From a bacterium (lineage in GTDB: Bacteria; UBP15; UBA6099), in assembly GCA_029564595.1 (NCBI GenBank), contig JAKQPS010000035.1, forward strand, positions 1 through 64,000: 64,000 nt of DNA, given 5' to 3'. The position numbers and the translations under genes were made by a program. Below the pieces are notes generated by a model, which worked only from the letters and a program-made list of their open reading frames with translations, had not been told where the DNA came from and made no database searches. Shown piece by piece: positions 1-64,000 of the stretch (positions within the stretch are counted from its first letter, which is position 1; the number at the start of each line of letters is the position of its first letter).

Positions 1-64
1 CAAGATATATTACTCTCTGCTCAAGCTCTTCGTATGTTGGTTTTCTCGCTTCATCGCTATGCAT
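1..64 (-). CDS. N-terminus of probable PAS/histidine-kinase sensor protein (partial)
   Basis: Only the first 21 codons are inside the window; the gene runs off the left edge. From ATG at 64 the peptide contains KPTYEELEQRV, a short acidic coiled-coil opening that I know from the start of many multi-PAS sensor histidine kinases and diguanylate cyclases. The reading is inference from this motif alone. No Shine-Dalgarno sequence is visible upstream of the start, so the exact start is uncertain. The stretch 65-137 that separates it from the next gene is A+T-rich and shows nothing else. Confidence 0.5.
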   Translation of the reverse strand, partial: MHSDEARKPTYEELEQRVIYL

Positions 65-137
65 TAAAATAAAACATATCACGCGCAGGCAATTTTAAAA
101 AGCCTTTTTATGTTTTTTTTTTCAGAGAGCTAAATGC

Positions 138-1337
138 TTACCTTTTATATTTCATAAAGACTTCTTCTATTCTTAATTTTGCTTTTTCCAGTTTGCGACA
201 ATAATAGCTTACTTCTGTTTCTCTCCCCAACGCGTTATATGTCCTTATGAAATCTATAATCAAGTCGTCTTTATTACCGTAATCGTAATAATCCGTCTCT
301 AATATTAAATATAATAATGCTAAAGCGTTTTCATAAATACCATTATTGAATAACATTTCATACTTCATGTGCGAGTATCTCGCGGACCTGCTCAATATCG
401 CGCATGCCTCTTCTCCGTTTATCTGATACAAAGCTTTCATTCTTATTTGGTCTTCTTTTATTGGTTCTTTGCATTCAATGTAGTATATTTCGTCCATGCT
501 GTTTAATGTTATTGCAAGCGTTTTAGCTATTGCATGCGCCAGTTCATTTATCAATAACTCTCTGTTATTGCTCTGTATATTATTATTGTCATAATTATCT
601 TGATATGCTTTTATTAGCGGATATAACGATACGATAGAGGTATATCCAAATACGTTGCTTGACATAAACACATCGCTGACAATACTTTTGCCTTGCCAAT
701 AGCTATCTGGCGGGTTTGCAATTGAAGCTAGATCATATCTTAGCAACATGTTGTCTGTAAGTATCAGCGTATAATCTTTTGCGGAATATACATCCTCTAT
801 AAATGATATATCATTCAGAACTGAACTCAACTGATATTCACTATTATAATATTCTGAATGTATCTTGTTGATACCGTCATTAAATGAAGCGAATAGATCG
901 TTTGCCGTCGTGTTCACGTCGTTGCACTCAATATCAGGGTTTACTCCAGCGTCGTTTGCCCTGCAGCGCACATATTTAAGATAAAATCTTGCAGTGTCAA
1001 GATAACGCTGTTTATCAATTACGTTGTATTCCTTGTTTTTGCCACAATCTTCATCTGCGCCGCATATATCCTCTATCATGATTTCGCTTTCTATGACAAA
1101 GTCAATGCCAAATTGTCTGAATGCCGCATCATAAATTTGCTTTGCTTTGACCAAAGCTTCCTCATAAAGTTCATCAAGACGATATTGCATGTTTTGTTTA
1201 TCATTGCTAACAAGCAATGTGCGCACCAAATAATTACCATCATAGAATACGGCATGTTCATCAGCATGAGCTGTTAATGCTTTCATTGGCACAAGCAAAG
1301 TCGCCATACACAATAGCTTGATATAAAGCTTCATCAT
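138..1337 (-). CDS. Secreted protein of unknown function (399 aa)
   Basis: I do not recognise this family. Starting at ATG 1337, just behind a GAGGGG ribosome site, the product opens with a signal peptide (MMKLYIKLL, a hydrophobic stretch, then cleavage near ALTAHA-DE), so it is exported. An in-frame extension to 1424 has no ribosome site and would bury the signal, so I rejected it. The mature part is acidic and Tyr/Asn-rich. It has a small Cys cluster (CGADEDCGKN, about residue 95) and a helical C-terminus with alternating Leu, Glu and Lys that could be TPR-like. Base composition is clearly more A+T-rich than in the rest of the window, as in the next two genes, which suggests a shared foreign origin. 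Confidence 0.6.
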   Translation of the reverse strand: MMKLYIKLLCMATLLVPMKALTAHADEHAVFYDGNYLVRTLLVSNDKQNMQYRLDELYEEALVKAKQIYDAAFRQFGIDFVIESEIMIEDICGADEDCGKNKEYNVIDKQRYLDTARFYLKYVRCRANDAGVNPDIECNDVNTTANDLFASFNDGINKIHSEYYNSEYQLSSVLNDISFIEDVYSAKDYTLILTDNMLLRYDLASIANPPDSYWQGKSIVSDVFMSSNVFGYTSIVSLYPLIKAYQDNYDNNNIQSNNRELLINELAHAIAKTLAITLNSMDEIYYIECKEPIKEDQIRMKALYQINGEEACAILSRSARYSHMKYEMLFNNGIYENALALLYLILETDYYDYGNKDDLIIDFIRTYNALGRETEVSYYCRKLEKAKLRIEEVFMKYKR

Positions 1338-1663
1338 ATCATCCCCTCGGTAAACTCGAACCGCATGGAGTCCGTATATCAAATATATTATATTCAAGGT
1401 GTTTGCGTTCAAATATAATTTCAAAGGAATCCGTCGCTATACTATTCTTTATAATTTGAGTGATAATGACTTTAATCCAATGTTTTAAATAAAGGAACAT
1501 TAGGTTTAGGACAATATTATTGGCACATATTTGTTTACCGGCAGAGCTGGTCATTCTTTTGCCCCCAACGCCTTAAAATCTTTTTACAGCGGCTCTATCT
1601 GTGCTTGGTCTCGGCTCGACCACAGAATTTTGTGGCCCTATCGCCTGCCACTGTGGCATCATG
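1338..1663. other. A+T-rich intergenic stretch, 326 bases
   Basis: No supported gene. It holds the possible promoter at 1385-1412. An imperfect hairpin CCACA-gaatt-TGTGG at 1619-1634 lies 3' of the gene at 1664-2455 and could help end its transcript, but no clear T-run follows. Confidence 0.4.
1385..1412 (-). promoter_or_regulatory. Possible sigma70 promoter for the 399-aa secreted protein
   Basis: On the minus strand TTGAAC (1407-1412) is followed after 16 bases by TAATAT (1385-1390), about 45 bases before the ATG at 1337. The region is so A+T-rich that chance matches are likely. Confidence 0.3.
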
Positions 1664-2455
1664 TCATAATCTTTCTTTAACCGGTTTCTGACATATTGTG
1701 GGCGGCGCTTTATCTTCTGTTACGTCCCGGTCAAGTCCGACTGAATTCGTTTGCGCGTCAATTTTGATTTTACCTTCTGCATGTTCGAGGGTGATTTGCC
1801 ATTTCCTAATTTCTGTCGTATTAACACTTCGCGTGAAAAACACATATTCATGCCGATTACCATCATGCCGGATTTCGGGTTTTCTAACGGCTTCCTTCAT
1901 TACAGCGCCGCTTTCTTCTTTGCGAGGATTCTTCGCGTCGTCTCCGTCATAAAACCATAGTAAATCATCTAAATAGAACAATTGGATAAAATTCTTTACG
2001 TTATCGTAATCAACATCTTTCATCTTATGGTCTTCTGCATATGCGCTAAGAAATGAAGCGAATTCTGAGTCGTTGATCAATGTTTTTAAAGCCACATCGT
2101 ATGTCGGCCAATTCGTCATATAAGGTTTATAATTCTTTATTGTATATGCTTTGTTTTTGTAAATGATGTATGTGGAGTAAGCGTAATTAGAATGGCATGG
2201 ACCGGGTGCGCATTTATTAAATATTGGACACCGAAATTCGGGGGGAAGCATACTAACGGAATATGCTGTAGCTCCGGGATAGTATAGGGACGTTTTCTCC
2301 AGCAATGTTATATCGGCGCTTCGGATGATTTTTTCAGAGCTTGCTTTCTTTATCAATTTCATGTGACGGCTATTGATGGTATTGTGAGAGCAGGTTGCTC
2401 CAGTGAAGCAAAATGCCACCAAAGCCGCAATGATTGTGATTATTCGCATTTTCAT
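1664..2455 (-). CDS. Secreted protein of unknown function (263 aa)
   Basis: Not recognised. The N-terminus MKMRIITIIAALVAFCF is a signal peptide. The Cys in TGATCSHN could be a lipobox cysteine, but the positions before it (Gly-Ala-Thr) fit poorly, so lipid anchoring is doubtful. Four further cysteines (FRCPIFNKCAPGPC, about residues 74-85, and one near the C-terminus) may form disulphides. The C-terminal part looks like beta strands (EYVFFTRSVN, KWQITLEH). The gene starts 13 bases after the NTF2-like gene, so the two are probably cotranscribed. It shares the low G+C content of its neighbours. Confidence 0.6.
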   Translation of the reverse strand: MKMRIITIIAALVAFCFTGATCSHNTINSRHMKLIKKASSEKIIRSADITLLEKTSLYYPGATAYSVSMLPPEFRCPIFNKCAPGPCHSNYAYSTYIIYKNKAYTIKNYKPYMTNWPTYDVALKTLINDSEFASFLSAYAEDHKMKDVDYDNVKNFIQLFYLDDLLWFYDGDDAKNPRKEESGAVMKEAVRKPEIRHDGNRHEYVFFTRSVNTTEIRKWQITLEHAEGKIKIDAQTNSVGLDRDVTEDKAPPTICQKPVKERL

Positions 2456-2468
2456 AATAAATTCCGAT

Positions 2469-2921
2469 TTACTGGAGCATTTCTCTAACGGAACGCTGGG
2501 TAAATTTGTTGATAATAAGTTTTGACGCGAAATCTTCGGCTATGGAATCGGCAAATTGCAGACGATCCATATAGAGCCGAAATGTTTTGATTCTTCCTTC
2601 TTCAAATATCAGTGATCTCATCTGCCGCGATTTGATTTTCTTGCCTGTGTGGATGACGCCGTTAAGAACGTATTCTTCGAATAATACATTGCCGTCGATA
2701 ATTGTCTTTGTGCTTTCAAATCCAATCTTGTCCATGTGGCTGTATGTCCACTTAAACCATTTTTTCACGCCGTCTTTGCCCGCGAGCTTTAGCCCGAACA
2801 GCTCAATTTCACATTTGTCGTCGAAGCAGGCAAGAAGGCGTTCAAGGTTTTTTTCCTGAACGGCGATACGCACGTCTTCCGCTGTTTTCAGATTAATCTC
2901 ATTCTGTGACTCGTCGCGCAT
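2469..2921 (-). CDS. NTF2/SnoaL-like protein (150 aa)
   Basis: A small alpha+beta protein with the order typical of SnoaL-like or ketosteroid-isomerase-like folds: N-terminal helix (AEDVRIAVQEKNLERLLACF), the DDKCEIELFGLKLAGKDGVKKW segment, then strands carrying FEEYVLNGVIHTGKKI and MRSLIFEEGRIKTFRLYMD. Members act as small-molecule isomerases or cyclases, or as plain ligand-binding domains. The sequence does not say which, and there is no signal peptide, so the product is cytoplasmic. The start at 2921 follows GGGAG. It is the first gene of a two-gene unit with the secreted protein at 1664-2455. Confidence 0.7.
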   Translation of the reverse strand: MRDESQNEINLKTAEDVRIAVQEKNLERLLACFDDKCEIELFGLKLAGKDGVKKWFKWTYSHMDKIGFESTKTIIDGNVLFEEYVLNGVIHTGKKIKSRQMRSLIFEEGRIKTFRLYMDRLQFADSIAEDFASKLIINKFTQRSVREMLQ

Positions 2922-3004
2922 TGTTTTTACTCCCGAATAATTAGATGAATAGCGATTGTCGCTTTTGGGCGCTCTTCTATTCTTGCTGCTGACGGCATGG
3001 CTTT

Positions 3005-3035
3005 ACTATAGCATATAGGGTGTTCTTGTCGTCAA
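3005..3035 (-). promoter_or_regulatory. Promoter for the NTF2-like/secreted protein unit
   Basis: On the minus strand TATAGT (3005-3010) carries an extended -10 TGC directly upstream and a TTGACG 19 bases further up (3030-3035). Expected start of transcription is near 2998, giving a leader of about 77 bases. Confidence 0.5.
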
Positions 3036-3057
3036 TAAAGGGATAGTAAAAGGCTAT

Positions 3058-3330
3058 GAACCACGAAGGCACGAAGACACGAAGGGAGGCTTATTGGGGG
3101 GGGGTGGATTCTGGCGAAAAGCGGGTACAGGCATCGCTGGGTTGCGCGCTGCCAGTCCCCGTTTTTCGGGCGACCCCTGGGGTACGATGAATGTTTTTGC
3201 TGGTTGGGGTGAATAAAATGGGTTCCCGCTTTCGCGGGAATGACGGCTGGAAATAAAGAGGAATGACGGCTGGAAATGAAAAAAGAATGACAGCAGGAAT
3301 GAAAAAAGAATGACGTCGGCGGGGGGGGGT
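3058..3330. repeat. Intergenic repeat block left of the RiPP operon
   Basis: Three motifs sit together. At 3058-3087 is the phrase AACCACGAAGGCACGAAG and its continuation, a Lys/Arg-codon-like repeat that I have seen between genes of many bacteria. At 3223-3240 is the palindrome TTCCCGC-tttc-GCGGGAA, a common dispersed inverted repeat. At 3239-3319 are four imperfect tandem copies of a unit beginning AATGACGGCTGG, starting at 3239, 3262, 3286 and 3309 (period 23-24). Long open frames on the minus strand across this block are artefacts of repeat and high G+C. Confidence 0.7.
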
Positions 3331-3334
3331 GAAT

Positions 3335-3363
3335 TTGACAGGGGTTTCGGGGTGGAATAGATT
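3335..3363 (+). promoter_or_regulatory. Near-consensus sigma70 promoter of the RiPP operon
   Basis: TTGACA (3335-3340), a 17-base spacer and TAGATT (3358-3363). Transcription should start near 3370, which is downstream of the first in-frame ATG at 3367 and therefore favours the start codon at 3391 for the first gene. Confidence 0.75.
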
Positions 3364-3390
3364 GTTATGAGTAGAACAGGACGGTTTCTG

Positions 3391-4317
3391 ATGGGGATAT
3401 ATGTTTTTGAGATGGGTGGCTTGAGAGTGGCTGCGACGGCGGTGTCTGAGGGCATGCCTGAGAGGTTTGGGTGTCTTCTGGAGGGGAGCGTTTGCGGGGG
3501 GGCGGTGTCTGACGGCGGGAATGTCATGCCGGACAAGGACGGGTTGCGGGCAGTGCGGGACGAATCGGTCGGCGCGCCGCCGGCGGATTTTTTTCTTGAT
3601 ATCGTGTTCGAGGACGCGGTTGAGGGGGGCGGATTCCGCGCGCGGGCAACGGGCGCGGGGGTTTTCGAGTTCGGGATGAAGGGAGTATGGTGTCGGATGG
3701 ACCTTGAGCGCGGGCGCGGGGAGTTGAGGGCGGTTCGGGATGAAAGCGCGGTGGAGTATTCGATGAAGCTTGTGTTCGGGGCGCTGCTGGCGAGGCGCGG
3801 CGGGGCGATAATGCACGCGGCGGCGGTCGCGAGGGACGGAAAGGGGCGGATTTTCTGCGGGCCGCCGGGGGCGGGCAAAACAACGGTGGCGGGAATTGCG
3901 TCCGGCGGGCGCGGAGCGGGAGCAGCGCGGACGTTGAATGACGAGTTGGCTGCGGCGGTTGCGGGTGGGGAAAATGGAGCGGCGCGGGTTTATGCGTTGC
4001 TGGAATGGGCTGATGGCGGAACGATGAGGGACGCCGGGGCGGCGGGGCCGGGCGGGGTTCCGCTGGCGGCGGTCTATGTGTTGTCTCACGCGGGGGCGGG
4101 AGAGGCGACGACGTTCGAGCGTCTGAGCGGGGCGGAGGCGGCGGGGGCGGTTTTCTCCAACATGAGGTTCGCGCTTCCGGCGCCGGAGGCGATTCGGGCG
4201 GCGATGGAGGCGGCGGACGTTTTGAGGCGGTCGGTCGCGGTGTCGCGGATGAGGTTTTCGCTGGCGGACGCGCCGAGATTCTGGGAGGTTATCGATGAGT
4301 TCGAGCGAAAAGGATAA
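3391..4317 (+). CDS. HPr kinase-like ATPase of the RiPP cluster (308 aa)
   Basis: A protein of the HprK-like kinase fold as often found beside PqqD and peptide-modifying enzymes. The C-terminal half has the sequence GGAIMHAAAVARDGKGRIFCG leading into a Walker A (GPPGAGKTT, about residues 157-165). A Walker-B-like LNDE follows about 20 residues later, rather close. The N-terminal half has no recognised motif. It probably binds ATP in the cytoplasm; whether it phosphorylates the peptide or another protein is unknown. I chose ATG 3391 because the promoter implies that transcription begins after the ATG at 3367. It overlaps the PqqD gene by 23 bases. Codons are unusually G-rich even for this genome. 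Confidence 0.7.
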   Translation: MGIYVFEMGGLRVAATAVSEGMPERFGCLLEGSVCGGAVSDGGNVMPDKDGLRAVRDESVGAPPADFFLDIVFEDAVEGGGFRARATGAGVFEFGMKGVWCRMDLERGRGELRAVRDESAVEYSMKLVFGALLARRGGAIMHAAAVARDGKGRIFCGPPGAGKTTVAGIASGGRGAGAARTLNDELAAAVAGGENGAARVYALLEWADGGTMRDAGAAGPGGVPLAAVYVLSHAGAGEATTFERLSGAEAAGAVFSNMRFALPAPEAIRAAMEAADVLRRSVAVSRMRFSLADAPRFWEVIDEFERKG

Positions 4318-4603
4318 GGTTTACGCGAGAGCGCCGGAATGCGCGTTCAGGGAAATCGACGGGGAGGCGTTCATAGTGTCGCCGAAGACGGGGGAGGCGC
4401 ATCTGCTGAACCCGACGGGGACGTTTATATGGTCGAAGCTGGACGGAGAGGCGACGGCGGGACGGATAGCCGACGCTCTGGCCGCAGAGTTCGATGTGGG
4501 CGCGCAGGCCGCGCTGGCGGACGTGTCGGAATTTCTTGACGAGCTTGCGGGGCTGGAGCTTGTGGCGGAGATAGGCAAAGAATCAAATGAAGGCTCTTAT
4601 TAG
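4295..4603 (+). CDS. PqqD-family peptide chaperone / RiPP recognition element (102 aa)
   Basis: Matches the PqqD fold in length and sequence: VYARAPECAFREIDGEAFIVS, then the LLNPTGTFIWSKLDGEATAGRIADAL signature (about residues 38-63) and a C-terminal helix. PqqD-like domains bind the leader of a ribosomal precursor peptide and hand it to the modifying radical SAM enzyme. Its place between the HprK-like gene (23-base overlap) and a radical SAM/SPASM gene fits that role. The start ATG 4295 lies inside the previous gene. Confidence 0.9.
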   Translation: MSSSEKDKVYARAPECAFREIDGEAFIVSPKTGEAHLLNPTGTFIWSKLDGEATAGRIADALAAEFDVGAQAALADVSEFLDELAGLELVAEIGKESNEGSY

Positions 4604-4620
4604 CTATTGGGGTGAGGACA

Positions 4621-4651
4621 CCATGCATAAAGGAAAAAGCTTTATGCATGG
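4621..4651. promoter_or_regulatory. Perfect 11-bp inverted repeat inside the RiPP operon
   Basis: CCATGCATAAA (4621-4631) and TTTATGCATGG (4641-4651) are exact reverse complements around a 9-base spacer. The repeat lies in the 136-base gap between the PqqD-like and radical SAM genes. It could be an RNA hairpin that tunes expression of the downstream genes, or an operator. A 14-codon ORF with a GAGG ribosome site begins inside it (4623-4667). Confidence 0.6.
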
Positions 4652-4739
4652 CACACTTGATTGGTAGTGAGTTTAATCAACTAACCCGGATTTTACGAGA
4701 AAAAGACGGGCTGATGACAAGAATGGAAAAGGAAGTCTG

Positions 4740-5786
4740 ATGGGCGGAAGCGAAGAGAGAGGCGGAGGGGCGCTGGAGGCGGCGTTTGAGAAGGCCAAGC
4801 GGGCGGGGCTGACGCTGTCCGTCCATTTCGAGTTGACGCGGCGGTGCAACCTGAGATGCAGGCATTGCTACGTGTGCGGGGCGGACGATGAGGCGAGGCG
4901 CGAGATGAGCGCGTCGCAGGTCTTCAGGGCGCTGGACGTGTTGGCGGATTCGGGGACGTTGTTTGTGACGTTCACGGGAGGCGAGCCGCTATTGAGGGGG
5001 GATTTTTTCGAGATAGCGGAGCGGGCGGTGGAAAAGAATTTCGCGGTGAGGATTTTCACTAACGGGACGCTGATAGACGAGGCGGCGGCGGACAGGATAG
5101 CGGCGCTGAATCCGCTGGAAGTGGGCATCAGCGTGTACGGGGCGACCGCCGAGACGCACGATGGGATAACGGGGGCGGCGGGGTCGTTCGAGAAGAGCGT
5201 CGCGGCGGCGCGGGCGCTGCTGGCGCGGGGTGTGACGGTGACGGTGAAGTCGGTGATAATGAAGCCGAATTTCGGGGAGTACGGGGCGCTGATCGACATG
5301 GCGCTGGAGATGGGGGCGAAGTATGTGTTTGACGCGACGGTGTTTCCGAGGGACGACGGAGGGCGGGAGCCACTGGAGTTGAGGCTGGACGATGATATGC
5401 TGTGGGAGACGTTGAGGGATGATAGGTTGACGGGGAGGAAGCCGGGCAAGCCTGCGCCGGATGTGTGCCGGGGGCCGGTGTGCGACTTGTCCACCGCGAC
5501 GGCGGGGTTGTCGCCGGAAGGCGATATCTTTCCGTGCCTGCAACTGCGCAAACGGATGGGGAACATCAAAGAAATAGACAGCCTCTCCGAGGTCAGGGAC
5601 GCATGGATGGATATAATTTCGGGTTTGACGCGGGAAACGGAAAACGAGAAGCGCTATAATTGCGAGTATAAGAAGTATTGCGCGAGGTGTCCGGGGCTGG
5701 CGGAGTTGGAAGACGGGAGCGCGACGGGGCCGTCTCAGTGGGCATGCCGCGCTGCAAGACTGAGAGCAAAGGCGAAAATGGAATGA
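4740..5786 (+). CDS. Radical SAM/SPASM peptide maturase (348 aa)
   Basis: Radical SAM core with C36-x3-C40-x2-C43 (RCNLRCRHCYVCG) and the GGEPLL motif (about residues 80-85). The C-terminus has a SPASM-type set of cysteines near 243, 248, 266, 308, 314, 317 and 336, including the G-x4-C element (GDIFPC), which bind auxiliary iron-sulphur clusters. Enzymes of this class (for example PqqE, AlbA, MftC) form C-C or thioether bonds in precursor peptides. With a PqqD-like gene upstream and a Cys-bearing 56-residue ORF that overlaps its stop by ATGA, peptide maturation is the obvious role; the bond made is unknown. The start follows AAGGAAG. Confidence 0.92.
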   Translation: MGGSEERGGGALEAAFEKAKRAGLTLSVHFELTRRCNLRCRHCYVCGADDEARREMSASQVFRALDVLADSGTLFVTFTGGEPLLRGDFFEIAERAVEKNFAVRIFTNGTLIDEAAADRIAALNPLEVGISVYGATAETHDGITGAAGSFEKSVAAARALLARGVTVTVKSVIMKPNFGEYGALIDMALEMGAKYVFDATVFPRDDGGREPLELRLDDDMLWETLRDDRLTGRKPGKPAPDVCRGPVCDLSTATAGLSPEGDIFPCLQLRKRMGNIKEIDSLSEVRDAWMDIISGLTRETENEKRYNCEYKKYCARCPGLAELEDGSATGPSQWACRAARLRAKAKME

Positions 5787-5953
5787 TTGAAGAGCCGGAA
5801 GTGAAAAACGAATCGGTCGGCGCGGCGAAACGGCCTTATTCGAAACCCCGGATAAAATCGAGCAGCATTAAGGATACGTTCCTCGCCTGCGGCAAATGCG
5901 GCTCCGGCCCTGTGGAAATGTTCGTGTGCGTGGTATTCCCCGAACTGAGCTAG
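5783..5953 (+). CDS. Candidate RiPP precursor peptide (56 aa)
   Basis: The ATG overlaps the stop of the radical SAM gene (ATGA), so translation is coupled. Residues 1-30 are a polar leader with KRPYSKPRIK (16-25), a Tyr-x-Lys-Pro pattern that recurs in leaders of PqqD-dependent peptides. From about residue 31 the sequence changes to a Cys/Gly/hydrophobic core with cysteines at 36, 39 and 49 (ACGKCGSGP, then MFVCVVFPELS at the end). The core has no obvious Gly-Gly cleavage site, and no protease or exporter gene is adjacent. I read it as a substrate for Cys-based radical chemistry, sactipeptide-like or a related linkage; this is inference from context. Confidence 0.8.
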   Translation: MIEEPEVKNESVGAAKRPYSKPRIKSSSIKDTFLACGKCGSGPVEMFVCVVFPELS

Positions 5954-5975
5954 CTTCCACACAAAGATAAAAGAT

Positions 5976-6134
5976 GTTTGCGGGGCAACCATTTTTTGCA
6001 AAAATTGGTTTCCCCGCGCCCCTTCCAAAAAAACTCTTGGCCGCCGATTTTGATGAACTTCGTTCAACTCAAAATCGGCTTATTTAATAGCTAAAAAACA
6101 GAAAGATGCAATTTTCGCCTTCGGCGATTGGGAA
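5976..6134. repeat. Direct repeat E, copy 1
   Basis: About 160 bases beginning with GTTTGCGGGGCAACC and ending near TTCGCCTTCGGCGATTGGG. It is nearly identical to 6215-6375. Inside are short palindromes (GCAAAAAATGG-type hairpin; CCGATTTTG...CAAAATCGG) and CGCCTTCGGCG. The pair separates the RiPP operon from the next gene. Confidence 0.85.
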
Positions 6135-6214
6135 AAAGCCCTTTTGAAAGGGGGCGCTTCCCAAGCTTTTCAATTTTTGGCGATGGCGAGAGAGGTTGGG
6201 GAAAATCGGGTGGT

Positions 6215-6375
6215 TGTTTTTGCGGGGCAACCATTTTTTGCAAAAATTGGTTTCCCCGCGCCCCTTCCAAAAAAAACTCTTGGCCGCCGATTTTGTTGAA
6301 CTTCGTTCAACTCAAAATCGGTTTTTTTAATAGATAAAAAACTGAAAGATGCGATTTTCGCCTTCGGCGATTGGG
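6215..6375. repeat. Direct repeat E, copy 2
   Basis: Second copy of the unit at 5976-6134, offset by 242-243 bases, with only a few substitutions and one or two single-base indels. The 80 bases between the copies are unique. Apart from these repeats, 5954-6522 shows no supported gene. Confidence 0.85.
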
Positions 6376-6522
6376 GAATAGTCCTATGAAAAGGGTTGTT
6401 TCTCCAAGCCTCTTTTCAAATTCTGGCGTCGGGATAGTCGCTGGCACGCAATAGGCAGTCGCCGGCATTCGAAAACGCATAGAATATTTTTACTTCATTT
6501 ATCGCCCGCGCGTGCGGCGCTG

Positions 6523-6551
6523 TTGAAATGAGCGGGCATATCAAATATACT
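6523..6551 (+). promoter_or_regulatory. Promoter for the zinc-ribbon protein / RNase HI unit
   Basis: TTGAAA (6523-6528), 17-base spacer, TATACT (6546-6551). The transcript would start near 6558 with a 60-base leader that is very G+C-rich and can fold (GGGC-ggaaa-GCCC, CCGGCGC-GCGCCGG) before the ribosome site GGAGG at 6603-6607. Confidence 0.65.
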
Positions 6552-6617
6552 ATTACCCTGTGGACGGGCGGAAAGCCCGCGCCCCGGCGCGCGCCGGAGG
6601 CCGGAGGTTAAGTTTTG

Positions 6618-7352
6618 ATGACCGAGATGACCAGCAAGTTAGACGAGCTTTTCAAGCTCCAGCAGATAGACAACCAGATTCTTCAGAATATGCGGCGAAT
6701 CCGCCAGATAGACAAAGTCGAGCATCCTGTTCAGAAGAAACACAGGGAGCTTAACGCCAAACTCGAGGCTTTCGACAAAGAACAAATCCCGTTCAAAGCG
6801 AAAGCCAAGGAGCTTCAGGATCAGATAGCGGTCTATAAGGATAAAAAGAACAACGTTGACATGAAGCTCGACGATTCCCAGACGGACCCCAAAGAGCTTC
6901 AATTCATATTCAAGGAAAGAGAGCAGTACACAAAGCTGATAAAGACAGCCGAAGACGAGATAGTGAAGCTGATGCTTGAGCTTGGCAATGTCGATCTCAA
7001 GAAGCGCGGGTTCGTCGAGCAGCTCAACGATATAGAAGAAGAATTCAAGAAAGTTACCGCAGAGCGCGCCGCCGACAAGGAGCGCTTTGCCGCAGAGGTT
7101 GAGAAGCTCCGCGAGGAGCGCAAGGCCTTTAAGAACTTCTCCGACAAGACCCTGCTGTCGCACTATCAGGAACTTCAGAAGACGCACGACGGGATGGCGA
7201 TAGCGACTATTGAGGACACCGACGACAAAGATATCAAGGTGTGCACCGGCTGCAATGTCGAGGTCAGCCTGAGGACGCTGCAAGCGCTCGAACGCGCGGA
7301 CGGGCTGGTTTACTGCCAGCGCTGCGGGCGCATCCTGTACAGACAGGGCTGA
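6618..7352 (+). CDS. Coiled-coil protein with C4 zinc ribbon (DUF164/CdsZ-like, 244 aa)
   Basis: Residues 1-190 are an almost continuous charged coiled coil (for example KAKELQDQIAVYKDKKNNV and ADKERFAAEVEKLREERKAF). The C-terminus is a zinc ribbon with two CxxC pairs (VCTGCNVEV and YCQRCGRIL). This is the architecture of the widespread bacterial C4-type zinc-ribbon family (DUF164); CdsZ of Chlamydia is a characterised DNA-binding member. It is usually encoded beside RNase H or GTP cyclohydrolase genes, and here RNase HI follows after 26 bases. ATG 6618 lies 10 bases after GGAGG; a TTG at 6615 is an equally spaced alternative. Confidence 0.85.
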   Translation: MTEMTSKLDELFKLQQIDNQILQNMRRIRQIDKVEHPVQKKHRELNAKLEAFDKEQIPFKAKAKELQDQIAVYKDKKNNVDMKLDDSQTDPKELQFIFKEREQYTKLIKTAEDEIVKLMLELGNVDLKKRGFVEQLNDIEEEFKKVTAERAADKERFAAEVEKLREERKAFKNFSDKTLLSHYQELQKTHDGMAIATIEDTDDKDIKVCTGCNVEVSLRTLQALERADGLVYCQRCGRILYRQG

Positions 7353-7378
7353 GCGGAAACGGAATCCCCTGAAACACG

Positions 7379-7825
7379 ATGAATAAAAGCGAAGACAGTT
7401 TTTCCTATGATATTGACGCGTACACGGACGGCGCCGCGCGCGGCAACCCCGGCCCGTCTGCGGCGGCGGCGGTTCTGATGAAAGGCGGACAGGTGGTCGC
7501 CGAACGCTCAATCTATCTTGGACATTCAACGAACAACCGCGCTGAATACGAGGGCGCGCTTCTGGCGCTTGAGACGGCCGCCGAGCTAGGCGCGACATCT
7601 CTGAGAATACATACGGACAGCGAACTTATCGCCCGGCAGGTGCGAGGGCAGTACAAAGTGAAGAACATAGACCTGATGCCGTTGAGAGAGAAAGTTGTCA
7701 GTCTTGCCGCCAAGCTCGAAAAGTTTGCTATAGTCGAAATACCGCGAGGAAAGAATAGCGCCGCCGACGGGCTGGCCAACGCCGCCCTTGATGCCGCCCT
7801 CGGGCTTAGGCCCCGCCGGGACTGA
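7379..7825 (+). CDS. rnhA: Ribonuclease HI (148 aa)
   Basis: Cleaves the RNA strand of RNA-DNA hybrids in the cytoplasm. The four acidic catalytic residues are visible: D17 in YTDGAARGNPGP, E56 in NNRAEYEGAL, D80 in HTDSEL and D130 in NSAADGLAN. The length is that of a plain bacterial-type RNase HI without the N-terminal hybrid-binding domain. It lacks the basic protrusion of the E. coli enzyme, as archaeal and many other bacterial homologues do. It follows the zinc-ribbon gene by 26 bases and probably shares its promoter. Confidence 0.93.
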   Translation: MNKSEDSFSYDIDAYTDGAARGNPGPSAAAAVLMKGGQVVAERSIYLGHSTNNRAEYEGALLALETAAELGATSLRIHTDSELIARQVRGQYKVKNIDLMPLREKVVSLAAKLEKFAIVEIPRGKNSAADGLANAALDAALGLRPRRD

Positions 7826-7888
7826 CGCATCTTTGACATACCCGGTTCTATAACGCGAAAGACAGAATAATCTAGCGATATAAGGGAA

Positions 7889-8061
7889 ACTCCACCAAAG
7901 TTTCTTTTTGGCCGCTGGAGGCGGTTTTCAGCAGCCCGGATTCATCGATAGAGCCGATGAACCGGGGCGGTTTTCATAGCGGCGAACTGCTTCGACACCC
8001 CCAAGCTGAGCTTGAGGGGCCACCCGGAAAGATTTCTTCATAGGTCGCGGATTCGGGTTTC
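7889..8061. repeat. Composite of dispersed repeat fragments
   Basis: From left to right: a fragment of the family-C hairpin (GGGAAACT...AGTTTC, then GGCCGCTGGAGGCG); 7935-7994, a 60-base piece of repeat D (GGATTCATCGATAGAGCCGA and the following CATAGCGGCGAACTGC); and 7999-8061, a piece (CCACCCGGAAAGATT...GCGGATTCGGGTT) that recurs at 32390-32450. The mosaic suggests repeated insertion or recombination at intergenic sites. Confidence 0.7.
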
Positions 8062-8072
8062 AAGGCGGGGCG

Positions 8073-8756
8073 CTATTTTCCGGAGGCGGCGCGGGTTTTG
8101 ACGGCTTCGGTCTGGATTAGCGCGTTGGCCAAATCAAACCCGATCTGGATGGTAGGCTGTCTTTCAACCAGATATTTTCCGACCATGCCGCTTTCGGCGA
8201 TGTCGCTGATTGTGGTGTGGAACAGCATGGTGCGTTTGCCGTCTGAGGTGGGCACAAGCTCCCAGATGATCGCGTTGGCCGGGTCGTCCGTCTCGTTGTA
8301 TTTTTTCTTCTTTACGTTCTTTTCGTCGAGGCTGACAATGGTTATCTTCCTCGGCTTGTCGTATTTCCATTTCTGTATGTAGTCCGTCTGGATTTTCACC
8401 GGGCCGAGCTTGATGAGGAACATGTAGAACTGAACGACGGCGAAGTCGCTCTTTTTTTCAATGACTTTGACTCTGGTGATCTGGTTGATCATCTTAGGGT
8501 AGCTTTCGTAGTCGGCGAGGATGTTCCAGACTTTTTCGGGCGGGGCGTTGACGATTACGCCGGAGACGGCGAGTTCTTTGCCGGGGCGCTGGGCGCGGTC
8601 TACGAAGGCGACGCGGCCTCCATCGAGGAGCTTTTCGAGTTGAGCCGGGTCGAGTTGTTTCCATATCGGGTCGGCGGCGTTCGCTCCTGCGGCGGAGAAT
8701 ACGGCGGCGGCGAGGGCGAAGGCGGCGATTGTTTTTCTAAAAGCGCGATTTTTCAT
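8073..8756 (-). CDS. Secreted START/SRPBCC-like protein, paralogue 1 (227 aa)
   Basis: Signal peptide (residues 1-27, ending near GANA-AD) followed by a polyketide-cyclase/START-like domain: VSGVIVNAPPEKVWNILADYESYPKMINQITRVKVIE is the typical first strand, the 'PPEKVW' helix and the second strand. The fold holds lipids or other hydrophobic ligands in a cavity. Export to the periplasm implies lipid binding or transfer, but no ligand can be read from the sequence. It lies 23 bases after a clear paralogue (8780-9451) that shares the APPEKVW and TDY-x2-K-x-x-YD/FD-x-PR features. The start follows GGAGG. Confidence 0.8.
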   Translation of the reverse strand: MKNRAFRKTIAAFALAAAVFSAAGANAADPIWKQLDPAQLEKLLDGGRVAFVDRAQRPGKELAVSGVIVNAPPEKVWNILADYESYPKMINQITRVKVIEKKSDFAVVQFYMFLIKLGPVKIQTDYIQKWKYDKPRKITIVSLDEKNVKKKKYNETDDPANAIIWELVPTSDGKRTMLFHTTISDIAESGMVGKYLVERQPTIQIGFDLANALIQTEAVKTRAASGK

Positions 8757-8779
8757 CTTTCAAGCCTCCGTGTCGGATA

Positions 8780-9451
8780 TCAGAGTTTTTCGGCTTTGTC
8801 CACAACAACGCGGGACAGCACGATGGCGCTGGAGAGGTTGATGGACATGACGGTGGCGGGCTGTTCCTGAAGGGCGGCGCCGACCAGCGGGCTGGCGGAC
8901 GCCAGATCGGATGTTATCGAGTATATGACCACTGTGTTTTTGCCGCCGTTCACAGGGTAAAGCTCCCAGTACCCGCTGACGTTTTTCACCTTGCCCGACA
9001 CCCAAGAGATATCCGCGCGGCGCGGGGCGTCGAATGTGTATTTAAGGACATAGTCCGTGCTTATCGTCAACATGCTGACTTTGAGGACGGTGACGGTGAA
9101 CTCGACAAGGGCGGTGTTGCCGGAGCGTTCAAGGACTTTCGCGGCGCTCATGTCGGGCATCATTTTTTCGTAGTCATCGAATTCGGTGATGGCGCGCCAT
9201 ACCTTTTCGGGAGGGGCTTTTGCGAGGATTCCGATAGAGCACAGTTCGAGTTTTTCCGGGCCGACCACGTCAACAGAGGCGATCTCGCCTTTTTCCAGCA
9301 GCCGGGCTAAAGCCTGTTTGTCCATGTATTTCCAAGAAGGGGCTTCTTTCTTGGCCGCCGGGGCGGCGGACGCGCAGACTGCGACCGCGACAGCGATTAT
9401 CGCGCATACAGCCGCAACTGGAAGTCTCTTTAATGAAGTCGGATTTGCCAT
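8780..9451 (-). CDS. Secreted START/SRPBCC-like protein, paralogue 2 (223 aa)
   Basis: Same architecture as its downstream neighbour: signal peptide (SLKRLPVAAVCAIIAVAVAV, cleaved near ASA-AP), a short helical linker (YMDKQALARLLEKGEI) and a START-like domain with KAPPEKVWRAITEFDDYEKMMPD. I placed the start at ATG 9451 because GGAGG stands 7 bases upstream; an upstream ATG at 9535 gives an N-terminus that would disrupt the signal. The two paralogues probably act on related hydrophobic ligands in the periplasm. The tatC gene lies 125 bases upstream on the same strand. Confidence 0.8.
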   Translation of the reverse strand: MANPTSLKRLPVAAVCAIIAVAVAVCASAAPAAKKEAPSWKYMDKQALARLLEKGEIASVDVVGPEKLELCSIGILAKAPPEKVWRAITEFDDYEKMMPDMSAAKVLERSGNTALVEFTVTVLKVSMLTISTDYVLKYTFDAPRRADISWVSGKVKNVSGYWELYPVNGGKNTVVIYSITSDLASASPLVGAALQEQPATVMSINLSSAIVLSRVVVDKAEKL

Positions 9452-9576
9452 GTATGCCTCCGCGTTTCCTATTACTTCCCGATGTTCAAGAATCCGCACG
9501 TCCAAATTATCAGATAAACGGTTGCGCGTCAACATTGAAAGAGCGCGAGCGCCGCTCTTTCTAATGCGCGAACGAT

Positions 9577-10329
9577 TTATTTTCTGACGGGTTTTTTCAT
9601 AAATTTTATTATGATAACGCTGATTTCATAAAGGAGCATAAGGGGGACGGCCAAGAAGAACATGGAGGCAACGTCGGCGGGGGTGAGTATGGAGCCTACA
9701 ATAAGGCTGATGAGGATGGCGTATTTGCGGTTCGCCACTAAGAACTGATGAGTTATGATGCCCATTTTTGCTAGCAGGACGAGCACGACGGGAAGTTCGA
9801 AGACAATCGCGAACGCGATGACGAAGGTTCCGACGAAAGACAGATATTTGTCGAGGGTGTAAGTGGGTTGTATGCTGTCCCCGGCGAAACTTTCGAGGAA
9901 TTGAAGGGTCATGGGGATGACGAGGGAGCCGGAAAAAGCGCCTAAGAAAAAGAGTATTGTTCCGAAAAACACGACGGGAAAAACAAACCTGCGCTCTTGA
10001 GGAAGAAGAGCAGGTTTGATGAAGAGCCAGATTTGGTACAGGAGTACCGGGGCGCAGAAGATTACGCCGAGGATCATAGCGAGTTTTATGCGCCACATGA
10101 AGGCGTCCGCCGGGCCGAGGGTGATGACTTCGCCGGCGCCTTTGATAAGGTGGTTGAGAACGGGGAGTGTGACAAACCAGCTTGCTATGCTGCCGATTGT
10201 GACGGTGATAAGGGCGTAAATTATGCGGGAGCGCAATTCATCGAGGTGTTCGATGAGGCTCATACGGGACGGATCGTCGTTTTGAGCGGCGGTGTCGGCG
10301 TTTTTTTTTGCGGTCTCTGCGTCAGACAT
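9577..10329 (-). CDS. tatC: Twin-arginine translocase subunit TatC (250 aa)
   Basis: Six-helix membrane protein that binds twin-arginine signal peptides and, with TatA/B, exports folded proteins. The family signature MSLIEHLDELRSRIIYALI (about residues 23-41) is present, as are ALLPQERRFVFPVVFF and FELPVVLVLLAKMGII. Length is normal. It has an extra polar N-terminal 22 residues. No tatA or tatB is in the window, although a Tat substrate is (gene at 63285). No ribosome site precedes the ATG; instead a consensus promoter ends 7 bases before it, which suggests a leaderless mRNA. Confidence 0.95.
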   Translation of the reverse strand: MSDAETAKKNADTAAQNDDPSRMSLIEHLDELRSRIIYALITVTIGSIASWFVTLPVLNHLIKGAGEVITLGPADAFMWRIKLAMILGVIFCAPVLLYQIWLFIKPALLPQERRFVFPVVFFGTILFFLGAFSGSLVIPMTLQFLESFAGDSIQPTYTLDKYLSFVGTFVIAFAIVFELPVVLVLLAKMGIITHQFLVANRKYAILISLIVGSILTPADVASMFFLAVPLMLLYEISVIIIKFMKKPVRK

Positions 10330-10336
10330 AAAGGTG

Positions 10337-10365
10337 AATTTAGCACAGTGAAATTACAGTGTCAA
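10337..10365 (-). promoter_or_regulatory. Consensus promoter giving a leaderless tatC transcript
   Basis: On the minus strand TTGACA (10360-10365), a 17-base spacer and TAAATT (10337-10342). Only 7 bases (CACCTTT) separate the -10 box from the tatC ATG at 10329, so transcription should start at or within two bases of the start codon. Confidence 0.7.
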
Positions 10366-10391
10366 ACAAAGGCGAGGCGGGCGCCGGGCAA

Positions 10392-11288
10392 TTATTTTCC
10401 GCCTGACGGGTTGAATATCTGGGTGTTTTTGAAGAAGTCTTCCCACAGCGAATTTTCCAACCCGATGTTCGCCCTGAAGTTCTCCAGATACATGCACATA
10501 ACGATGCGGTCGCCTTCGTATGTCTCGATCTGGGCCGGCAGCATGGAGGAGGGATTGATGTACATCACCTCGCGGGTGACGCCGAGATTTTTGTTCGGGT
10601 CGGCGGGGGTCATGGTCAGACGTATGAACTGGCCGGGAAGTTTTTCCTCGTCGAAGTCCAGTTTTTTCTTGGCGGGGTCGAAGTGGAAGTTTTTCTTGGC
10701 GGCGAGCGGGGCGGTGTCGGCGACGACGCGCCCGGATTTGAAGTAGCGCTCGATGTATGATTGCATGGTGTGGATGTTGTGGTTGAATCCGATCTGGCGC
10801 GCTCCCTCGAAGGCGATCGCGGGCATGAAGAAGATGTTTTTGGCTGTCTGTTTGTCCATCACGGGGTCGCCTGATTTGGGGAACTTGCTGTATAGGTTCT
10901 TGTTGTCTTTGAATCCGAACACGACTTGAGAGCCGGGCGCGCGCTTGATGGTTTTCGTGGCTATGTCGGTTCCCGGATTGTCGGCGGCCAGAACGGTAAA
11001 CATGTTGTAGCCGGGTTTTTTCCATTTCATGTCGAGTTTGTAGGTGTACCAGTATTCGCGGTTGTCTTTTCCTTCTTCGTTTTTAGGGTTGTGTTTGATG
11101 GCGGTCGGGGTGTCCCAGATGAACACGTGGAGCACGCACTGGTAGTCTTTGACGGTGGAGATTTTCGAAAGGGTTTTTTCCCAGATATCCTTCGGGGAAT
11201 CGGCGAGGGCGGGCTTGGGCGCTGCGGATAGAATGACGGCGCAGGCGAGCGCGGCTGATATAGCGGCTTTTAATGTTGCGGATTTCAT
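10392..11288 (-). CDS. Secreted DUF1571/LolA-like protein (298 aa)
   Basis: Signal peptide (residues 1-29, AALACAVILSAAPKPALA-DS), then a beta-rich domain that starts with KDIWEKTLSKISTVKDYQCVLHVF, the pattern of DUF1571 and outer-membrane lipoprotein-sorting (LolA/LolB-like) proteins. Later strands (YWYTYKLDMKWKKPGYNMFTV; QFIRLTMTPAD; TREVMYINPSSMLPAQIETY) match the half-barrel order. Such proteins carry lipid or lipoprotein moieties across the periplasm. The ligand is unknown here. The start follows AGGAGG. It lies 35 bases downstream of glpX on the same strand and 62 bases upstream of tatC, whose own promoter lies between. Confidence 0.75.
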   Translation of the reverse strand: MKSATLKAAISAALACAVILSAAPKPALADSPKDIWEKTLSKISTVKDYQCVLHVFIWDTPTAIKHNPKNEEGKDNREYWYTYKLDMKWKKPGYNMFTVLAADNPGTDIATKTIKRAPGSQVVFGFKDNKNLYSKFPKSGDPVMDKQTAKNIFFMPAIAFEGARQIGFNHNIHTMQSYIERYFKSGRVVADTAPLAAKKNFHFDPAKKKLDFDEEKLPGQFIRLTMTPADPNKNLGVTREVMYINPSSMLPAQIETYEGDRIVMCMYLENFRANIGLENSLWEDFFKNTQIFNPSGGK

Positions 11289-11323
11289 GGCGGAGCCTCC
11301 TGTGAGCGCGGTTGCGCGCCCGG

Positions 11324-12334
11324 CTAGATGCGGACCTCGCGGCTTTCGCTGCGCGACGGCACGGTCTTTGTTTTAGTCTGATGAACGGCGGTGATGTAGC
11401 GGACCGTTCTTGTTTTGCAGCGCATAACCACCGAATGTGTCACTGCGGTGTCGCCGTGATAGCGGACGGCGTCAAGGAAGTCGCCGCCGGTGACGCCTGT
11501 GGCGGAGAAGACGGTGCTGTCGCCGTGGCAGAGGTCTTCGGCGGAGAAGACGGTTTCCATTTGTTTTTTAGAGAAGCCGAGTTCGATGATTTTCTTTTTT
11601 TCTGCGGGGTCGCGGGGCCAGATTTTCACTTGAATATCGCCGCCGAGGCATTTGAGGGCGGCTGCGGCGAGAACGCCTTCGGGGGCTCCTCCGACGCCCA
11701 TGAGGATGTTGCTGCCGCTTGAGGCGGTGGCGCAGGCGATGGCTCCGGCGACGTCGCCGTCGCTTATTAGTTTTACTCTTGCTCCGGCGGTTCTGACTTC
11801 GTCTATGAGTTTTTTATGTCTGGGCCTGTCGAGTATGACCACAGTGAGTTCGCCCATTTTGAAGTCGAGGGCTTTGGCGACGCGTTTGAGGTTGTTTTTG
11901 ACGGAGTCGTTGATGTCGATGCAACCTTTTGCGGCAGGGCCGACGGCGATTTTGTCCACGTAGAAGCTGGGGAAGGACATTAGAGCGCCCGCGTCCGCGG
12001 CGGCAAGGACGGCGATGGCGCCGGGAAGACCTTTGGAGGTGAGGGTGGTTCCGTCGAGAGGGTCGACGGCGATATCGACCTGCGGGTCGTGTATGCCGCC
12101 TCCGCCGACGTGTTCGCCGATGTAGAGCATGGGGGCCTCGTCTTTTTCGCCCTCGCCGATCACGATTTTTCCTCGGATATTTACCAGTTCGAGCATGCCG
12201 CGCATGGCGTCCACAGCGGCTTTGTCGGCTCCGTTTTTGTCGCCTTTGCCCATCCAGCGGGCGGCTTTGAGGGCGGCGGCCTCGGTGACTCGGACGAATT
12301 CGAGAGTTATCTCTCTCGTCATGTCCATTGTCAT
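11324..12334 (-). CDS. glpX: Fructose-1,6-bisphosphatase, class II (336 aa)
   Basis: Hydrolyses fructose 1,6-bisphosphate in gluconeogenesis (some homologues also cut sedoheptulose 1,7-bisphosphate). Family motifs: IVIGEGEKDEAPMLYIGE (metal and substrate site), DIAVDPLDGTTLTSKG and ILMGVGGAPEGVLAAAALK. Length is normal. ATG 12334 lies 8 bases after a GGGGG ribosome site and overlaps the stop of the UDP-glucose dehydrogenase gene by ATGA, so the two are translationally coupled. Two further in-frame ATGs follow closely (12328, 12322). The pairing may connect gluconeogenesis with sugar-nucleotide supply. Confidence 0.95.
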   Translation of the reverse strand: MTMDMTREITLEFVRVTEAAALKAARWMGKGDKNGADKAAVDAMRGMLELVNIRGKIVIGEGEKDEAPMLYIGEHVGGGGIHDPQVDIAVDPLDGTTLTSKGLPGAIAVLAAADAGALMSFPSFYVDKIAVGPAAKGCIDINDSVKNNLKRVAKALDFKMGELTVVILDRPRHKKLIDEVRTAGARVKLISDGDVAGAIACATASSGSNILMGVGGAPEGVLAAAALKCLGGDIQVKIWPRDPAEKKKIIELGFSKKQMETVFSAEDLCHGDSTVFSATGVTGGDFLDAVRYHGDTAVTHSVVMRCKTRTVRYITAVHQTKTKTVPSRSESREVRI

Positions 12335-13704
12335 GTCTTTGTCCCCCTTTTTGGTTTTGCGCCCCGGCAAATAGAGGAGCAATTGTCGGGAAGGATTTCC
12401 GGCTGCGCGCCGGGTTCGCGACCGACCCCGTGGTATTTCAGGCCCGCGCGCGCGACGAGTTCCGGGTTATAGATATTGCGTCCGTCGAACACGTGAACGT
12501 CCGCCATGATTTCCTTTAGACGGCAGAAGTTCAGGTGTTTGAAGTGGTTCCATTCGGTAAGGGCCATGAGGGCGTGCGCGCCTGCGGCGGCGTCGTATGC
12601 GTCTTCGCAGTATTTGACGGAGGGGAAGAGAGGCTCGCACTTTCGCATCGCCATGGGGTCGTACGCGCGCACATTCGCGCCAAGCTCCAGCAGGCGGGAT
12701 ACGATAGCGAGCGCGCATGATTCGCGAAGGTCGTCCGTGCCGGGTTTGAAGGAGAGGCCGAGAACGGCGACAGTTTTTCCTTTGAGGGAGTCGAGGGCGC
12801 GCTCGGCTTTATCAACAAGCCTGAGCGGCTGGGCGTCGTTCACTTTGATGGCGGCGTCGATGATGGTAATCTCCGAGCCGAACTTGCGGGATACGTGGAG
12901 CAGGGATTCGGTGTCTTTGGGGAAACAGGAGCCGCCGTAGCCGATTCCGGCGCGAAGGAACTTGTTGCCGATGCGCTCGTCGAGGCCGACTCCACGGCTC
13001 ACTTCCTCAATGTCCGCGCCCACCGCCTCGCACAGGTTGGCTATTGAGTTGATGAAGGATATCTTGGTGGCCAGAAAGGCGTTGGAGGCGTATTTTATCA
13101 TTTCGGCGCTTCGCACGGACGTTATCACCATCGGCCTTTCGAGCGTGGCGTAAAGCTCTATGAGTTTCATGGCCACCGACCTGTTTGGAGCGCCGATGAC
13201 GATGCGGTCCGGGTAGAGCGCGTCGCGTATGGCGCTGCCTTCGGCAAGGAACTCCGGGTTAGAGACGACTTCGACCTCGGCGTTTTCCGGCTTAACTTTG
13301 TCGATGATGTGTTTGACGAGGTCGCCGGTTCCGACGGGGACGGTGCTTTTGTTGACGACGATCATGCCGCAGGCGAGAGAGCGTCCGATTGCTTCGGCTG
13401 CGGCTTCGACTTGAGAGAGGTCGGTTCCGCCGTCCTTAGCGGGGGGAGTGCCGACCGCGATGAAAACTATCTCGGACGCTCTGACCGCCTTGGCGGTGTC
13501 GGTTGTGAACGAGAGGCGTCCGTCCTCGATGTTGCGGGCGACCATCTCTTCAAGCCCCGGCTCGTAGAAAGGCATCCGGCCTTTTTTCAGGTTCCCGATT
13601 CTTTCCTTGTCGCTGTCGACGCATTTGACGATGTTGCCGAGTTCGGCGAAGACGGTTCCGGTGACGAGGCCGACGTAGCCGACGCCAATGACAGCAATGT
13701 TCAT
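12331..13704 (-). CDS. ugd: UDP-glucose 6-dehydrogenase (457 aa)
   Basis: Oxidises UDP-glucose to UDP-glucuronate with two NAD+; the product feeds surface polysaccharides. The N-terminal Rossmann motif is GVGYVGLVTG (about residues 6-15). NPEFLAEGSAIRD and GYGGSCFPKDT with the catalytic Cys are present, and a C-terminal nucleotide-binding domain follows (VLGLSFKPGTDDLRESCAL). The start ATG 13704 was chosen because the Rossmann strand begins there; the in-frame region up to 13767 is promoter DNA. The extreme C-terminus (SICRGAKPKRGTKT) is an unusual basic tail that overlaps the glpX start. Confidence 0.95.
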   Translation of the reverse strand: MNIAVIGVGYVGLVTGTVFAELGNIVKCVDSDKERIGNLKKGRMPFYEPGLEEMVARNIEDGRLSFTTDTAKAVRASEIVFIAVGTPPAKDGGTDLSQVEAAAEAIGRSLACGMIVVNKSTVPVGTGDLVKHIIDKVKPENAEVEVVSNPEFLAEGSAIRDALYPDRIVIGAPNRSVAMKLIELYATLERPMVITSVRSAEMIKYASNAFLATKISFINSIANLCEAVGADIEEVSRGVGLDERIGNKFLRAGIGYGGSCFPKDTESLLHVSRKFGSEITIIDAAIKVNDAQPLRLVDKAERALDSLKGKTVAVLGLSFKPGTDDLRESCALAIVSRLLELGANVRAYDPMAMRKCEPLFPSVKYCEDAYDAAAGAHALMALTEWNHFKHLNFCRLKEIMADVHVFDGRNIYNPELVARAGLKYHGVGREPGAQPEILPDNCSSICRGAKPKRGTKT

Positions 13705-13755
13705 TAGTTGCGGTCCTTTCTCGAGTCGCGCGGCGCTAGTGAAGACATCAAAGCG

Positions 13756-13784
13756 ATTATAGCACAATGAAAAAACCGATTCAA
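13756..13784 (-). promoter_or_regulatory. Promoter of the ugd-glpX unit
   Basis: On the minus strand TTGAAT (13779-13784), a 17-base spacer and a perfect TATAAT (13756-13761). Start of transcription expected near 13749, with a leader of about 45 bases carrying the ribosome site AAAGGA. Confidence 0.75.
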
Positions 13785-13803
13785 ACGCTGAGCCGACGCA
13801 GCG

Positions 13804-15258
13804 TCAGGCGTTCGGGATGTAAGCAAAATCGGCTTTTTTTACCGCCTTGACCTCGTCGAGCCTCGACACCGGGGTTGTGGACGGAGCCGCGCGCAGGGCT
13901 TCCGGGTTCTCATCGGCTATCCGCGCCACCTCCAGCATGGCCTCGGCGAACGCGTCGAGCGTCTCTTTGGATTCCGTCTCCGTCGGCTCGATCATGATGG
14001 ATTCTTTGACGATGAGCGGGAAGTAAACCGTCGGCGGGTGGAAGCCTCTGTCGATGAGGGCCTTGGCGATGTCGAGCGCGCGGACTCCGTTCTTCATCTG
14101 TTTCGACGCCGACAGGACGAACTCGTGTTTGCAGGTTCTATCGTAGGGAAGCTCGTAGGCGTTTTTCAGCTTGCTCATAAGGTAGTTGGCGTTCAGCACC
14201 GCCGTTTCGCTCACGCGGACGAGGCCTTCGCGTCCGAGAGCAAGTATGTAGGCGTAGGCTTTAAGGATGACGCCGAAGTTGCCGTAGAAGGGGGCGATGT
14301 AGCCGATGGACTGAGGGTGGTCGTAGTCGAGGGCGAAAGTGCCGTCGGAGCGTTTGACGACGCGGGAAATCGGGAGGAATGGGATGAGTTTTTCGGAAAC
14401 GCCGACGGGGCCTGCGCCCGGCCCGCCGCCGCCGTGCGGTGTGGCGAACGTCTTGTGAAGGTTGAGGTGGACGACGTCGAACCCCATGTCGCCGGGACGG
14501 CAGCGTCCGAGGATGGCGTTCAGGTTGGCTCCGTCGTAGTACATAAGGGCGTCTTTGGAGCGGGCAAGCTCGACTATGCGTTGCAAGTCCGCGTTGAACA
14601 GCCCGAGAGTGTTGGGCGATGTGAGCATTACCGCCGCCGTTTCATCGTCGAGAGTTTTTTCGAACTCTTCGAGGTCCATGACGCCGCGCGAGTTGGACTT
14701 GACGGTGACGACCGAGTATCCGGCGATGGCGGCGCTGGCGGGGTTGGTTCCGTGGGCGGAGTCCGGGACGATTACCTTTGTTTTTTTCGAGCCGCGCGAG
14801 TTGTGGTAGGCGGCGATGAGCATGATGCCGGTCAGTTCGCCGTGCGCGCCGGCCATAGGCTGCATAGTGAATTCGGCCATGCCGGTGATCTCGCAGAGGA
14901 GGGCGGCGCAGTCGTGGAGTATCTGGAGCGCGCCCTGAGTGAGCATGCCGCCGAGCCTTAGCTGGGGCAGCAGCGGGTGCAGCGCCGCGAATCCCTCCAT
15001 CTTCGCCGCCTGCTCGCACATCTTAGGGTTGTACTTCATGGTGCAAGAGCCGAGCGGGTAGAAGTTCGTGTCCACGCCGAAGTTGCGGCGGGACAGTTCG
15101 GTGAAATGCCTCACTACGTCCAGCTCGGAAACTTCGGGCAGTTCGGCGGGTTTTTTCCGCATAAGGGCGGAGGGAATTTCTATCTTCGCGAACACGTCGG
15201 ATTCCGGGGGCCTGACGCCTTTGCGGCCGGGGGAGCTTTTCTCGTATATGAGTTTCAT
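13804..15258 (-). CDS. gcvPB: Glycine dehydrogenase (decarboxylating) subunit 2 (484 aa)
   Basis: PLP-binding half of the split P-protein of the glycine cleavage system, which decarboxylates glycine and passes the aminomethyl group to lipoyl-GcvH. The PLP lysine is in [29 protein letters not shown] and [12 protein letters not shown] are further family blocks. Length is normal for the two-gene type. It overlaps gcvPA by ATGA (15255-15258) with GGAGGT ahead. No gcvT, gcvH or lipoate genes are in the window, so the rest of the complex must be elsewhere. Confidence 0.96.
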
Positions 15259-16589
15259 GACAGGACCTCCTCGAGCGCCTCGGCGAGGCGTCCGATTTCT
15301 TCTTTGGTTCTCTTTTCAGTCACGGCGACCAGCATGGAGCGCTCCATGCCCTCGTAATATCTGCCGAGAGGGAACCCGGCGGCGAACCCTTTTTCGATTA
15401 GGTCGCCGATGACTGTTCCGGCGTCGCGGGGCAGTTCGACGGCGAACTCGTTGAATGTGGGAGCCGGGTATTTGATGTTGACTCCGGGAATCTGCGAGAG
15501 TCTCTTGCGGGTGTACGCGGCTTTCTCGGCGCATACGCGGGCTACCTGCTGAAGGCCGCCTTTTCCGAGCAGGCACATGTAGACGAGGGCGGACAGGGCG
15601 CAGAGGGCTTCGTTGGAGCAGATGTTGCTTGTCGCCTTCTCGCGGCGTATGTGCTGCTCGCGCGTCTGAAGCGTGAGGACGAATCCGCGCCTGCCTTGCG
15701 AATCCTCGGTGGCTCCGACAATTCTGCCGGGCATGCGGCGGGCGTTGTCCGCGCGAGCGGCCATGAAGCCGAGGTACGGCCCGCCGAACGACAGAGGCAG
15801 GCCGAGGCTCTGCCCTTCCCCCGTCACAATGTCGGCCCCCATAGCTCCGGGCGGCTTGATCAGTCCGAGCGAAAGCGGATAGACCGAGCAAATAACCATT
15901 GCTCCTGCTTCTTTGGCCATTTTGGAGACATCCGAGAAATCGTCCACGCAGCCGAAGAAGTTAGGGTTCTGGACTATGACGGCGGCGATGTCCGAGCCGA
16001 GGGCGTCTTTGATTTTTTTGCGGTCCGTCACTCCGCCTGAAATGGGTATCTGCTCGAACTGGAGACCGAGGTTGGATGTGTAGCTTTCGAGCATGACGCG
16101 GTAGATGGGGCTGACGCCCTGATCGACGATGATTTTTTTTCTGCCGGTGGCGCGGACGGCCATCATGGAGGCTTCGTAGAGGGCGGTTCCGCCGTCGTAC
16201 AGGGAGGCGTTGGAGACGTCCATCTCGACCAGCCTGCATATCGCCGTCTGGTACTCGTATATCGCCTGAAGCGTTCCCTGCGATGTTTCGGGCTGGTAGG
16301 GGGTGTAGGCGGTGTAGAACTCGCTGCGGGATACTATGGGGTCGACGGCGGCGGGGATGAAGTGGTCGTAGAATCCGCCTCCTACGAAGTTGACGAGCTG
16401 GGTGGCGTTCTTCGCGGCAAGCCCGCGCAGCGTTCTGAGAACCTCGTGCTCAGGTTTGCCTTTCGGCAAATCAAAGGAGCGGGGCGACAGCGACGCGGGG
16501 ATGTCGGCGAAAAGGTCGTCCAGAGACGAAGCTCCGACCGCTTCGAGCATCTCGTTCAGTTCTTCTTCGGTGTGGGGTATATATGGCAT
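15255..16589 (-). CDS. gcvPA: Glycine dehydrogenase (decarboxylating) subunit 1 (444 aa)
   Basis: N-terminal-half partner of the split P-protein. Begins [27 protein letters not shown] and contains the [34 protein letters not shown] block and [15 protein letters not shown], all typical of GcvPA. The two subunits form an alpha2-beta2 tetramer in the cytoplasm. The start follows AAGGAGG. A GNAT acetyltransferase gene ends 22 bases upstream on the same strand, so the run 17829 to 13804 may be one transcript. I see no glycine riboswitch ahead of it. Confidence 0.96.
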
Positions 16590-16611
16590 TTCTCGCCTCC
16601 TTAAATGGCGT

Positions 16612-17271
16612 TCACAGCAGTTTGACGCAGACTATTCCGTAAAGGTCTTGCGGATGCAGCGGGGCGAAGACGGTCTCGGACATCCTCAGGCGCGAGTACA
16701 CGGAGAACCCAAGCTTTGCGTAGAAGGGGAGAGCCGAGCGGTGCGCGCTGGAAGTGCCCAAGTGAACTCCCTTAACGCCCAGTCCGCGCAGATAGTCCAT
16801 GTACTCCAGCATTATTTTCGAGCCTAGCCCGGCGCGGCGGTATTGCGGCAGAAAGTCGATGTGCAGATGCGCCGGATAGACGTCTGTCGGGGTAGCTATG
16901 TGTTCTCCGCGAATCATCGCAGAGAGGCTTCGCCTGATGTAAAGGAGGTCTTTCGGCGTCAGCTTGTATCTTCCGGATATTATGCCGCGCAGCAGGGCCG
17001 GGTAGATTTCTCTTTTTGTCACACTGTCGCACGCCGCGGTGTCCGGGCATCCGAGCAGGTATCCGGCAATCTCGCCGTCGGCCATCGCGAGGAAATTGTG
17101 GGAGGCGTCGTAGTCCGTGTAATAGAGGGTGAGCATGTCGGCGAAGAGGTCGAAGTTGTCGAAGTACGGGGCGACCGTTTCGCCGCCGAAGCCGGTGTCG
17201 TACACTATACGGCGCACGGCCTCGCGGTGCGCGGGATTGGAAGGGTCGTATCTGACGATTTCTTTTTTCAT
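16612..17271 (-). CDS. GNAT-family N-acetyltransferase (219 aa)
   Basis: Acetyl-CoA-dependent acyltransferase fold. Motif A is LHIDFLPQYRRAGLGSKIMLEYMDYL (about residues 135-160), with the R-x-x-G-x-G/A acetyl-CoA loop; motif B follows with LGTSSAHRSALPFYAKLGFSVYSR. The N-terminus IVRYDPSNPAHREAVRRIVYDTGF looks like the substrate side. The acceptor (small molecule or protein) cannot be told. No clear ribosome site precedes ATG 17271. It lies between gcvPA (22 bases) and an HNH gene (42 bases) on the same strand. Confidence 0.85.
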   Translation of the reverse strand: MKKEIVRYDPSNPAHREAVRRIVYDTGFGGETVAPYFDNFDLFADMLTLYYTDYDASHNFLAMADGEIAGYLLGCPDTAACDSVTKREIYPALLRGIISGRYKLTPKDLLYIRRSLSAMIRGEHIATPTDVYPAHLHIDFLPQYRRAGLGSKIMLEYMDYLRGLGVKGVHLGTSSAHRSALPFYAKLGFSVYSRLRMSETVFAPLHPQDLYGIVCVKLL

Positions 17272-17313
17272 GTCATGGATGTCGCGGCGTTGGACGAGGG
17301 CGCTGCGGGTTCC

Positions 17314-17829
17314 TTAGTTGATTTCTCCTGACAGCGGGACCGCGTACGGCACGTATTTCTCCCAGTCTTCCCTGAAGCAGGCCTGAAGGGTGGGGGTGAA
17401 CTGGGGCGCGCGCGGCGTCTTGCGGAGCTTCATCCCCGCCGCTTCCGGAGTGCGGTTCCCCTTTTTCACGTTGCAGTGCTTGCACGCCGTAACGAGGTTC
17501 TCCCAGCAGGTTTCCCCGCCGAGCGAGCGCGGCATGATGTGGTCGAGAGTAAGCTCCGCGGCCTTGCGGGTCTTGCCGCAGTATTGGCACGTGTGGTGGT
17601 CGCGCATGAAGACGTTCCCTCTTGAGAACGGCACTTGCATGCGCGGCTTCTTCACGTAGTAGTTCATCTTGATGACCGACGGCATGTCGAATTCCTGAAA
17701 CTGAGAGCGGGCGGAGCGGTCGCGTTGTTCCAGCATCTCCGCTTTGCCGGAGAAGACGAGACATATCGCGCGTTGCCAGCGTGTGATGTTGAGCACCTCG
17801 TAGCTTGCGTTGAGAACCAGCACGTCCAT
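17314..17829 (-). CDS. HNH endonuclease family protein (171 aa)
   Basis: The N-terminus MDVLVLNASYEVLNITRWQRAI is the conserved opening of a widespread chromosomal HNH family. The nuclease core shows two zinc pairs, C81-x2-C84 and C116-x2-C119, around LTLDHIMPRSLGGETCWENLV, with Asp96-His97 as the catalytic His region and Asn111. This stand-alone type is found in many bacteria with an unknown housekeeping or repair role; I see no restriction or phage genes near it. AAGGAG lies about 12 bases before the start. Confidence 0.88.
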   Translation of the reverse strand: MDVLVLNASYEVLNITRWQRAICLVFSGKAEMLEQRDRSARSQFQEFDMPSVIKMNYYVKKPRMQVPFSRGNVFMRDHHTCQYCGKTRKAAELTLDHIMPRSLGGETCWENLVTACKHCNVKKGNRTPEAAGMKLRKTPRAPQFTPTLQACFREDWEKYVPYAVPLSGEIN

Positions 17830-17911
17830 GATGATATCAACGCTCCTTGTGAGCCGCGGAGGGCGCGCCCCCGCGTTAATGCCCGGCCCGGAAAGTCAAA
17901 TCCGGGGAAGA

Positions 17912-17939
17912 GGCGGCGCGGCCGTCCCGCCGCGCCGCC
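17912..17939. terminator. GC hairpin between trpB2 and the HNH gene
   Basis: GGCGGCGCGG (17912-17921) and CCGCGCCGCC (17930-17939) form a 10-bp all-G/C stem with an 8-base loop, 19 bases beyond the trpB2 stop. No T-run follows, so it may be only a pause or processing site. Confidence 0.35.
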
Positions 17940-17957
17940 GCCTGTTGTCAAGCGTCT

Positions 17958-19250
17958 TTACATCCTGCCGCTGAAATACGCGTCGTACGCTCCCATGTCA
18001 AAATGCCCGTGCCCGCTCAGTCCGAACAGGATGGTTTTGCTCTCTCCGCTTTCCTTGCACTTCAACGCCTCGGCGACCGCGCCGTGTATCGCGTGCGCGG
18101 ATTCCGGAGCCGGGATATGTCCTTCAGTCCTCGCGAACAGCACGGCGGACTCGAAGATCTGTTTCTGTTCGACGGATATGGCTTCCATGATGCCGTCGTG
18201 AATGAGGTTGGAGACGATGGGCGCTCCGCCGTGATACCTGAGGCCGCCCGCGTGTATCGGAGCCGGCATGAAGTCGTGCCCCAGCGTGTACATCATCATC
18301 AGCGGCGTCATCCCAGCCACGTCTCCCACATCGTACTCGTATTTCCCTTCGGTGAGCGACGGGCATGACTTCGGTTCGACCGCCACGAAGCGGATGTTTT
18401 TCCCGCCCAGTTTGTCCGGCAGGAAGGGCAGGGTAAGCCCGGCGTAGTTGCTTCCGCCGCCATGACACCCCACCACCACGTCCGGGTATTCGCCCACAGC
18501 CGCCATCTGTTTTATGCACTCTTGCCCGATGACTGACTGGTGTAGCAGCACGTGGTTGAGCACGCTGCCAAGCGCGTATTTCGTGTCTTCGCGCCCCGCA
18601 GCGTCTTCCACCGCCTCGCTGATGGCCAGACCGAGGCTGCCGGAGCATTCGGGGTCTTTTTCGAGCGCCGCGCGCCCTGCCGCGGTAAGGTTGCTCGGAC
18701 TGGGAACCACATTGGCTCCCCACGTGTTTATCAACGACTTGCGGTACGGCTTCTGGTCGAAGCTGATCCGCACCATGTACACCATGCACTCGATCCCGAA
18801 CAGGCTGCATGCGAAGCTCAACGCGCTTCCCCACTGCCCGGCTCCGGTCTCGGTGGCTATCCTTTTGACGTTTTCTTTTTTGTTGTAGTACGCCTGAGCG
18901 ACAGCCGTGTTCGGCTTGTGGCTTCCGGCGGGGCTTGTGCCTTCGTATTTGTAGAAAATCTTCGCGGGCGTTCCGAGCGCCTTCTCAAGCCCGACCGCGC
19001 GGAACATCGGGGTCGGTCTCCACAGCGCCAGTATGTCCAGCACTTCCTCCGGTATGTCGATCCAGCGTTGAGAGCTTACTTCCTGCTCGATAAGGCCCAT
19101 CGGAAACAGCGGCGTCAGAGCTTCCGGCCCTATCGGCTCTCTTGTTCCCGGATGCAGCGGCGGGTCCAGCGGTCTAGGAAGGTCGGGCAGCGCGTTGTAC
19201 CATTTCCTCGGGATCTCGTTCTGGCTAAGCGTGATCATTCTCGATTGCAT
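17958..19250 (-). CDS. trpB2: Tryptophan synthase beta-like protein, TrpB2 type (430 aa)
   Basis: PLP enzyme that joins serine and indole to tryptophan. The long N-terminus ([18 protein letters not shown]) and the length of about 430 residues put it in the TrpB2 subfamily rather than the 400-residue TrpB1. The PLP lysine is K112 in [13 protein letters not shown]; the phosphate loop is GCHGGGSN. TrpB2 enzymes usually lack a dedicated TrpA and may salvage free indole; no other trp gene is present here. AAGGAG stands 7 bases before ATG 19250. Neighbouring genes show no pathway link. Confidence 0.92.
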
Positions 19251-19345
19251 TCATTTCTCCTTTTAATCCGGCCTCGAAGGCTTTCATTTTTGCGGCGCGC
19301 GTCCAGCGCGCCCTTCGCTTTATTTTATCGGGGCGGCTCCGGCCT

Positions 19346-19585
19346 TCAGCCGGTCTCGCCTCCGTCGTTTCCCAAACCCCCGGCCCCGAATCCCGGAAAT
19401 CTCTTTTTCAACGTCTCCGCCCTGACATCCACTTCCTCTTCCGTCAGCCTGCCGCTTTCGAATATCTCGTTCAATATCCCCCGCTCGAAAAGCAGGGTCA
19501 CGATGGACACGGAGCGAACTAGGTAGTCGCCGCCTCCGCTTCCCTCGATAATTCTTTCAGTGTCCGTCATTTGTCCGTCCGTCAT
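19346..19585 (-). CDS. Small protein coupled to the acidic membrane protein (79 aa)
   Basis: Not recognised. The start ATG overlaps the stop of the 706-residue gene (ATGA, 19582-19585), a common arrangement for real coupled genes in this window. The sequence is acidic and helical in the middle (LLFERGILNEIFESGRLTEEEVDVRAETL, residues 31-59), with Gly-rich ends. No signal peptide or membrane segment. An internal ATG at 19570 is an alternative start. With no recognisable family its reality rests on the overlap and codon pattern. Confidence 0.5.
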   Translation of the reverse strand: MTDGQMTDTERIIEGSGGGDYLVRSVSIVTLLFERGILNEIFESGRLTEEEVDVRAETLKKRFPGFGAGGLGNDGGETG

Positions 19586-21702
19586 TTGCTTGAAGTTTTA
19601 ACCGCTGCTGCGCCCGCTTCGAGGGCGTCAAGTCTGTCGAGCATCGAAAGCGCTCTAGGCTCCGCCACTCGGCCTTCCGACAGAATCTGTCTAGCGCGCG
19701 ATGTCATTTCTTCGAATTCTTCTCCGCCGCCAGATGCGCTCTGTTCAGCTTTCATAATCAGCGCGCTGACGAATTCTTCGTCCAGAGCGGACGTTTTGAT
19801 GTCTTCCCGCCTTATTATTCGTATCATCATAAGGGCGTCGTCCGGCCTATTCTTTTCATTCCTCAGCTTGAAGCTCCAAGCCACAGGCAGATATGCGGAA
19901 ATTTTATTTTTGTCAGAGCCAGTGTCGGGAAGCGCCGACCTGTATTGCAGAAAGCTCGCGAGCGCGTCATCCATCTTCAACGGCTCTGACATAGCGGCTT
20001 TCTCTCCGCTTTTGTACAGGCTGTCAAGCCCGCCCAGATACACATCAGTGTATATCCTGTAACCCAAGTCCGCGAATCCCGCCAACAGCATTAGGACAAC
20101 GAAAATTGAGCTGAATATTCCGGACACGTTGACCGTCGTCCGCTCGATGATGGTGTGCTTGTGCGCCGGGCCGTACTGTTTTTTAATCTCATCTTTCGAA
20201 AGAAGGGCCTCGTCTTCTTCGTCCTTTTCGTCGGTGTTTGCGATGACGGGCGCGGGGGGCGTCGAAAAAGCCGCCGAAACCTCGGCCGCAGGCTCTTCTT
20301 GCGCTGCCTCCGCGACAGACTTAGCCTCCGCGGCCGGCTCCTCCGTCTCGATTTCCTCGGTCTGCTCCTCGACATCTTTCAACTCTTCGCCGGAGCTTTT
20401 CTTTTTCTTTCCGATGCTGAACAACTTTAGTTTTTTCATCTTTTTCGGATCGCCCGCTTCCTCGTCGGTTTTTTCAGGAGGCTCTTCCGTGGCGTTCGCG
20501 GGTCCTTCGTCGCTCATTTCGAGCAGTTCAGCCTCCTGAGGCTCGCTTTTTTTTATTTTTTTCGGTTTCTTCAAAATCGTCAGTTTCGAGAAGAAACCAG
20601 CTTTCTTCTTCACCGTAGCGGGTTCGCCGTCCGCCGCTGTTTCGTCCGCGTCCTCTTCGGCAGCCTCCGGCGTTGATTCTTTAGTTGTTTCTTCTGTATG
20701 GTCCGCCGCGGCCGCCACCGCCTCGAGCGCCTTTTTCACCTTCTCTTCATCCGGCGCGGGAGCCGGCTCAGTCTCGGCGGCGGGAGCCGTTTCCGGAATC
20801 CGAGCGCTGTGTAGCTCTTCGTCAACCAACTCAATGTCTTCAGGCGGCGGAGCGTCCGTCAGCGTTCCGGCCAGTATGTCTTCCAGCGATTTCTCTTCCT
20901 CCGCGCTTATGGGAGCCGCGTCCGACTCTGCGGTTTCTTCAGCGGCGGCGGGCGCTTCATGCTCCGTCTCTATGTCCATTTCGATGCTGTCGAATTCGCC
21001 TTTTTCCGTTTGCCCGCCGCTCCCGGCGTCCATTTCTTCGAACGCTTCGATGGCCGCGAGAGCTTCGTCTATCTCAGGTGGATTCTTCTCTTGCGGCTCC
21101 GGAGCGTTTGCTTCGCTGGCGGCTTCAACTTCCTCCGCCCGAACGTCCGTCAGCCCCGAAAGAATGATGTCTTCAGCGGAAAGCTCGGCAGCCGCGCCAA
21201 GATCGTCTGTTGCGGGAGCGTCCAATACGTCCGTCCCGACCGCATCTTGCGCGCCGGATTTCGAATCGTCGTCCCATACCCGCTCGAACTCTTCCTCGTC
21301 CAGCTTGCTTGCGGTGTAGTCCAGATCAACCGACGCGTCGGTCGAGAAATCGTTCTGCGAGCCGGATGGTCGCTCAGGGTCGCTTTTCCTTTTTAGCGCG
21401 TTCCGCTCCACAAGATCGCGCAGCGTGAGTATGCCAGCAGCGCCGAGCTTCGGCCCGCTCTTTATGGACCTCACCAACTCCAACCTGTCGGAAATGTTGG
21501 TAAAAAGCGTGTCTATGGAATCAAGCATGGACGCGTCAAGCTCCTGATCATCGTCCATAAAAACTTCTCTCGGATATCGCGATAGAGCGGCCTTCAGCAA
21601 CTCTTCGGCCTCGTCGAGCCGACCCTTGTCCATCAGCCCGGCGGCGCGGTTATATGCCATTAAGCTGTCTTCATATCTCTGTAATATTTCGTCGAATTTC
21701 AT
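19582..21702 (-). CDS. Acidic single-pass membrane protein with TPR-like N-terminus (706 aa)
   Basis: Not recognised as a known family. Residues 1-50 form a TPR-like helix pair (YEDSLMAYNRAAGLMDKGRLDEAEELLKAAL). About residues 100-510 are low complexity: Glu/Asp/Ala-rich, with Lys-rich patches such as LKKPKKIKKSEPQEAEL, and are probably disordered. One membrane segment follows (SSIFVVLMLLAGFADLGYRI, about 530-549). The last 150 residues are ordered and helical. With cytoplasmic disorder and an outside C-terminal domain it may act as a scaffold or tether. It may be translated by coupling to a 28-codon ORF that overlaps its start, since its own ribosome site is poor. Confidence 0.65.
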   Translation of the reverse strand: MKFDEILQRYEDSLMAYNRAAGLMDKGRLDEAEELLKAALSRYPREVFMDDDQELDASMLDSIDTLFTNISDRLELVRSIKSGPKLGAAGILTLRDLVERNALKRKSDPERPSGSQNDFSTDASVDLDYTASKLDEEEFERVWDDDSKSGAQDAVGTDVLDAPATDDLGAAAELSAEDIILSGLTDVRAEEVEAASEANAPEPQEKNPPEIDEALAAIEAFEEMDAGSGGQTEKGEFDSIEMDIETEHEAPAAAEETAESDAAPISAEEEKSLEDILAGTLTDAPPPEDIELVDEELHSARIPETAPAAETEPAPAPDEEKVKKALEAVAAAADHTEETTKESTPEAAEEDADETAADGEPATVKKKAGFFSKLTILKKPKKIKKSEPQEAELLEMSDEGPANATEEPPEKTDEEAGDPKKMKKLKLFSIGKKKKSSGEELKDVEEQTEEIETEEPAAEAKSVAEAAQEEPAAEVSAAFSTPPAPVIANTDEKDEEDEALLSKDEIKKQYGPAHKHTIIERTTVNVSGIFSSIFVVLMLLAGFADLGYRIYTDVYLGGLDSLYKSGEKAAMSEPLKMDDALASFLQYRSALPDTGSDKNKISAYLPVAWSFKLRNEKNRPDDALMMIRIIRREDIKTSALDEEFVSALIMKAEQSASGGGEEFEEMTSRARQILSEGRVAEPRALSMLDRLDALEAGAAAVKTSSK

Positions 21703-21785
21703 TTCGCCGCAATCCCGCTCGGATGTCTCCCGATAGGCTTTTTGAGAAGTGGCGGCGCCGCCGCCGCTTCTCTCCTGCCCGCCAT
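21699..21785 (-). CDS. Possible leaderless 28-codon leader ORF
   Basis: ATG 21785 lies 7 bases after a perfect TATAAT, so the transcript should begin at the start codon. The ORF reads MAGRREAAAAPPLLKKPIGR and eight more residues, and its stop overlaps the ATG of the 706-residue gene (ATGA). It is basic and Ala/Pro-rich and resembles nothing I know. It may exist to bring ribosomes to the next start rather than to make a useful peptide. Confidence 0.35.
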   Translation of the reverse strand: MAGRREAAAAPPLLKKPIGRHPSGIAAK

Positions 21786-21792
21786 TTCAGTA

Positions 21793-21798
21793 ATTATA
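21793..21798 (-). promoter_or_regulatory. -10 box (TATAAT) ahead of the acidic membrane protein
   Basis: TATAAT on the minus strand with TG directly in front, in a very A+T-rich 80-base stretch. The best -35 candidate is TTTGCA 16 bases upstream. Transcription is expected to start near 21785-21787. Confidence 0.55.
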
Positions 21799-21904
21799 CA
21801 TAATTTATTTGCATTGCAAACAATATATTGTATAGATTTCTCAATCTCCTTATGTAAAATCGTCGAAAAGCAGTTTGTTTTCCTCAAAAACAGCGAAAAA
21901 CCTC

Positions 21905-21928
21905 CCGGATTTTCTTGAGAAAATCCGG
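21905..21928 (-). terminator. Probable rho-independent terminator of the methyltransferase gene
   Basis: CCGGATTTTC (21905-21914) pairs with GAAAATCCGG (21919-21928) around a 4-base loop; on the minus strand the stem is followed by GAGG and a run of five T. It lies 52 bases beyond the methyltransferase stop. Confidence 0.55.
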
Positions 21929-21979
21929 CATCTAAAAACGTTTCACTAGGTTATTCTGTCGAATTATATAGAGCAAGCG

Positions 21980-23023
21980 CTATCTGACGCGGCCGACAAC
22001 CAGCAATGCGCGGCCTGCGGACATCCGGGGCGGGATTTTCCACAGCGCGCGCTCTACGATCTTCGCGCGGCGCGCGAACGCCGGGTCGCTCCAATGCTCG
22101 TCTCCGATGACCCGGCCGAGCGGGCCGTCCGCCACGTGGTGGCAGCACACTATTTTCGCGTCCCGCAACCCGGCTTCCCGCGACATCCGCTCCAGCCGCC
22201 CTGCGGACAAATATTTCACATGAAGTTCGCCTTCTACGGTGATTTCTCTCCGGACGGCTGCGCTCATCGCGCTTCCAAGCCCCGCAGCGCGCGCGTCCGC
22301 CGTCAGCGCTCCCGCCATGCTCTCCACCGAAAACGCCACCCAGCCGCCCCGCCGCACAGTCCCGGCGATTCCCGCCAGCGCCGCTTCAGGGTCGTTCAGA
22401 TAGCAAAGCGTCTCAAGGGCCAGAGCGGCGTCCATGGCGCGTGGCGCAACCGCGCCCGACAGGTCCTCCGCATCCGCCCATGCGAGGTCGTAAGACCCCG
22501 CGCCGACCCTCGCAAGCCTGCCCCACGCCGCCGTCAACGCCCTCGGCGACGCGTCCACCAGCGTCACATCGCAACCCCGTCCCGCCAGCCTTGCCGCCGC
22601 TCTCCCGACCCCGCCTCCGGCGTCCAGAACCTTCGACCCGCGCCCCAACTTATCGAATTCGTCGAACAGCAACTCTTCGTACACGTCCATCTGATATCTC
22701 TTCTTGTGGAACACCGGGGATTCTTCGTCAAGGAAATCGTTGTACTCCGAAAAATCGGACCATTCTCGCTCGTAAGCCAGAACGTTCCACAAGGAGGGTT
22801 TCCGGCGGCACAGCCGCTCCGCGTTTGGGCCGCCCGCCGCGGCAATCTTTAATTCCTCGGACATAGCTGGCCATTCAACTGAAAACTCGCCGCGCGCCGC
22901 CGCCGCGCCTAGAACATCAAGCGGTCTCGGCATACCCTCGGAAGCAAGCGCGTCCGCTGCGCTCGCCACTGTCCGGGTCTCGCCACTGGCATTGTCTCTC
23001 AACACTGCATCGCGCATCAGCAT
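21980..23023 (-). CDS. Class I SAM-dependent methyltransferase (347 aa)
   Basis: Rossmann-fold methyltransferase. Motif I is SKVLDAGGGVGRAAARLAGRG (about residues 130-150), then CDVTLVDASPRAL (motif II Asp), AWADAEDL and the post-core DAALALETLCYLNDPEAAL. The N-terminal 120 residues are not typical of small methyltransferases and include WSDFSEYNDFLDEESPVFHKKRYQMDVYEELL. The C-terminal MSREAGLRDAKIVCCHHV also fits the family. The substrate is unknown. No ribosome site precedes ATG 23023; a TAGAAT box lies 6 bases before it, so it may be leaderless. ATG 23017 (codon 3) is an alternative. Confidence 0.8.
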   Translation of the reverse strand: MLMRDAVLRDNASGETRTVASAADALASEGMPRPLDVLGAAAARGEFSVEWPAMSEELKIAAAGGPNAERLCRRKPSLWNVLAYEREWSDFSEYNDFLDEESPVFHKKRYQMDVYEELLFDEFDKLGRGSKVLDAGGGVGRAAARLAGRGCDVTLVDASPRALTAAWGRLARVGAGSYDLAWADAEDLSGAVAPRAMDAALALETLCYLNDPEAALAGIAGTVRRGGWVAFSVESMAGALTADARAAGLGSAMSAAVRREITVEGELHVKYLSAGRLERMSREAGLRDAKIVCCHHVADGPLGRVIGDEHWSDPAFARRAKIVERALWKIPPRMSAGRALLVVGRVR

Positions 23024-23153
23024 ACCGCAATTCTAGCACACCTCTCAGATCCGAAAAACGGGAGGGGCGAAACGAACCCGCAAAAAACAGGTTGGCGCGC
23101 TGAAGCTTAGAATATGGAATCGCCAAAATGATATGCGCCGAATGGCAAATGGA

Positions 23154-23822
23154 TCAGACGGCTCCGCCGGACGCCGGCATTCGCGCGGAGCGCGGGGGCG
23201 GCCGCTTTCCGGCTCTCTCAAGAAACGCCGCCGCCATAGGAGAGTCCACGCGGGCGAGCGCCGATTCTATCTGCGCGCGCATCGCGGCGTCCGAAGTCTT
23301 ATGAAGGGATATCAGCGGGATAACGGCAACCCGCGATTCAAGCTCTGCGATTGCCGCCACAGCCTCCGCGCGCACCGCGCGCTCTTCGTCCGATAGGGCT
23401 TTTATCAGCGCCCATGCCACCTCTTTGCCGCCGAGCGCGGATATGGCCCTCACCGCGTGCAGCCTCACATAAGGGTTCTTCGACAGGCGCATCCGGATCA
23501 CAAGCTCGTCGAGCGGCAGAAAAACCGAGCGGGGCCGCGGCCTATGCGCCGCCTTTGGCGCCGCCGCTCCGGGAACAGCTTCTTCGATTGATTTTTTCTT
23601 TTTCGCCGCTGCCGATTCAGCGCGCGCGCGCGACCTCAACAACTCATACGCCGCCGTCACGCGCTTGAACGCCTCCGCCGCCATCGGGTCGCCCGGATTG
23701 ACGTCCGGATGCAACGCGACCGCCTTCCGCCTGAACGCCTGCTTAAGTTCGGCCTGCGTGGCCCCCTCTTTGACCCCCAGCAGGGCGAGGCTTTTTTCCA
23801 CATTGTCTTTGGGTCGCGTCAT
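23154..23822 (-). CDS. J-domain protein with HEAT repeats (222 aa)
   Basis: Residues 8-70 are a J domain with the essential HPD at 38-40 (RRKAVALHPDVNPGD) followed by the helix AEAFKRVTAAYELL. After a Lys/Ala linker come HEAT-type repeats (YVRLHAVRAISALGGKEVAWALIKALSDEERAVRAEAVAAIAEL, about 117-160). The J domain would stimulate the ATPase of the DnaK encoded directly upstream (ATGA overlap, 23819-23822), and the HEAT part would bind the client. There is no Gly/Phe region or zinc finger, so it is not a classical DnaJ. Confidence 0.85.
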   Translation of the reverse strand: MTRPKDNVEKSLALLGVKEGATQAELKQAFRRKAVALHPDVNPGDPMAAEAFKRVTAAYELLRSRARAESAAAKKKKSIEEAVPGAAAPKAAHRPRPRSVFLPLDELVIRMRLSKNPYVRLHAVRAISALGGKEVAWALIKALSDEERAVRAEAVAAIAELESRVAVIPLISLHKTSDAAMRAQIESALARVDSPMAAAFLERAGKRPPPRSARMPASGGAV

Positions 23823-25534
23823 ACCGCCGCCAGTTCGTTCAGATAAACGCTCATCGTTTCCACCGCCGTTTTCAACTGGTGGATGTCCCCGCCGCCGAGC
23901 GCCGACTTTATATAGTCGACAAGCTCCTCGATTTCAGGGTTGTCGTTGAGCGATTCTAAGCCTTCGCGCTCGGCTTTCTCGTTGATGCGGCTCAGCAAAG
24001 CGCGCGCCTGCCTGAGCAATCGGTTTCGAGCTATGAACAACTCGTCCTCGTCCTTGTGCGCGGCGGCGTCGAGCGCCATCTTCCGAATGTCTTCCTCGTC
24101 CACGGCGTTCCCTGCTTCGATTCGTATCTCTCTGTGCTCGCCGGTCTCCTCGTTCTGCGCGCGCACGTGCGCTATGCCGTTCACGTCGATGTCGAAAACC
24201 ACGTCGATCCTCGGGACGCCGCGCGGGGCCGGAGGTATGCCTTCCAGAGTGAACCTGCCGAGAGAGAAATTGCGGCTCGCCTGCGCCCGCTCTCCCTGCA
24301 GCACATGAACCTCGACCGATGTCTGTCCGTCCGTAACCGTCGTGAACACGCGGCCCCGCGTCGTCGGGATGCAACTGTTCCTCTCGATGATCGGCACGAA
24401 CACGTCGTTGTCCGTCTCGATGCCCAGCGTCAGCGGAGTTATGTCCACCAGCACAAGCCCTTTTACGCCGCCGGACATCACGCCAGCCTGAATGCACGCG
24501 CCGACCGCCACCGATTCATCCGGGTTCGAACTACGAATCAATTTGTTTCCGAACTTCTCTTCAAGCCGCCTGCGCACCGCCGGAATCCTCGACGAGCCGC
24601 CCACCAGCGCCACCGCGCCTATGTCGCGCAGCGACATCCCCGCGTCTTCCAGCGCCGCGCTCACCAGCCCGTCTATCTCGTCCAGATAATCCGCGACAAG
24701 CTCCTCGAACTTCTGCCGAGTCAACGTCATCTGAAGATGCTTCGGGCCTTCTCTATCGGCGGAGATGAAAGGCACATGGATGGACGCCGAAGCCGACTCC
24801 GAAAGCTCTTTCTTCGCCGACTCCGCCGCGTCCCGCGCCTTCTGCATCGCCATCGGGTCTTCCCTCAGGTCTATCCTGTGCTTCTGGTAGAAATCCGAAA
24901 CGATGTGATGCACGACGCGGGCGTCGAAATCGTCTCCGCCAAGCTTGTTGTTGCCCCGCGTCGCAAGCGCCTCGTAAACCGTTCCCGATATATCCAGAAC
25001 CGACACGTCGAAAGTGCCGCCGCCTAAATCGAAAACCAGAATCGTCCCCTCCTGATTGCGGGGCATGCCGAACGCCAGCGCCGCCGCCGTCGGCTCGTTT
25101 ATCAGCCTTTTGACCTCCAGCCCCGCAAGCTCGCCCGCAAGCTTCACCGCCTGCCTCTGGCTGTCGTTGAAATACGCCGGAACTGTTATTATCGCCTCCG
25201 TTATCGGCTCTCCCAGAAACTCCTCCGCGCTCTCCTTAAGCCTGCCGATGATTATCGCCGCAATCTGCGCAGCGGCGTACTCGCGCCCGTCGATGTTCAC
25301 TTTGAAATTCTCGCCCAGCTTCCTCTTTATGGACCTGAAAGTGCGCTCGCAGTTGATGACGGACTGGTTCTTCGCCGCCGTGCCGACCAGCAGTTCTCCT
25401 TCCTCTCCGAAAGCCACCACGGAAGGAGTCAGACGCTCCCCGCGCTGGTTTGGGATAACCACCGGCTCCCCGCCTTCTAGGGCGCATATCACTGAGTTGG
25501 TGGTTCCGAAATCGATTCCGACAGCCCGGCCCAT
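23819..25534 (-). CDS. dnaK: DnaK-type Hsp70 chaperone (571 aa)
   Basis: ATPase domain with GIDFGTTNSVICALEGG, FDLGGGTFDVSVLD and ALVGGSSRIPAVRR. The substrate domain follows (DITPLTLGIETDNDVFVPIIERNSCIPTTRGRVFTT). At 571 residues it is shorter than housekeeping DnaK (about 610-640) and lacks the disordered EEVD-like tail, ending in a compact helical lid. With a private J-HEAT partner in the next, overlapping gene it looks like a specialised second Hsp70 system. No grpE is nearby. The start follows GGAGG. Confidence 0.92.
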   Translation of the reverse strand: MGRAVGIDFGTTNSVICALEGGEPVVIPNQRGERLTPSVVAFGEEGELLVGTAAKNQSVINCERTFRSIKRKLGENFKVNIDGREYAAAQIAAIIIGRLKESAEEFLGEPITEAIITVPAYFNDSQRQAVKLAGELAGLEVKRLINEPTAAALAFGMPRNQEGTILVFDLGGGTFDVSVLDISGTVYEALATRGNNKLGGDDFDARVVHHIVSDFYQKHRIDLREDPMAMQKARDAAESAKKELSESASASIHVPFISADREGPKHLQMTLTRQKFEELVADYLDEIDGLVSAALEDAGMSLRDIGAVALVGGSSRIPAVRRRLEEKFGNKLIRSSNPDESVAVGACIQAGVMSGGVKGLVLVDITPLTLGIETDNDVFVPIIERNSCIPTTRGRVFTTVTDGQTSVEVHVLQGERAQASRNFSLGRFTLEGIPPAPRGVPRIDVVFDIDVNGIAHVRAQNEETGEHREIRIEAGNAVDEEDIRKMALDAAAHKDEDELFIARNRLLRQARALLSRINEKAEREGLESLNDNPEIEELVDYIKSALGGGDIHQLKTAVETMSVYLNELAAV

Positions 25535-26037
25535 AATGTGCCTCCATTTCAGCGGTTCCGCAAAAAAGCTCCCTTAAGCGAATGGCGCGCGCGCCACATC
25601 TGAATGGGTTTCAGACTCCCGCCTCTGACTATAGGCGCTTATCTTATTCTTTAATCACAATTTTAAAATAGCATAAACAAAACAAGCTGTGCCTATAGTT
25701 AAGTATATTAATACCCGCTCCCGCCTCTCTTTGTAAATACTATTACAAAAATATGCGGGGCAGTTCCCATAAAGAAATTGAAAAGCTTTGGAAAAATAGT
25801 TCGGGAAAAGAAACTTTCCAGAAAGGTTTTTTTTTCGACCGTTGGAGGCGGAAAAACTTTCTTTCTTTTTTTTCTTTTCATCTTCTCTTTCTCCTTTCGT
25901 TTTCTCTTCTTTCATCTCCCGCATTCAGGCCGCGCTCAGAGAAGGCAACGGGGTTGTGGCGGGCCGACGTTGTCCTGTATAATCACCAGAAGACAGTGAA
26001 GAGCGGCAGACGTCAGAACGACGAAGGAGCGGCTAAA
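25535..26037. other. Divergent intergenic region, 503 bases
   Basis: Lies between dnaK (-) and the M20 peptidase (+). 25630-25760 is A+T-rich and probably carries promoters. 25770-25850 holds a degraded relative of the family-C hairpin repeat (GGAAAAGAAACTTTCC, GTTGGAGGCGGAAAAAC). A pyrimidine-rich stretch follows at 25860-25920. The open frame that runs from 25753 into the peptidase covers this repeat and the promoter and is not a credible N-terminus. Confidence 0.55.
25954..25983 (+). promoter_or_regulatory. Promoter of the M20 peptidase gene
   Basis: TTGTGG (25954-25959), 18-base spacer, TATAAT (25978-25983) with TG directly ahead of the -10. A transcript starting near 25990 gives a leader of about 48 bases that includes AAGGAG. 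Confidence 0.55.
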
Positions 26038-27387
26038 ATGTTGACGGACAGCGACGTAAAAAGGATGTCGGAAGAAGTTCAGAGACACCTAATCAACCTG
26101 ATAAGGATAGACACCACGAACCCGCCGGGCAACGAGACGGCCGCCTGCGAGTACATGAAAGCCGAGTTGGCCAAAGACGGGCTGGAGAGCGAGATACTAG
26201 AATCCGCGCCGGGCCGCGGCAACTTCGTGTGCAGGCTAAAAGGCGACGGCAGCAAGCGCCCGCTCGCCCTCGCGTCCCATCTTGACGTCGTCCCCTGCGA
26301 GCGCGAATCGTGGTCGGTCGATCCCTACGCGGCGGTAGTCAAAGACGGTTTCATCTGGGGGCGCGGCTCGCTCGACACCAAATCGCTCACCGCTATCCAG
26401 ATGGTCACTGTCGCCGAACTGAAAAGGAAGAATATCCCGCTCAAGCGAGACGTCATCCTGCTCGCCGTCGCGGACGAAGAACAGTCCGGCTCATACGGAA
26501 TGGGCTGGATGACAACCAAGCATTTCGACAAGATAGACTGCGAATACCAGATAAACGAAGGGGCCGGCATCGGCATCCCGATGGGCAACAAGAACGTCTA
26601 TCAGGTTCAGACCGCCGAGAAAGGCGCGAACTGGTTCAAGCTCACCACGCGGGGCGAACCCGGACACGGCTCTATCCCGCGCAAAGACAACTGCGTCGTC
26701 AGGATGGCGAAAGCCATCGAGAAAGTCTCGCATCCGTTGCCGATGCGCAAAACCAAAGTCGTCGAGGGATTCATCAACGGCATGGCGTCCAAGGCCCTCG
26801 GATTCCCCAAAGGCCTGCTCTTCAAACAACTCCTCAACCCCGCCCTCTGCGGCCCCGTCCTAAAAGCCATCCGCTCCGCCGAACCCGACACCGGCGACAT
26901 GCTCTCTTCCATGCTCCGCGACTCAATCTCCCCGACCATGTTCCACGCCGGAAACAAAGAAAACGTCATTCCCCCCAAGTGCGAAGCCGTCATCGACTGC
27001 CGCATACTCCCCGGCCAGACATCCGCGGGATTCAAAAAGATGCTTTCCGAGATGATAGACGTAGACAGCATAGAGTTGCTTGTCGAGCAAGTTCCCGACC
27101 CCACCGAAAGCCCGGCGGACACCGAGCTGTACCGCTGTATCGAGCGCGCCATCATGAAGAACGACCCCAAAGGCGTCCTCGTGCCGTACATCTCCACCGG
27201 AGCCACTGACTCCCGCTTCCTTCGCAAAAAAGGCGTCGTCGCTTACGGTTTCTCCCCGTTCCTGTCTAAAGTCGACTTCCGGGAATTCCTCTACACCATT
27301 CACGGCCACGACGAGCGCATACCCATCGACGGCGTCGATTTCAGCGTAAGAGTCACATACGACCTTGTGGCGGATTTTTGCGGATGA
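26038..27387 (+). CDS. M20-family metallopeptidase (ArgE/DapE/ACY1-like, 449 aa)
   Basis: Zinc-dependent amidohydrolase or exopeptidase that removes acyl groups or cuts small peptides. Metal and catalytic residues: H81 and D83 in ASHLDVVP, D113 in GRGSLDTK, the DEE triplet near 146-148 (ADEEQSGS) and a C-terminal His in TIHGHDERI. The lid domain follows at about 180-320 (NWFKLTTRGEPGHGS). The start ATG 26038 stands 8 bases after AAGGAG. Substrate not predictable. No signal peptide, so cytoplasmic. It overlaps the next gene by ATGA. Confidence 0.92.
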   Translation: MLTDSDVKRMSEEVQRHLINLIRIDTTNPPGNETAACEYMKAELAKDGLESEILESAPGRGNFVCRLKGDGSKRPLALASHLDVVPCERESWSVDPYAAVVKDGFIWGRGSLDTKSLTAIQMVTVAELKRKNIPLKRDVILLAVADEEQSGSYGMGWMTTKHFDKIDCEYQINEGAGIGIPMGNKNVYQVQTAEKGANWFKLTTRGEPGHGSIPRKDNCVVRMAKAIEKVSHPLPMRKTKVVEGFINGMASKALGFPKGLLFKQLLNPALCGPVLKAIRSAEPDTGDMLSSMLRDSISPTMFHAGNKENVIPPKCEAVIDCRILPGQTSAGFKKMLSEMIDVDSIELLVEQVPDPTESPADTELYRCIERAIMKNDPKGVLVPYISTGATDSRFLRKKGVVAYGFSPFLSKVDFREFLYTIHGHDERIPIDGVDFSVRVTYDLVADFCG

Positions 27388-27869
27388 GCGACTCCCGCGA
27401 CGGCGCGCCTCGCTCCGCCGTCTCGCATTACTCGTTCCTCGGACTCGCCAGATGGCTCTGGCTGCGACTGCTGGGAAAAGAGATTATCGTTTCCGGCGAA
27501 TGCGACATGTGCGGGGGCTGCTGCCGCGCCCTCAACCTGTCGGAAAAAGGCCGCTGGGTCCGCACGGAAGAAGAGTTCCGCGGTCTGGTCGAGAAATATC
27601 CAGAATACGCCCGCTTCAAGCATTGCGGATTCACCACTCTCGGTCTGATGACGTTCGAATGCTCCATGCTCGGCCCCGACAACCTATGCGCCGACCACGA
27701 CAACCGGCCTGAACTCTGCCGCGTGTATCCGGAGACTGACCTGTACTTCATGTGCGGCGCGCTCCCGCGCTCCTGCGGATACGAATACAAAGCCGCCCCG
27801 TCGTTCCGCCGCGCGCTTCGCCGCGCTTCCCGCAAAAAATCTATAGAGAAACCGGAAGCTGGAGATTAG
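27384..27869 (+). CDS. YkgJ-family Cys-cluster protein (161 aa)
   Basis: Small protein with CDMCGGCC (about residues 40-47) and further cysteines in FECSMLGPDNLCADH, PELCRVYP and FMCGALPRSCGY. This is the CxxCxxCC pattern of the YkgJ/UPF0153 family, predicted to bind zinc or an iron-sulphur cluster; the function of the family is unknown. ATG 27384 overlaps the peptidase stop (ATGA), so the two are coupled. The basic C-terminus (RRALRRASRKKSIEKPEAGD) is unremarkable. Confidence 0.85.
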   Translation: MSDSRDGAPRSAVSHYSFLGLARWLWLRLLGKEIIVSGECDMCGGCCRALNLSEKGRWVRTEEEFRGLVEKYPEYARFKHCGFTTLGLMTFECSMLGPDNLCADHDNRPELCRVYPETDLYFMCGALPRSCGYEYKAAPSFRRALRRASRKKSIEKPEAGD

Positions 27870-27883
27870 CGGGCTGTTGGTTT

Positions 27884-28160
27884 TTAAGGGAAAACTTTTG
27901 AAAAAGTTTTCCCTTAAAATCCATTTCAAAATCTTTCAAGCTAGCGCCGAAGTCGGGGCTGCGCCTCCGCCTTCGGCGCGTATCATGTGAAAAGATATTG
28001 GGAAAGGGTTTTCAAGAGAATCTTCTTCTTAAACATTTTCACAGGGGGCGTCGGGAGAAGAATCGCGGCAGCGATTCTCTCCCGACGACCAATGAAACGT
28101 TTTGAAGAGATTCCAAAGAGAAACTTTTTCAAAAGTTTCTCTTTGGCCGCCGGAGGCGTC
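27884..28160. repeat. Repeat family C, double block with four perfect hairpins
   Basis: Four stems: 27884-27899/27902-27917 (TTAAGGGAAAACTTTT and its complement); 27944-27952/27971-27979 (GCGCCGAAG); 28049-28066/28071-28087 (CGTCGGGAGA core); and 28113-28128/28131-28146 (CCAAAGAGAAACTTTT). The first starts 14 bases after the YkgJ-like gene stop and may also end its transcript. Between them is GTGAAAAGATATTGGGAAAG. Related blocks lie at 44405-44548, 49194-49305, 49437-49550 and 62691-62824. No gene is present here. Confidence 0.85.
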
Positions 28161-28172
28161 GGTCGGCGCTTT

Positions 28173-28201
28173 TTGACTTAAACGAGGGTTGGCAATATAA
28201 T
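28173..28201 (+). promoter_or_regulatory. Promoter of the remB-like gene
   Basis: TTGACT (28173-28178), 17-base spacer, TATAAT (28196-28201). Start of transcription expected near 28208; GGAGG precedes the ATG at 28253. Confidence 0.75.
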
Positions 28202-28252
28202 GGATTTCACGCGCGGGCAATCGGTTGCGCCGACGGGCCGGGAGGTTGCCGC

Positions 28253-28546
28253 ATGTTTCTTCACATTGGCAATAATGTGCTTATCAGAAAAGACGACGTG
28301 ATAGGGATTTTCAACATATCGGCTATGTCTCAGGACTCGAAAGGCAAAAAGTTCTGCGCGGAGACGATACAGAAAAAGGAAACCATTGACATATCGGACG
28401 GCAAGCAGACGTCGATCATATTGACGGCGTACGCGGCGTACGTGTCGAGAATATCGACGGCGACGCTGCTGGCAAGGTCGGGCGAGCCGGTGGAGAAGAT
28501 GTTGTCGGCGGAAGGGTTCCCGGCGACCGCGCCCGAGCAGGGATGA
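28253..28546 (+). CDS. DUF370 / RemB-like regulatory protein (97 aa)
   Basis: MFLHIGNNVLIRKDDVIGIFNI is the conserved opening of the RemA/RemB (DUF370) family; RemA of Bacillus is a DNA-binding regulator of matrix genes. The length of about 90 and the central KKETIDISDGKQTSIILT segment fit RemB-like members, which are common upstream of gyrB in Firmicutes and occur in other phyla. Here it stands under its own strong promoter ahead of a radical SAM gene (46-base gap). DNA binding is inferred from the family only. Confidence 0.8.
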   Translation: MFLHIGNNVLIRKDDVIGIFNISAMSQDSKGKKFCAETIQKKETIDISDGKQTSIILTAYAAYVSRISTATLLARSGEPVEKMLSAEGFPATAPEQG

Positions 28547-28592
28547 AGGGCCGGGCGGCGGGAAGCGGCTCCGAGAGAGCGGGTTGAGCGCG

Positions 28593-29600
28593 ATGACCGA
28601 GCGCGAGGCGGCTTATTACGAGTCCATTGGCGGGGGCGCCGCGAGGTGTCTGCTGTGCCCGCGCGGGTGCGTGGTCCCGGACGGCGGGGCGGGGTTCTGC
28701 CGGGCGAGGTCGGCGCGAATCGGCAAGCTGTTCGCCTCCTCTTACGGCCTTTACACCTCGCTGGCGATAGACCCGGTGGAGAAAAAGCCCCTCTACCATT
28801 TCCTGCCCGGCTCGGCCATACTCTCCATCGGCGGGATGGGCTGCAACCTCAACTGTTCTTTCTGCCAGAATTGCGAGATATCTCAGGGCAGCCCGGCGAC
28901 GCGAAGCATCGAGCCGGAACAGCTTGCCGAACTGGCGGCGCGGGAGGATTGCCCAAGCGTCGCTTTCACTTACAACGAGCCTCTGATCTGGTTTGAGTTC
29001 ATCCGGGACTGCGCGCCCCTCATCAGACGCGCCGGTCGCAAGGTGGTTCTGGTGACGAACGGCTACGTGAACCCGGCGCCGCTCGCCGAGTTGCTTCCGT
29101 CGCTGGACGCGATGAACATCGATTTAAAAGCGTTCGACGACGGGTTCTACCGGGAGCACACGGGGGGCAGTCTGGAACCTGTGAAGGAAACCATCCGGGC
29201 GGCGGTCGCGGCGGGGGTATGGGTGGAGACTACGCTGCTGTTGATTCCGGGGCTGAACGACGCGGCGTCCTCAGTTCGGGCGCAGGCCGAATGGCTGGCG
29301 TCCCTCTCAAAGGACATCCCGCTCCACATATCGAGGTATTTTCCGAGAAACAAGATGAAACTGCCGCCGACTCCGCCGGAGTCTATCGAGCGGGCGCGGG
29401 CAGAGGCGGCGAAGGCCCTGAACTATGTGTACACAGGCAACATGAATGACGGCGAATGGTCGACGACGAGGTGTCCGGAATGCGGGCACGCTCAGATAGA
29501 GCGCGCGGGGTACGCCGCGCGGGTGGTCGGGCTGAAAGGGAGCGCGTGCGGGCGATGCGGCGCGCGCGCGGCCGTGATAATGCCTGACCGGGAGGATTGA
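28593..29600 (+). CDS. AmmeMemoRadiSam-system radical SAM enzyme (335 aa)
   Basis: Pyruvate-formate-lyase-activase-like radical SAM protein. The N-terminal domain has CLLCPRGCVVPDGGAGFCRAR (residues 19-39, probable metal site). The radical SAM cluster is C84-x3-C88-x2-C91 (GCNLNCSFCQN). TYNEPLIWFEF and ALNYVYTGNMND are family marks. The C-terminus adds a zinc ribbon (CPECGHAQ and CGRCGAR). In many genomes it is associated with AMMECR1 and Memo family proteins, and the reaction is unknown; neither partner is in the window. ATG 28593 chosen; TTG 28584 is possible. Confidence 0.9.
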   Translation: MTEREAAYYESIGGGAARCLLCPRGCVVPDGGAGFCRARSARIGKLFASSYGLYTSLAIDPVEKKPLYHFLPGSAILSIGGMGCNLNCSFCQNCEISQGSPATRSIEPEQLAELAAREDCPSVAFTYNEPLIWFEFIRDCAPLIRRAGRKVVLVTNGYVNPAPLAELLPSLDAMNIDLKAFDDGFYREHTGGSLEPVKETIRAAVAAGVWVETTLLLIPGLNDAASSVRAQAEWLASLSKDIPLHISRYFPRNKMKLPPTPPESIERARAEAAKALNYVYTGNMNDGEWSTTRCPECGHAQIERAGYAARVVGLKGSACGRCGARAAVIMPDRED

Positions 29601-29601
29601 G

Positions 29602-30612
29602 ATGGAAATAGACCGAGAGAAAATCAGGAAGCAGAACCGCAAGCTGAACTGGATAATCATAGCGGCGGTGGTGTTTGTGGGCGCGGCGCTGACGCTGTCG
29701 GCGGTACTGGGGTCGAGGGTGGACGCCAAAAAAATCGCCGGGCTGAGCCGAAAGGGCGGGCTGTTTTCGAGCGCGTCTTCCGGAGACAGGGTGGGCGTGT
29801 TGTACATCTCCGGAGTGATTCACAGCGGCAGGTCTGGCGCGGGCGGCTTCATGGGTTCGAGAACAAGCGGCTCGGACTCGATAGTGTCCATGATAGAGAA
29901 TGCCGCCGTTGATCCCGGCGTCAAGGCTCTCGTGGTCAGAATCAACAGTCCCGGCGGCAGCGCCGCAGGCTCTCAGGAGATTTACGACGCCCTTCTCAGA
30001 TTCAAACAGAAGAAAAAACCTGTCATCATTTCGATGGGCGACGTAGCGGCTTCCGGCGGCTATTATATTGCGGCGGCGGGCGACACCATTTTCGCCGACC
30101 CCGCTACCCTCACAGGCAGCATCGGCGTCATATTCAGCCTCGTCGGATACGAGGAACTATTCAAAAAAGTCGGCCTCGACTCCAACGTCATCAAGAGCGT
30201 CGAACACAAGGACATCGGCTCTCCATACAGGCCGATGACGGAGGAGGAGCGGCAAATACTTCAGGGCGCGGTGGACAACATTCACTCGCAGTTCATAAGC
30301 CACGTGGCCAAGGGCCGGGGCATGGAAATCGAAGAGGTCGCCAAACTCGCCGACGGCAGGCTCTACACAGGCGAGCAGGCGCTAGGAAACAAGCTTGTGG
30401 ACAAAATGGGCGGGATGCACGAAGCGGTGGAGTTCGCCGCCAAAAAGGCTGGCATGCCCTCGTCTCCCAAACTCGAATATCTCCAAAAAGAGAATCCTTT
30501 CTTGTCCCTGTTCGAGACGGCGAGCGAAATCGGCTCCGGTGTGTTGGCGAACAAGATTGCCGAGGCGGCGGCCAGACAAATGTTGTCCGCCCCCGGAATC
30601 GAAACAAGGTGA
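29602..30612 (+). CDS. sppA: Signal peptide peptidase SppA (336 aa)
   Basis: Membrane-anchored serine protease that degrades cleaved signal peptides. One N-terminal membrane helix (WIIIAAVVFVGAALTLSAVL, 17-36). The catalytic dyad is Ser151 in GDVAASGGYYIA and Lys203 in SVEHKDIGSP, spaced 52 residues apart as in the short Bacillus-type SppA. VVRINSPGGSAAGSQEI forms the oxyanion region. It is the short form with one peptidase domain. The start follows GGAGG, one base after the radical SAM gene stop, so they form an operon. Confidence 0.95.
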   Translation: MEIDREKIRKQNRKLNWIIIAAVVFVGAALTLSAVLGSRVDAKKIAGLSRKGGLFSSASSGDRVGVLYISGVIHSGRSGAGGFMGSRTSGSDSIVSMIENAAVDPGVKALVVRINSPGGSAAGSQEIYDALLRFKQKKKPVIISMGDVAASGGYYIAAAGDTIFADPATLTGSIGVIFSLVGYEELFKKVGLDSNVIKSVEHKDIGSPYRPMTEEERQILQGAVDNIHSQFISHVAKGRGMEIEEVAKLADGRLYTGEQALGNKLVDKMGGMHEAVEFAAKKAGMPSSPKLEYLQKENPFLSLFETASEIGSGVLANKIAEAAARQMLSAPGIETR

Positions 30613-30691
30613 CGCTGGGGCTTAGCGGGATGACGTCAAGCAAAGTTGAAGATGGATTCTGCAATCTGCAAATAAAGAACGGAGCAACCTT

Positions 30692-31552
30692 ATGGACAAT
30701 GCCGGATTGAAAGAGGCGGAGAGAAAACCCGCCGGGGGGCTGGAAGAGAAGTATTACGATTTTGACGGACTGTCGATAAGGTATGTGGACAGCGGGCCGG
30801 CGGAGCGAGCGCCCGGCGCTCCCGCGATATTCTTCATTCACGGCCTCGGCGGCTCGATAGAGGACAACTCGGCGTGTTTCCCGTATCTGGCGCGCGATTG
30901 GCGCGTGGTGGCGTTCGATTGTCCGGGAACAGGAAAATCCGACAAGCCGGACAGGGAATACGACATCGATTATCTGACGGACTTCTCGCTGGAACTCGCC
31001 ACCCGGCTGGGGCTGGACAAGTTTTACATCGCGGGCGGCTCGCAGGGCGGGCTTCAGACGCTGCTCTGCTGTCTGCGCGCGCCCGAACGGATTTACAAAG
31101 CGGCGGTGTACTCGCCCGCCGGGGTGTGGGCCCCGAACCCTATGGGAGCCGCTTTCTTCTCAGCCTTGCCCCCGGTGGCCACTAAACTCTTCTTCCGCAT
31201 TTCCTCCATGCTTTGGTACTCCCCCGGATTCGCCGGAGCCGCCGAACTGCGCCGGGAGGACTTGGCGGAAAAAGACGCTTACGAACAGCCGGGGTTCGGC
31301 AAACATGTCTTCGGCTGCCTCGTCTCGCAGATGAGCGGAGACTTCCGGCCCATGTTCAGGCGGATAGAGACCCCGACACTGATACTGTGGGGAACGCACG
31401 ATTTCGGCATGCCCTCAAGGATGGGAGACGAGCTTCACGGTCTCATGAAAGATTCAGTGTTAGAGAAAGTTCCGCGCGCCGGACACAACATCCCCAAAGA
31501 AAGGCCGGAATTTTTCGCGTGCCGGCTGACGGAGTTTTTCAGCGAGGGCTAG
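30692..31552 (+). CDS. Alpha/beta-hydrolase (286 aa)
   Basis: Alpha/beta-hydrolase fold with the oxyanion motif IHGLGGS, the nucleophile elbow GGSQGG (Ser about residue 128), the acid in LWGTHDFGMP and the base His in RAGHNIP. The opening DGLSIRYVDSG is typical of esterase or C-C hydrolase members. No signal peptide. The substrate cannot be told. It lies 79 bases after sppA with its own GGAG ribosome site. Confidence 0.88.
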   Translation: MDNAGLKEAERKPAGGLEEKYYDFDGLSIRYVDSGPAERAPGAPAIFFIHGLGGSIEDNSACFPYLARDWRVVAFDCPGTGKSDKPDREYDIDYLTDFSLELATRLGLDKFYIAGGSQGGLQTLLCCLRAPERIYKAAVYSPAGVWAPNPMGAAFFSALPPVATKLFFRISSMLWYSPGFAGAAELRREDLAEKDAYEQPGFGKHVFGCLVSQMSGDFRPMFRRIETPTLILWGTHDFGMPSRMGDELHGLMKDSVLEKVPRAGHNIPKERPEFFACRLTEFFSEG

Positions 31553-31644
31553 GGCGGACGAGGCAGCGGACACAACGACAGAAAAACAACAATGGCAAAA
31601 CCGAACAATTTTAATTAATTGTGGCGCGATTGCAATATGCGCTG

Positions 31645-31650
31645 TATAAT
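31645..31650 (+). promoter_or_regulatory. -10 box ahead of the 68-aa Cys protein
   Basis: TATAAT in an A+T-rich stretch 95 bases before the ATG at 31746. The -35 region (TGGCGC at 17 bases) is a poor match, so this is tentative. Confidence 0.4.
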
Positions 31651-31745
31651 AAATGTGGAGATTGAGGATTTTGAGGAAAAATCAAAGTCCTCGGACGCGC
31701 AAGCACGGCCGGGCGAACGCGTCCGAACTAGGAGGAAAGAGTACA

Positions 31746-31952
31746 ATGCAGTGTCCATTCCTTAGCTTGGGCAACAAACGCCCTTTCTGTGAAACCGGCG
31801 CATTCGGTCTCATGGTCCCCAAACCCGGCGACTACCGCAAGTTCTGCACAAACCGCTCGTACTACATGTGTCAGGTTTACCGCGCCAACACCGGCACGGG
31901 GGACAAAGAAAAGTGCCTCCAAGAAATAGCCCCGAGGCTCGTTCAGGCGTAA
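31746..31952 (+). CDS. Small Cys-containing protein (68 aa)
   Basis: ATG 31746 stands just after a strong AGGAGG, which decides the start. Five cysteines in the order MQCPF, PFCETG, KFCTN, YYMCQVY and KEKCLQ suggest a small metal-binding or disulphide-bonded domain; the pattern CP(F)-x(n)-C ... (F/Y)C-x6-C recalls short Cys motifs found alone or at the ends of regulators in other bacteria. No signal peptide is present, so metal binding is likelier than disulphides. Function unknown. Confidence 0.7.
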   Translation: MQCPFLSLGNKRPFCETGAFGLMVPKPGDYRKFCTNRSYYMCQVYRANTGTGDKEKCLQEIAPRLVQA

Positions 31953-32145
31953 CGCGGCAATTTAATGTTAAAACTGAATAAAGAGGAATCCCGGGCGGGC
32001 GGCGCGCGCGGTTTGGCATAGTTACTAATTTCACAAACAGCGCGTCCGCCACATGTATTCAGCATGCCTTCGACTGTATTATCCCAGATTCGAGACCTCT
32101 GAAAAACGTTTTGTGCGCCTTGAAGAATGATCCCGAATTTTTTGT

Positions 32146-32353
32146 TAGGATGCAGGAGCGATTGTTCAGAGCGGATGAAACAAGAAATGCAGGCGCATTT
32201 TTGACGTAGGGGCGGGGTTTCCCCGCCCCAAATTGTCGTAGTTATTGGGCGCGGAAACCGCGCCCCTACTGAAAAAAGAATGTGTTGCCAACGAAGCAGT
32301 TCGCCGCTATGAAAATCGCCCCGGTTCGTCGGCTCTATAGACGAATCCGGGTT
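32146..32353 (+). repeat. Repeat D, plus-oriented full copy
   Basis: About 208 bases from TAGGATGCAGGAGCGATTG to GACGAATCCGGGTT. The reverse complement of 58476-58683 matches it almost throughout. It contains a strong hairpin (TAGGGGCGGGG...CCCCGCCCC) and GGGCGCGG-aaa-CCGCGCCC. Together with a short repeat at 32390-32450 it fills most of the 497-base gap 31953-32449, where I see no gene. Confidence 0.8.
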
Positions 32354-32389
32354 AAAAATAAAACCGGCGCTATTCTTCGCTGTAGAACG

Positions 32390-32450
32390 TCCCCAAGCGC
32401 AGCTTGCGAGCGCCACCCGGAAAGATTTTTTCAGAGGTGCGGATTCGGAT
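32390..32450. repeat. Short dispersed repeat
   Basis: GTCCCCAAGCGCAGCTTG, then CCACCCGGAAAGATT and GCGGATTCGG: the same element as 7999-8061, in the same orientation. The AAGC(G/T)(C/G)AGCTTG core is a small palindrome. Confidence 0.6.
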
Positions 32451-35407
32451 TAGTTTTCGATGAAAGGCTGGTAGGGGTCGGAGGAGGCGGGTTGGCCGGG
32501 GTTGGTCGCCCTGTCGATAAGGATGTTGAACTGTTCCCTATGGGTTGGGAATCTGCGGGCGGCGCCGCGAAGAGTGGAGATGGCTTGGTCGGGTTCATCG
32601 CAGTTGCCGTAGCTGATGGCAAGCGAGAGGAAAAGCTGAGGCTCGTCAGGAATTCTTTTTACGAGTTCGGACAAGACGGTAACGGCTCTCTCGCAGTCGA
32701 GGGATGAATAGAATTTCTGGAGCGGGAATTCGGGGTCGATATCTCTGATTTCGCGGACGGCGCGGGCGAAGTTGTCATGCTGGCCAACGTTGCGGAATAG
32801 GATGGCTAGCGCGTAGAGGAGTTCGAGGTCGCGGTCAAACTCGGCCATGATTTCCTCTACTTCGCGGGCATAGAGATGCTGAAGTCGGCAGTTGTAGTAT
32901 TGTTCGGCTATCTCGATGCGGAGCCAGAGCATGTCGCGGCGTTTCTCTTTTGCGTGGTCGAGGACTTCGACGGCTTTCGAGCAGGCCCCCATTTGGTTGT
33001 ATATGCGGGCGAGGTTGATGTAAGGGGATGCGTAGTAGGGGTCGAGGTTGGAAGCCGCTTCGTAGTATTGAATGGCGGCGTCTCGTTGACCGAGGGCGAC
33101 GAGAGCGCCGGCGATGTTGTGGAGGGCGCGGGAGTTGTAGGGGTCTAGGGCGAAAGCTGTAGTCCAGAGGGCGACGGCCTCGGAGATGGACTTCTGGGTC
33201 TGCTGGCGGAAAAGGACGGTGGCGAGGGCCTCGTGCAACTGGGGGTCGAGCGGGTCGAGTTTCAGGGCTTTGCGCATCAACTCAAGGCCTTTTTCCCTTT
33301 GCCCGAAGTAGAACTGGCAATGGCCTTTGTTTGAGAGGGCCTTCGAGTTGAGGGGGTCGTATTTGAGGGCGAGGTTGAATTCTTTGAGAGCGGTTCTGAA
33401 ATATTTTTGGTCGCCTGTCTGAGCGCCGTAGTCGAGATAGATTTTTCCGCGTTCGTTGTGGATGGAGGAGATGTTGACGGCGCTTGAGTCGTCTAGGGAG
33501 ATATAGCGCGGGCTGCCGCCGAAAGCTTTCCATTGGGGGGTGGCGTCTGCTTCGAGCATTGAGTCAATCTCATCCGGGGAGATGTCGCCGGGGGCGATTC
33601 TGTAGACGGCGCCTCTTGGGACTGTGCGGTAATCCATTTCGAGAGGGATGAAAAGGAAGTCGGAATAGAAGGCGCGGGACGGGTTTGCGCGCATAAGTTC
33701 GACGGCGTATCTGGCGCGGGCCGGGTCGTCCACCCTGAAGACTGGTTTTTCTTCCTCGAACAGAAACGTGTCCGGGAATATCACGTCGGGGTAGTGCCGC
33801 CGCAGGCGGTCAAGCTCCCATTTGAAGGGGAGGAACGAGACGGGGACGACGGTTATTTCGCGGCGTTTGAAGATGTCGCCCTCGCAGGCTCTGAAGTAGC
33901 CCATTATGCCGGGCGTCTGGGTTCCGATGAAGACGACGCTGTTTGATCTGACGTCGTCGATGATGGCCTCGCCGAGGATGCGGGCGCCGCCGGCGCGATT
34001 CATGTGGCGGCGGTCTGCGCCGGTGAGGTTGACGCCGACTATGAAGAGGATGAGGGCAGCGGCGGCGAGCCTGAACGGGGCTTTCCACAGAGCGCCCCGG
34101 AGGGGCCTCCAGCCGACCACCGCCGCGGCTCCGGCTCCGGCGAACAGGCTCATGACGATGAACAACTGGACTCGGAGGGCGTCGGGTTTTCCGTGGCTGA
34201 TCAGCAAAGAGCCTGCGAGCGCGCCCGCGCCGCAAAGGAACGCGAAAAGCGTGGAGCGCCAGTCTTTGCGGAACAGGAGGACGAGGCCGGGCAGTCCGAG
34301 CGCCATCATCGCCGGCGACATCTGTCCGAGGAACATCTTTATGTTCACTCGCTTGAGCAGTTCCATTTTGTCGGCAGGGAGCGTGGATTCGTAGCCCTGA
34401 AGGAAAAGCAGGTTAAGGAAGTTGACGGGGTTTCTCGGTCCCCACCAGTCCGAGACGGGGCCGCGCGCGGAAGCCAGAGGGAGATAGGCGAAGACGAGAG
34501 AGACGGCGGCGGCGGCGGCGAGTAAGGCGAGAGCGCCGCTGATAAAGCGGACGAGGCCTTTTCTTTTCAGTCCGATGAAAACGAGATATCCGGCGTATGC
34601 GGCTCCGATCGCGGCGAGCGCCCAGACGGCGTATTGTGTCAGCGCCGGGACGGCGTCAAAGGCGCGGAACAGGTTGATCATTGCCGCGCCGAAGAGGATG
34701 AGCAGAGGCCCGGCGAGCGCGCGCCATCTGTGTCCGGGCAGCAGAGCAAGATGGATGATTGCGGCGCCGAGCGCGAAAGCCATGAGCAAATGGTGAGTGA
34801 AGCCGAGGAAGATGAGAAGCAGAGCGCCGGAGACCAGAGGGCGGGAGCCGCGCGAGCGGTCGATAGCCAGAAGGAGGATGACACCCGCGAACAGGGCGGC
34901 GTGCGCCGCGTAGACCTCTGCTATGAGGCCGAAATGGACGAATGAGCGGCAGCCCGCCAGCGCGGCGAGCGTTACCAGTCCGGCAAAAACCGAGCGGGAC
35001 ATCCTGACGACGGCGATGTAGAGCATTGTAGCGGCGAGCGCGGTCAGCAGCGCGCTCATCACGTTCGCCCTGAACGGGAACTCGTCGAACGGGAGAAGCG
35101 CGAACAGGCGCGACAACTGGGTGAACAGGGGGTAGCCGGGAGAGTGGGCGACGCCGAGGTTGCAGGAGACTGAGACAAGCTCCGCGCTGTCGCCCCAGTA
35201 GAGTGTCGGGGCGGCGCAGTATAGCAGCCAAGCGAAGGCGGCGAAGAACACAGCGGCCGGGGCCGCCCCTTTTCCGGCGCGCGCGGCTATTGCCGCTCTG
35301 AAGGAGTCCGCTTTGGCAGACAGTTCCGAGACCTTCAACTCAAGAGCGGAAGGCTCTTTCGCGGGGCGCGCGGGATGTTTTTTCTTCTTTGCTTTTTTGG
35401 CGCTCAA
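32450..35407 (-). CDS. DUF2723 GT-C-like membrane protein with C-terminal TPR domain (985 aa)
   Basis: About residues 40-480 form a multi-pass membrane domain of the DUF2723 family, related to dolichol-type (GT-C) protein glycosyltransferases. The first outside loop has TLYWGDSAELVSVSCNLG followed by AHSPGYPLF; the WGDSA Asp is the likely catalytic acid. A soluble part and then at least six TPR units follow (for example SKALSNKGHCQFYFGQREKGLELMRKAL). TTG 35407 is the only credible start; it overlaps the stop of the radical SAM gene upstream (TTGA). The sugar and acceptor are unknown. Last of a four-gene unit. Confidence 0.85.
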   Translation of the reverse strand: MSAKKAKKKKHPARPAKEPSALELKVSELSAKADSFRAAIAARAGKGAAPAAVFFAAFAWLLYCAAPTLYWGDSAELVSVSCNLGVAHSPGYPLFTQLSRLFALLPFDEFPFRANVMSALLTALAATMLYIAVVRMSRSVFAGLVTLAALAGCRSFVHFGLIAEVYAAHAALFAGVILLLAIDRSRGSRPLVSGALLLIFLGFTHHLLMAFALGAAIIHLALLPGHRWRALAGPLLILFGAAMINLFRAFDAVPALTQYAVWALAAIGAAYAGYLVFIGLKRKGLVRFISGALALLAAAAAVSLVFAYLPLASARGPVSDWWGPRNPVNFLNLLFLQGYESTLPADKMELLKRVNIKMFLGQMSPAMMALGLPGLVLLFRKDWRSTLFAFLCGAGALAGSLLISHGKPDALRVQLFIVMSLFAGAGAAAVVGWRPLRGALWKAPFRLAAAALILFIVGVNLTGADRRHMNRAGGARILGEAIIDDVRSNSVVFIGTQTPGIMGYFRACEGDIFKRREITVVPVSFLPFKWELDRLRRHYPDVIFPDTFLFEEEKPVFRVDDPARARYAVELMRANPSRAFYSDFLFIPLEMDYRTVPRGAVYRIAPGDISPDEIDSMLEADATPQWKAFGGSPRYISLDDSSAVNISSIHNERGKIYLDYGAQTGDQKYFRTALKEFNLALKYDPLNSKALSNKGHCQFYFGQREKGLELMRKALKLDPLDPQLHEALATVLFRQQTQKSISEAVALWTTAFALDPYNSRALHNIAGALVALGQRDAAIQYYEAASNLDPYYASPYINLARIYNQMGACSKAVEVLDHAKEKRRDMLWLRIEIAEQYYNCRLQHLYAREVEEIMAEFDRDLELLYALAILFRNVGQHDNFARAVREIRDIDPEFPLQKFYSSLDCERAVTVLSELVKRIPDEPQLFLSLAISYGNCDEPDQAISTLRGAARRFPTHREQFNILIDRATNPGQPASSDPYQPFIEN

Positions 35408-36780
35408 AATTGCCGTCCCCTGAAAACCACCCTAAAGAACTTCCTTATAAGATACAGCAGATGAGCCGGAGAGTGAATACGCCGGAACGCAAGAGTCAGC
35501 AGAGTGAGCGGTCTGTAGAAGAACCGGCGGTTGGCCAGTCTGAACATTTTTTCAAGCGTCGCGGCGTCGAATTTGCCGGGCATCTCGTAGGCGGCCCTAC
35601 CGAGGAAGAAGCCCTGTTCGTACATGTTTCGGTCGTTGTGGAACAGGAAACGGCCTTCCTTTGCGGCGATGTCGTGCAGGTCCGTGCCGGGGAAGGGGAT
35701 TACGATGAAGAACATGGCCTGATGGAGCGGCAGCGAGCGCGCGTGCTCGATGTTGCGGCGCATGGACTCCTCGGTGTCGAATGGGAGGCCGAGCATGAAG
35801 AAGCCGTTCATGAGTATGCCGGCGCGGCGCGCGGCGGATATTGTTCCGCGCACTTTTGAGACATCCACTTTTTTGCCGAGTTTGGTCATGATTTCCTGAT
35901 CGCCCGTCTCGACGGCGATGCAGAGGGCGTAGAATCCGGCGCGACGCATCAGTTTAAAAAACTCATAGTCCCCGATGTCCGGCTTTATGCCGGAGGGTAT
36001 CATGATGCTGACTTTTCTATCTCTGCGCTTGATGAGGTTTTCGCAGATTTCTTCCGCGCGGTCGCGTTTAAGAGTGAAGTTGTCGTCCCAGAAGTGGACT
36101 TCCCGCGCTCCGTGTTTGAGAGTAAGCTCGTCGAACTCGGCCATGACGGTATCGATTTTTTTATATCTGATGCGGTTCTGGAAGATGATGTCGGAGGCGC
36201 AGAATATGCAGTTGTAAGGGCAGCCCCGGCTGGTCATCATCGGGAGAACGGGGTTTCGTTTCGTGTGTTCGAGCCTGTATTTGTCGATGTCGCCCAGATG
36301 CCAAGCGGGGAACGGCAGGGCGCTGAGGTCTTCGATGAGGGGCCGTCGTCCGTTGGAGACGATGCCGGAGCCGTCGAAGAAAGCCAGCCCGGCGATTTCG
36401 CGCAGAGGTTTGCCGTCTTCGATTTCAGACACAGTTTCCTCGGCCTCGCCGATAGCGACTGCGTCCGCCCATTCAGGGATAAGCTCTTCGTATTTGACGG
36501 TCGGGTAAGGGCCGCCCATTATGATTTTCAGCGAAGGATATTTTTTGCGGACGTATTCGATGACGCGGATGGCGGGGCCGATAGAAAGAGTGTTGGCGGT
36601 GATGCCGAACCATTCGTGGTCGGGGACGGCGCGGTCGAGCGCTTCCTCCCATTTTTTTTCATAGTTGGCGTCGATGTAATCGACTTTGCGGCCCCTGCTT
36701 TCGAGGGTGGCTGCGATGGAAAGCATGCCCATAGAGGGGAATCTGTAGCCTTCGTAACAGTCTGGGTTAAAAAATATCAT
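35404..36780 (-). CDS. B12-binding-domain radical SAM protein (458 aa)
   Basis: N-terminal cobalamin-binding-like domain (about residues 1-150: GMLSIAATLESRGRKVDYIDANY, IIMGGPYPTVKYEELI). The radical SAM core follows with C-x3-C-x2-C in TSRGCPYNCIFCASD (about 195). HFWDDNFTLKRDRAEEICENL and CIAVETGDQEIMTKLGK are family blocks. Members methylate unactivated carbons or cyclise; the substrate is often a lipid, sugar or cofactor. It lies between two DUF2723 genes with overlaps of 14 and 4 bases, so its product likely modifies something that those enzymes handle. Confidence 0.88.
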   Translation of the reverse strand: MIFFNPDCYEGYRFPSMGMLSIAATLESRGRKVDYIDANYEKKWEEALDRAVPDHEWFGITANTLSIGPAIRVIEYVRKKYPSLKIIMGGPYPTVKYEELIPEWADAVAIGEAEETVSEIEDGKPLREIAGLAFFDGSGIVSNGRRPLIEDLSALPFPAWHLGDIDKYRLEHTKRNPVLPMMTSRGCPYNCIFCASDIIFQNRIRYKKIDTVMAEFDELTLKHGAREVHFWDDNFTLKRDRAEEICENLIKRRDRKVSIMIPSGIKPDIGDYEFFKLMRRAGFYALCIAVETGDQEIMTKLGKKVDVSKVRGTISAARRAGILMNGFFMLGLPFDTEESMRRNIEHARSLPLHQAMFFIVIPFPGTDLHDIAAKEGRFLFHNDRNMYEQGFFLGRAAYEMPGKFDAATLEKMFRLANRRFFYRPLTLLTLAFRRIHSPAHLLYLIRKFFRVVFRGRQF

Positions 36781-38650
36781 AGGCTTTCAGTTTCCAGTCG
36801 GCGCAAAGAGCGCGGAATTTTTCGGCCTCGGCTGAGGCTCCCAGTTTGGCGTGGGCGTCTGCCAGTCCGCAGTGAATCGTCTCGTTCTCAGCGTATTGTA
36901 GGGCAAGGGATAGAGAGGACACAACATCGGAGTGTCTGCCGGAATCGGCGAAATGGCGCGCGCGCTCTGTGAGCATGTCCGCCGTCAGAGCGTCGAACAC
37001 CGAGGAGAGGGGGCCGCCTGAGGCGAGCGCGGGCGGGCCTTCGTCGCGCGGAGTTCCTTCGCGGGAGTTCAGCGCGAACAGGGAGCCGGACGGCAGGGGA
37101 GTCATCGCCGATTCGAGAATCGGGTTGTGGAACATGCGGGTGGTGTTGGCGAGAACGTCGCAGCGGCCCGCGTTGGCTTCAGCGATTTTTGCGGTCTGAA
37201 TGTTGACGGAAGGCAAATTTATCGTGCGGCCCTCGCGCAGCCGGGCGAACTCCTCAGGGGTGAGAGGGTACTGTTTGCCGCTTTCGGCGGCGAGGTCGAT
37301 TTCCGGGATGGCGGCGGGGTGGCCTTGTCCGCGAGCGCGCTCGCCCATGTATCCGGCGTACCACGGGAACGCAAGATACAGGCGGTGAAACACGAAGGCG
37401 TCGCGGCGGACGTTCGGTATGAACTGATAGTGGAGCGGGGGGGCGACGGTGTCGTTTGCGACGTGGTCTATGAATATCATGGCGTCCCGGGGCGCGTCGC
37501 GGAGGATGGCTTCAGAGTAGGCGCGCGGGGAGTCGTCGAGGCGGACGGCGAAAAGGCGGTTGTTTCGATACAGCAACCACGCCGGATGCGCTACGCACGC
37601 GGCGGCGATGACGGCTGCGGCCAGCTTCCGCGCCGGCGCGGGATTCGCTTTGCCCGCGAGAGTTCCAAGTCCCGCCGCTCCCAGCAGCAGGAACGCCGCG
37701 CACGCCGGGAGGAAGAACTCCTCTTTCTCGTGCGTGGGATACATCACAGGGAAAAACGCGCCGAGAGCGAACACTCCCGCGAGCAGCCATCTTCTGAACC
37801 CGGCGGCAGGAGAGATAAAAAACGCCGCCGCCGCGCCCGCCGCCAATAAAATGGACGACTGTGAAAGCAGCGACCCGGCCAGAGATTTCGCTGCGGCAAG
37901 CATGACCGCCGCCTTGTATTCCCCGGCCACCCAGAAATCCCTGCCGCTCATCAGTACCGGAAGGTTCCCGGCGCGCTCGACCAAGTTCCAGTCGAACAGG
38001 TCGGAGCGGGCGGACATCAGGGGAAGAGAGGCGTAAGCGGAAAGCCCGGCGCAGATGATGAAAGCTCCGCAGAAAAGGACTAGCGGCAGAGAGCGGCGGT
38101 TGGTCCACAGGCCCGCCGCGCCGAGCAGAAGGGCGGGGAAGGCGAGTGTTCCGTGGTTGCCGAGGCCGACGGCTCCCGCGAAGAATACGGCGGCCCACGC
38201 GCGCCCCGCGCCGCCTGACGGCAGCGCCAAGGCGAGCAGCGCGACGCAGAACAGCAGGTTCAAAGTGTAAACTTCGAGAGCTACGGCGGACGACCACAGG
38301 AAGGTGGACGCGCCAAGAACGAGTGCGGCGTAAACCCCCGCCGGAGCGCCGCCGAGCCGGGCAGCGACGCGGAAGAAGACCGCGAGCGCCGCCGCCGCCG
38401 ACAAAACGCTGACAAGGCCGAACCTGAAACCCGCCTCTCCTGTGGGGACCGCCAAAGCGAGTTTTCCCAACAGGGTGACGAGCGGGTATCCGGTGGGGTG
38501 CGCGACTCCGAGGTAGTGCGCGGACAACACGAAGTCGGCGCTGTCGCCCCAAGCCATGTCCGGCCTTGCAGACCACAGGAAAAGGGCGGCTCCCGCAAGG
38601 TATATCGCCGCAGACAGCGCGCCCGCGCCGCGCGGCTTACTTAGCCACAT
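36767..38650 (-). CDS. DUF2723 GT-C-like membrane protein (627 aa)
   Basis: Paralogue of the 985-residue protein without the long TPR region. Membrane helices begin at residue 12, and the first outside loop is DMAWGDSADFVLSAHYLGVAHPTGYPLV, which shares the WGDSA and AH-x-x-GYPL motifs. About ten membrane segments follow to residue 370; the remaining part is soluble, with a short TPR-like helical end (RHSDVVSSLSLALQYAENE). It overlaps the radical SAM genes on both sides by 14 bases, so it is translated as part of one unit. Predicted role: transfer of a sugar from a polyprenyl carrier outside the membrane. Confidence 0.85.
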   Translation of the reverse strand: MWLSKPRGAGALSAAIYLAGAALFLWSARPDMAWGDSADFVLSAHYLGVAHPTGYPLVTLLGKLALAVPTGEAGFRFGLVSVLSAAAALAVFFRVAARLGGAPAGVYAALVLGASTFLWSSAVALEVYTLNLLFCVALLALALPSGGAGRAWAAVFFAGAVGLGNHGTLAFPALLLGAAGLWTNRRSLPLVLFCGAFIICAGLSAYASLPLMSARSDLFDWNLVERAGNLPVLMSGRDFWVAGEYKAAVMLAAAKSLAGSLLSQSSILLAAGAAAAFFISPAAGFRRWLLAGVFALGAFFPVMYPTHEKEEFFLPACAAFLLLGAAGLGTLAGKANPAPARKLAAAVIAAACVAHPAWLLYRNNRLFAVRLDDSPRAYSEAILRDAPRDAMIFIDHVANDTVAPPLHYQFIPNVRRDAFVFHRLYLAFPWYAGYMGERARGQGHPAAIPEIDLAAESGKQYPLTPEEFARLREGRTINLPSVNIQTAKIAEANAGRCDVLANTTRMFHNPILESAMTPLPSGSLFALNSREGTPRDEGPPALASGGPLSSVFDALTADMLTERARHFADSGRHSDVVSSLSLALQYAENETIHCGLADAHAKLGASAEAEKFRALCADWKLKAYDIF

Positions 38651-40052
38651 AGTCGGCCACCACCGTGCGCGCCTGTTTCAGCAGAGAATACGCTTCCCGC
38701 GCGCTCCTTATCGAAAACGCTTTTTTTATTATGTACCCCGGACGGAGATAAAATTTCGAGTAACCGCGCCTGAGCAGTTCCGCCAGTTCGGGGCGTTCGA
38801 GCCGCCGGGACAGGATGGGCATGTCGCGCGCGCCCGCCGCCATATCGTCCCACACCGAGCGGTCAATCTCGCCTGCGGCCAGCCGCCTTTCGTATTCGCG
38901 GGCGCCCGGAAACAGGGAGCCGATGTTGAACACGGCGAAATCGGGAGAAAGCTCAATGGCGCATTCGATAGTTCTTTCTATGTCCTCGCGCGATTCGTCC
39001 GGGCCGCCGATCATGAGGAACGCGTTGATAGTCAGGCCCGCCGCGCGGCAGGCGGAGAAAGCCCTGTCGAGGGCGGCGTCTGAGACCGGTTTGTCGGCGG
39101 CCTGCCGCGCGCGTTCGTCTCCGAACTCCACGCCGAAAGAGACATTGACGCAGCCCGCGCGCCTGAACTCGATTGCTGCCTCCTCGTCGAGAAGGTCCGC
39201 GCGCGTCTGGCACGACCATTTCAGTCCGGCTCCGAGGCGCTTGATGCCGCGCGCGATTTCGATGGCGCGCTCTCGGTTGAATGTGAAAGTCTCGTCGATG
39301 ACGGACACAAAGCCGTAGCCCTCGCGGGCGGCAAGTTCGATTTCGGCCATAGCGCGCTCGACGCTTGCCGGCCTGTGAGCGCCCATAGACAGGGTTCGGC
39401 AGCAGAAGGAACATTGAAATGGGCATCCGCGCGCCGACAGCAGAGTGGTGGTGCGCGTGTTAATGAACGGGTTGAAATAAGCGCCGGGATTGCGCAGCAG
39501 GGAGCGGGAAGGGAGGGGGATCGACTCCAGATCGGCCATAGCGGGAGATGGGGTGGCGGTGTCTCCGGGGGCGACTACGCCCGATTCCGGGCCGGGGACG
39601 CGTCCGCCGCGAAGAAGCGCGTCCGCGAGCGCGGAGAAGGCTTCCTCGCCGTCGCCGACAATGCCGTAGTCCGCGCCGAGCGCGCGCAGTATGCCGGGGT
39701 CGCATGAGACGTGCGGGCCGCCGGCCACGATGGGCGCGTCCAACCTCTTCCTCAGCGCGGAGATGAGCTTGCGCGCCTCGCCGAGCGCAGGGGTCGTAAC
39801 GCTTACTCCCGTCAGCCTCGGCCTGCGGGACGCTATCAGGTCCGCCAATTCCTCATCGCTTCCGGCGTCCACCTGCCCGTCGAATATCTCGACGCCGAAA
39901 CCGCGCGCGGACAGCGACGCCGCTATCGAGCACAGCCCCAGAGGCGGGTAATAAAGATAGTAACCCGCCTGCTTTGCCCGCTTTCCGCCGGCGCTGTTCA
40001 TCTCCGAAAAATCGTATCCCGGAACAGCCAAAGCCACATCTGGAAACGCCAT
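38637..40052 (-). CDS. B12-binding-domain radical SAM protein (471 aa)
   Basis: Second copy of the enzyme type at 35404-36780. The B12-like domain shows YPPLGLCSIAASLSARGFGV and IVAGGPHVSCDPGILRALGAD. The cluster motif is SARGCPFQCSFCCRT (about residue 200), followed by VSVIDETFTFNRERAIEIARG and VNVSFGVEFGDERARQAADK. First gene of the unit. ATG 40052 was chosen because a TATAAT ends 6 bases before it; the longer frame to 40103 runs across that promoter. Sequence between the two copies is divergent, so they probably act on different sites. Confidence 0.87.
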   Translation of the reverse strand: MAFPDVALAVPGYDFSEMNSAGGKRAKQAGYYLYYPPLGLCSIAASLSARGFGVEIFDGQVDAGSDEELADLIASRRPRLTGVSVTTPALGEARKLISALRKRLDAPIVAGGPHVSCDPGILRALGADYGIVGDGEEAFSALADALLRGGRVPGPESGVVAPGDTATPSPAMADLESIPLPSRSLLRNPGAYFNPFINTRTTTLLSARGCPFQCSFCCRTLSMGAHRPASVERAMAEIELAAREGYGFVSVIDETFTFNRERAIEIARGIKRLGAGLKWSCQTRADLLDEEAAIEFRRAGCVNVSFGVEFGDERARQAADKPVSDAALDRAFSACRAAGLTINAFLMIGGPDESREDIERTIECAIELSPDFAVFNIGSLFPGAREYERRLAAGEIDRSVWDDMAAGARDMPILSRRLERPELAELLRRGYSKFYLRPGYIIKKAFSIRSAREAYSLLKQARTVVADYVAK

Positions 40053-40058
40053 GAATTC

Positions 40059-40087
40059 ATTATAGCAACATCTTGTATTAATGTATA
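40059..40087 (-). promoter_or_regulatory. Promoter giving a leaderless transcript of the radical SAM/DUF2723 unit
   Basis: On the minus strand TATACA (40082-40087), 17-base spacer, TATAAT (40059-40064). Six bases (GAATTC) separate the -10 box from ATG 40052, and no ribosome site exists. Confidence 0.6.
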
Positions 40088-40151
40088 ACCCGGCGCGCCT
40101 CAATTCCGAAAAACTTTATCCCGCGCGCTTTTTCCGCCGCGCAGGGTTTAT

Positions 40152-40180
40152 TTGACACGCGCGCCGCGCGGCAATACAAT
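40152..40180 (+). promoter_or_regulatory. Consensus promoter giving a leaderless moxR transcript
   Basis: TTGACA (40152-40157), 17-base spacer, TACAAT (40175-40180). Six bases (GAAAAA) separate the -10 box from ATG 40187, so transcription should start at or next to the start codon. Confidence 0.75.
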
Positions 40181-40186
40181 GAAAAA

Positions 40187-41128
40187 ATGAATGAAACATC
40201 GCAAAAAATCCAACTCCTCATAAGCAATATTGAACGAGTTTTCGTCGGCGGACGGGACACCGTCGAGCTTTCACTCATCGCCCTGTTCTGCGGCGGACAT
40301 CTTCTCATAGTCGATCTGCCCGGCGTCGGGAAAACCACGCTCGCCAAGGCGATTGCCCGCTCGATTCAGGGCAAAACGAAACGCGCGCAGTTCACTCCCG
40401 ACCTGCTTCCGGCGGACATAACGGGAGTGAATATTTACATCCATCAGAAAGGCTGTTTCGAGTTCCACCCCGGGCCGGTGTTCTGCAACATACTGCTGGC
40501 CGACGAGATAAACCGGGCCACCCCGCGCGCGCAGTCGAGCCTGCTCGAAGCGATGGAGGAGTTTCAGGTCTCCGTCGACGGCGTCACTCATAAGCTCGAA
40601 CAGCCGTTCATGGTTATAGCGACGCAGAACCCGGTGGAGATACAGGGCACGTTCCCGCTTCCGGAAGCGCAGTTGGACAGGTTCCTAATTTCGGCGGCGA
40701 TAGGGTATCCGTCGCGCGCGGATGAGGCGCGGATACTGGACGATAGGGCGGAGTCCGACCCGCTGGATTCGCTTGAGCCGGTGATGACTCTGGAAGATGT
40801 CGAGCGGGTGAAGAAAGCGGTGTCCGCCGTCCATCTGTCCGAGCCGGTGAAGAACTACGCGCTGGACATCGCCGCGGCGACGCGCGATAGCGATGAAATA
40901 TTGCTCGGGGCGAGTCCGAGGGCGACGCTCGCGCTGGCGAGGGCTGCAAGATGCGAGGCTCTTTTCAGGGGCCGCGACTTCGTGGCTCCCGAAGACGTCA
41001 AGGCGGTGGCGGCTTCAACGCTTGCGCACAGGATAGCGCTGCGGTCGGCCTCCCGTCTCAACCTTGAACGCAACCGCGCCGCCGTCTCCGCCATCGTTGA
41101 CAGGCTGCCCGCGCCTCGTCCGGGGTGA
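40187..41128 (+). CDS. MoxR-family AAA+ ATPase (313 aa)
   Basis: AAA+ chaperone-like ATPase with Walker A DLPGVGKTTLAKAI (GVGKTT at 46-51), Walker B ILLADEINRATPRAQSSLLEAMEE, sensor 1 VIATQNPVEIQGTFPLPEAQLDRF and the C-terminal lid (LGASPRATLALARAARCEALF). MoxR proteins help mature or assemble partner complexes encoded next door, here a DUF58 protein and a transglutaminase. No ribosome site; leaderless as judged by its promoter. The DUF58 start lies 4 bases after its stop. Confidence 0.93.
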   Translation: MNETSQKIQLLISNIERVFVGGRDTVELSLIALFCGGHLLIVDLPGVGKTTLAKAIARSIQGKTKRAQFTPDLLPADITGVNIYIHQKGCFEFHPGPVFCNILLADEINRATPRAQSSLLEAMEEFQVSVDGVTHKLEQPFMVIATQNPVEIQGTFPLPEAQLDRFLISAAIGYPSRADEARILDDRAESDPLDSLEPVMTLEDVERVKKAVSAVHLSEPVKNYALDIAAATRDSDEILLGASPRATLALARAARCEALFRGRDFVAPEDVKAVAASTLAHRIALRSASRLNLERNRAAVSAIVDRLPAPRPG

Positions 41129-41132
41129 GAAC

Positions 41133-42143
41133 GTGATCGAACGTCTCGCCGCATTCGGCAGGCTTATCTTTCTCGCTCTCTGGGCGGGACTGCTTTTTCT
41201 CATAGCCACGAACATTCAGTCGGGCTGGCTGTACGTCGTCATCTCCTTCATGCTTATTCTTGCGGCGGTGTCGGTGGCTGCCCCGAAATCGGCGCTGCGC
41301 GCGGTGTCCCTCGAAGCCGCTCTTCCCGACCTCTGCGAGCGCGGTTCTCCCGCGACCGCCGTCCTCACAATCAGAAACAACTCCCGATTCTCCCGGCACA
41401 TGCTGAGGATAGAGTCTCTGTCATGTCCGGGAATAAGGTTTGAACCCGACCGCGTGTTCATCGTGTCGCTGCCCGCCCGCTCGTCCCTGACTGTTTCAGC
41501 GAGGTTCGTGCCGGAGAGCAGGGGGCGGCTTAAGATGGAGAGAGCGGCGGTCAGTTGCGGCGCTCCTCTTGGGATTTTTACCGCGCGGCGCGAGTTTCCG
41601 CTTCGGGCAGTCTCGCTTGCGCACCCCCGAGTGGACCGCGCGGAAGGGGAAGCCCTTGCCGAATACGGCGGACGCGCAGACCCGCGCGCCAACCCCGCGA
41701 GATTCGAGCTTCGCGACTCCTATAATTACAGACTTCGGGAATACGTCCCCGGCGACTCGCTCCGCCAGATACACTGGAAGCTCACGGCGCGCGCGGGGGA
41801 GCCGATTGTCAAACAGAACGACGGCGCGGCGGTCGAGCACGCCGGGATATTCATAGACAACGACGCCGCGAACTACCCGCCGGGCAGCGGAGAACGGTTC
41901 GAACGGCTGCTAGAACAGGCTGCCTCGCTGGCGCATCACCTTGTGTTCGCGCGGGGCGCGGGCGTCTCCATCACGGCGTCCGCAGCTCCCGGCATCACCG
42001 TCGATTCGCCGGATTCATGGGAGCGCGCGCTGCGGTGGCTGGCCCTGATCGAGTTGCAGTCCGGGAATTATCCCCTTCAACCGCCCGGCCCGGACGCGGA
42101 CTTCACGTTTTCCCCGCTCGAACGGACGGAGGCTTCGGGATGA
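41133..42143 (+). CDS. DUF58 domain protein (336 aa)
   Basis: Two membrane helices near the N-terminus (LIFLALWAGLLFLIATNIQ and WLYVVISFMLILAAVSVAA), a beta-rich domain (about 70-170), then the DUF58 signature NYRLREYVPGDSLRQIHWKLTARAGEPIVKQ (about 215-245) and a VWA-like end (AGIFIDNDA). These proteins are usual partners of MoxR ATPases and transglutaminases. GTG 41133 was chosen: it lies 4 bases after the moxR stop with GGTGAG in front and is directly ahead of the first membrane helix. The earlier in-frame ATG at 41064 lies well inside moxR. Confidence 0.88.
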   Translation: MIERLAAFGRLIFLALWAGLLFLIATNIQSGWLYVVISFMLILAAVSVAAPKSALRAVSLEAALPDLCERGSPATAVLTIRNNSRFSRHMLRIESLSCPGIRFEPDRVFIVSLPARSSLTVSARFVPESRGRLKMERAAVSCGAPLGIFTARREFPLRAVSLAHPRVDRAEGEALAEYGGRADPRANPARFELRDSYNYRLREYVPGDSLRQIHWKLTARAGEPIVKQNDGAAVEHAGIFIDNDAANYPPGSGERFERLLEQAASLAHHLVFARGAGVSITASAAPGITVDSPDSWERALRWLALIELQSGNYPLQPPGPDADFTFSPLERTEASG

Positions 42144-44335
42144 GCGCCGCGCGCGGAGTCTTCTCCGCTCTTAACTCTCCATACCGGCGGCCCGAAGAGG
42201 TCGAGCACAACGTGCCCTTGCGCGCGTTCACATGGCTGGCCGTGGTCCTGAGCTTGTGCGTGGCGGCGCGCGACACCGGTCTAATGTCCCCTCTGGCGCT
42301 CGGCCTGTCTGCTGTGTCCGCAGGCTACGTCTTCAGCCACTTCAGGCGCATGTATTCCAACTGGTGGATGAAGATTGCGCTCGCCGCTGGAATGGTCGCC
42401 GCCGGGTTCATCTACGTCAACCAGATGCTTTTCACCCAGCGAGACCACATCGTCGTTCTCACCGAGATGATGATATTCCTTCAGGCCCTTCACAGCTTCG
42501 ACCTTCCGAGGCGCAAAGACCTTATATATTCCCTGCTGTCGGCGTTCATGCTGATGTGCGTCGGAGGCGTGCTGAGCCGCTCGCTGGACTTCGGAATTTA
42601 TCTGGCGGTCTTCATCCTGCTTGCTCTGGCGATGCTCGCGATATTTCACTACAGGGAGACGTCCGAACGAGCGTTGATAATCGGCAACCCGCGCTCGATC
42701 GCGGCTGTCGTTGCCCGGCTCGCCATCGCGCTCGCCGTCTGCTTCCCGCTGTTCTTCCCCCTCATCCCAAGATACCGCACATACGCGTTCGCGAACCTCC
42801 CGGTTTCAGGCCGACTGAGGGAGGCGGCGCAGAAATTCTCCGGACAGTTGATGTATCCCGACCCGCCGTCTGCGGCAGTCGGGATTGACGCCGGTTTCGG
42901 ACCGGACGCCCAAGTCGGCTCGGACTTCTCTGCAGAACGGTATCTGGCGGGCGGCGACGCCTATTTCGGCTTCGTTCCCGAACTCGACCTGAACAGCCGC
43001 GCGAGGCTATCGGACAAACTCCTCATGCGCGTCAAAAGCCCCTCCGCCGTCTATCATAGAGGCCTCGTGTTCGACACCTTTAAAAACAATTTGTGGATGA
43101 TATCCGACGCCGAGGGCGAACAGTTGACCCGCAAGGAAGCCTCACCGGTGTTCCGTCTCGACCGCTCCGGCGATACCGAATACCAGTCCGCCTTCATCGG
43201 CGCGTCCCTCACTTATCACACCTACTACCTCGAACGCGACATGCCGAATATCATCTACGCTCCTTACCGGCCCGACACCCTTTATTTCCCCGTCGGGTTT
43301 ATTTTCATGGACGACAATCTGGCAATGAGGGTCCCCGCCGTCCTGCTCGAAGGGACAATCTACACCGCGATTTCGACTACGCCGTCCATAGACCCCGAGA
43401 CGCTCAGGAAGGTGGCGTTCCCGCCGTGCCCGGATGTGGACGAAAAATACTGCTCCATCGGTTTCATGACGCCGAAGATGCGCGCGCTCGCCCTCGAAAT
43501 AACCGCAGGCTCAACCTCCGTTCTGGACAAGGTGGAGGCGATAGCGGCGTATCTGGAAAATAATTATGAGTATGACATCGACGCGCCGCCCGCGCCGCCC
43601 GGCGCTCACCCCGTTCATCATTTTCTCTTCGAATCAAAGAGGGGATACTGCGAACATTTCGCGTCCGCAATGGCTCTGCTTGCGAGAGCGGCGGGCGTCC
43701 CTTCAAGGCTCGTCACCGGCTTTGTTCCCGGCGCGTATAATCCGCTGACAGGCTACTTCGAGGTGCGCGGGACGGACGCCCACGCATGGGTGGAAATCTA
43801 TTTTCCCATAGTCGGCTGGCTGACTTTCGACCCCACCCCGTCCGGCCCATCCGGGCCTGTGTTCGCCGAAGAAGTCACCCCGATGTCCTTTCTGTACGAC
43901 CGATACTTCAAAGGAATCGCCGAAGGCGCGCTTGCGGGCGCGGCCCGGTTGTTCTATTCCGCCGCCATCGCCCCGGCATGGATTTCCGCCGCGCTCTCCG
44001 CGCTTGCTGTCGCCCTTTGCGCGGGCGCTTTCTTTTTGATATCAGCGCGCCGCAGTCGCAGAAGCGGGCGATTCCCGCTGCCCCCTAACAATCGCTCGGT
44101 CGCCAGCGATTACCTTCGCCTGCTGCGAGCCAGACCTGAACTTAGAAACGCCCCTCGCTCGGCGTCGGCGACCGACCTGTCGGTTTTTATCGCCCCAGAC
44201 GCGCGCGACTCATGGCTCGAACTGGCCGCCCTCTATAACCGCGCCGTTTTCAGTCCGCTGCCTCTCGACGACCGCGACGCCGCCACCGCCCGCTCTCTCG
44301 CCGCCACCCTCAAGGCGCGCGCGCAGCGTATGTGA
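42140..44335 (+). CDS. Membrane transglutaminase-like protein, TgpA type (731 aa)
   Basis: Six or so N-terminal membrane helices (about residues 25-200), a large periplasmic part, a transglutaminase-like domain with the Cys in SKRGYCEHFASAMALLARAAGVPSRLV and the His/Asp pair in TDAHAWVEIYFPIVGWLTFDPTP, then one more helix (AWISAALSALAVALCAGAFF) and a cytoplasmic tail. TgpA-like proteins act as periplasmic proteases or crosslinking enzymes. ATG 42140 overlaps the DUF58 stop (ATGA). The MoxR-DUF58-transglutaminase order is widely conserved. Confidence 0.9.
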   Translation: MSAARGVFSALNSPYRRPEEVEHNVPLRAFTWLAVVLSLCVAARDTGLMSPLALGLSAVSAGYVFSHFRRMYSNWWMKIALAAGMVAAGFIYVNQMLFTQRDHIVVLTEMMIFLQALHSFDLPRRKDLIYSLLSAFMLMCVGGVLSRSLDFGIYLAVFILLALAMLAIFHYRETSERALIIGNPRSIAAVVARLAIALAVCFPLFFPLIPRYRTYAFANLPVSGRLREAAQKFSGQLMYPDPPSAAVGIDAGFGPDAQVGSDFSAERYLAGGDAYFGFVPELDLNSRARLSDKLLMRVKSPSAVYHRGLVFDTFKNNLWMISDAEGEQLTRKEASPVFRLDRSGDTEYQSAFIGASLTYHTYYLERDMPNIIYAPYRPDTLYFPVGFIFMDDNLAMRVPAVLLEGTIYTAISTTPSIDPETLRKVAFPPCPDVDEKYCSIGFMTPKMRALALEITAGSTSVLDKVEAIAAYLENNYEYDIDAPPAPPGAHPVHHFLFESKRGYCEHFASAMALLARAAGVPSRLVTGFVPGAYNPLTGYFEVRGTDAHAWVEIYFPIVGWLTFDPTPSGPSGPVFAEEVTPMSFLYDRYFKGIAEGALAGAARLFYSAAIAPAWISAALSALAVALCAGAFFLISARRSRRSGRFPLPPNNRSVASDYLRLLRARPELRNAPRSASATDLSVFIAPDARDSWLELAALYNRAVFSPLPLDDRDAATARSLAATLKARAQRM

Positions 44336-44404
44336 ATGTTAAGCTGGAAAGCCAAAGATGAAGCTAATCCGCATTTTTCACCATTGCGGGTCAAAATCAT
44401 TTAT

Positions 44405-44548
44405 GAATAAGATTCCTCTGAAATTCCTTTCCCAATATCTTTTCACATGATACGCGCCGAAGGCGGAAGCGGAGCTCTGACTTTGGCGCTGACATGAAAT
44501 GTTTTGAAAGGGTTTTAAGGGAAAACTTTTTCAAAAGTTTTCCCTTAA
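44405..44548. repeat. Repeat family C, inverted copy between convergent genes
   Basis: Contains CCCAATATCTTTTCACATGATACGCGCCGAAGG in pieces and the 16-bp stem 44515-44530/44533-44548 (TTAAGGGAAAACTTTT). It sits between the ends of the transglutaminase gene (+) and the dockerin-like gene (-), where it could end both transcripts. Confidence 0.8.
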
Positions 44549-44617
44549 CTCTTACTCTTACTCTTTTTTCTTCTTTTTCTATCCTTTTCCCCAAACGCGC
44601 GCCGCTGGCGCGGCGCG

Positions 44618-47600
44618 TTATCTTGCATCGAACAGAGGATCGCAGAGAAGCGTGTTTGCGGACACCGGGACAGATTTGCCATAGTTCTTTTTAAAAACAT
44701 CGAGGTCCTGCATGGAAACTTTTCCGTCCATATTGAAGTCTGCCGCGGGGTGATACAGAGCGTCGCCCGCGAAAGAGCCGAACCTGTGTCTTAAAGATTT
44801 AAGACTTGCCATTCCGACTGTGGGGCTGCAAGCGGGATTGCCGATCTCGCCGCCGCCGCCGGAATTTCCGACGGGGATTGAGGTTGGCGACACAGACGTC
44901 GCGGTTGTCGCGCTGAGACTTCCTGCGGCCTTCAGCGTCACCATGCATTCGCCGGGCGCTGAATCCGCCGCGCACCCCATCACCGCCGACATTGCCGGCT
45001 CCCACGTCCCCGCCGGAAACACCGCCCGGATGATGTACTGTTTCGACGCGTCAACACATTCGGCGCATGTTCCCGTTCTCATTTTGAAGAACGGTATATT
45101 CCCTATCGCATTCGTCTGCATGGATTTGACGACCGTTTTCGTCGCGGCATCTACCACTTCGACTCTTACACCGGGCAGAGGCGTTTCTACTTTTCCGAAC
45201 CCCGTCGCCGCCCCCGCCGCCGCGAAACATCCCGGCTCTCCCGCCGCGCATGACTCTATCTCATACTTCGTGAAAGGTTTGCCGAACTCGATCGACACCG
45301 GACACACATCAGGGTCAATCGCGCACGGGTCTTGAGTTTCCAACCTGACCGGCGAGGGGGAAACGGCTATCTGCGATTCGCGGCATAAGACCCCGGTGTA
45401 GCTCACGCCGAGGTAGTAGTTGCCGGAATAATGAACATCAAGGTTGTTGAATGAAAGAGGTTCTTGTCCGAGTTGTCTGTCATGCGCGCCGGGCATGGGG
45501 CTTGCCGTCAGCCTGCCGTAAGGCGTCAAGCAGGATGCGGGGTTCGAACTGGTGCACAGATACACATGATATCCCGCGCCCATTCCGTCGTCATCCGCCG
45601 AGTTCGTCCAGCCCGCGCGCGCTCCGTAGTAAGTCGGCGGTATTTCAAACCCTTCCACCGCAACGGGAGGCAGGCATTTTTCGCCCGGTCCGTCGCAGTA
45701 ACCACAGTTAGGCGCATTCTGCGCGCCGTAAACTGCGCTTTGGTTGCCCGACGGATCCTTTGCCGTCACACAGTACACATACTGCGCATCAGACGTCACG
45801 GATTCATCCATATAATTCAGAACCGTCAGAGGCGAAGAGTTGATTTTTGAGAATTTTGCCGCCGAGTTGCATGTCGCCAAGTCTCCTTCGCATCTATGGA
45901 CGTCGTAAGTGACGGGGTTCTTATCCGACACCGCGCTCCAAGCCGGAGAACAAGAGAACACATCGAATTCCAAAGGAGTATTCATTCGCGGTTTTTCAGG
46001 CGGCGTGATGTCTTGAGGAACACATACGACCGGCCCGGAAGTCGCGGGCGCGGGCGTCCACCGGGAAAATTTGTCGAACATGTTGTAAGCGTAAACTCTG
46101 TAACAATAGGCGACGCCGTTTGTGAGATGAGCGCCGGAGTCCGTATAGCTTGTCTCACCTCCGGCGGACACCGTTCTGATGGGAATTGCCCCGTTGGGAT
46201 TCGGCAGTTGGGCGCAGCCGCCATTGATCGCAGGCGCTCGCATTATCTTGTATCCCACAAGTTCACCCGGCGTCGGGTAGTCGCAGTAATCGAAAGTGTC
46301 GTATTCGTCCGCGCAAACCTTGTCCCATTCTATTTTACAGGACTGGCCTTCCGGTTCAGCGGTCGCCTTCTGATTTTCAGGCCAGCGGGGCGCTCCATCC
46401 GGATCCCCACAAGGAACCAGCACGCATTTGCGAAACAGATACGTCGTGTCAAACAAACTGCAATTTGCCGTCTGGCTTTCGGGGCATGTTCCGGCAGCCT
46501 TGCAATTATCGCAAGCCTCCACCCAGAAACACCATTCATTTTCTTCACTGCCGAAAGCGGTGTCGTTGGAATACGACATCGGATTCGGAACCGACGGCTG
46601 GGCGATTAGAGAGAAATTCAATTTCGAATAGCCGACAGGGCGGCCCTGAGCATCCGCGCCACATGATGAAAGCGTTGCTTTTTGACAATAATAGATATTG
46701 TATCCGCCGCCTCCGGCCAGATCAGACTCGGAGCCGGGCTCCCAGTTGACATTTATGCCGTAACTGCCGACCTGACAAACGACTGAAGGCTCTATCTTCG
46801 CCGGAGGTTTTAGGTCTTGAGTCGCGCAGGTGGCGGATGTCCATCCTGATTTGTTGTCGCCGACATCGATAGCCCTGACTTCATAACTGTATGTAGTAGC
46901 GTTGATGAGGTTCGGATCGTCAAACGAGTTGGGAAGAATGGTGGTCGTGTTCAACTGAACTCCGCCTCTTCTGATGTCGAAACCGTAAAGAGACGGGTCT
47001 GAGGTCTTGTCGGCCGTCCATGAGCAGTAGCATTTTTTTTCATGCCCTATCGGGGTGGAGCAGGTGAACTCGGCGGGAGCAACCGGGGCCACCCAGTCTT
47101 CGGGCGCGCAGACTGCGGAAGTCCATTGCGAGGGCGGAGCTTCTTGACATATGGGATGCGATGAGGAGTTCACTGCAGAAAAATAAAAATATCTCGGATG
47201 TCCGTTGAGTTCAGAGTCCGGGATGTTAAATGTTTTCGAATACGCAACTGAGCCGTTTTCAGGAAAGTTATCAGGGCCGGACAAAGACTCCACAAGGGTC
47301 GCCGTGTTCCTGTCGTTGACGGTGTTGTAATAGACGTTGTAATAGCTTACAAAAGATTTGTCAGGCGAAGGAAAAATATCAAAAACGCAGTCGTTGCCGG
47401 CCGCCGGAATGGTCGTCCCCTGTCTTATGCAGGTCGAGGTTGACCCCGCGCCGCCCGTCTTGCAGATGGAGGATTTCACAATAGGCGGAGCCGGCCTGCC
47501 GCACGGGCTACTCGTTACGCTTCTGTTGTCTTTGATCATTTCAAGGCTTGGGGTGGTGTCTGTCCTGAAATACGGGACGCCCCCCGTTAACTGAAGCTTG

Positions 47601-48841
47601 CTTGTCGCAAACAACATCCGCGCGCTTTTGCTCGTCGAGCCGAGCAACGTCTTTCCGTTGGGCAGGGCGTTCTTGGCTATGAATCTCAGTTCGCTGTTGG
47701 TGTATCCTATTTTCAACTTAGTCTCTGTGTCGGTTCCCACGAAAATCTTGCAAGCCAGCGGGTCCGGCGTGTTCGGGTTGGTGACGCAGTCGCCGTTCCA
47801 GAGAACTTTTGCGAGGTTCGGGTCTATAGCTTCCATTTTCGGAGAGAAAGACAGCGTGAACGCATTCGGATAATGCGTGTCCGCAATATTCATATCATCG
47901 ATGTCGGGATTGAAGAAATGCATGCTATACATTTCAATCGCTCCCGAACCCGATAGAGGCGGCTGTCCGCCAAGCTTTATCTTGGCGCAAACCACATCGT
48001 CCGTCGGCAGTTCTCCGTATCCCTTTCCGGCGCTGGCGGAAAATCCATGTGTATCAACTATCTGCCAACCTGAAACGACGGACTGAACTCCATTTTCGTC
48101 AGGCTCTCCACAGGTGTCTCCCGTGGGGTCGTTGACTGTGTAAGCGGTTCCGCAAGTCGGAGCGCCCGGTTGGTTTACTGAACAGCGCTCATAACTTGAC
48201 ATCATTGTACAGTTGTTCGTCGCCGCTGTTTCGTAAAAGTTGTTCCATGAAGTCACGCTTGAGCAGGACACATTGTCTAGGCTGGGAAGTTGTGATGTGA
48301 CGTTGCCTCTGCTGTCCGCCGCCACGATGTAATATGTGATGATATCTCCGGGATCTGTCCCTGCTAGATTAATTTCTCCTTTGAACTTGCCGGAAGCTGA
48401 ATCATAACTCATCGTTACAGGCGGCCCGGTATTAGCTACCTCGTTCACATAGTAGTAGAGCTTGGGATTGCCTTGTTTCAAACAGTCCCCTGTTCCGTTC
48501 GGGTTGGGTATGCATGGGGGATTGGGAGAGATGGCCGGGTCGGGCCTGCTCCACCATTCGGATATCTCGCAGTCCGTCCGGTCGCAGTTGTCGCCGCAGC
48601 AGACCTGTATCTGTTCCCGCCCTTCAATAGTCGCGTACACCGTCATTATGGCGCCCGGAAGCGCCGATGAATTGACTATATCTTTTATGACAGGCGTTCG
48701 TGGCATCGAAGGTATGCCTAACTCGAATATCAAGTCGTCAGCAAACGCCGCGCGCGCGCCGCACAACATCATTGCCGCGGCAGCTATAACGGCAAATGCT
48801 ACGAATCGCGCTTTCCGGCTTGTTTTCGATTGTCTATTCAT
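44618..48841 (-). CDS. Large secreted modular protein with dockerin-like C-terminus (1407 aa)
   Basis: Signal peptide (residues 1-34, AVIAAAAMMLCGARAAFA). The body is Cys- and Pro-rich and made of repeated fibronectin-III-like units (for example SYEVRAIDVGDNKSGW, AYCYRVYAYNMFDKFSRW and VYCVTAKDPSGNQSAVYG, roughly residues 600-1100). A Gly-rich linker precedes a single dockerin-like EF-hand near 1345-1385, with HRFGSFAGDALYHPAADFN then MDGKVSMQDLDVFKKNYGK. EF-hand Asp/Asn positions for calcium are intact. It is probably an exported surface or scaffold protein; no cohesin gene is in the window. The start follows GAGGA. Confidence 0.75.
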   Translation of the reverse strand: MNRQSKTSRKARFVAFAVIAAAAMMLCGARAAFADDLIFELGIPSMPRTPVIKDIVNSSALPGAIMTVYATIEGREQIQVCCGDNCDRTDCEISEWWSRPDPAISPNPPCIPNPNGTGDCLKQGNPKLYYYVNEVANTGPPVTMSYDSASGKFKGEINLAGTDPGDIITYYIVAADSRGNVTSQLPSLDNVSCSSVTSWNNFYETAATNNCTMMSSYERCSVNQPGAPTCGTAYTVNDPTGDTCGEPDENGVQSVVSGWQIVDTHGFSASAGKGYGELPTDDVVCAKIKLGGQPPLSGSGAIEMYSMHFFNPDIDDMNIADTHYPNAFTLSFSPKMEAIDPNLAKVLWNGDCVTNPNTPDPLACKIFVGTDTETKLKIGYTNSELRFIAKNALPNGKTLLGSTSKSARMLFATSKLQLTGGVPYFRTDTTPSLEMIKDNRSVTSSPCGRPAPPIVKSSICKTGGAGSTSTCIRQGTTIPAAGNDCVFDIFPSPDKSFVSYYNVYYNTVNDRNTATLVESLSGPDNFPENGSVAYSKTFNIPDSELNGHPRYFYFSAVNSSSHPICQEAPPSQWTSAVCAPEDWVAPVAPAEFTCSTPIGHEKKCYCSWTADKTSDPSLYGFDIRRGGVQLNTTTILPNSFDDPNLINATTYSYEVRAIDVGDNKSGWTSATCATQDLKPPAKIEPSVVCQVGSYGINVNWEPGSESDLAGGGGYNIYYCQKATLSSCGADAQGRPVGYSKLNFSLIAQPSVPNPMSYSNDTAFGSEENEWCFWVEACDNCKAAGTCPESQTANCSLFDTTYLFRKCVLVPCGDPDGAPRWPENQKATAEPEGQSCKIEWDKVCADEYDTFDYCDYPTPGELVGYKIMRAPAINGGCAQLPNPNGAIPIRTVSAGGETSYTDSGAHLTNGVAYCYRVYAYNMFDKFSRWTPAPATSGPVVCVPQDITPPEKPRMNTPLEFDVFSCSPAWSAVSDKNPVTYDVHRCEGDLATCNSAAKFSKINSSPLTVLNYMDESVTSDAQYVYCVTAKDPSGNQSAVYGAQNAPNCGYCDGPGEKCLPPVAVEGFEIPPTYYGARAGWTNSADDDGMGAGYHVYLCTSSNPASCLTPYGRLTASPMPGAHDRQLGQEPLSFNNLDVHYSGNYYLGVSYTGVLCRESQIAVSPSPVRLETQDPCAIDPDVCPVSIEFGKPFTKYEIESCAAGEPGCFAAAGAATGFGKVETPLPGVRVEVVDAATKTVVKSMQTNAIGNIPFFKMRTGTCAECVDASKQYIIRAVFPAGTWEPAMSAVMGCAADSAPGECMVTLKAAGSLSATTATSVSPTSIPVGNSGGGGEIGNPACSPTVGMASLKSLRHRFGSFAGDALYHPAADFNMDGKVSMQDLDVFKKNYGKSVPVSANTLLCDPLFDAR

Positions 48842-49193
48842 CAGTCATGTCCTCCGTTTTGCGGCGACGGGCTTCTTTCACTCCCCGCGCGGCGCCGTCT
48901 GTTTTTTGCTCTTCCCCTACCGGCCCGCGAACAGCGCTGAGAACACGTTCAGCCGCGCCGGATTGACAAACGAAAACAAGGTTGCCTAGTAAATATATAT
49001 CAAAATTGTTGCCAACTTGCGACAAACACCCCTAAAAAGAAATCGTTTATTCAAGCCTATATTTTTTGCCGCTCTTTTTCGGTTTTCAAGATTAAAGGCC
49101 AAACTGTGACTTTTTTGCCACTAGGCCTGCGACTTTTTTGTCGCAAAAAATAGAGAAATAAGCGCAGAAAAGACAAAAAAGCCAATGAGATGC

Positions 49194-49305
49194 CTCCGGC
49201 GGCCAAAGAGAAACTTTTGAAAAAGTTTCTCTTTGGAATCTCTTCAAAACGTTTCAATGGTCGTCGGGAGTGAATCGCTAACGCGCTTCTCCTCCCGACG
49301 CCCCA
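49194..49305. repeat. Repeat family C, half block
   Basis: Reverse-complement version of the second half of 27884-28160: stem 49203-49218/49221-49236 (CCAAAGAGAAACTTTT) and GTCGTCGGGAG...CTCCCGACG. Confidence 0.8.
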
Positions 49306-49436
49306 TGTAAAATCGTAATCGTAGGGGCGGGGCTTGCCCCCGCCCTTTTAACATTTCGGGCGACCCGACGGGTCGCCCCTACGGGCACGACGCCGCCAAC
49401 CGCCATGAACAAGATATCTCTGAAAACATCATTCCC

Positions 49437-49550
49437 AATATCTTTTCATATGATACGCGCCGAAGGCGGAAGCGAAGCCCCGCCTTCGGCGCTAGCATGA
49501 AACGTTTTGAAAGGGTTTAAGGGAAAACTTTTTCAAAAGTTTTCCCTTAA
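49437..49550. repeat. Repeat family C, inverted copy
   Basis: CAATATCTTTTCATATGATACG, then GCGCCGAAGGCGG...CCGCCTTCGGCGC, then the 16-bp stem 49517-49532/49535-49550 (TTAAGGGAAAACTTTT). Confidence 0.8.
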
Positions 49551-49762
49551 ATCTTTTCCATAACTCCGCATTTTGCCCCCCACGCGCCGGAAGCGGTTTG
49601 CTATACAAAAGGAATTACAGATTATATAATTCTTAGAATTATTATAGAAAGAACAGACGGTTGGGAAGAAAAGAGTATGGGATCGGCGGGAGAAGGCGGA
49701 AGCGAGAGCCTCCGAAAGAGCGCCGGAGCGGAGCCGTCTTTCAAGCGTCGCGGAGGTTTTGA

Positions 49763-52636
49763 ATGAAGAAACTGAAGCTGTGGAGAACCCCGGAATCCAG
49801 AAACAAGGTCGTGGGCGTCGCGCTGGGGCTGTTGGTGGGAGTGGTCGCCGGGCTGTTGCCGCACCCTAAGGCGGCAGACCTGCCGGGCGTTGGGGTGGCC
49901 CATGAACTGTTGAAGAGTTTCGAGCACAAGGCGTACGACCAGAGATTCCGCACGAGAGGCCCGCTGCCGGAAGAAAAAGTGTCGCGGGACATCGTGTTGC
50001 TGGACATAGACGACGACAGCTACGAGTGGCGCACATGGCCGTTCGACAGGACGATATGGAGCGAGATAGTGACGGCGCTGGGAGCCGAGGGCGCGGGCGC
50101 GAGGATGGTTCTGTTCGACGTGTTTTTCTTCGACCGTTCAGGTCCGGCGTTGAACCCCGGCGTGGCCGACACGTTTTCGAAGAAATTCGAGACTCTGGCC
50201 TCGACCGTTCCTGAGGAAACAGAGTGGGACCAGAACGTAAAAATGAAACTGTACGAGATTTCGGACAGGCTGACTGGGCCGGTCGAGGAAAAAGACATCA
50301 AAGAGATGGTGGCGGAGCTTGACGCGATCACGGGCGACCCGCAGTTCGCAAGGTTCTCCGAGGCGTACAACGACGCGGCGCTGTACCTGTTTGAGAACTC
50401 TACGCTGGACGCGCTGGCTCCGGACAGGGACGCGATTCTGGCGGACTCGATACAAAGGGCGGGCAACGTGTTGCTCGGACAACTCGCCAACAAGGAAGAG
50501 GAATCCGCATACAAACGGGACGACATATTGTATGACCCGGACGCGAGGGCGATGTTCCTGAAGTTCATCGGCATGACCGACAGGACGCAGACGGACAATC
50601 AGGCCGAGGTTGAATTGAACAAGGCGCTGCGCAACCTGAGGCCGGGCGATTTCGAGTGGCTGCTGGAAAAAAGCGGCGAGAAGCAGTCCGGCGCGCGCAA
50701 GCCGATACCTTTCAGCGACAAGGAAAAAGAGCTGGTCATGGCTGAACTGGCAAAGGTGCGCGCCCAGACGGATTACGGAATGGGCGTGAATGAAAGATTT
50801 AAAGCGAAGATAAGGCCCGACAACCCGGTTCCGGCGAAGAGCGTTTTGGACGAGTACATCGACGTGGTTCAGTTCCAGACGGTTATGCCGATGTTCGGGG
50901 ACGGCTCGGCGGGAGTGGGATACGTTCTGCCCGAACTGCAGAAGGACGGCGTCATACGCATGATGTCTCCCGCGCTGAACTTTGACGACACGCTTTATTT
51001 CCATATATCCTTCCTCGCGGCGATGCATTATCTGGGCGTTCAGAACGATGACTTGGATTTCTATCCGGAAAAAATCGTCATAAGGAACGCTACGTTTCCC
51101 GGAAGCGAAAAGAAGACGACTATAACGATGCCGCTGGATGAAAAAGGCACGCTGCTTGTGAACTGGGCGGGGGCGTTCCTGCAGCCGAACACATTCATAC
51201 ACCGCAGCGTTAGAAAGATTTACGAAGACGCGGTTAAATACAACATCCTAAAGAAGAACGAGGCGGGCGCGCCGCTGGCGCAGCACGAAGCGGCAATTCT
51301 GGAAAGCCTCGACGCCGAGGAAGCCAAACGAGTGACCGAGGAGTTGGAGTTTTTTAGGGAAAAGGTGATTCTGATAGGTTTGACGGCGGCTGGCACGCAC
51401 GATCTGAACCCGGTTCCGTTCAATCCGAGGGACCCCCTCGTAGGCATGCACGCCAACGCGGTGAACACGATAATCAAAAGCCTGTTCATCAAAAGGGCCG
51501 CGTTCTGGGAGGTCTTTGCGGCGGTGGTGGCGATGTCCGCGCTGGTGGGTTTTGTCGGCGGCGCGGCGAAACAAGCCGTCGGCGGCGCGGTGGCGGCGGG
51601 AACAATCGTCGCGTACGCCGCGGCAACCCAATATCTGTTCGGCTCCGCGATGATATGGGCTCCCTTCGTGTCGGTGGTCGCGGCGATCTCGCTCTCCTAC
51701 CTGCTGGTGGTGGTCTACAGGTACATGACAGAGGGCAAGGAAGCGAAAAAGATGAAGTCGATGTTCTCCACATACGTGAATCCGGAGGTCGTGGAGACGC
51801 TGATACATCACCCGGAAAAGCTGAGGCTTGGCGGAGAGAAGATGGACCTGACGGCGATGTTCGCGATGGCGTACGGGCCGGGGCTTTCGGAAGCCGAGTC
51901 GCCGGAGGAGCTTGTCGACAGGCTGAACGAATATTTTACGGCGATGACGGCGAAGATATTTGACAATCAGGGAATGTTGGACAAGTACGAGGGCGCGATA
52001 ATTATGGCTGTGTACGGCGCGCCCATTCACTACGAGGACAACGCGGTTAAAGCCTGCTACGCGGCGCTGGACATGGTGAAGGCCAACGACGAGCTTCTCA
52101 AGAAATGGGAGCAGGAGGGAAAGAAGCCGATACGCACTATGGTCGGGCTGAATTCCGGCCTGATGATAGCCGGGAACATGGGGTCGGAGTCGAGGTTCAA
52201 CTACACGATAATGGGCGACGCGGTCAACCTCTCGGCCCGTCTTCTGGGAGCCAACAAGCAATACGGCTCGAGCCTGATGATAAGCGAGTTTACGCTGGAA
52301 AAAGCGAAGGATTTCGTGATAGTGAGGATGTTGGACAAGATGCGGGTGGTCGGGAAACTGGAGCCTGTTAAAGTATACGAGTTGCTGGGCAGGACGGACG
52401 AAGGGCTGCCGGAGGATGTGGCGGAGTGCGCGAAACGTTTCGCGGAGGCGTACGAACTGTATCTGGAAATGAAGTGGGACGAGGCGAAGGCCGGGTTCCA
52501 GAGGGCGATGGACGCCCGGCCCGGAGACGGCCCAAGCAAGGTGTACATGGCCCGTTGCGACGATTACAAGGCCACCCCGCCGCCGGTCGGCGATGACGGC
52601 AAGTGGGACGGCGTGTACGTGATGACCAAGAAATAG
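49763..52636 (+). CDS. CHASE2 class III cyclase-like protein A; lacks metal-binding Asp (957 aa)
   Basis: One N-terminal helix (VVGVALGLLVGVVAGLL), a large periplasmic CHASE2 sensor domain (about 45-570), three membrane helices (about 580-655), a class III cyclase domain (about 690-860) and a TPR-like tail. The catalytic set is half lost. The first metal Asp position is Met702 (FAMAYGPG in place of FSDIxGF), the second Ala745 (DKYEGAII in place of DKxxGDAx). The substrate Lys741 and Thr815 and the transition-state Asn822 and Arg826 (YTIMGDAVNLSARL) are intact. Alone it should be inactive; see the next gene, which starts 44 bases on. Confidence 0.9.
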   Translation: MKKLKLWRTPESRNKVVGVALGLLVGVVAGLLPHPKAADLPGVGVAHELLKSFEHKAYDQRFRTRGPLPEEKVSRDIVLLDIDDDSYEWRTWPFDRTIWSEIVTALGAEGAGARMVLFDVFFFDRSGPALNPGVADTFSKKFETLASTVPEETEWDQNVKMKLYEISDRLTGPVEEKDIKEMVAELDAITGDPQFARFSEAYNDAALYLFENSTLDALAPDRDAILADSIQRAGNVLLGQLANKEEESAYKRDDILYDPDARAMFLKFIGMTDRTQTDNQAEVELNKALRNLRPGDFEWLLEKSGEKQSGARKPIPFSDKEKELVMAELAKVRAQTDYGMGVNERFKAKIRPDNPVPAKSVLDEYIDVVQFQTVMPMFGDGSAGVGYVLPELQKDGVIRMMSPALNFDDTLYFHISFLAAMHYLGVQNDDLDFYPEKIVIRNATFPGSEKKTTITMPLDEKGTLLVNWAGAFLQPNTFIHRSVRKIYEDAVKYNILKKNEAGAPLAQHEAAILESLDAEEAKRVTEELEFFREKVILIGLTAAGTHDLNPVPFNPRDPLVGMHANAVNTIIKSLFIKRAAFWEVFAAVVAMSALVGFVGGAAKQAVGGAVAAGTIVAYAAATQYLFGSAMIWAPFVSVVAAISLSYLLVVVYRYMTEGKEAKKMKSMFSTYVNPEVVETLIHHPEKLRLGGEKMDLTAMFAMAYGPGLSEAESPEELVDRLNEYFTAMTAKIFDNQGMLDKYEGAIIMAVYGAPIHYEDNAVKACYAALDMVKANDELLKKWEQEGKKPIRTMVGLNSGLMIAGNMGSESRFNYTIMGDAVNLSARLLGANKQYGSSLMISEFTLEKAKDFVIVRMLDKMRVVGKLEPVKVYELLGRTDEGLPEDVAECAKRFAEAYELYLEMKWDEAKAGFQRAMDARPGDGPSKVYMARCDDYKATPPPVGDDGKWDGVYVMTKK

Positions 52637-52680
52637 CCGCGGCCTGCGCCGCATAATGCCGGAATCACTGGAGAACCTCG

Positions 52681-55600
52681 ATGAAACTAAAACTTCCGCA
52701 CAAGGCTGAAGACAGGAACAAGATAATCGGCCCGTTCATAGGGCTTGCGATGTCCGCTCTATTCATCGCGCTGTTCGCGTCCGGAGCTTTAGATACGATA
52801 GGGAACCTCGACCTAGACGCGAAGTTCAAGGTGCGGCAGAGATTCGAGAAGCCGCCCGTGAACAGAGACATCCACAATGTGCTGATCGACGACTCGACTC
52901 TCGATTGGGAGGGCGCGTACCCTGACGACCCGATATATTACGTGGACGTGATAAACGGGCTTGGGCTGGACAAACACGGAGCGCTCGCCACTCTGTTCGC
53001 TATCGACTACTCGCGCCCCTTCGGGCGCAAGGTGGACATCGACGTCCGGGAAGGGTTCTCAGGGGCCACTGAGCAGATATCTCAGATATTGTTCTACAAC
53101 CTCGAATTGAAGTTCGGCATGATGGAGAAGATAGGGACGTACAGAGATTTTCTCGACGACCCCGAAGCTCCGTCGTACGCTGCGGATCTGGCTCCCAGAT
53201 TCGAGGAGATTGTTTTCGACGAGGAGCTCGGGAGCGTGTCCGGCCTGATGGAACAGGTGGCCGGGTTCGCCGGGCACAACATGCATCTCAACGAGCTTGC
53301 GCCCGACCGGGAGAAGGCGGTTGGCCGCGCGGCGGCCTCCGCTCGCAATGTCTATTTCGCGTTCAGCGCGAAGAACTATCTGCCGACCCCACACGAGCCG
53401 AAAGACCTGAAACTGGACAAGAAAACGCGCGCCGTCTTCGAGCGCGTGCTATCCTACCCCACCCGCAACAAGCCGGACAACCCTGCCGAAGCGCTCGTGT
53501 TCGACGCCTACCAGAATCTTGATTTGCGCGACTTCGACTTCCTTCTCGAAGGCGAAGGCGAGCCTTTCGAGGGCGCTGTCGCAAAAAGGATTGCCGAAGA
53601 CAGAAAGAGGAAGTCAGAAGAGCTTTATAACTTCCACAAGCAGAACTCGCCGCCGATGAGCGCGAAGGTTCTGAAGACCGACGCCTACGCGAGGAGCCTG
53701 TTTGAGAAAGCGATGAAGTCCGACCCGCCGCCGGCCCCCCCTTCCATGGAAGCCCTCGCGCTCGAAGCGTACCAGTCTCTGTCGGCGAGCGATCTGGACT
53801 ACCTGATGGGCAAAGAGGGGACGCCTTTCGAAGACGCGATAAACGACAGGCTTCTGAAGGACAAAGTGCTGCGCATGGCCGGCGCCGAGCAGAAGGAGGG
53901 AGAAACCGAGGCGGCTGAAAAAGAATACTACGTCTTCGATATTCCCCCCGGACTTGAAAACGCGTTCCCGCGGCTCAACAAGGTCAATCCCGTGCAGCCG
54001 GAAATCGGGATGAACACCGCCGGTCAAGGCCCGCAGAGGGCGGAGTTCAGCAGAAGAGACGGCACGCTGCGGATGATCGCGCCCGTGTATGTTTATGAAA
54101 ACAAACTGTATCCCCACGTGGATTTTCTCATCGCTCTGAAATATCTGAAAGTAAAACCGGAAGATGTGTTGCTGAAAAGAAATAAAATCGTCCTCAAGAA
54201 CGCGACGCTTCCCGGAGCTAAAAGCGGGACCGAGGACATATCCATCCCGCTGCTTCCCGGCGGCAAGATGCTGGTCAACTGGGCGGGCATCTGGGCGGAC
54301 ACCACGCTGTTTGACACGGACAGCTTCCTGAATTTCTACTCCACCCTCGGACGGCACAGCATCCTTGAGCGGGGAAGAGCGAACGCGAAGATTCCGCCGG
54401 AAGAGCAGACCGACCCGCTGCAAGAGGACGAGGCGAAGATTTACGAGAGCATCGTCAAGACCGGGGAAGCGGCGACTCTGGACGAAAAGATAAAGGCTCT
54501 CAAGGACAAGATAATAATCATCGGGCTGACGGCGGAAGGCACTGCGGACATGAACCCGACGCCGCTCGAACCGAGATATAAAATTCTCGGACTGCACGCA
54601 AACGCGATAAACACCATAGTTGAAAGGCTGTTCATTGACAAAGCGCCGTTCGTCTGGGTGGCGCTGATATTCGTGGTTCTGGGCGCCGGGCTGGGATTCT
54701 CCGGCGGCGCGGTCAGGCACACAAACCCGTTCTTGGTGGCCGTCATAAACTTCTCAATCATGCTGTTCGTGGCGGCTGCTTACTTCGCGGCGGCTAACTA
54801 TCTTTTTATTGCCAAGCGCATAGAAATCCCCGTGTTCGCCGCTATCGGGCTGATAGCGGCGACGTTCCTAAGCGTCTTCATCTACCGCTTCCTCACCGAA
54901 GAGAAGGAAAAGAAGAAGATGAAAGGCATGTTCTCGACTTACGTGAACCCGCAGGTCGTCGATTCGCTTCTGGCGGACCCGGACAAGCTGAAACTCGGCG
55001 GCGAGAGGACTCGAGCGTCAGTGTTCTTCTCCGACGTAGCAGGGTTCACCTCAATATCCGAAGCTCTGACGCCCGAAGAGCTGGTTGAGTTGCTGAACGA
55101 ATACCTGACGGAGATGACGGCGATACTCATGCAGTACGGCGGCACGCTGGACAAGTATATCGGCGACGCGATCGTGGGCATCTTCGGCGCTCCCATCCCC
55201 TTCCCAGAGCACGCCAAGAACGTCTGCTACAACGCGCTGGACATGCAGGCGAAGATAGCCGAGATGCGGGAGGTGTGGAAGACTCAGGGCAAACATCTTC
55301 TGCAGGTGCGCTGCGGGGCGAACACGGGCGAGATGATAGCGGGCAACATGGGTTCCACAAACCGCTTCTGCTACACCGTCATCGGCCCGGAGGTGGACTT
55401 CGGCGAGCACATGGAATCGTCCGGAAAGCTCTACTCCACCCAGACCACGATAAGCGAGTTCACGCGGGCCGAGGCGGACGAGTTCATAATCGTCCGGTTC
55501 CTCGACATACAGATCAGTTCGGCGTATAAAAATCCGGTGAAGATATACGAACTGCTCGCCAAGAAGTCCGACGGCCTGCCGGACATCAAGCTCGAATGCT

Positions 55601-55974
55601 GCGACCTGCACGAGGACAGCGTGCTGTTCTATTTCCAGAGGCGGTTCGACGAGGCGGCGGAAAAGGCCGCCCGGATATTCGACATATTCCCGGAGAAACC
55701 CGTTGGAGACGCGACATCGGCGCTGACGGCCGCCGCAAAACAGGCCGTCGATCTCTACAGACAGGGCAAATATAAGGAATCGGCAAAGCTGATGAGCAAA
55801 AGCATCAACTCGAAGTCGTATCCGCCGGAGCGGCTCGAAGAGGAGACGGTCAAGTTCCTCCACCCGACGTGCATGCAGTTCGTGCGGATAGCCGAGGCGA
55901 AGGCCGACCCGCCGGACGCCTCGTTCGACGCGATTCTGGCTGAAGCCACTCACAGGAAAGACCTGAAGTTCTAG
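52681..55974 (+). CDS. CHASE2 class III cyclase-like protein B; lacks transition-state Asn/Arg (1097 aa)
   Basis: Same architecture as protein A: N-terminal helix, large CHASE2 domain (about 45-650), three membrane helices (about 660-745), cyclase domain (about 775-950) and a TPR-like tail of some 140 residues. Both metal-binding aspartates are present, Asp785 in FFSDVAGFT and Asp829 in DKYIGDAI, with Lys825 and Thr899. The block that normally reads GDxVNLAAR is GPEVDFGEH, so the catalytic Asn is Asp906 and the Arg is His910. Losses are exactly complementary to protein A. Lys plus Thr as base-reading pair suggests ATP, hence cAMP, as in other adenylyl cyclases. Confidence 0.9.
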   Translation: MKLKLPHKAEDRNKIIGPFIGLAMSALFIALFASGALDTIGNLDLDAKFKVRQRFEKPPVNRDIHNVLIDDSTLDWEGAYPDDPIYYVDVINGLGLDKHGALATLFAIDYSRPFGRKVDIDVREGFSGATEQISQILFYNLELKFGMMEKIGTYRDFLDDPEAPSYAADLAPRFEEIVFDEELGSVSGLMEQVAGFAGHNMHLNELAPDREKAVGRAAASARNVYFAFSAKNYLPTPHEPKDLKLDKKTRAVFERVLSYPTRNKPDNPAEALVFDAYQNLDLRDFDFLLEGEGEPFEGAVAKRIAEDRKRKSEELYNFHKQNSPPMSAKVLKTDAYARSLFEKAMKSDPPPAPPSMEALALEAYQSLSASDLDYLMGKEGTPFEDAINDRLLKDKVLRMAGAEQKEGETEAAEKEYYVFDIPPGLENAFPRLNKVNPVQPEIGMNTAGQGPQRAEFSRRDGTLRMIAPVYVYENKLYPHVDFLIALKYLKVKPEDVLLKRNKIVLKNATLPGAKSGTEDISIPLLPGGKMLVNWAGIWADTTLFDTDSFLNFYSTLGRHSILERGRANAKIPPEEQTDPLQEDEAKIYESIVKTGEAATLDEKIKALKDKIIIIGLTAEGTADMNPTPLEPRYKILGLHANAINTIVERLFIDKAPFVWVALIFVVLGAGLGFSGGAVRHTNPFLVAVINFSIMLFVAAAYFAAANYLFIAKRIEIPVFAAIGLIAATFLSVFIYRFLTEEKEKKKMKGMFSTYVNPQVVDSLLADPDKLKLGGERTRASVFFSDVAGFTSISEALTPEELVELLNEYLTEMTAILMQYGGTLDKYIGDAIVGIFGAPIPFPEHAKNVCYNALDMQAKIAEMREVWKTQGKHLLQVRCGANTGEMIAGNMGSTNRFCYTVIGPEVDFGEHMESSGKLYSTQTTISEFTRAEADEFIIVRFLDIQISSAYKNPVKIYELLAKKSDGLPDIKLECCDLHEDSVLFYFQRRFDEAAEKAARIFDIFPEKPVGDATSALTAAAKQAVDLYRQGKYKESAKLMSKSINSKSYPPERLEEETVKFLHPTCMQFVRIAEAKADPPDASFDAILAEATHRKDLKF

Positions 55975-56074
55975 CGCGCCGCAGTATCGACGTTTCAAGC
56001 GGCGCGGACTATCATCATAAAAAGCGCTCGACCGCTTCGGCGGCTGGCGCGGTCGCCTATCGGGGGTTCTCTTA

Positions 56075-57592
56075 ATGGCAAAACGAGCCATCATGATCGG
56101 CATCGACGGATGCCATCGCGACACTCTCTACCGCCTCATCGACGAAAAGCAGGTTCCTTTCTTCAACTGGATGGCCGACAACGGCGTCAGGGTGAAAAAC
56201 GCGGTCACCATGTTCCCGTCCACCACCGCATCCTGCTGCGCCACTCTCTACACCGGGAGCTGGTATCGCAGCCACGGCCTCCTGAACAACGAGTGGGTAG
56301 ACAGGTTCGCCGACCCGCCGCGCGGCCGCTCATACATCGAATGCCTTTACGAGGCCCTGCTCTCCTTCGACAAAAAACTGTTCGGCCTGCCGACCATTCT
56401 GCTGCCGGACAGGAACGAGGGCGGCCAGATCAACAACGACCTCTGCCCCGACCATCCCACGATCTACGAAGAGATGACGGCGGCGGGAAAAATTTCATAC
56501 ACGTTTTTCCACTACATCGGAAAAGGAGCGACGGTGTGGGCGCGCCCGGCGAGGACGGACATGCTCCGCTACGGCATGATCGAACAGTACGGCAAACCAT
56601 ACCAGATGTTCGACAAGATGATGGCGACTCGCGCTATTCGCCTTATGCGCAAGCGCCCCGCGGACCTGCTGGCGATCTACTACGGCGGCAACGACGGCCA
56701 CAGCCACCGGCACGGCGTCCCCGGTCAGGAAACCTACCTCCGGGACTTCATAGACAAGGAACTGACGAGATTAAAAACCGCTCTCGAAGCGATGTTCCCG
56801 CAGGACGAACTGTATTGGTCTGTGTGCGCCGACCACGGGCAGTCCAACTTGGACAAGGAAAAACATCTCGAACGCTGCATGTGGATCGAAGATTTCTTTC
56901 CACAGTTGCGCGCCGCCGGTTTCGAGAAGATGGACAGGGGGCTGTCCCGCAACGAACTCGGCGGGTTGGACGTCATCGGGACTCTCGGCCACGGGGCCGG
57001 AGCCGGCTTCTATATCAAAAACAGAAAGACTGGCGACTGGAAAACCCCGCCCGATTTTGCGTCCGACATCGTCCCGGCTCTGAACAATTTCATGAAGGCT
57101 TCTGCCGGGCTTGCTCCTTTCGGGGATTACAAATTCAAAGGCTATCTGGACTTCCTTCTGACGCGGACTCGGTTCGACGAGCCGTACCGGGTGTACGTCA
57201 ACAAGCCGCCGTACGACGCCGCAGGGGAACTGGTCCCGCTCGAAGAGCATTTCAAGGGCGGAGACCCGGCGTACGTTAAACCCGTCGAACGACTCCGGGG
57301 CATCGACAGCCCCAAGGGGCCGGACATCGTGTTGCTTCTTGACTACTGCGAAAATCGTTTCAACATAAACACCGTCGAGGGTTTCCATCCCGGACAACAC
57401 GGCTCGCTATGCCCAGACGACTCCTACGTGCCGATGCTGTTCGCCGGCCCCGGAGTGATAAGAGGCGAGCTTCCAGAGGCGTTCACCATCAACTGGTCTC
57501 CGACGGTCGCGAGCATGCTGGGAGTGAAGATGCCGCGCGCGGACGGCGCTCCGCTGCCCATCTTCGGCAACGGGAAAGGAAGCGCGCGGTGA
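56075..57592 (+). CDS. Alkaline-phosphatase-superfamily phosphodiesterase/phosphatase (505 aa)
   Basis: Type I phosphodiesterase/nucleotide pyrophosphatase fold. Metal and nucleophile residues appear in the usual order: D11 in IGIDGC, Thr50/51 in FPSTTASC, the YGGNDGHSHRHG block, ADHGQS, and HPGQHGS near residue 440. No signal peptide or membrane segment, so unlike most relatives it seems cytoplasmic. It follows the two cyclase genes by 100 bases and could act on a nucleotide, but the substrate is open. The next gene overlaps its stop by GTGA. Confidence 0.85.
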   Translation: MAKRAIMIGIDGCHRDTLYRLIDEKQVPFFNWMADNGVRVKNAVTMFPSTTASCCATLYTGSWYRSHGLLNNEWVDRFADPPRGRSYIECLYEALLSFDKKLFGLPTILLPDRNEGGQINNDLCPDHPTIYEEMTAAGKISYTFFHYIGKGATVWARPARTDMLRYGMIEQYGKPYQMFDKMMATRAIRLMRKRPADLLAIYYGGNDGHSHRHGVPGQETYLRDFIDKELTRLKTALEAMFPQDELYWSVCADHGQSNLDKEKHLERCMWIEDFFPQLRAAGFEKMDRGLSRNELGGLDVIGTLGHGAGAGFYIKNRKTGDWKTPPDFASDIVPALNNFMKASAGLAPFGDYKFKGYLDFLLTRTRFDEPYRVYVNKPPYDAAGELVPLEEHFKGGDPAYVKPVERLRGIDSPKGPDIVLLLDYCENRFNINTVEGFHPGQHGSLCPDDSYVPMLFAGPGVIRGELPEAFTINWSPTVASMLGVKMPRADGAPLPIFGNGKGSAR

Positions 57593-58419
57593 GCGCGCTG
57601 GGAGAAGAGGCGCGGCGCAGATACGCCCGCCATCTGATGCTCGACCGCGTGGGCGAGACCGGACAGGCGAAACTGCTGTCGGCTCGCGTGCTTGTCGTCG
57701 GCGCGGGCGGATTAGGCTCTCCCGTCATTTTTTATCTCGCAGCCGCGGGCGTCGGCCTCATCGGAGCAGCAGACTCCGACACGGTCGATATCAGCAACCT
57801 TCAAAGACAGATTCTTCATTCAACGCCCGACATCGGCAGGCTCAAGACCGATTCGGCCCGCGACACCGTCGAAGCGCTCAACCCGGATGTGAATCTAGCG
57901 CCCGTCGCCGAGCGCATAACCCCCGACAACGTAATGGAAATCCTTTCCGGTTACGACATCGCGGTGGACGCGTGCGACAATTTCCACACGAGATATCTCG
58001 TGAACGACGCGTGCGCGCTCCAGCGCAAGCCGTTCGTCCACGGCGGGGTTTTCCAGTTTGAAGGCCAAGCTTCGACTTTCATCGCGGGCAAAGGACCTTG
58101 CTACCGATGCTTGTTTCCGACGCCGCCTGATCCGGAGATTATTCCTAGAGGAAATGAAATAGGCCTGCTGGGGGTCGTGCCCGGAACAATCGGACTGATT
58201 CAAGCGACCGAGACGGTCAAGCTCATTCTGGGGTTGGGAGATTCTCTCGTCGGCCGGCTGCTGATGTACGACGCCCTGAAAATGCGTTTCAGAGAGCTTA
58301 ATATCCGGCGCGATCCCGGCTGCCGCGTGTGCGGCGAGCGGCCTTCGATAACGGATATCTCCCCCGGCGAGCAGTCTTATATCCAGCCTCGACTCGCCCC
58401 GCGCTCAAGCGCTGATTAA
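57589..58419 (+). CDS. ThiF/MoeB/HesA-family adenylyltransferase (276 aa)
   Basis: E1-like enzyme that adenylates the C-terminal Gly of a ubiquitin-like sulphur carrier (ThiS, MoaD). The ATP motif is VVGAGGLGS (residues 37-44), then DSDTVDISNLQRQILH and DACDNFHTRYLVNDAC. Two zinc pairs are present (CYRC and CRVC). The position of the family's usual active-site Cys, normally in a C-A-E-x-G-V-L-G block, reads RGNEIGLLG, so it is absent. GTG 57589 is the start: it overlaps the previous stop and has AAAGGAAG ahead. No sulphur-carrier gene is nearby. Confidence 0.88.
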   Translation: MSALGEEARRRYARHLMLDRVGETGQAKLLSARVLVVGAGGLGSPVIFYLAAAGVGLIGAADSDTVDISNLQRQILHSTPDIGRLKTDSARDTVEALNPDVNLAPVAERITPDNVMEILSGYDIAVDACDNFHTRYLVNDACALQRKPFVHGGVFQFEGQASTFIAGKGPCYRCLFPTPPDPEIIPRGNEIGLLGVVPGTIGLIQATETVKLILGLGDSLVGRLLMYDALKMRFRELNIRRDPGCRVCGERPSITDISPGEQSYIQPRLAPRSSAD

Positions 58420-58475
58420 TCCTGTTAAATACAACCGGGAGTGGTTTTAGCGGCCGAGTTCGAGTCGATGATTCA

Positions 58476-58683
58476 ACCCGAATTCGTCGATAGAGCATAC
58501 GAACCGGGGCGATTTTCATAGCGGCGAACTGCTTTGTTGCCGCCGCATTTTTTTGTTCTGTAGGGGCGCGGTTTCCGCGCCCAATAACTACGACAATTTG
58601 GGGCGGGGCAACCCCGCCCCTAATTCAAAAATGCGTCTTTCGCCTTGCATTTCATCCGCTCTGAACAATCGCTCCGAATCCTA
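58476..58683 (-). repeat. Repeat D, inverted full copy
   Basis: About 208 bases; its reverse complement matches 32146-32353 nearly throughout, including GCGATTGTTCAGAGCGGATG and CAAATTGTCGTAGTTATTGG. Fills most of the gap 58420-58790, which has no gene. Confidence 0.8.
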
Positions 58684-58796
58684 ATGACGGATTCGGGTTC
58701 AACGATGTATATCTACCTTTATTCGATTTTCCGGTTTTTTTCGTGAAAAAATCGGGTTAGCCTGAACCGCCAGAGGCATCTCACTTGCGTCTTCAT

Positions 58797-58838
58797 CCAA
58801 AAAAAAACAAACAGCCCCCGGTGTTAAACGGGGGCTGT
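58797..58838 (-). terminator. Rho-independent terminator of the fliN-parvulin unit
   Basis: On the minus strand ACAGCCCCCG pairs with CGGGGGCTGT (58829-58838 with 58811-58820) around an 8-base loop, followed by a run of T (58797-58807 reads mostly A on the plus strand). It lies 38 bases after the parvulin stop. Confidence 0.9.
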
Positions 58839-58876
58839 GGGAATTACTTGTTTATGCCGCTATGCGCGCCGTCAGG

Positions 58877-59815
58877 TCACTGTCCTGCGGGCGGAGCCGG
58901 GGGCATGGGCGGAACTTCGGGCGTCTTCTGAACGCCGACTTTATCCAGCTTGTCTTTGTGGAGCACGAAATTCTTCTGCTTCTTCAGAGCTTCGACAGTA
59001 TCTTCGGAAATCTTCTCTTTTTTCTCGGCCAGCATCTTCTGTTTGATGCCTTCCTTGACTTCCTCGAACGGGGTGGCGTCGACTTCCGTCTTGTCGTCGG
59101 CGATAACGATGTGCCATCCGAAGCGGGACTGGAAAGGCTCGCTTATCTGTCCTTTATTAAGAGCGAAGGCGACTGATTCGAATTCGGGAGCCATCTGGCC
59201 GCGATCAAACCAGTCGAGGTTTCCGCCGTTGGCGCTGCTGGGGCATTTTGATTTCTCTTTGGCTACGGTTGAGAACGTATCCGGAGCGGCGACAACTTTC
59301 GCGTGCAGCGCGCGCGCCTCCTCCTCCGTGTCAACCAGTATATGTCTTGCTTTCATCTTGCCGCTTGAAAACTCGGCTTTGTTCTCGTCGTAGTATTTCT
59401 TAACCTCTTCGTCGGAGACGGCGACTTTCGCCACTTGCGGCTCGATTTCTTTCGTAAAGTATGTCTGAGCAAGTATCTGATTGATGTAGAAATCAATCAT
59501 TGCTTTGGTTTCAGGGTCTTTGTCATAGCCTTTTTCGCGGGCGGCGGAGGCGAGGGCCATGAACTCGGCCACTTTGGAAACCAACTGTTCTTTCTGCGCC
59601 GGGTCCTGAAGCTGCTGCTGAACCATCGGGGCGAGGTGCGGAATCGCGTAGTTAAGATCTTCAGCGGTAAGTTTTCCGCCGTCGAACTCGGCAATGACCG
59701 TAGGGGCGTCAGCGCCCTGTTTAGCCGGGTCCGCGGGAGTCTTCTTACAACCTGCGGATAGGGCGATAAACGGAGCGATTACACAACAAATGACAAGCTT
59801 CTTGGACTGTTTCAA
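58877..59815 (-). CDS. Parvulin-type peptidyl-prolyl isomerase, exported (312 aa)
   Basis: Signal sequence LVICCVIAPFIALSAGC with a probable lipidation Cys (a slightly irregular lipobox). A SurA/PrsA-like N-terminal helical region follows (about 30-150), then a parvulin domain (about 160-250) with MKARHILVDTEEEARAL, GNLDWFDRGQM and PFQSRFGWHIVIADD, and a charged C-terminal helix. It assists folding or export of envelope proteins. Start TTG 59815 was chosen because GGAGG lies 8 bases upstream; the in-frame TTG at 59830 overlaps that site. It follows the FliN-like gene by 44 bases. Confidence 0.9.
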   Translation of the reverse strand: MKQSKKLVICCVIAPFIALSAGCKKTPADPAKQGADAPTVIAEFDGGKLTAEDLNYAIPHLAPMVQQQLQDPAQKEQLVSKVAEFMALASAAREKGYDKDPETKAMIDFYINQILAQTYFTKEIEPQVAKVAVSDEEVKKYYDENKAEFSSGKMKARHILVDTEEEARALHAKVVAAPDTFSTVAKEKSKCPSSANGGNLDWFDRGQMAPEFESVAFALNKGQISEPFQSRFGWHIVIADDKTEVDATPFEEVKEGIKQKMLAEKKEKISEDTVEALKKQKNFVLHKDKLDKVGVQKTPEVPPMPPAPPAGQ

Positions 59816-59859
59816 GGCGTCAGCCTCCAATGTTGGATTGTGGGTCGCCGTCGGGCGGC

Positions 59860-60447
59860 TCAGTTGAGTTGCGAGAGCCTTTCCATCGGGCTGATAATGT
59901 TGGTTATTTTAATGCCGAAGTTCTCGTCGACTACGACCACCTCGCCGCGCGCGACGAGTTTGCCGTTGACCATGATGTTTATCGGCTCGCCCGAAAGGCG
60001 GTTAAGCTCCACCACCGAACCGGGGCCGAGGTCGAGAACTTTCTGTATGGCCATTTCAGTTCTGCCGAGTTCGACGACCACCTGAAGCGGCACATCGAGA
60101 AGAGTTTCAATGTTTTTAGTCGCAAAATCCGGATGGGAGATTGCGGCGGGCGCGGCTGCGTGTGCCGCTGACGCTGCGGGCGCGGCTGCTATGGGAGCGG
60201 GAGCCGGAGAATCGTCCAGCATGGCCGCTAAATCGTCTCCGCCGAAATCGTCCATAGCGGGAGGCGGGGGCGCAGCAGGCGCGGACTTCGCGGGCGCCGG
60301 GTCGTCCAGCATCCCTTCAAGTCCGGCCAAATCGTCCGCCGTCAGTTCCTCGACCGCGCCACCGCCTTCAGCGGGGCCTTCCGTCGGGTCCTGCACTTCA
60401 GCCAACAACGCGTCTATTTCATCCTGATTCAGGGTGGGGTCGCCCAT
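59860..60447 (-). CDS. fliN: FliN/SpoA-family motor switch protein (195 aa)
   Basis: The C-terminal SpoA domain (about 110-190) has LLDVPLQVVVELGRTEMAIQKVLDLGPGSVVELNRLSGEPINIMVNGKLVARGEVVVVDENFGIKI, the FliN signature shown here in pieces of the family consensus. The N-terminus, LNQDEIDALLAEV (6-18), matches the CheY-P-binding peptide of FliM and FliY. An Ala/Pro-rich linker joins them. No CheC phosphatase domain or FliM core is present. FliN forms the C-ring of flagella or of type III secretion; no other flagellar genes are in the window. It is divergent from pilT. The start follows GGAGGAGAG. Confidence 0.85.
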   Translation of the reverse strand: MGDPTLNQDEIDALLAEVQDPTEGPAEGGGAVEELTADDLAGLEGMLDDPAPAKSAPAAPPPPAMDDFGGDDLAAMLDDSPAPAPIAAAPAASAAHAAAPAAISHPDFATKNIETLLDVPLQVVVELGRTEMAIQKVLDLGPGSVVELNRLSGEPINIMVNGKLVARGEVVVVDENFGIKITNIISPMERLSQLN

Positions 60448-60653
60448 TTATCTCTCCTCCCGGCCTCTACCGCGCGATTGTTTATTTATTGAATCGGTTG
60501 CGATAATTCGATTGCTCCGATAATATTATTGTTGCAATTTTAACTATTATATCAGAATAAGTAAAGCCGGAAATAAAAAATAATAAGCTAAAAAAAGCGT
60601 GTGGACGGGGTGTTTTTTGCCCCCTCCAGACGAATTGACGGAGATTGCCGGTC
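60448..60653. other. Divergent promoter region between fliN and pilT
   Basis: About 110 A+T-rich bases (60480-60600). A TATAAT on the minus strand at 60546-60551 could serve fliN; the -35 match is weak. Several TTGCAA and TATTAT elements make a plus-strand choice ambiguous. No CRP-like palindrome stands out. Confidence 0.4.
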
Positions 60654-61706
60654 ATGGAGATGAACGATATTCTGGAAAAAGCGGTTCAGATGGGGGCGTC
60701 GGACGTGCATTTCGCCCGCGGGCTTCCACCTGTGTTCAGGATCGGCGGCAGACTGACCCGCGTCGGCGAGGAAAAGCTCGAATGGGACATGACCAAGAGG
60801 CTGATTTTTTCCATAATGTCCGACGAGCAGAAGCACCGGCTGGCGGATGAAAAGGAAATCGACTTCTCTCACAGCATAACGGGCGGAAGATTCAGGGTTA
60901 ACGCTTTTTACGACAACTACGGCGTCGCGGCGGTGATGCGGGTTATTCCGCCAAGGCCGCCCGACATGAAAGCCGTGCTGATGCCGCCTGTGGGATTCCA
61001 CTTGGCGCGGATGAAAAGCGGGCTTGTTCTTGTGACCGGCCCCACCGCCAGCGGCAAATCCACCACGCTCGCAGCCATGGTCGACCTCATCAACCGAGAG
61101 CGAGAGGCGCATATCATCACGGTCGAGGACCCGATTGAGTTCCTGTTCGACAGCGAGAAAGGTCTTGTTCACCAACGCGCTGTCGGCCCGAACACCAACT
61201 CTTTTTCATCCGCGCTTCGGGCCGTCCTCAGGGAAGACCCCGACGTGCTTCTGGTCGGCGAGATGCGCGACATGGAGACGATGATGGCGGCGGTGACGAT
61301 AGCCGAGACCGGCCCGCTGGTGCTCGCCACCCTTCACACCGTCAACGCCGCCCAGAGCATCGGCAGAATCGTCGAAGTTTTCCCTTCCTACCAGCAGCAA
61401 CAGATACGCTATCAGCTTTCGGTGACTCTCAAGGGGGTCATCTCGCAGCAGCTTGTGCCTCGCGCGGACAAACCGGCCAGAATCGCCGCCCGCGAGATTC
61501 TCGTCGTCACTCCCGCCATTTCCAACCTCATTCGCGACGGACAGATACACCGCATACCCGAAGCCATCCGCGCCGGAGCCGACCTCGGCATGATCTCGAT
61601 GGACGATTCTCTGCTTTTCTACTTTAAAAAAGGAATTATCAGCAAAGACGACGCTATTTCCCGCGCGTCCAATCCGGACGCTATGCGGGCCGCCGTCGAG
61701 GGGTGA
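60654..61706 (+). CDS. pilT: Type IV pilus retraction ATPase PilT (350 aa)
   Basis: Hexameric motor that pulls back type IV pili for twitching and DNA uptake. Walker A GPTASGKST (129-137), Asp box VEDPIEF, Walker B region REDPDVLLVGEMRDMET with the PilT/PilU-type ending, and the His box ATLHTVNAAQSIGRIVEVFP. The N-terminus has the PilT opening MNDILEKAVQMGASDVHF. Length is that of PilT/PilU. ATG 60654 chosen; TTG 60645 and ATG 60660 are alternatives. The next gene begins 4 bases after its stop. Confidence 0.94.
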   Translation: MEMNDILEKAVQMGASDVHFARGLPPVFRIGGRLTRVGEEKLEWDMTKRLIFSIMSDEQKHRLADEKEIDFSHSITGGRFRVNAFYDNYGVAAVMRVIPPRPPDMKAVLMPPVGFHLARMKSGLVLVTGPTASGKSTTLAAMVDLINREREAHIITVEDPIEFLFDSEKGLVHQRAVGPNTNSFSSALRAVLREDPDVLLVGEMRDMETMMAAVTIAETGPLVLATLHTVNAAQSIGRIVEVFPSYQQQQIRYQLSVTLKGVISQQLVPRADKPARIAAREILVVTPAISNLIRDGQIHRIPEAIRAGADLGMISMDDSLLFYFKKGIISKDDAISRASNPDAMRAAVEG

Positions 61707-61710
61707 ATCC

Positions 61711-62676
61711 ATGACTCTGGACATTTCGGAGCTGAAGGGCATTGAGCTGTTCGCGCAGTTCAAGGACGACGAGCTTGCCCGGTTCGCTCCCGTCATTGAA
61801 AAAATAGAGCTGTCTTCCGGAAGGAATCTATTCGTCGAGGGAGACCCCGGCGATTCTCTGTGCATAATAGTCAGCGGCGCGATCCGGGTATACAAGACCA
61901 TAGATTCGATGGCGGGAGAAGAAAAATCGCTGGCCCTGCTCACCGCGGGCGCATATCTCGGAGAGATGACGCTTCTGGAAGGTTCTCCCCGCTCGGCGTC
62001 GGCCCGCGCGGAGTTCGACTCCGTTATTTTTAAAATCACGCGCGAGAACTTCATCCGCCTGTTGCGCGAATACCCACAGGCGGCAATCAGGTTTTTCGTC
62101 TCTTTCATGAACGTCCTGTCCGAGCGGCTGCGAAGAACCAACGAGGAGCTTGTCGTGCTGTACGAGATAGGCAAAGTGGTGGGAGCCGCCCCGCCGATCG
62201 ACCATCTCCTTGAAGGGGTTCTCCGACCGCTGGTCAACACCGTGAAAGTGGAAATGGGCGCGGTCTTCGTTCTGAATGAAATCACCGGAAAACTTGAGTG
62301 CAAACACGCCGTCGGACAAGGCTCTTCCGACATGCTCAATGTAAAAATCCGAGAAGGCGAAGGAGTCGTCGGAAAGGCCCTCGCCGAGCAGGAGACGCTT
62401 TGCGTCAGGAATTTCGACAATGCCCCGGAGTGCGCCGGGTTGCCCAGACTCGGCTTCGAGCGGCCCGACATGCTGATAGCGCCTCTGGCGCGGGCCGGAC
62501 GCCCTTTCGGCGCCCTGCTCCTCGCCCAGCGTCTCGACGGCAAGGGCTTCGACAACGCCAACATCAACCTCATCAACGGCGTCGCCTCTCAGGCCGCCGC
62601 CGCCATCGAGGCTGCTCTCTTCCAGCAGGATACCGCCGCAAGGGAAAACTTCGATAGAAAATCAATTATGTTTTAG
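61711..62676 (+). CDS. Cyclic-nucleotide-binding and GAF domain protein (321 aa)
   Basis: Residues 10-125 are a CRP-like cNMP-binding domain. The phosphate-binding cassette, AYLGEMTLLEGSPRSASARA (81-100), keeps Glu85 and Arg94, so it should bind cAMP or cGMP. A helix (FFVSFMNVLSERLRRTNEELVVLYEIGKVVGA) leads to a GAF domain (about 165-310). There is no DNA-binding or enzymatic output domain, so it probably works through protein contacts. It is coupled to pilT (4-base gap) and is the natural receptor candidate for the cyclase pair encoded about 5.7 kb upstream. Confidence 0.88.
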   Translation: MTLDISELKGIELFAQFKDDELARFAPVIEKIELSSGRNLFVEGDPGDSLCIIVSGAIRVYKTIDSMAGEEKSLALLTAGAYLGEMTLLEGSPRSASARAEFDSVIFKITRENFIRLLREYPQAAIRFFVSFMNVLSERLRRTNEELVVLYEIGKVVGAAPPIDHLLEGVLRPLVNTVKVEMGAVFVLNEITGKLECKHAVGQGSSDMLNVKIREGEGVVGKALAEQETLCVRNFDNAPECAGLPRLGFERPDMLIAPLARAGRPFGALLLAQRLDGKGFDNANINLINGVASQAAAAIEAALFQQDTAARENFDRKSIMF

Positions 62677-62690
62677 CAAAACATGATGCG

Positions 62691-62824
62691 TTAAGGGAAA
62701 ACTTTTAAAAAAGTTTTCCCTTAAAATCCCTTTCAAAACATTTCATGCTAGCGCCGAATGCAGAGCTTCGCTTCCGCCTTCGGCGCGTATCAAGTGAAAA
62801 GATATTGGGAAAGAATTTTCAATG
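62691..62824. repeat. Repeat family C copy after the cNMP/GAF gene
   Basis: Perfect 16-bp stem 62691-62706/62709-62724 (TTAAGGGAAAACTTTT), 14 bases after the stop codon, then GCGCCGAAT...TTCGGCGC and GTGAAAAGATATTGGGAAAG. May also act as terminator. Confidence 0.8.
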
Positions 62825-62930
62825 GAATCCAATTTATAAAAGATTTCCTGATTCCCCCTGAAACTCATATAGTGGTAAAACCTAAAAAAGCCACGTTTCA
62901 CTTAACAAATATCTTCTCGAGGCGCATAGA

Positions 62931-63058
62931 TTTTGGAGTGCGGCGATTCATCGCCGCTTTAATCGCGATCAACGCTGACAAGAGCCGGGAATTAATTCCC
63001 GGCTCCGGGATGGTTCACATCGCTGGGAAAAGCGGCGATGAATCGCCGCGCTCCAAAG
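62931..63058. repeat. MITE-like element with 29-bp inverted ends
   Basis: Left end TTTGGAGTGCGGCGATTCAT (62932 onwards) and right end ATGAATCGCCGCGCTCCAAA (up to 63057) are reverse complements with one mismatch over about 29 bases. In the centre is a perfect 24-bp palindrome, GAGCCGGGAATT and its complement (62982-63005). No ORF inside. Size and form suit a non-autonomous mobile element. Confidence 0.65.
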
Positions 63059-63099
63059 TCCCGCTCGCCGCGATAAATATCTGAGTTTCAGGGGGACTC

Positions 63100-63200
63100 A
63101 GGAAAGATTCTACCCATTGTGCCGGGTGGAGCCCACAACCCAGTTGTGGGCGATGGCGTGGCGGACGGCAAGGTTTGTTTAGATGTCGCAGGTTCGGGTT
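63100..63200. repeat. Short dispersed repeat near the metallophosphoesterase gene
   Basis: CAGGAAAGATTCT at the left and GTCGCAGGTTCGGGTT at the right recall the ends of the element at 7999-8061. Inside is a hairpin, CCCACAAC-cca-GTTGTGGG (63132-63150). Confidence 0.4.
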
Positions 63201-63206
63201 TATAAT
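63178..63206 (+). promoter_or_regulatory. Probable promoter of the metallophosphoesterase gene
   Basis: TTTAGA (63178-63183), 17-base spacer, TATAAT (63201-63206). Leader of about 72 bases; AAGGAG at 63271-63276. Confidence 0.5.
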
Positions 63207-63284
63207 ATGGTCGGGCGGGAGAGGTTGTGGCGGCTAGGTTGATGGCATGGGGAAGATTGCCCGTAGCACAAAGGAGTTAACGTT

Positions 63285-64000
63285 ATGAAAGAAATGACGA
63301 GGCGGGAGTTTTTGAAGGGGATGGCCGCAGCGGGAGCGGGTGTGGCGGCGGGGATGGCGGCATGGCCGTTCGGCGGCGCCCGCGCGAGCGAGGAACTGAA
63401 GATATCAGCGCGGGGGGCGTTCGTGCGTCAGCGCGGAGAGGGTTTCGCCCGCGTGCGCGCCATATCGCTGGAGCCGGGGTTCAGGATTCAGGGGGGAGCG
63501 GCGGGGACGGATGCGTTTAAAATCGAACTGACGAATGTCCGGGCGGGCAGGCTGTCGTTTTACGGAAAGGGCGTAGAGACGGCGGAAATCCGGGAGTCGG
63601 AAGGAACGGTGGTTTTGAGGGCGAACGCTTCGCAGCCGGGAGGCGCCGTTTTGGAAACCGCATACAACCCGGCGTCCGGGGAGCGACTGAACTTTATCGC
63701 TTTCAGCGATACGCATCTGGGGGCGGACGGGGCGACGGAGCAGTTCTCGCGCGTGCGCCGTCAGGTCAACTTGCGCAGACCGGTTTTCGTGGTGAACGCG
63801 GGGGACAATGTGGATGTCGACGAACCCGCGCAATGGAATGTCTTTGAAACAGAGACGGCGAAGCTGGTAGCGCCGCTTTTCACGACAATCGGCAACCACG
63901 ACAGTTACCTGTCGACCAAGCTGTACCGGGAGCGGATGGGCGCGCTGTATTACGCGGTCGATTACGGGGACACGCAGGTTCTGTTGCTCGACAACGCGCA
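63285..64000 (+). CDS. Tat-exported metallophosphoesterase (partial, 238+ aa)
   Basis: Cut by the right edge. AAGGAG stands 8 bases before ATG 63285. The N-terminus has a twin-arginine signal, TRREFLKGMAAAGAGVAAG, cleaved near ARA-SE, so the protein is exported folded through TatC. A beta-rich region of about 110 residues precedes the calcineurin-like phosphoesterase core: FSDTHLG, VVNAGDNVD and TIGNHDS supply the D-x-H, G-D and G-N-H-D metal ligands in order. Such enzymes cut phosphomono- or diesters in the periplasm; the substrate is not evident, and the C-terminal His motifs are outside the window. Confidence 0.9.
   Translation, partial: MKEMTRREFLKGMAAAGAGVAAGMAAWPFGGARASEELKISARGAFVRQRGEGFARVRAISLEPGFRIQGGAAGTDAFKIELTNVRAGRLSFYGKGVETAEIRESEGTVVLRANASQPGGAVLETAYNPASGERLNFIAFSDTHLGADGATEQFSRVRRQVNLRRPVFVVNAGDNVDVDEPAQWNVFETETAKLVAPLFTTIGNHDSYLSTKLYRERMGALYYAVDYGDTQVLLLDNA

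Follow-up and report, generated by a model that had tools for sequence, protein, structure and literature searches.

The window, a stretch of 64,000 nucleotides, carries two neighbouring genes on the + strand, each coding for a protein with an N-terminal CHASE2 domain and a C-terminal cyclase domain by Pfam, and with transmembrane segments recognised by eye. Protein A (957 aa, 49763..52636, +) is a CHASE2 receptor with a class III cyclase domain free of metal ligands, a C2-like subunit, while protein B (1097 aa, 52681..55974, +), whose gene starts 44 nt downstream of gene A by ORF positions, has a cyclase domain free of the catalytic Asn and Arg, a C1-like subunit. The CHASE2 domain (PF05226) spans residues 48-593 in A (49904..51541, +; E-value 7.8e-34) and, with insertions, residues 27-667 in B (52759..54681, +; E-value 4.5e-18), both matches passing the curated Pfam threshold. 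The cyclase domains (PF00211) lie at 51752..52408 (+) in A (E-value 1.8e-11; PDB matches 2w01, 3r5g, and 1wc0) and at 55012..55575 (+) in B (E-value 1.5e-19; PDB matches 3r5g and 2w01). Their scores of 44.4 and 70.8 bits respectively exceed the curated cut-off of 21.9, which makes both proteins members of the class III nucleotidyl cyclase family, and in architecture both fit the CHASE2-type cyclases, among whose intact members they also group in trees.

Elsewhere in the window there is a 1407-aa Cys-rich, secreted-looking protein (44618-48841, -) with a C-terminal end resembling a dockerin-type repeat by eye. Approximately 6 kb downstream of A-B lies a gene for a protein with cyclic nucleotide-binding and GAF domains (61711-62676, +), a possible cAMP effector.

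Neither A nor B is of the homodimeric type, in which each chain holds all six catalytic residues. In A, M702 (51866..51868, +) and A745 (51995..51997, +) replace the first and second metal-binding Asp, while the substrate-specifying Lys (K741, 51983..51985, +), the base-binding Thr (T815, 52205..52207, +), and the catalytic Asn and Arg (N822, 52226..52228, +; R826, 52238..52240, +) are retained. In B, both metal-binding Asp are present (D785, 55033..55035, +; D829, 55165..55167, +), as are the Lys and the base-binding Thr of what would be the dead site (K825, 55153..55155, +; T899, 55375..55377, +), with D906 (55396..55398, +) replacing the catalytic Asn and H910 (55408..55410, +) the catalytic Arg. 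These positions were read from the translations and an alignment, which for the metal positions of both proteins and for D906 and H910 included solved structures. M702 and A745 stand opposite the metal Asp of 3r5g (CyaB) and 2w01, and D906 and H910 opposite their Asn and Arg. Every residue named for A and for B in the preliminary description was thus correct, and the comparison with class III structures which it had proposed confirmed the positions of the losses; judged from the aligned sequences, there is no doubt about the register. The alignment to solved cyclases places no acidic residue close to M702. Glu743 of A was considered as a substitute metal ligand and rejected, as it is the ordinary x of the DKYxGD motif and is found in intact CHASE2 cyclases too. 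AlphaFold models of the single catalytic domains of A and B, built on a 6-sequence alignment, reached a pLDDT of 37-38, too low to be informative.

Conservation in the UBP15 order and other cyclases of the genome

Close relatives of the source genome are metagenome-assembled genomes of the candidate phylum UBP15, for example ADurb.Bin236 and UBA6099. In all seven UBP15-order genomes compared, A adjoins B with an identical split of residues, and this conservation indicates that the split is not due to chance. The preliminary description had suggested surveying genomes for constant pairing and had named regular absence of the partner as evidence against its proposal; no such absence was seen in the seven. 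At the positions of the first Asp, Lys, second Asp, Thr, Asn, and Arg, A has M/L, K, A/S/H, T, N, and R and B has D, K, D, T, D/E, and H across these genomes, the retained half-site positions of A being invariant and its lost positions variable. Genes A and B have dN/dS values of 0.08-0.10 and 0.055-0.06 within the genus, and their catalytic domains lower ones still, 0.00-0.045 and 0.021-0.033 respectively, as low as in an intact cyclase (0.05-0.08). The catalytic domains of both are under strong purifying selection and neither gene is decaying.

These data bear on the idea that A, B, or both are pseudo-enzymes with receptor or scaffold roles and no joint active site. The loss of essential residues from both proteins is what such an idea would expect, but the selection on the catalytic domains is not, and a pure scaffold would not preserve exactly the other half-site in 7/7 genomes; we regard it as very improbable.

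A whole-genome PF00211 search of the source genome found 12 cyclase domains. All four lone cyclase genes are intact, and the remaining eight genes are grouped as four pairs of neighbours, each complementary by residue alignment. Under random labelling (4 C1-like, 4 C2-like, 4 intact), with relatedness ignored, the chance of this arrangement is 16/34650. Three of the pairs are GAF-type (contigs C95, C108, and C161), with a GAF-containing C1-like gene first, retaining the metal Asp and with the Asn changed, and a C2-like gene second, in which the first Asp is changed to Glu and Asn/Arg are retained. Between the partner genes sit one or two genes for multi-pass membrane proteins that match no Pfam family, and the genes in these regions overlap by a few bases. 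This layout of the GAF-type pairs (loci L014, L017, L018, and relatives), with membrane-protein genes enclosed, is conserved across the UBP15 order. GAF-type pairs are present in 6/7 of the order genomes. In three seemingly lone members (L054, L069, and L070) the intervening membrane-protein genes reach the contig end, which points to pairs split by the assembly.

The four intact class III cyclases of the source genome could in principle serve as partners, with the degenerate proteins acting as dominant-negative or modulating subunits. However, these cyclases are encoded at other sites in the genome, and their architectures (HAMP, TPR, or others) differ from the CHASE2 layout that A and B have in common; complementarity and co-inheritance are found only between adjacent partners, so that we give this explanation hardly any credence. 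The GAF-type pairs raise a different one, namely that A and B each work as homodimers by a changed mechanism or on another substrate, the lost residues being made up for by others. Some losses in GAF-type pairs are conservative (Asp to Glu; Asn to Asp/Glu with Arg kept), and residual homodimer activity is possible there and in some pairs from outside UBP15 with similar changes. For A and B themselves this is most improbable: M702 and A745 cannot bind metal and have no replacement acid nearby, the lost positions of A-type proteins vary freely while the other half is fixed, and the partners are always adjacent.

Complementary pairs in other lineages

Searches with narrow sequence patterns (Asp to Glu; Asn to Asp/Glu) had suggested that the split is confined to UBP15; outside the order, a search with the C1-type pattern, restricted to Asn to Asp/Glu, gave matches in 24 genomes, none of which was a cyclase. 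This was overturned by inspection of adjacent pairs in genomes with neighbouring cyclase genes, an opportunistic survey in which four unrelated families (f32, f20/f262, f33, and f122) turned out to have complementary pairs. The f32 pairs, in three genomes, are CHASE2-type and combine S/A, K, H, T, N, R with D, K, D, T, T, E at the six positions, and those of f20/f262, in five genomes, are also CHASE2-type. The f33 pairs (L158, L175-L177; four genomes) are TPR-type, and in their metal-bearing C1-like member the substrate Lys is missing too, replaced by Met. In f122 the pairs consist of proteins of approximately 1000 aa, several with HAMP, and are found in many genomes, with dozens of tandem complementary pairs in both gene orders (L160, L161, L178-L204); one genome (G125) has 63 cyclase domains.

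Across all loci retrieved, complementarity holds for 70 of the 73 adjacent same-strand combinations that could be scored; tandem arrays were scored neighbour by neighbour, and three more combinations are cut by contig or frame ends. As the f122 regions were chosen by adjacency and similarity to a C2-like query, this is not an unbiased census. Pair counts refer to genes and genomes and not to independent events, many pairs being closely related. Spacing is below 300 nt in 58 of the 70, and for all combinations spaced more closely than this the median distance is -4 nt. Lone cyclases are intact in 52 of 63 cases over the fetched loci, three of the remainder being the contig-end halves L054, L069, and L070.

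The three combinations out of pattern are L093, L159, and an outer neighbour in L204. L093 (genome G030) was rejected as a further pair, since its CHASE2 pseudo-cyclase has neither half of the site and carries a protein kinase domain. It encodes (2799-7341) a CHASE2 - degenerate cyclase - protein kinase chain, that is, a pseudo-cyclase receptor kinase, and its neighbour is an FHA-GAF cyclase with Glu at the substrate Lys. L159 (G378) was likewise dismissed, being a tandem of Lys-less-class cyclases of approximately 1064 aa which both have Gly for the catalytic Asn. The position of the G030 receptor kinase beside an intact-type cyclase does show the kind of arrangement that pseudo-enzyme roles for A and B would imply; against such roles stands the complementarity of the losses in nearly all scorable combinations.

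The base-binding Lys and Thr/Asp were left out of the criteria by which chains were sorted as C1-like or C2-like. The Lys is present in 68/68 C2-like and 57/70 C1-like chains (Fisher p 1.3e-4, relatedness ignored) and the Thr/Asp in 68/68 and 52/70 respectively (Fisher p 2.2e-6, relatedness ignored). Such fixation in C2-like and drift in C1-like chains is what the C1/C2 arrangement predicts, as only the C2-like chain would supply these residues to the active site.

Origin of the pairs

In the CHASE2 cyclase tree (support given as ultrafast bootstrap/SH-aLRT), A and B of UBP15 are sister clades (100/96), and their nearest outgroup is an intact gene of G030 (90/89). The f32 pair is united at 100/98 with the intact G007 gene outside (100/100), and the f20/f262 pair at 99/88, the intact single genes of family f261 falling outside it (100/100). 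In all three cases the nearest outgroup is thus an intact single-gene relative, those in G007 and G413-G416 being strongly placed and that in G030 more weakly. The tree shows three separate tandem duplications, in UBP15, f32, and f20/f262, and in all three the daughter clades track the genomes. Support for the f33 pair is 99 and for the sister relationship of the f122 C1 and C2 sets 94 (both SH-aLRT only), the two f122 sets having diversified largely in parallel, as cassettes. The GAF-type pairs of UBP15 fall into two clades at other places in the tree. Counting the three CHASE2 duplications together with the f33 and f122 events, the split arose independently at least five times.

For the UBP15 pair, the probable course is tandem duplication of a conventional homodimeric CHASE2 cyclase in the order's ancestor, then reciprocal loss in the copies, a route that other bacterial lineages appear to have taken independently. 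On a broader view, it is likely that homodimeric class III cyclases have in this way given rise to obligate two-gene heterodimers at least five times in bacteria, with dozens of tandem cassettes in one family and a dead site that keeps its base-binding residues in several lineages, where it may be an allosteric nucleotide site.

Proposed mechanism and comparison with known systems

We consider it highly probable that A and B together constitute a membrane-bound class III adenylyl cyclase that is an obligate heterodimer and that arose by tandem duplication and reciprocal loss. B, as the C1-like subunit, would contribute both metal-binding Asp, while A, as the C2-like subunit, would bring the Lys/Thr that recognise adenine and the Asn/Arg of the transition state; of the two sites in an A-B dimer, one would then be a complete ATP site and the other degenerate. 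The preliminary description had proposed such a pairing, and at the level of sequence it is supported by adjacency, invariance, selection, phylogeny, and recurrence elsewhere. From these we infer a physical heterodimer, inactive A-A and B-B combinations, cAMP as the product, and a ligand. Lys and Thr at the base-binding positions go with cAMP as the product in bacterial adenylyl cyclases, which is the basis of the assignment made for A-B. As both CHASE2 sensors would have to come together for cAMP production, output would be limited to the heterodimer. Since B keeps its Lys and Thr, a guess would be that the degenerate site may bind a nucleotide or other ligand allosterically.

Two-receptor coincidence detection becomes testable with such pairs, which are also candidate two-component cyclases for engineering, and the intact single-gene relatives in neighbouring lineages provide a natural replicated experiment on the evolution of obligate heterodimers. 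For annotation, the neighbouring gene should be checked before a degenerate cyclase that appears to be alone is called inactive.

Mammalian transmembrane adenylyl cyclases are membrane-bound enzymes in which C1 gives the metal Asp and C2 gives Lys, Asp, Asn, and Arg. The division of residues in A-B is alike, but C1 and C2 are on one fused chain whereas A-B consists of two genes and two CHASE2 receptors. The bacterial CHASE2-type and CyaB/CyaC cyclases, which include the intact relatives from G007, G030, and G413-G416, have fold family, sequence family, and architecture in common with A and B; they carry all six residues on each chain and are understood as homodimers (PMC9552081), whereas A and B split these residues. 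Bacterial class III adenylyl cyclases have been reviewed as homodimers, with C1/C2 forms regarded as eukaryotic and derived by duplication and fusion (PMC9552081). The C1/C2-type division in bacteria as separate genes, arisen several independent times, runs against this homodimer-only view. No description of heterodimeric split-residue bacterial class III cyclase pairs was located in the open literature, subscription papers being outside the scope of the search. The novelty claimed earlier for CHASE2 cyclases holds to that extent, but the split is restricted neither to CHASE2 nor to this locus.

The NeoR/RGC rhodopsin guanylyl cyclases of chytrid fungi resemble the predicted A-B enzyme in being obligate heterodimers encoded by separate genes, but they are eukaryotic. 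RGC1 and RGC2 also retain all known catalytic residues, so that the need for a partner there does not come from residue loss (PMC8815786). Closer in layout is the animal soluble guanylate cyclase, in which separate full-length alpha and beta genes divide the metal Asp from the base-binding and Asn/Arg residues, giving one active and one pseudosymmetric site as predicted for A-B, and whose homodimers are inactive because neither subunit has the full set of residues (PMC3591389). As far as sequence can tell, A and B together show this type of division, with the residues distributed so as to give one complete site, and the partners co-occur, being adjacent throughout the order genomes. They are not members of that family. 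Soluble guanylate cyclase is eukaryotic and GTP-specific with a haem/NO sensor, while A-B is bacterial, encoded in tandem, and predicted to be ATP-specific; in place of the H-NOX, PAS, and coiled-coil domains typical of that family, only CHASE2 was detected by Pfam in A and B besides the cyclase domain, and A carries Lys741 and Thr815 instead of the GTP-specific Glu and Cys. By analogy, A-B would work like soluble guanylate cyclase or the mammalian C1/C2 enzymes while belonging to neither, as a type of arrangement that appears recurrent in bacteria.
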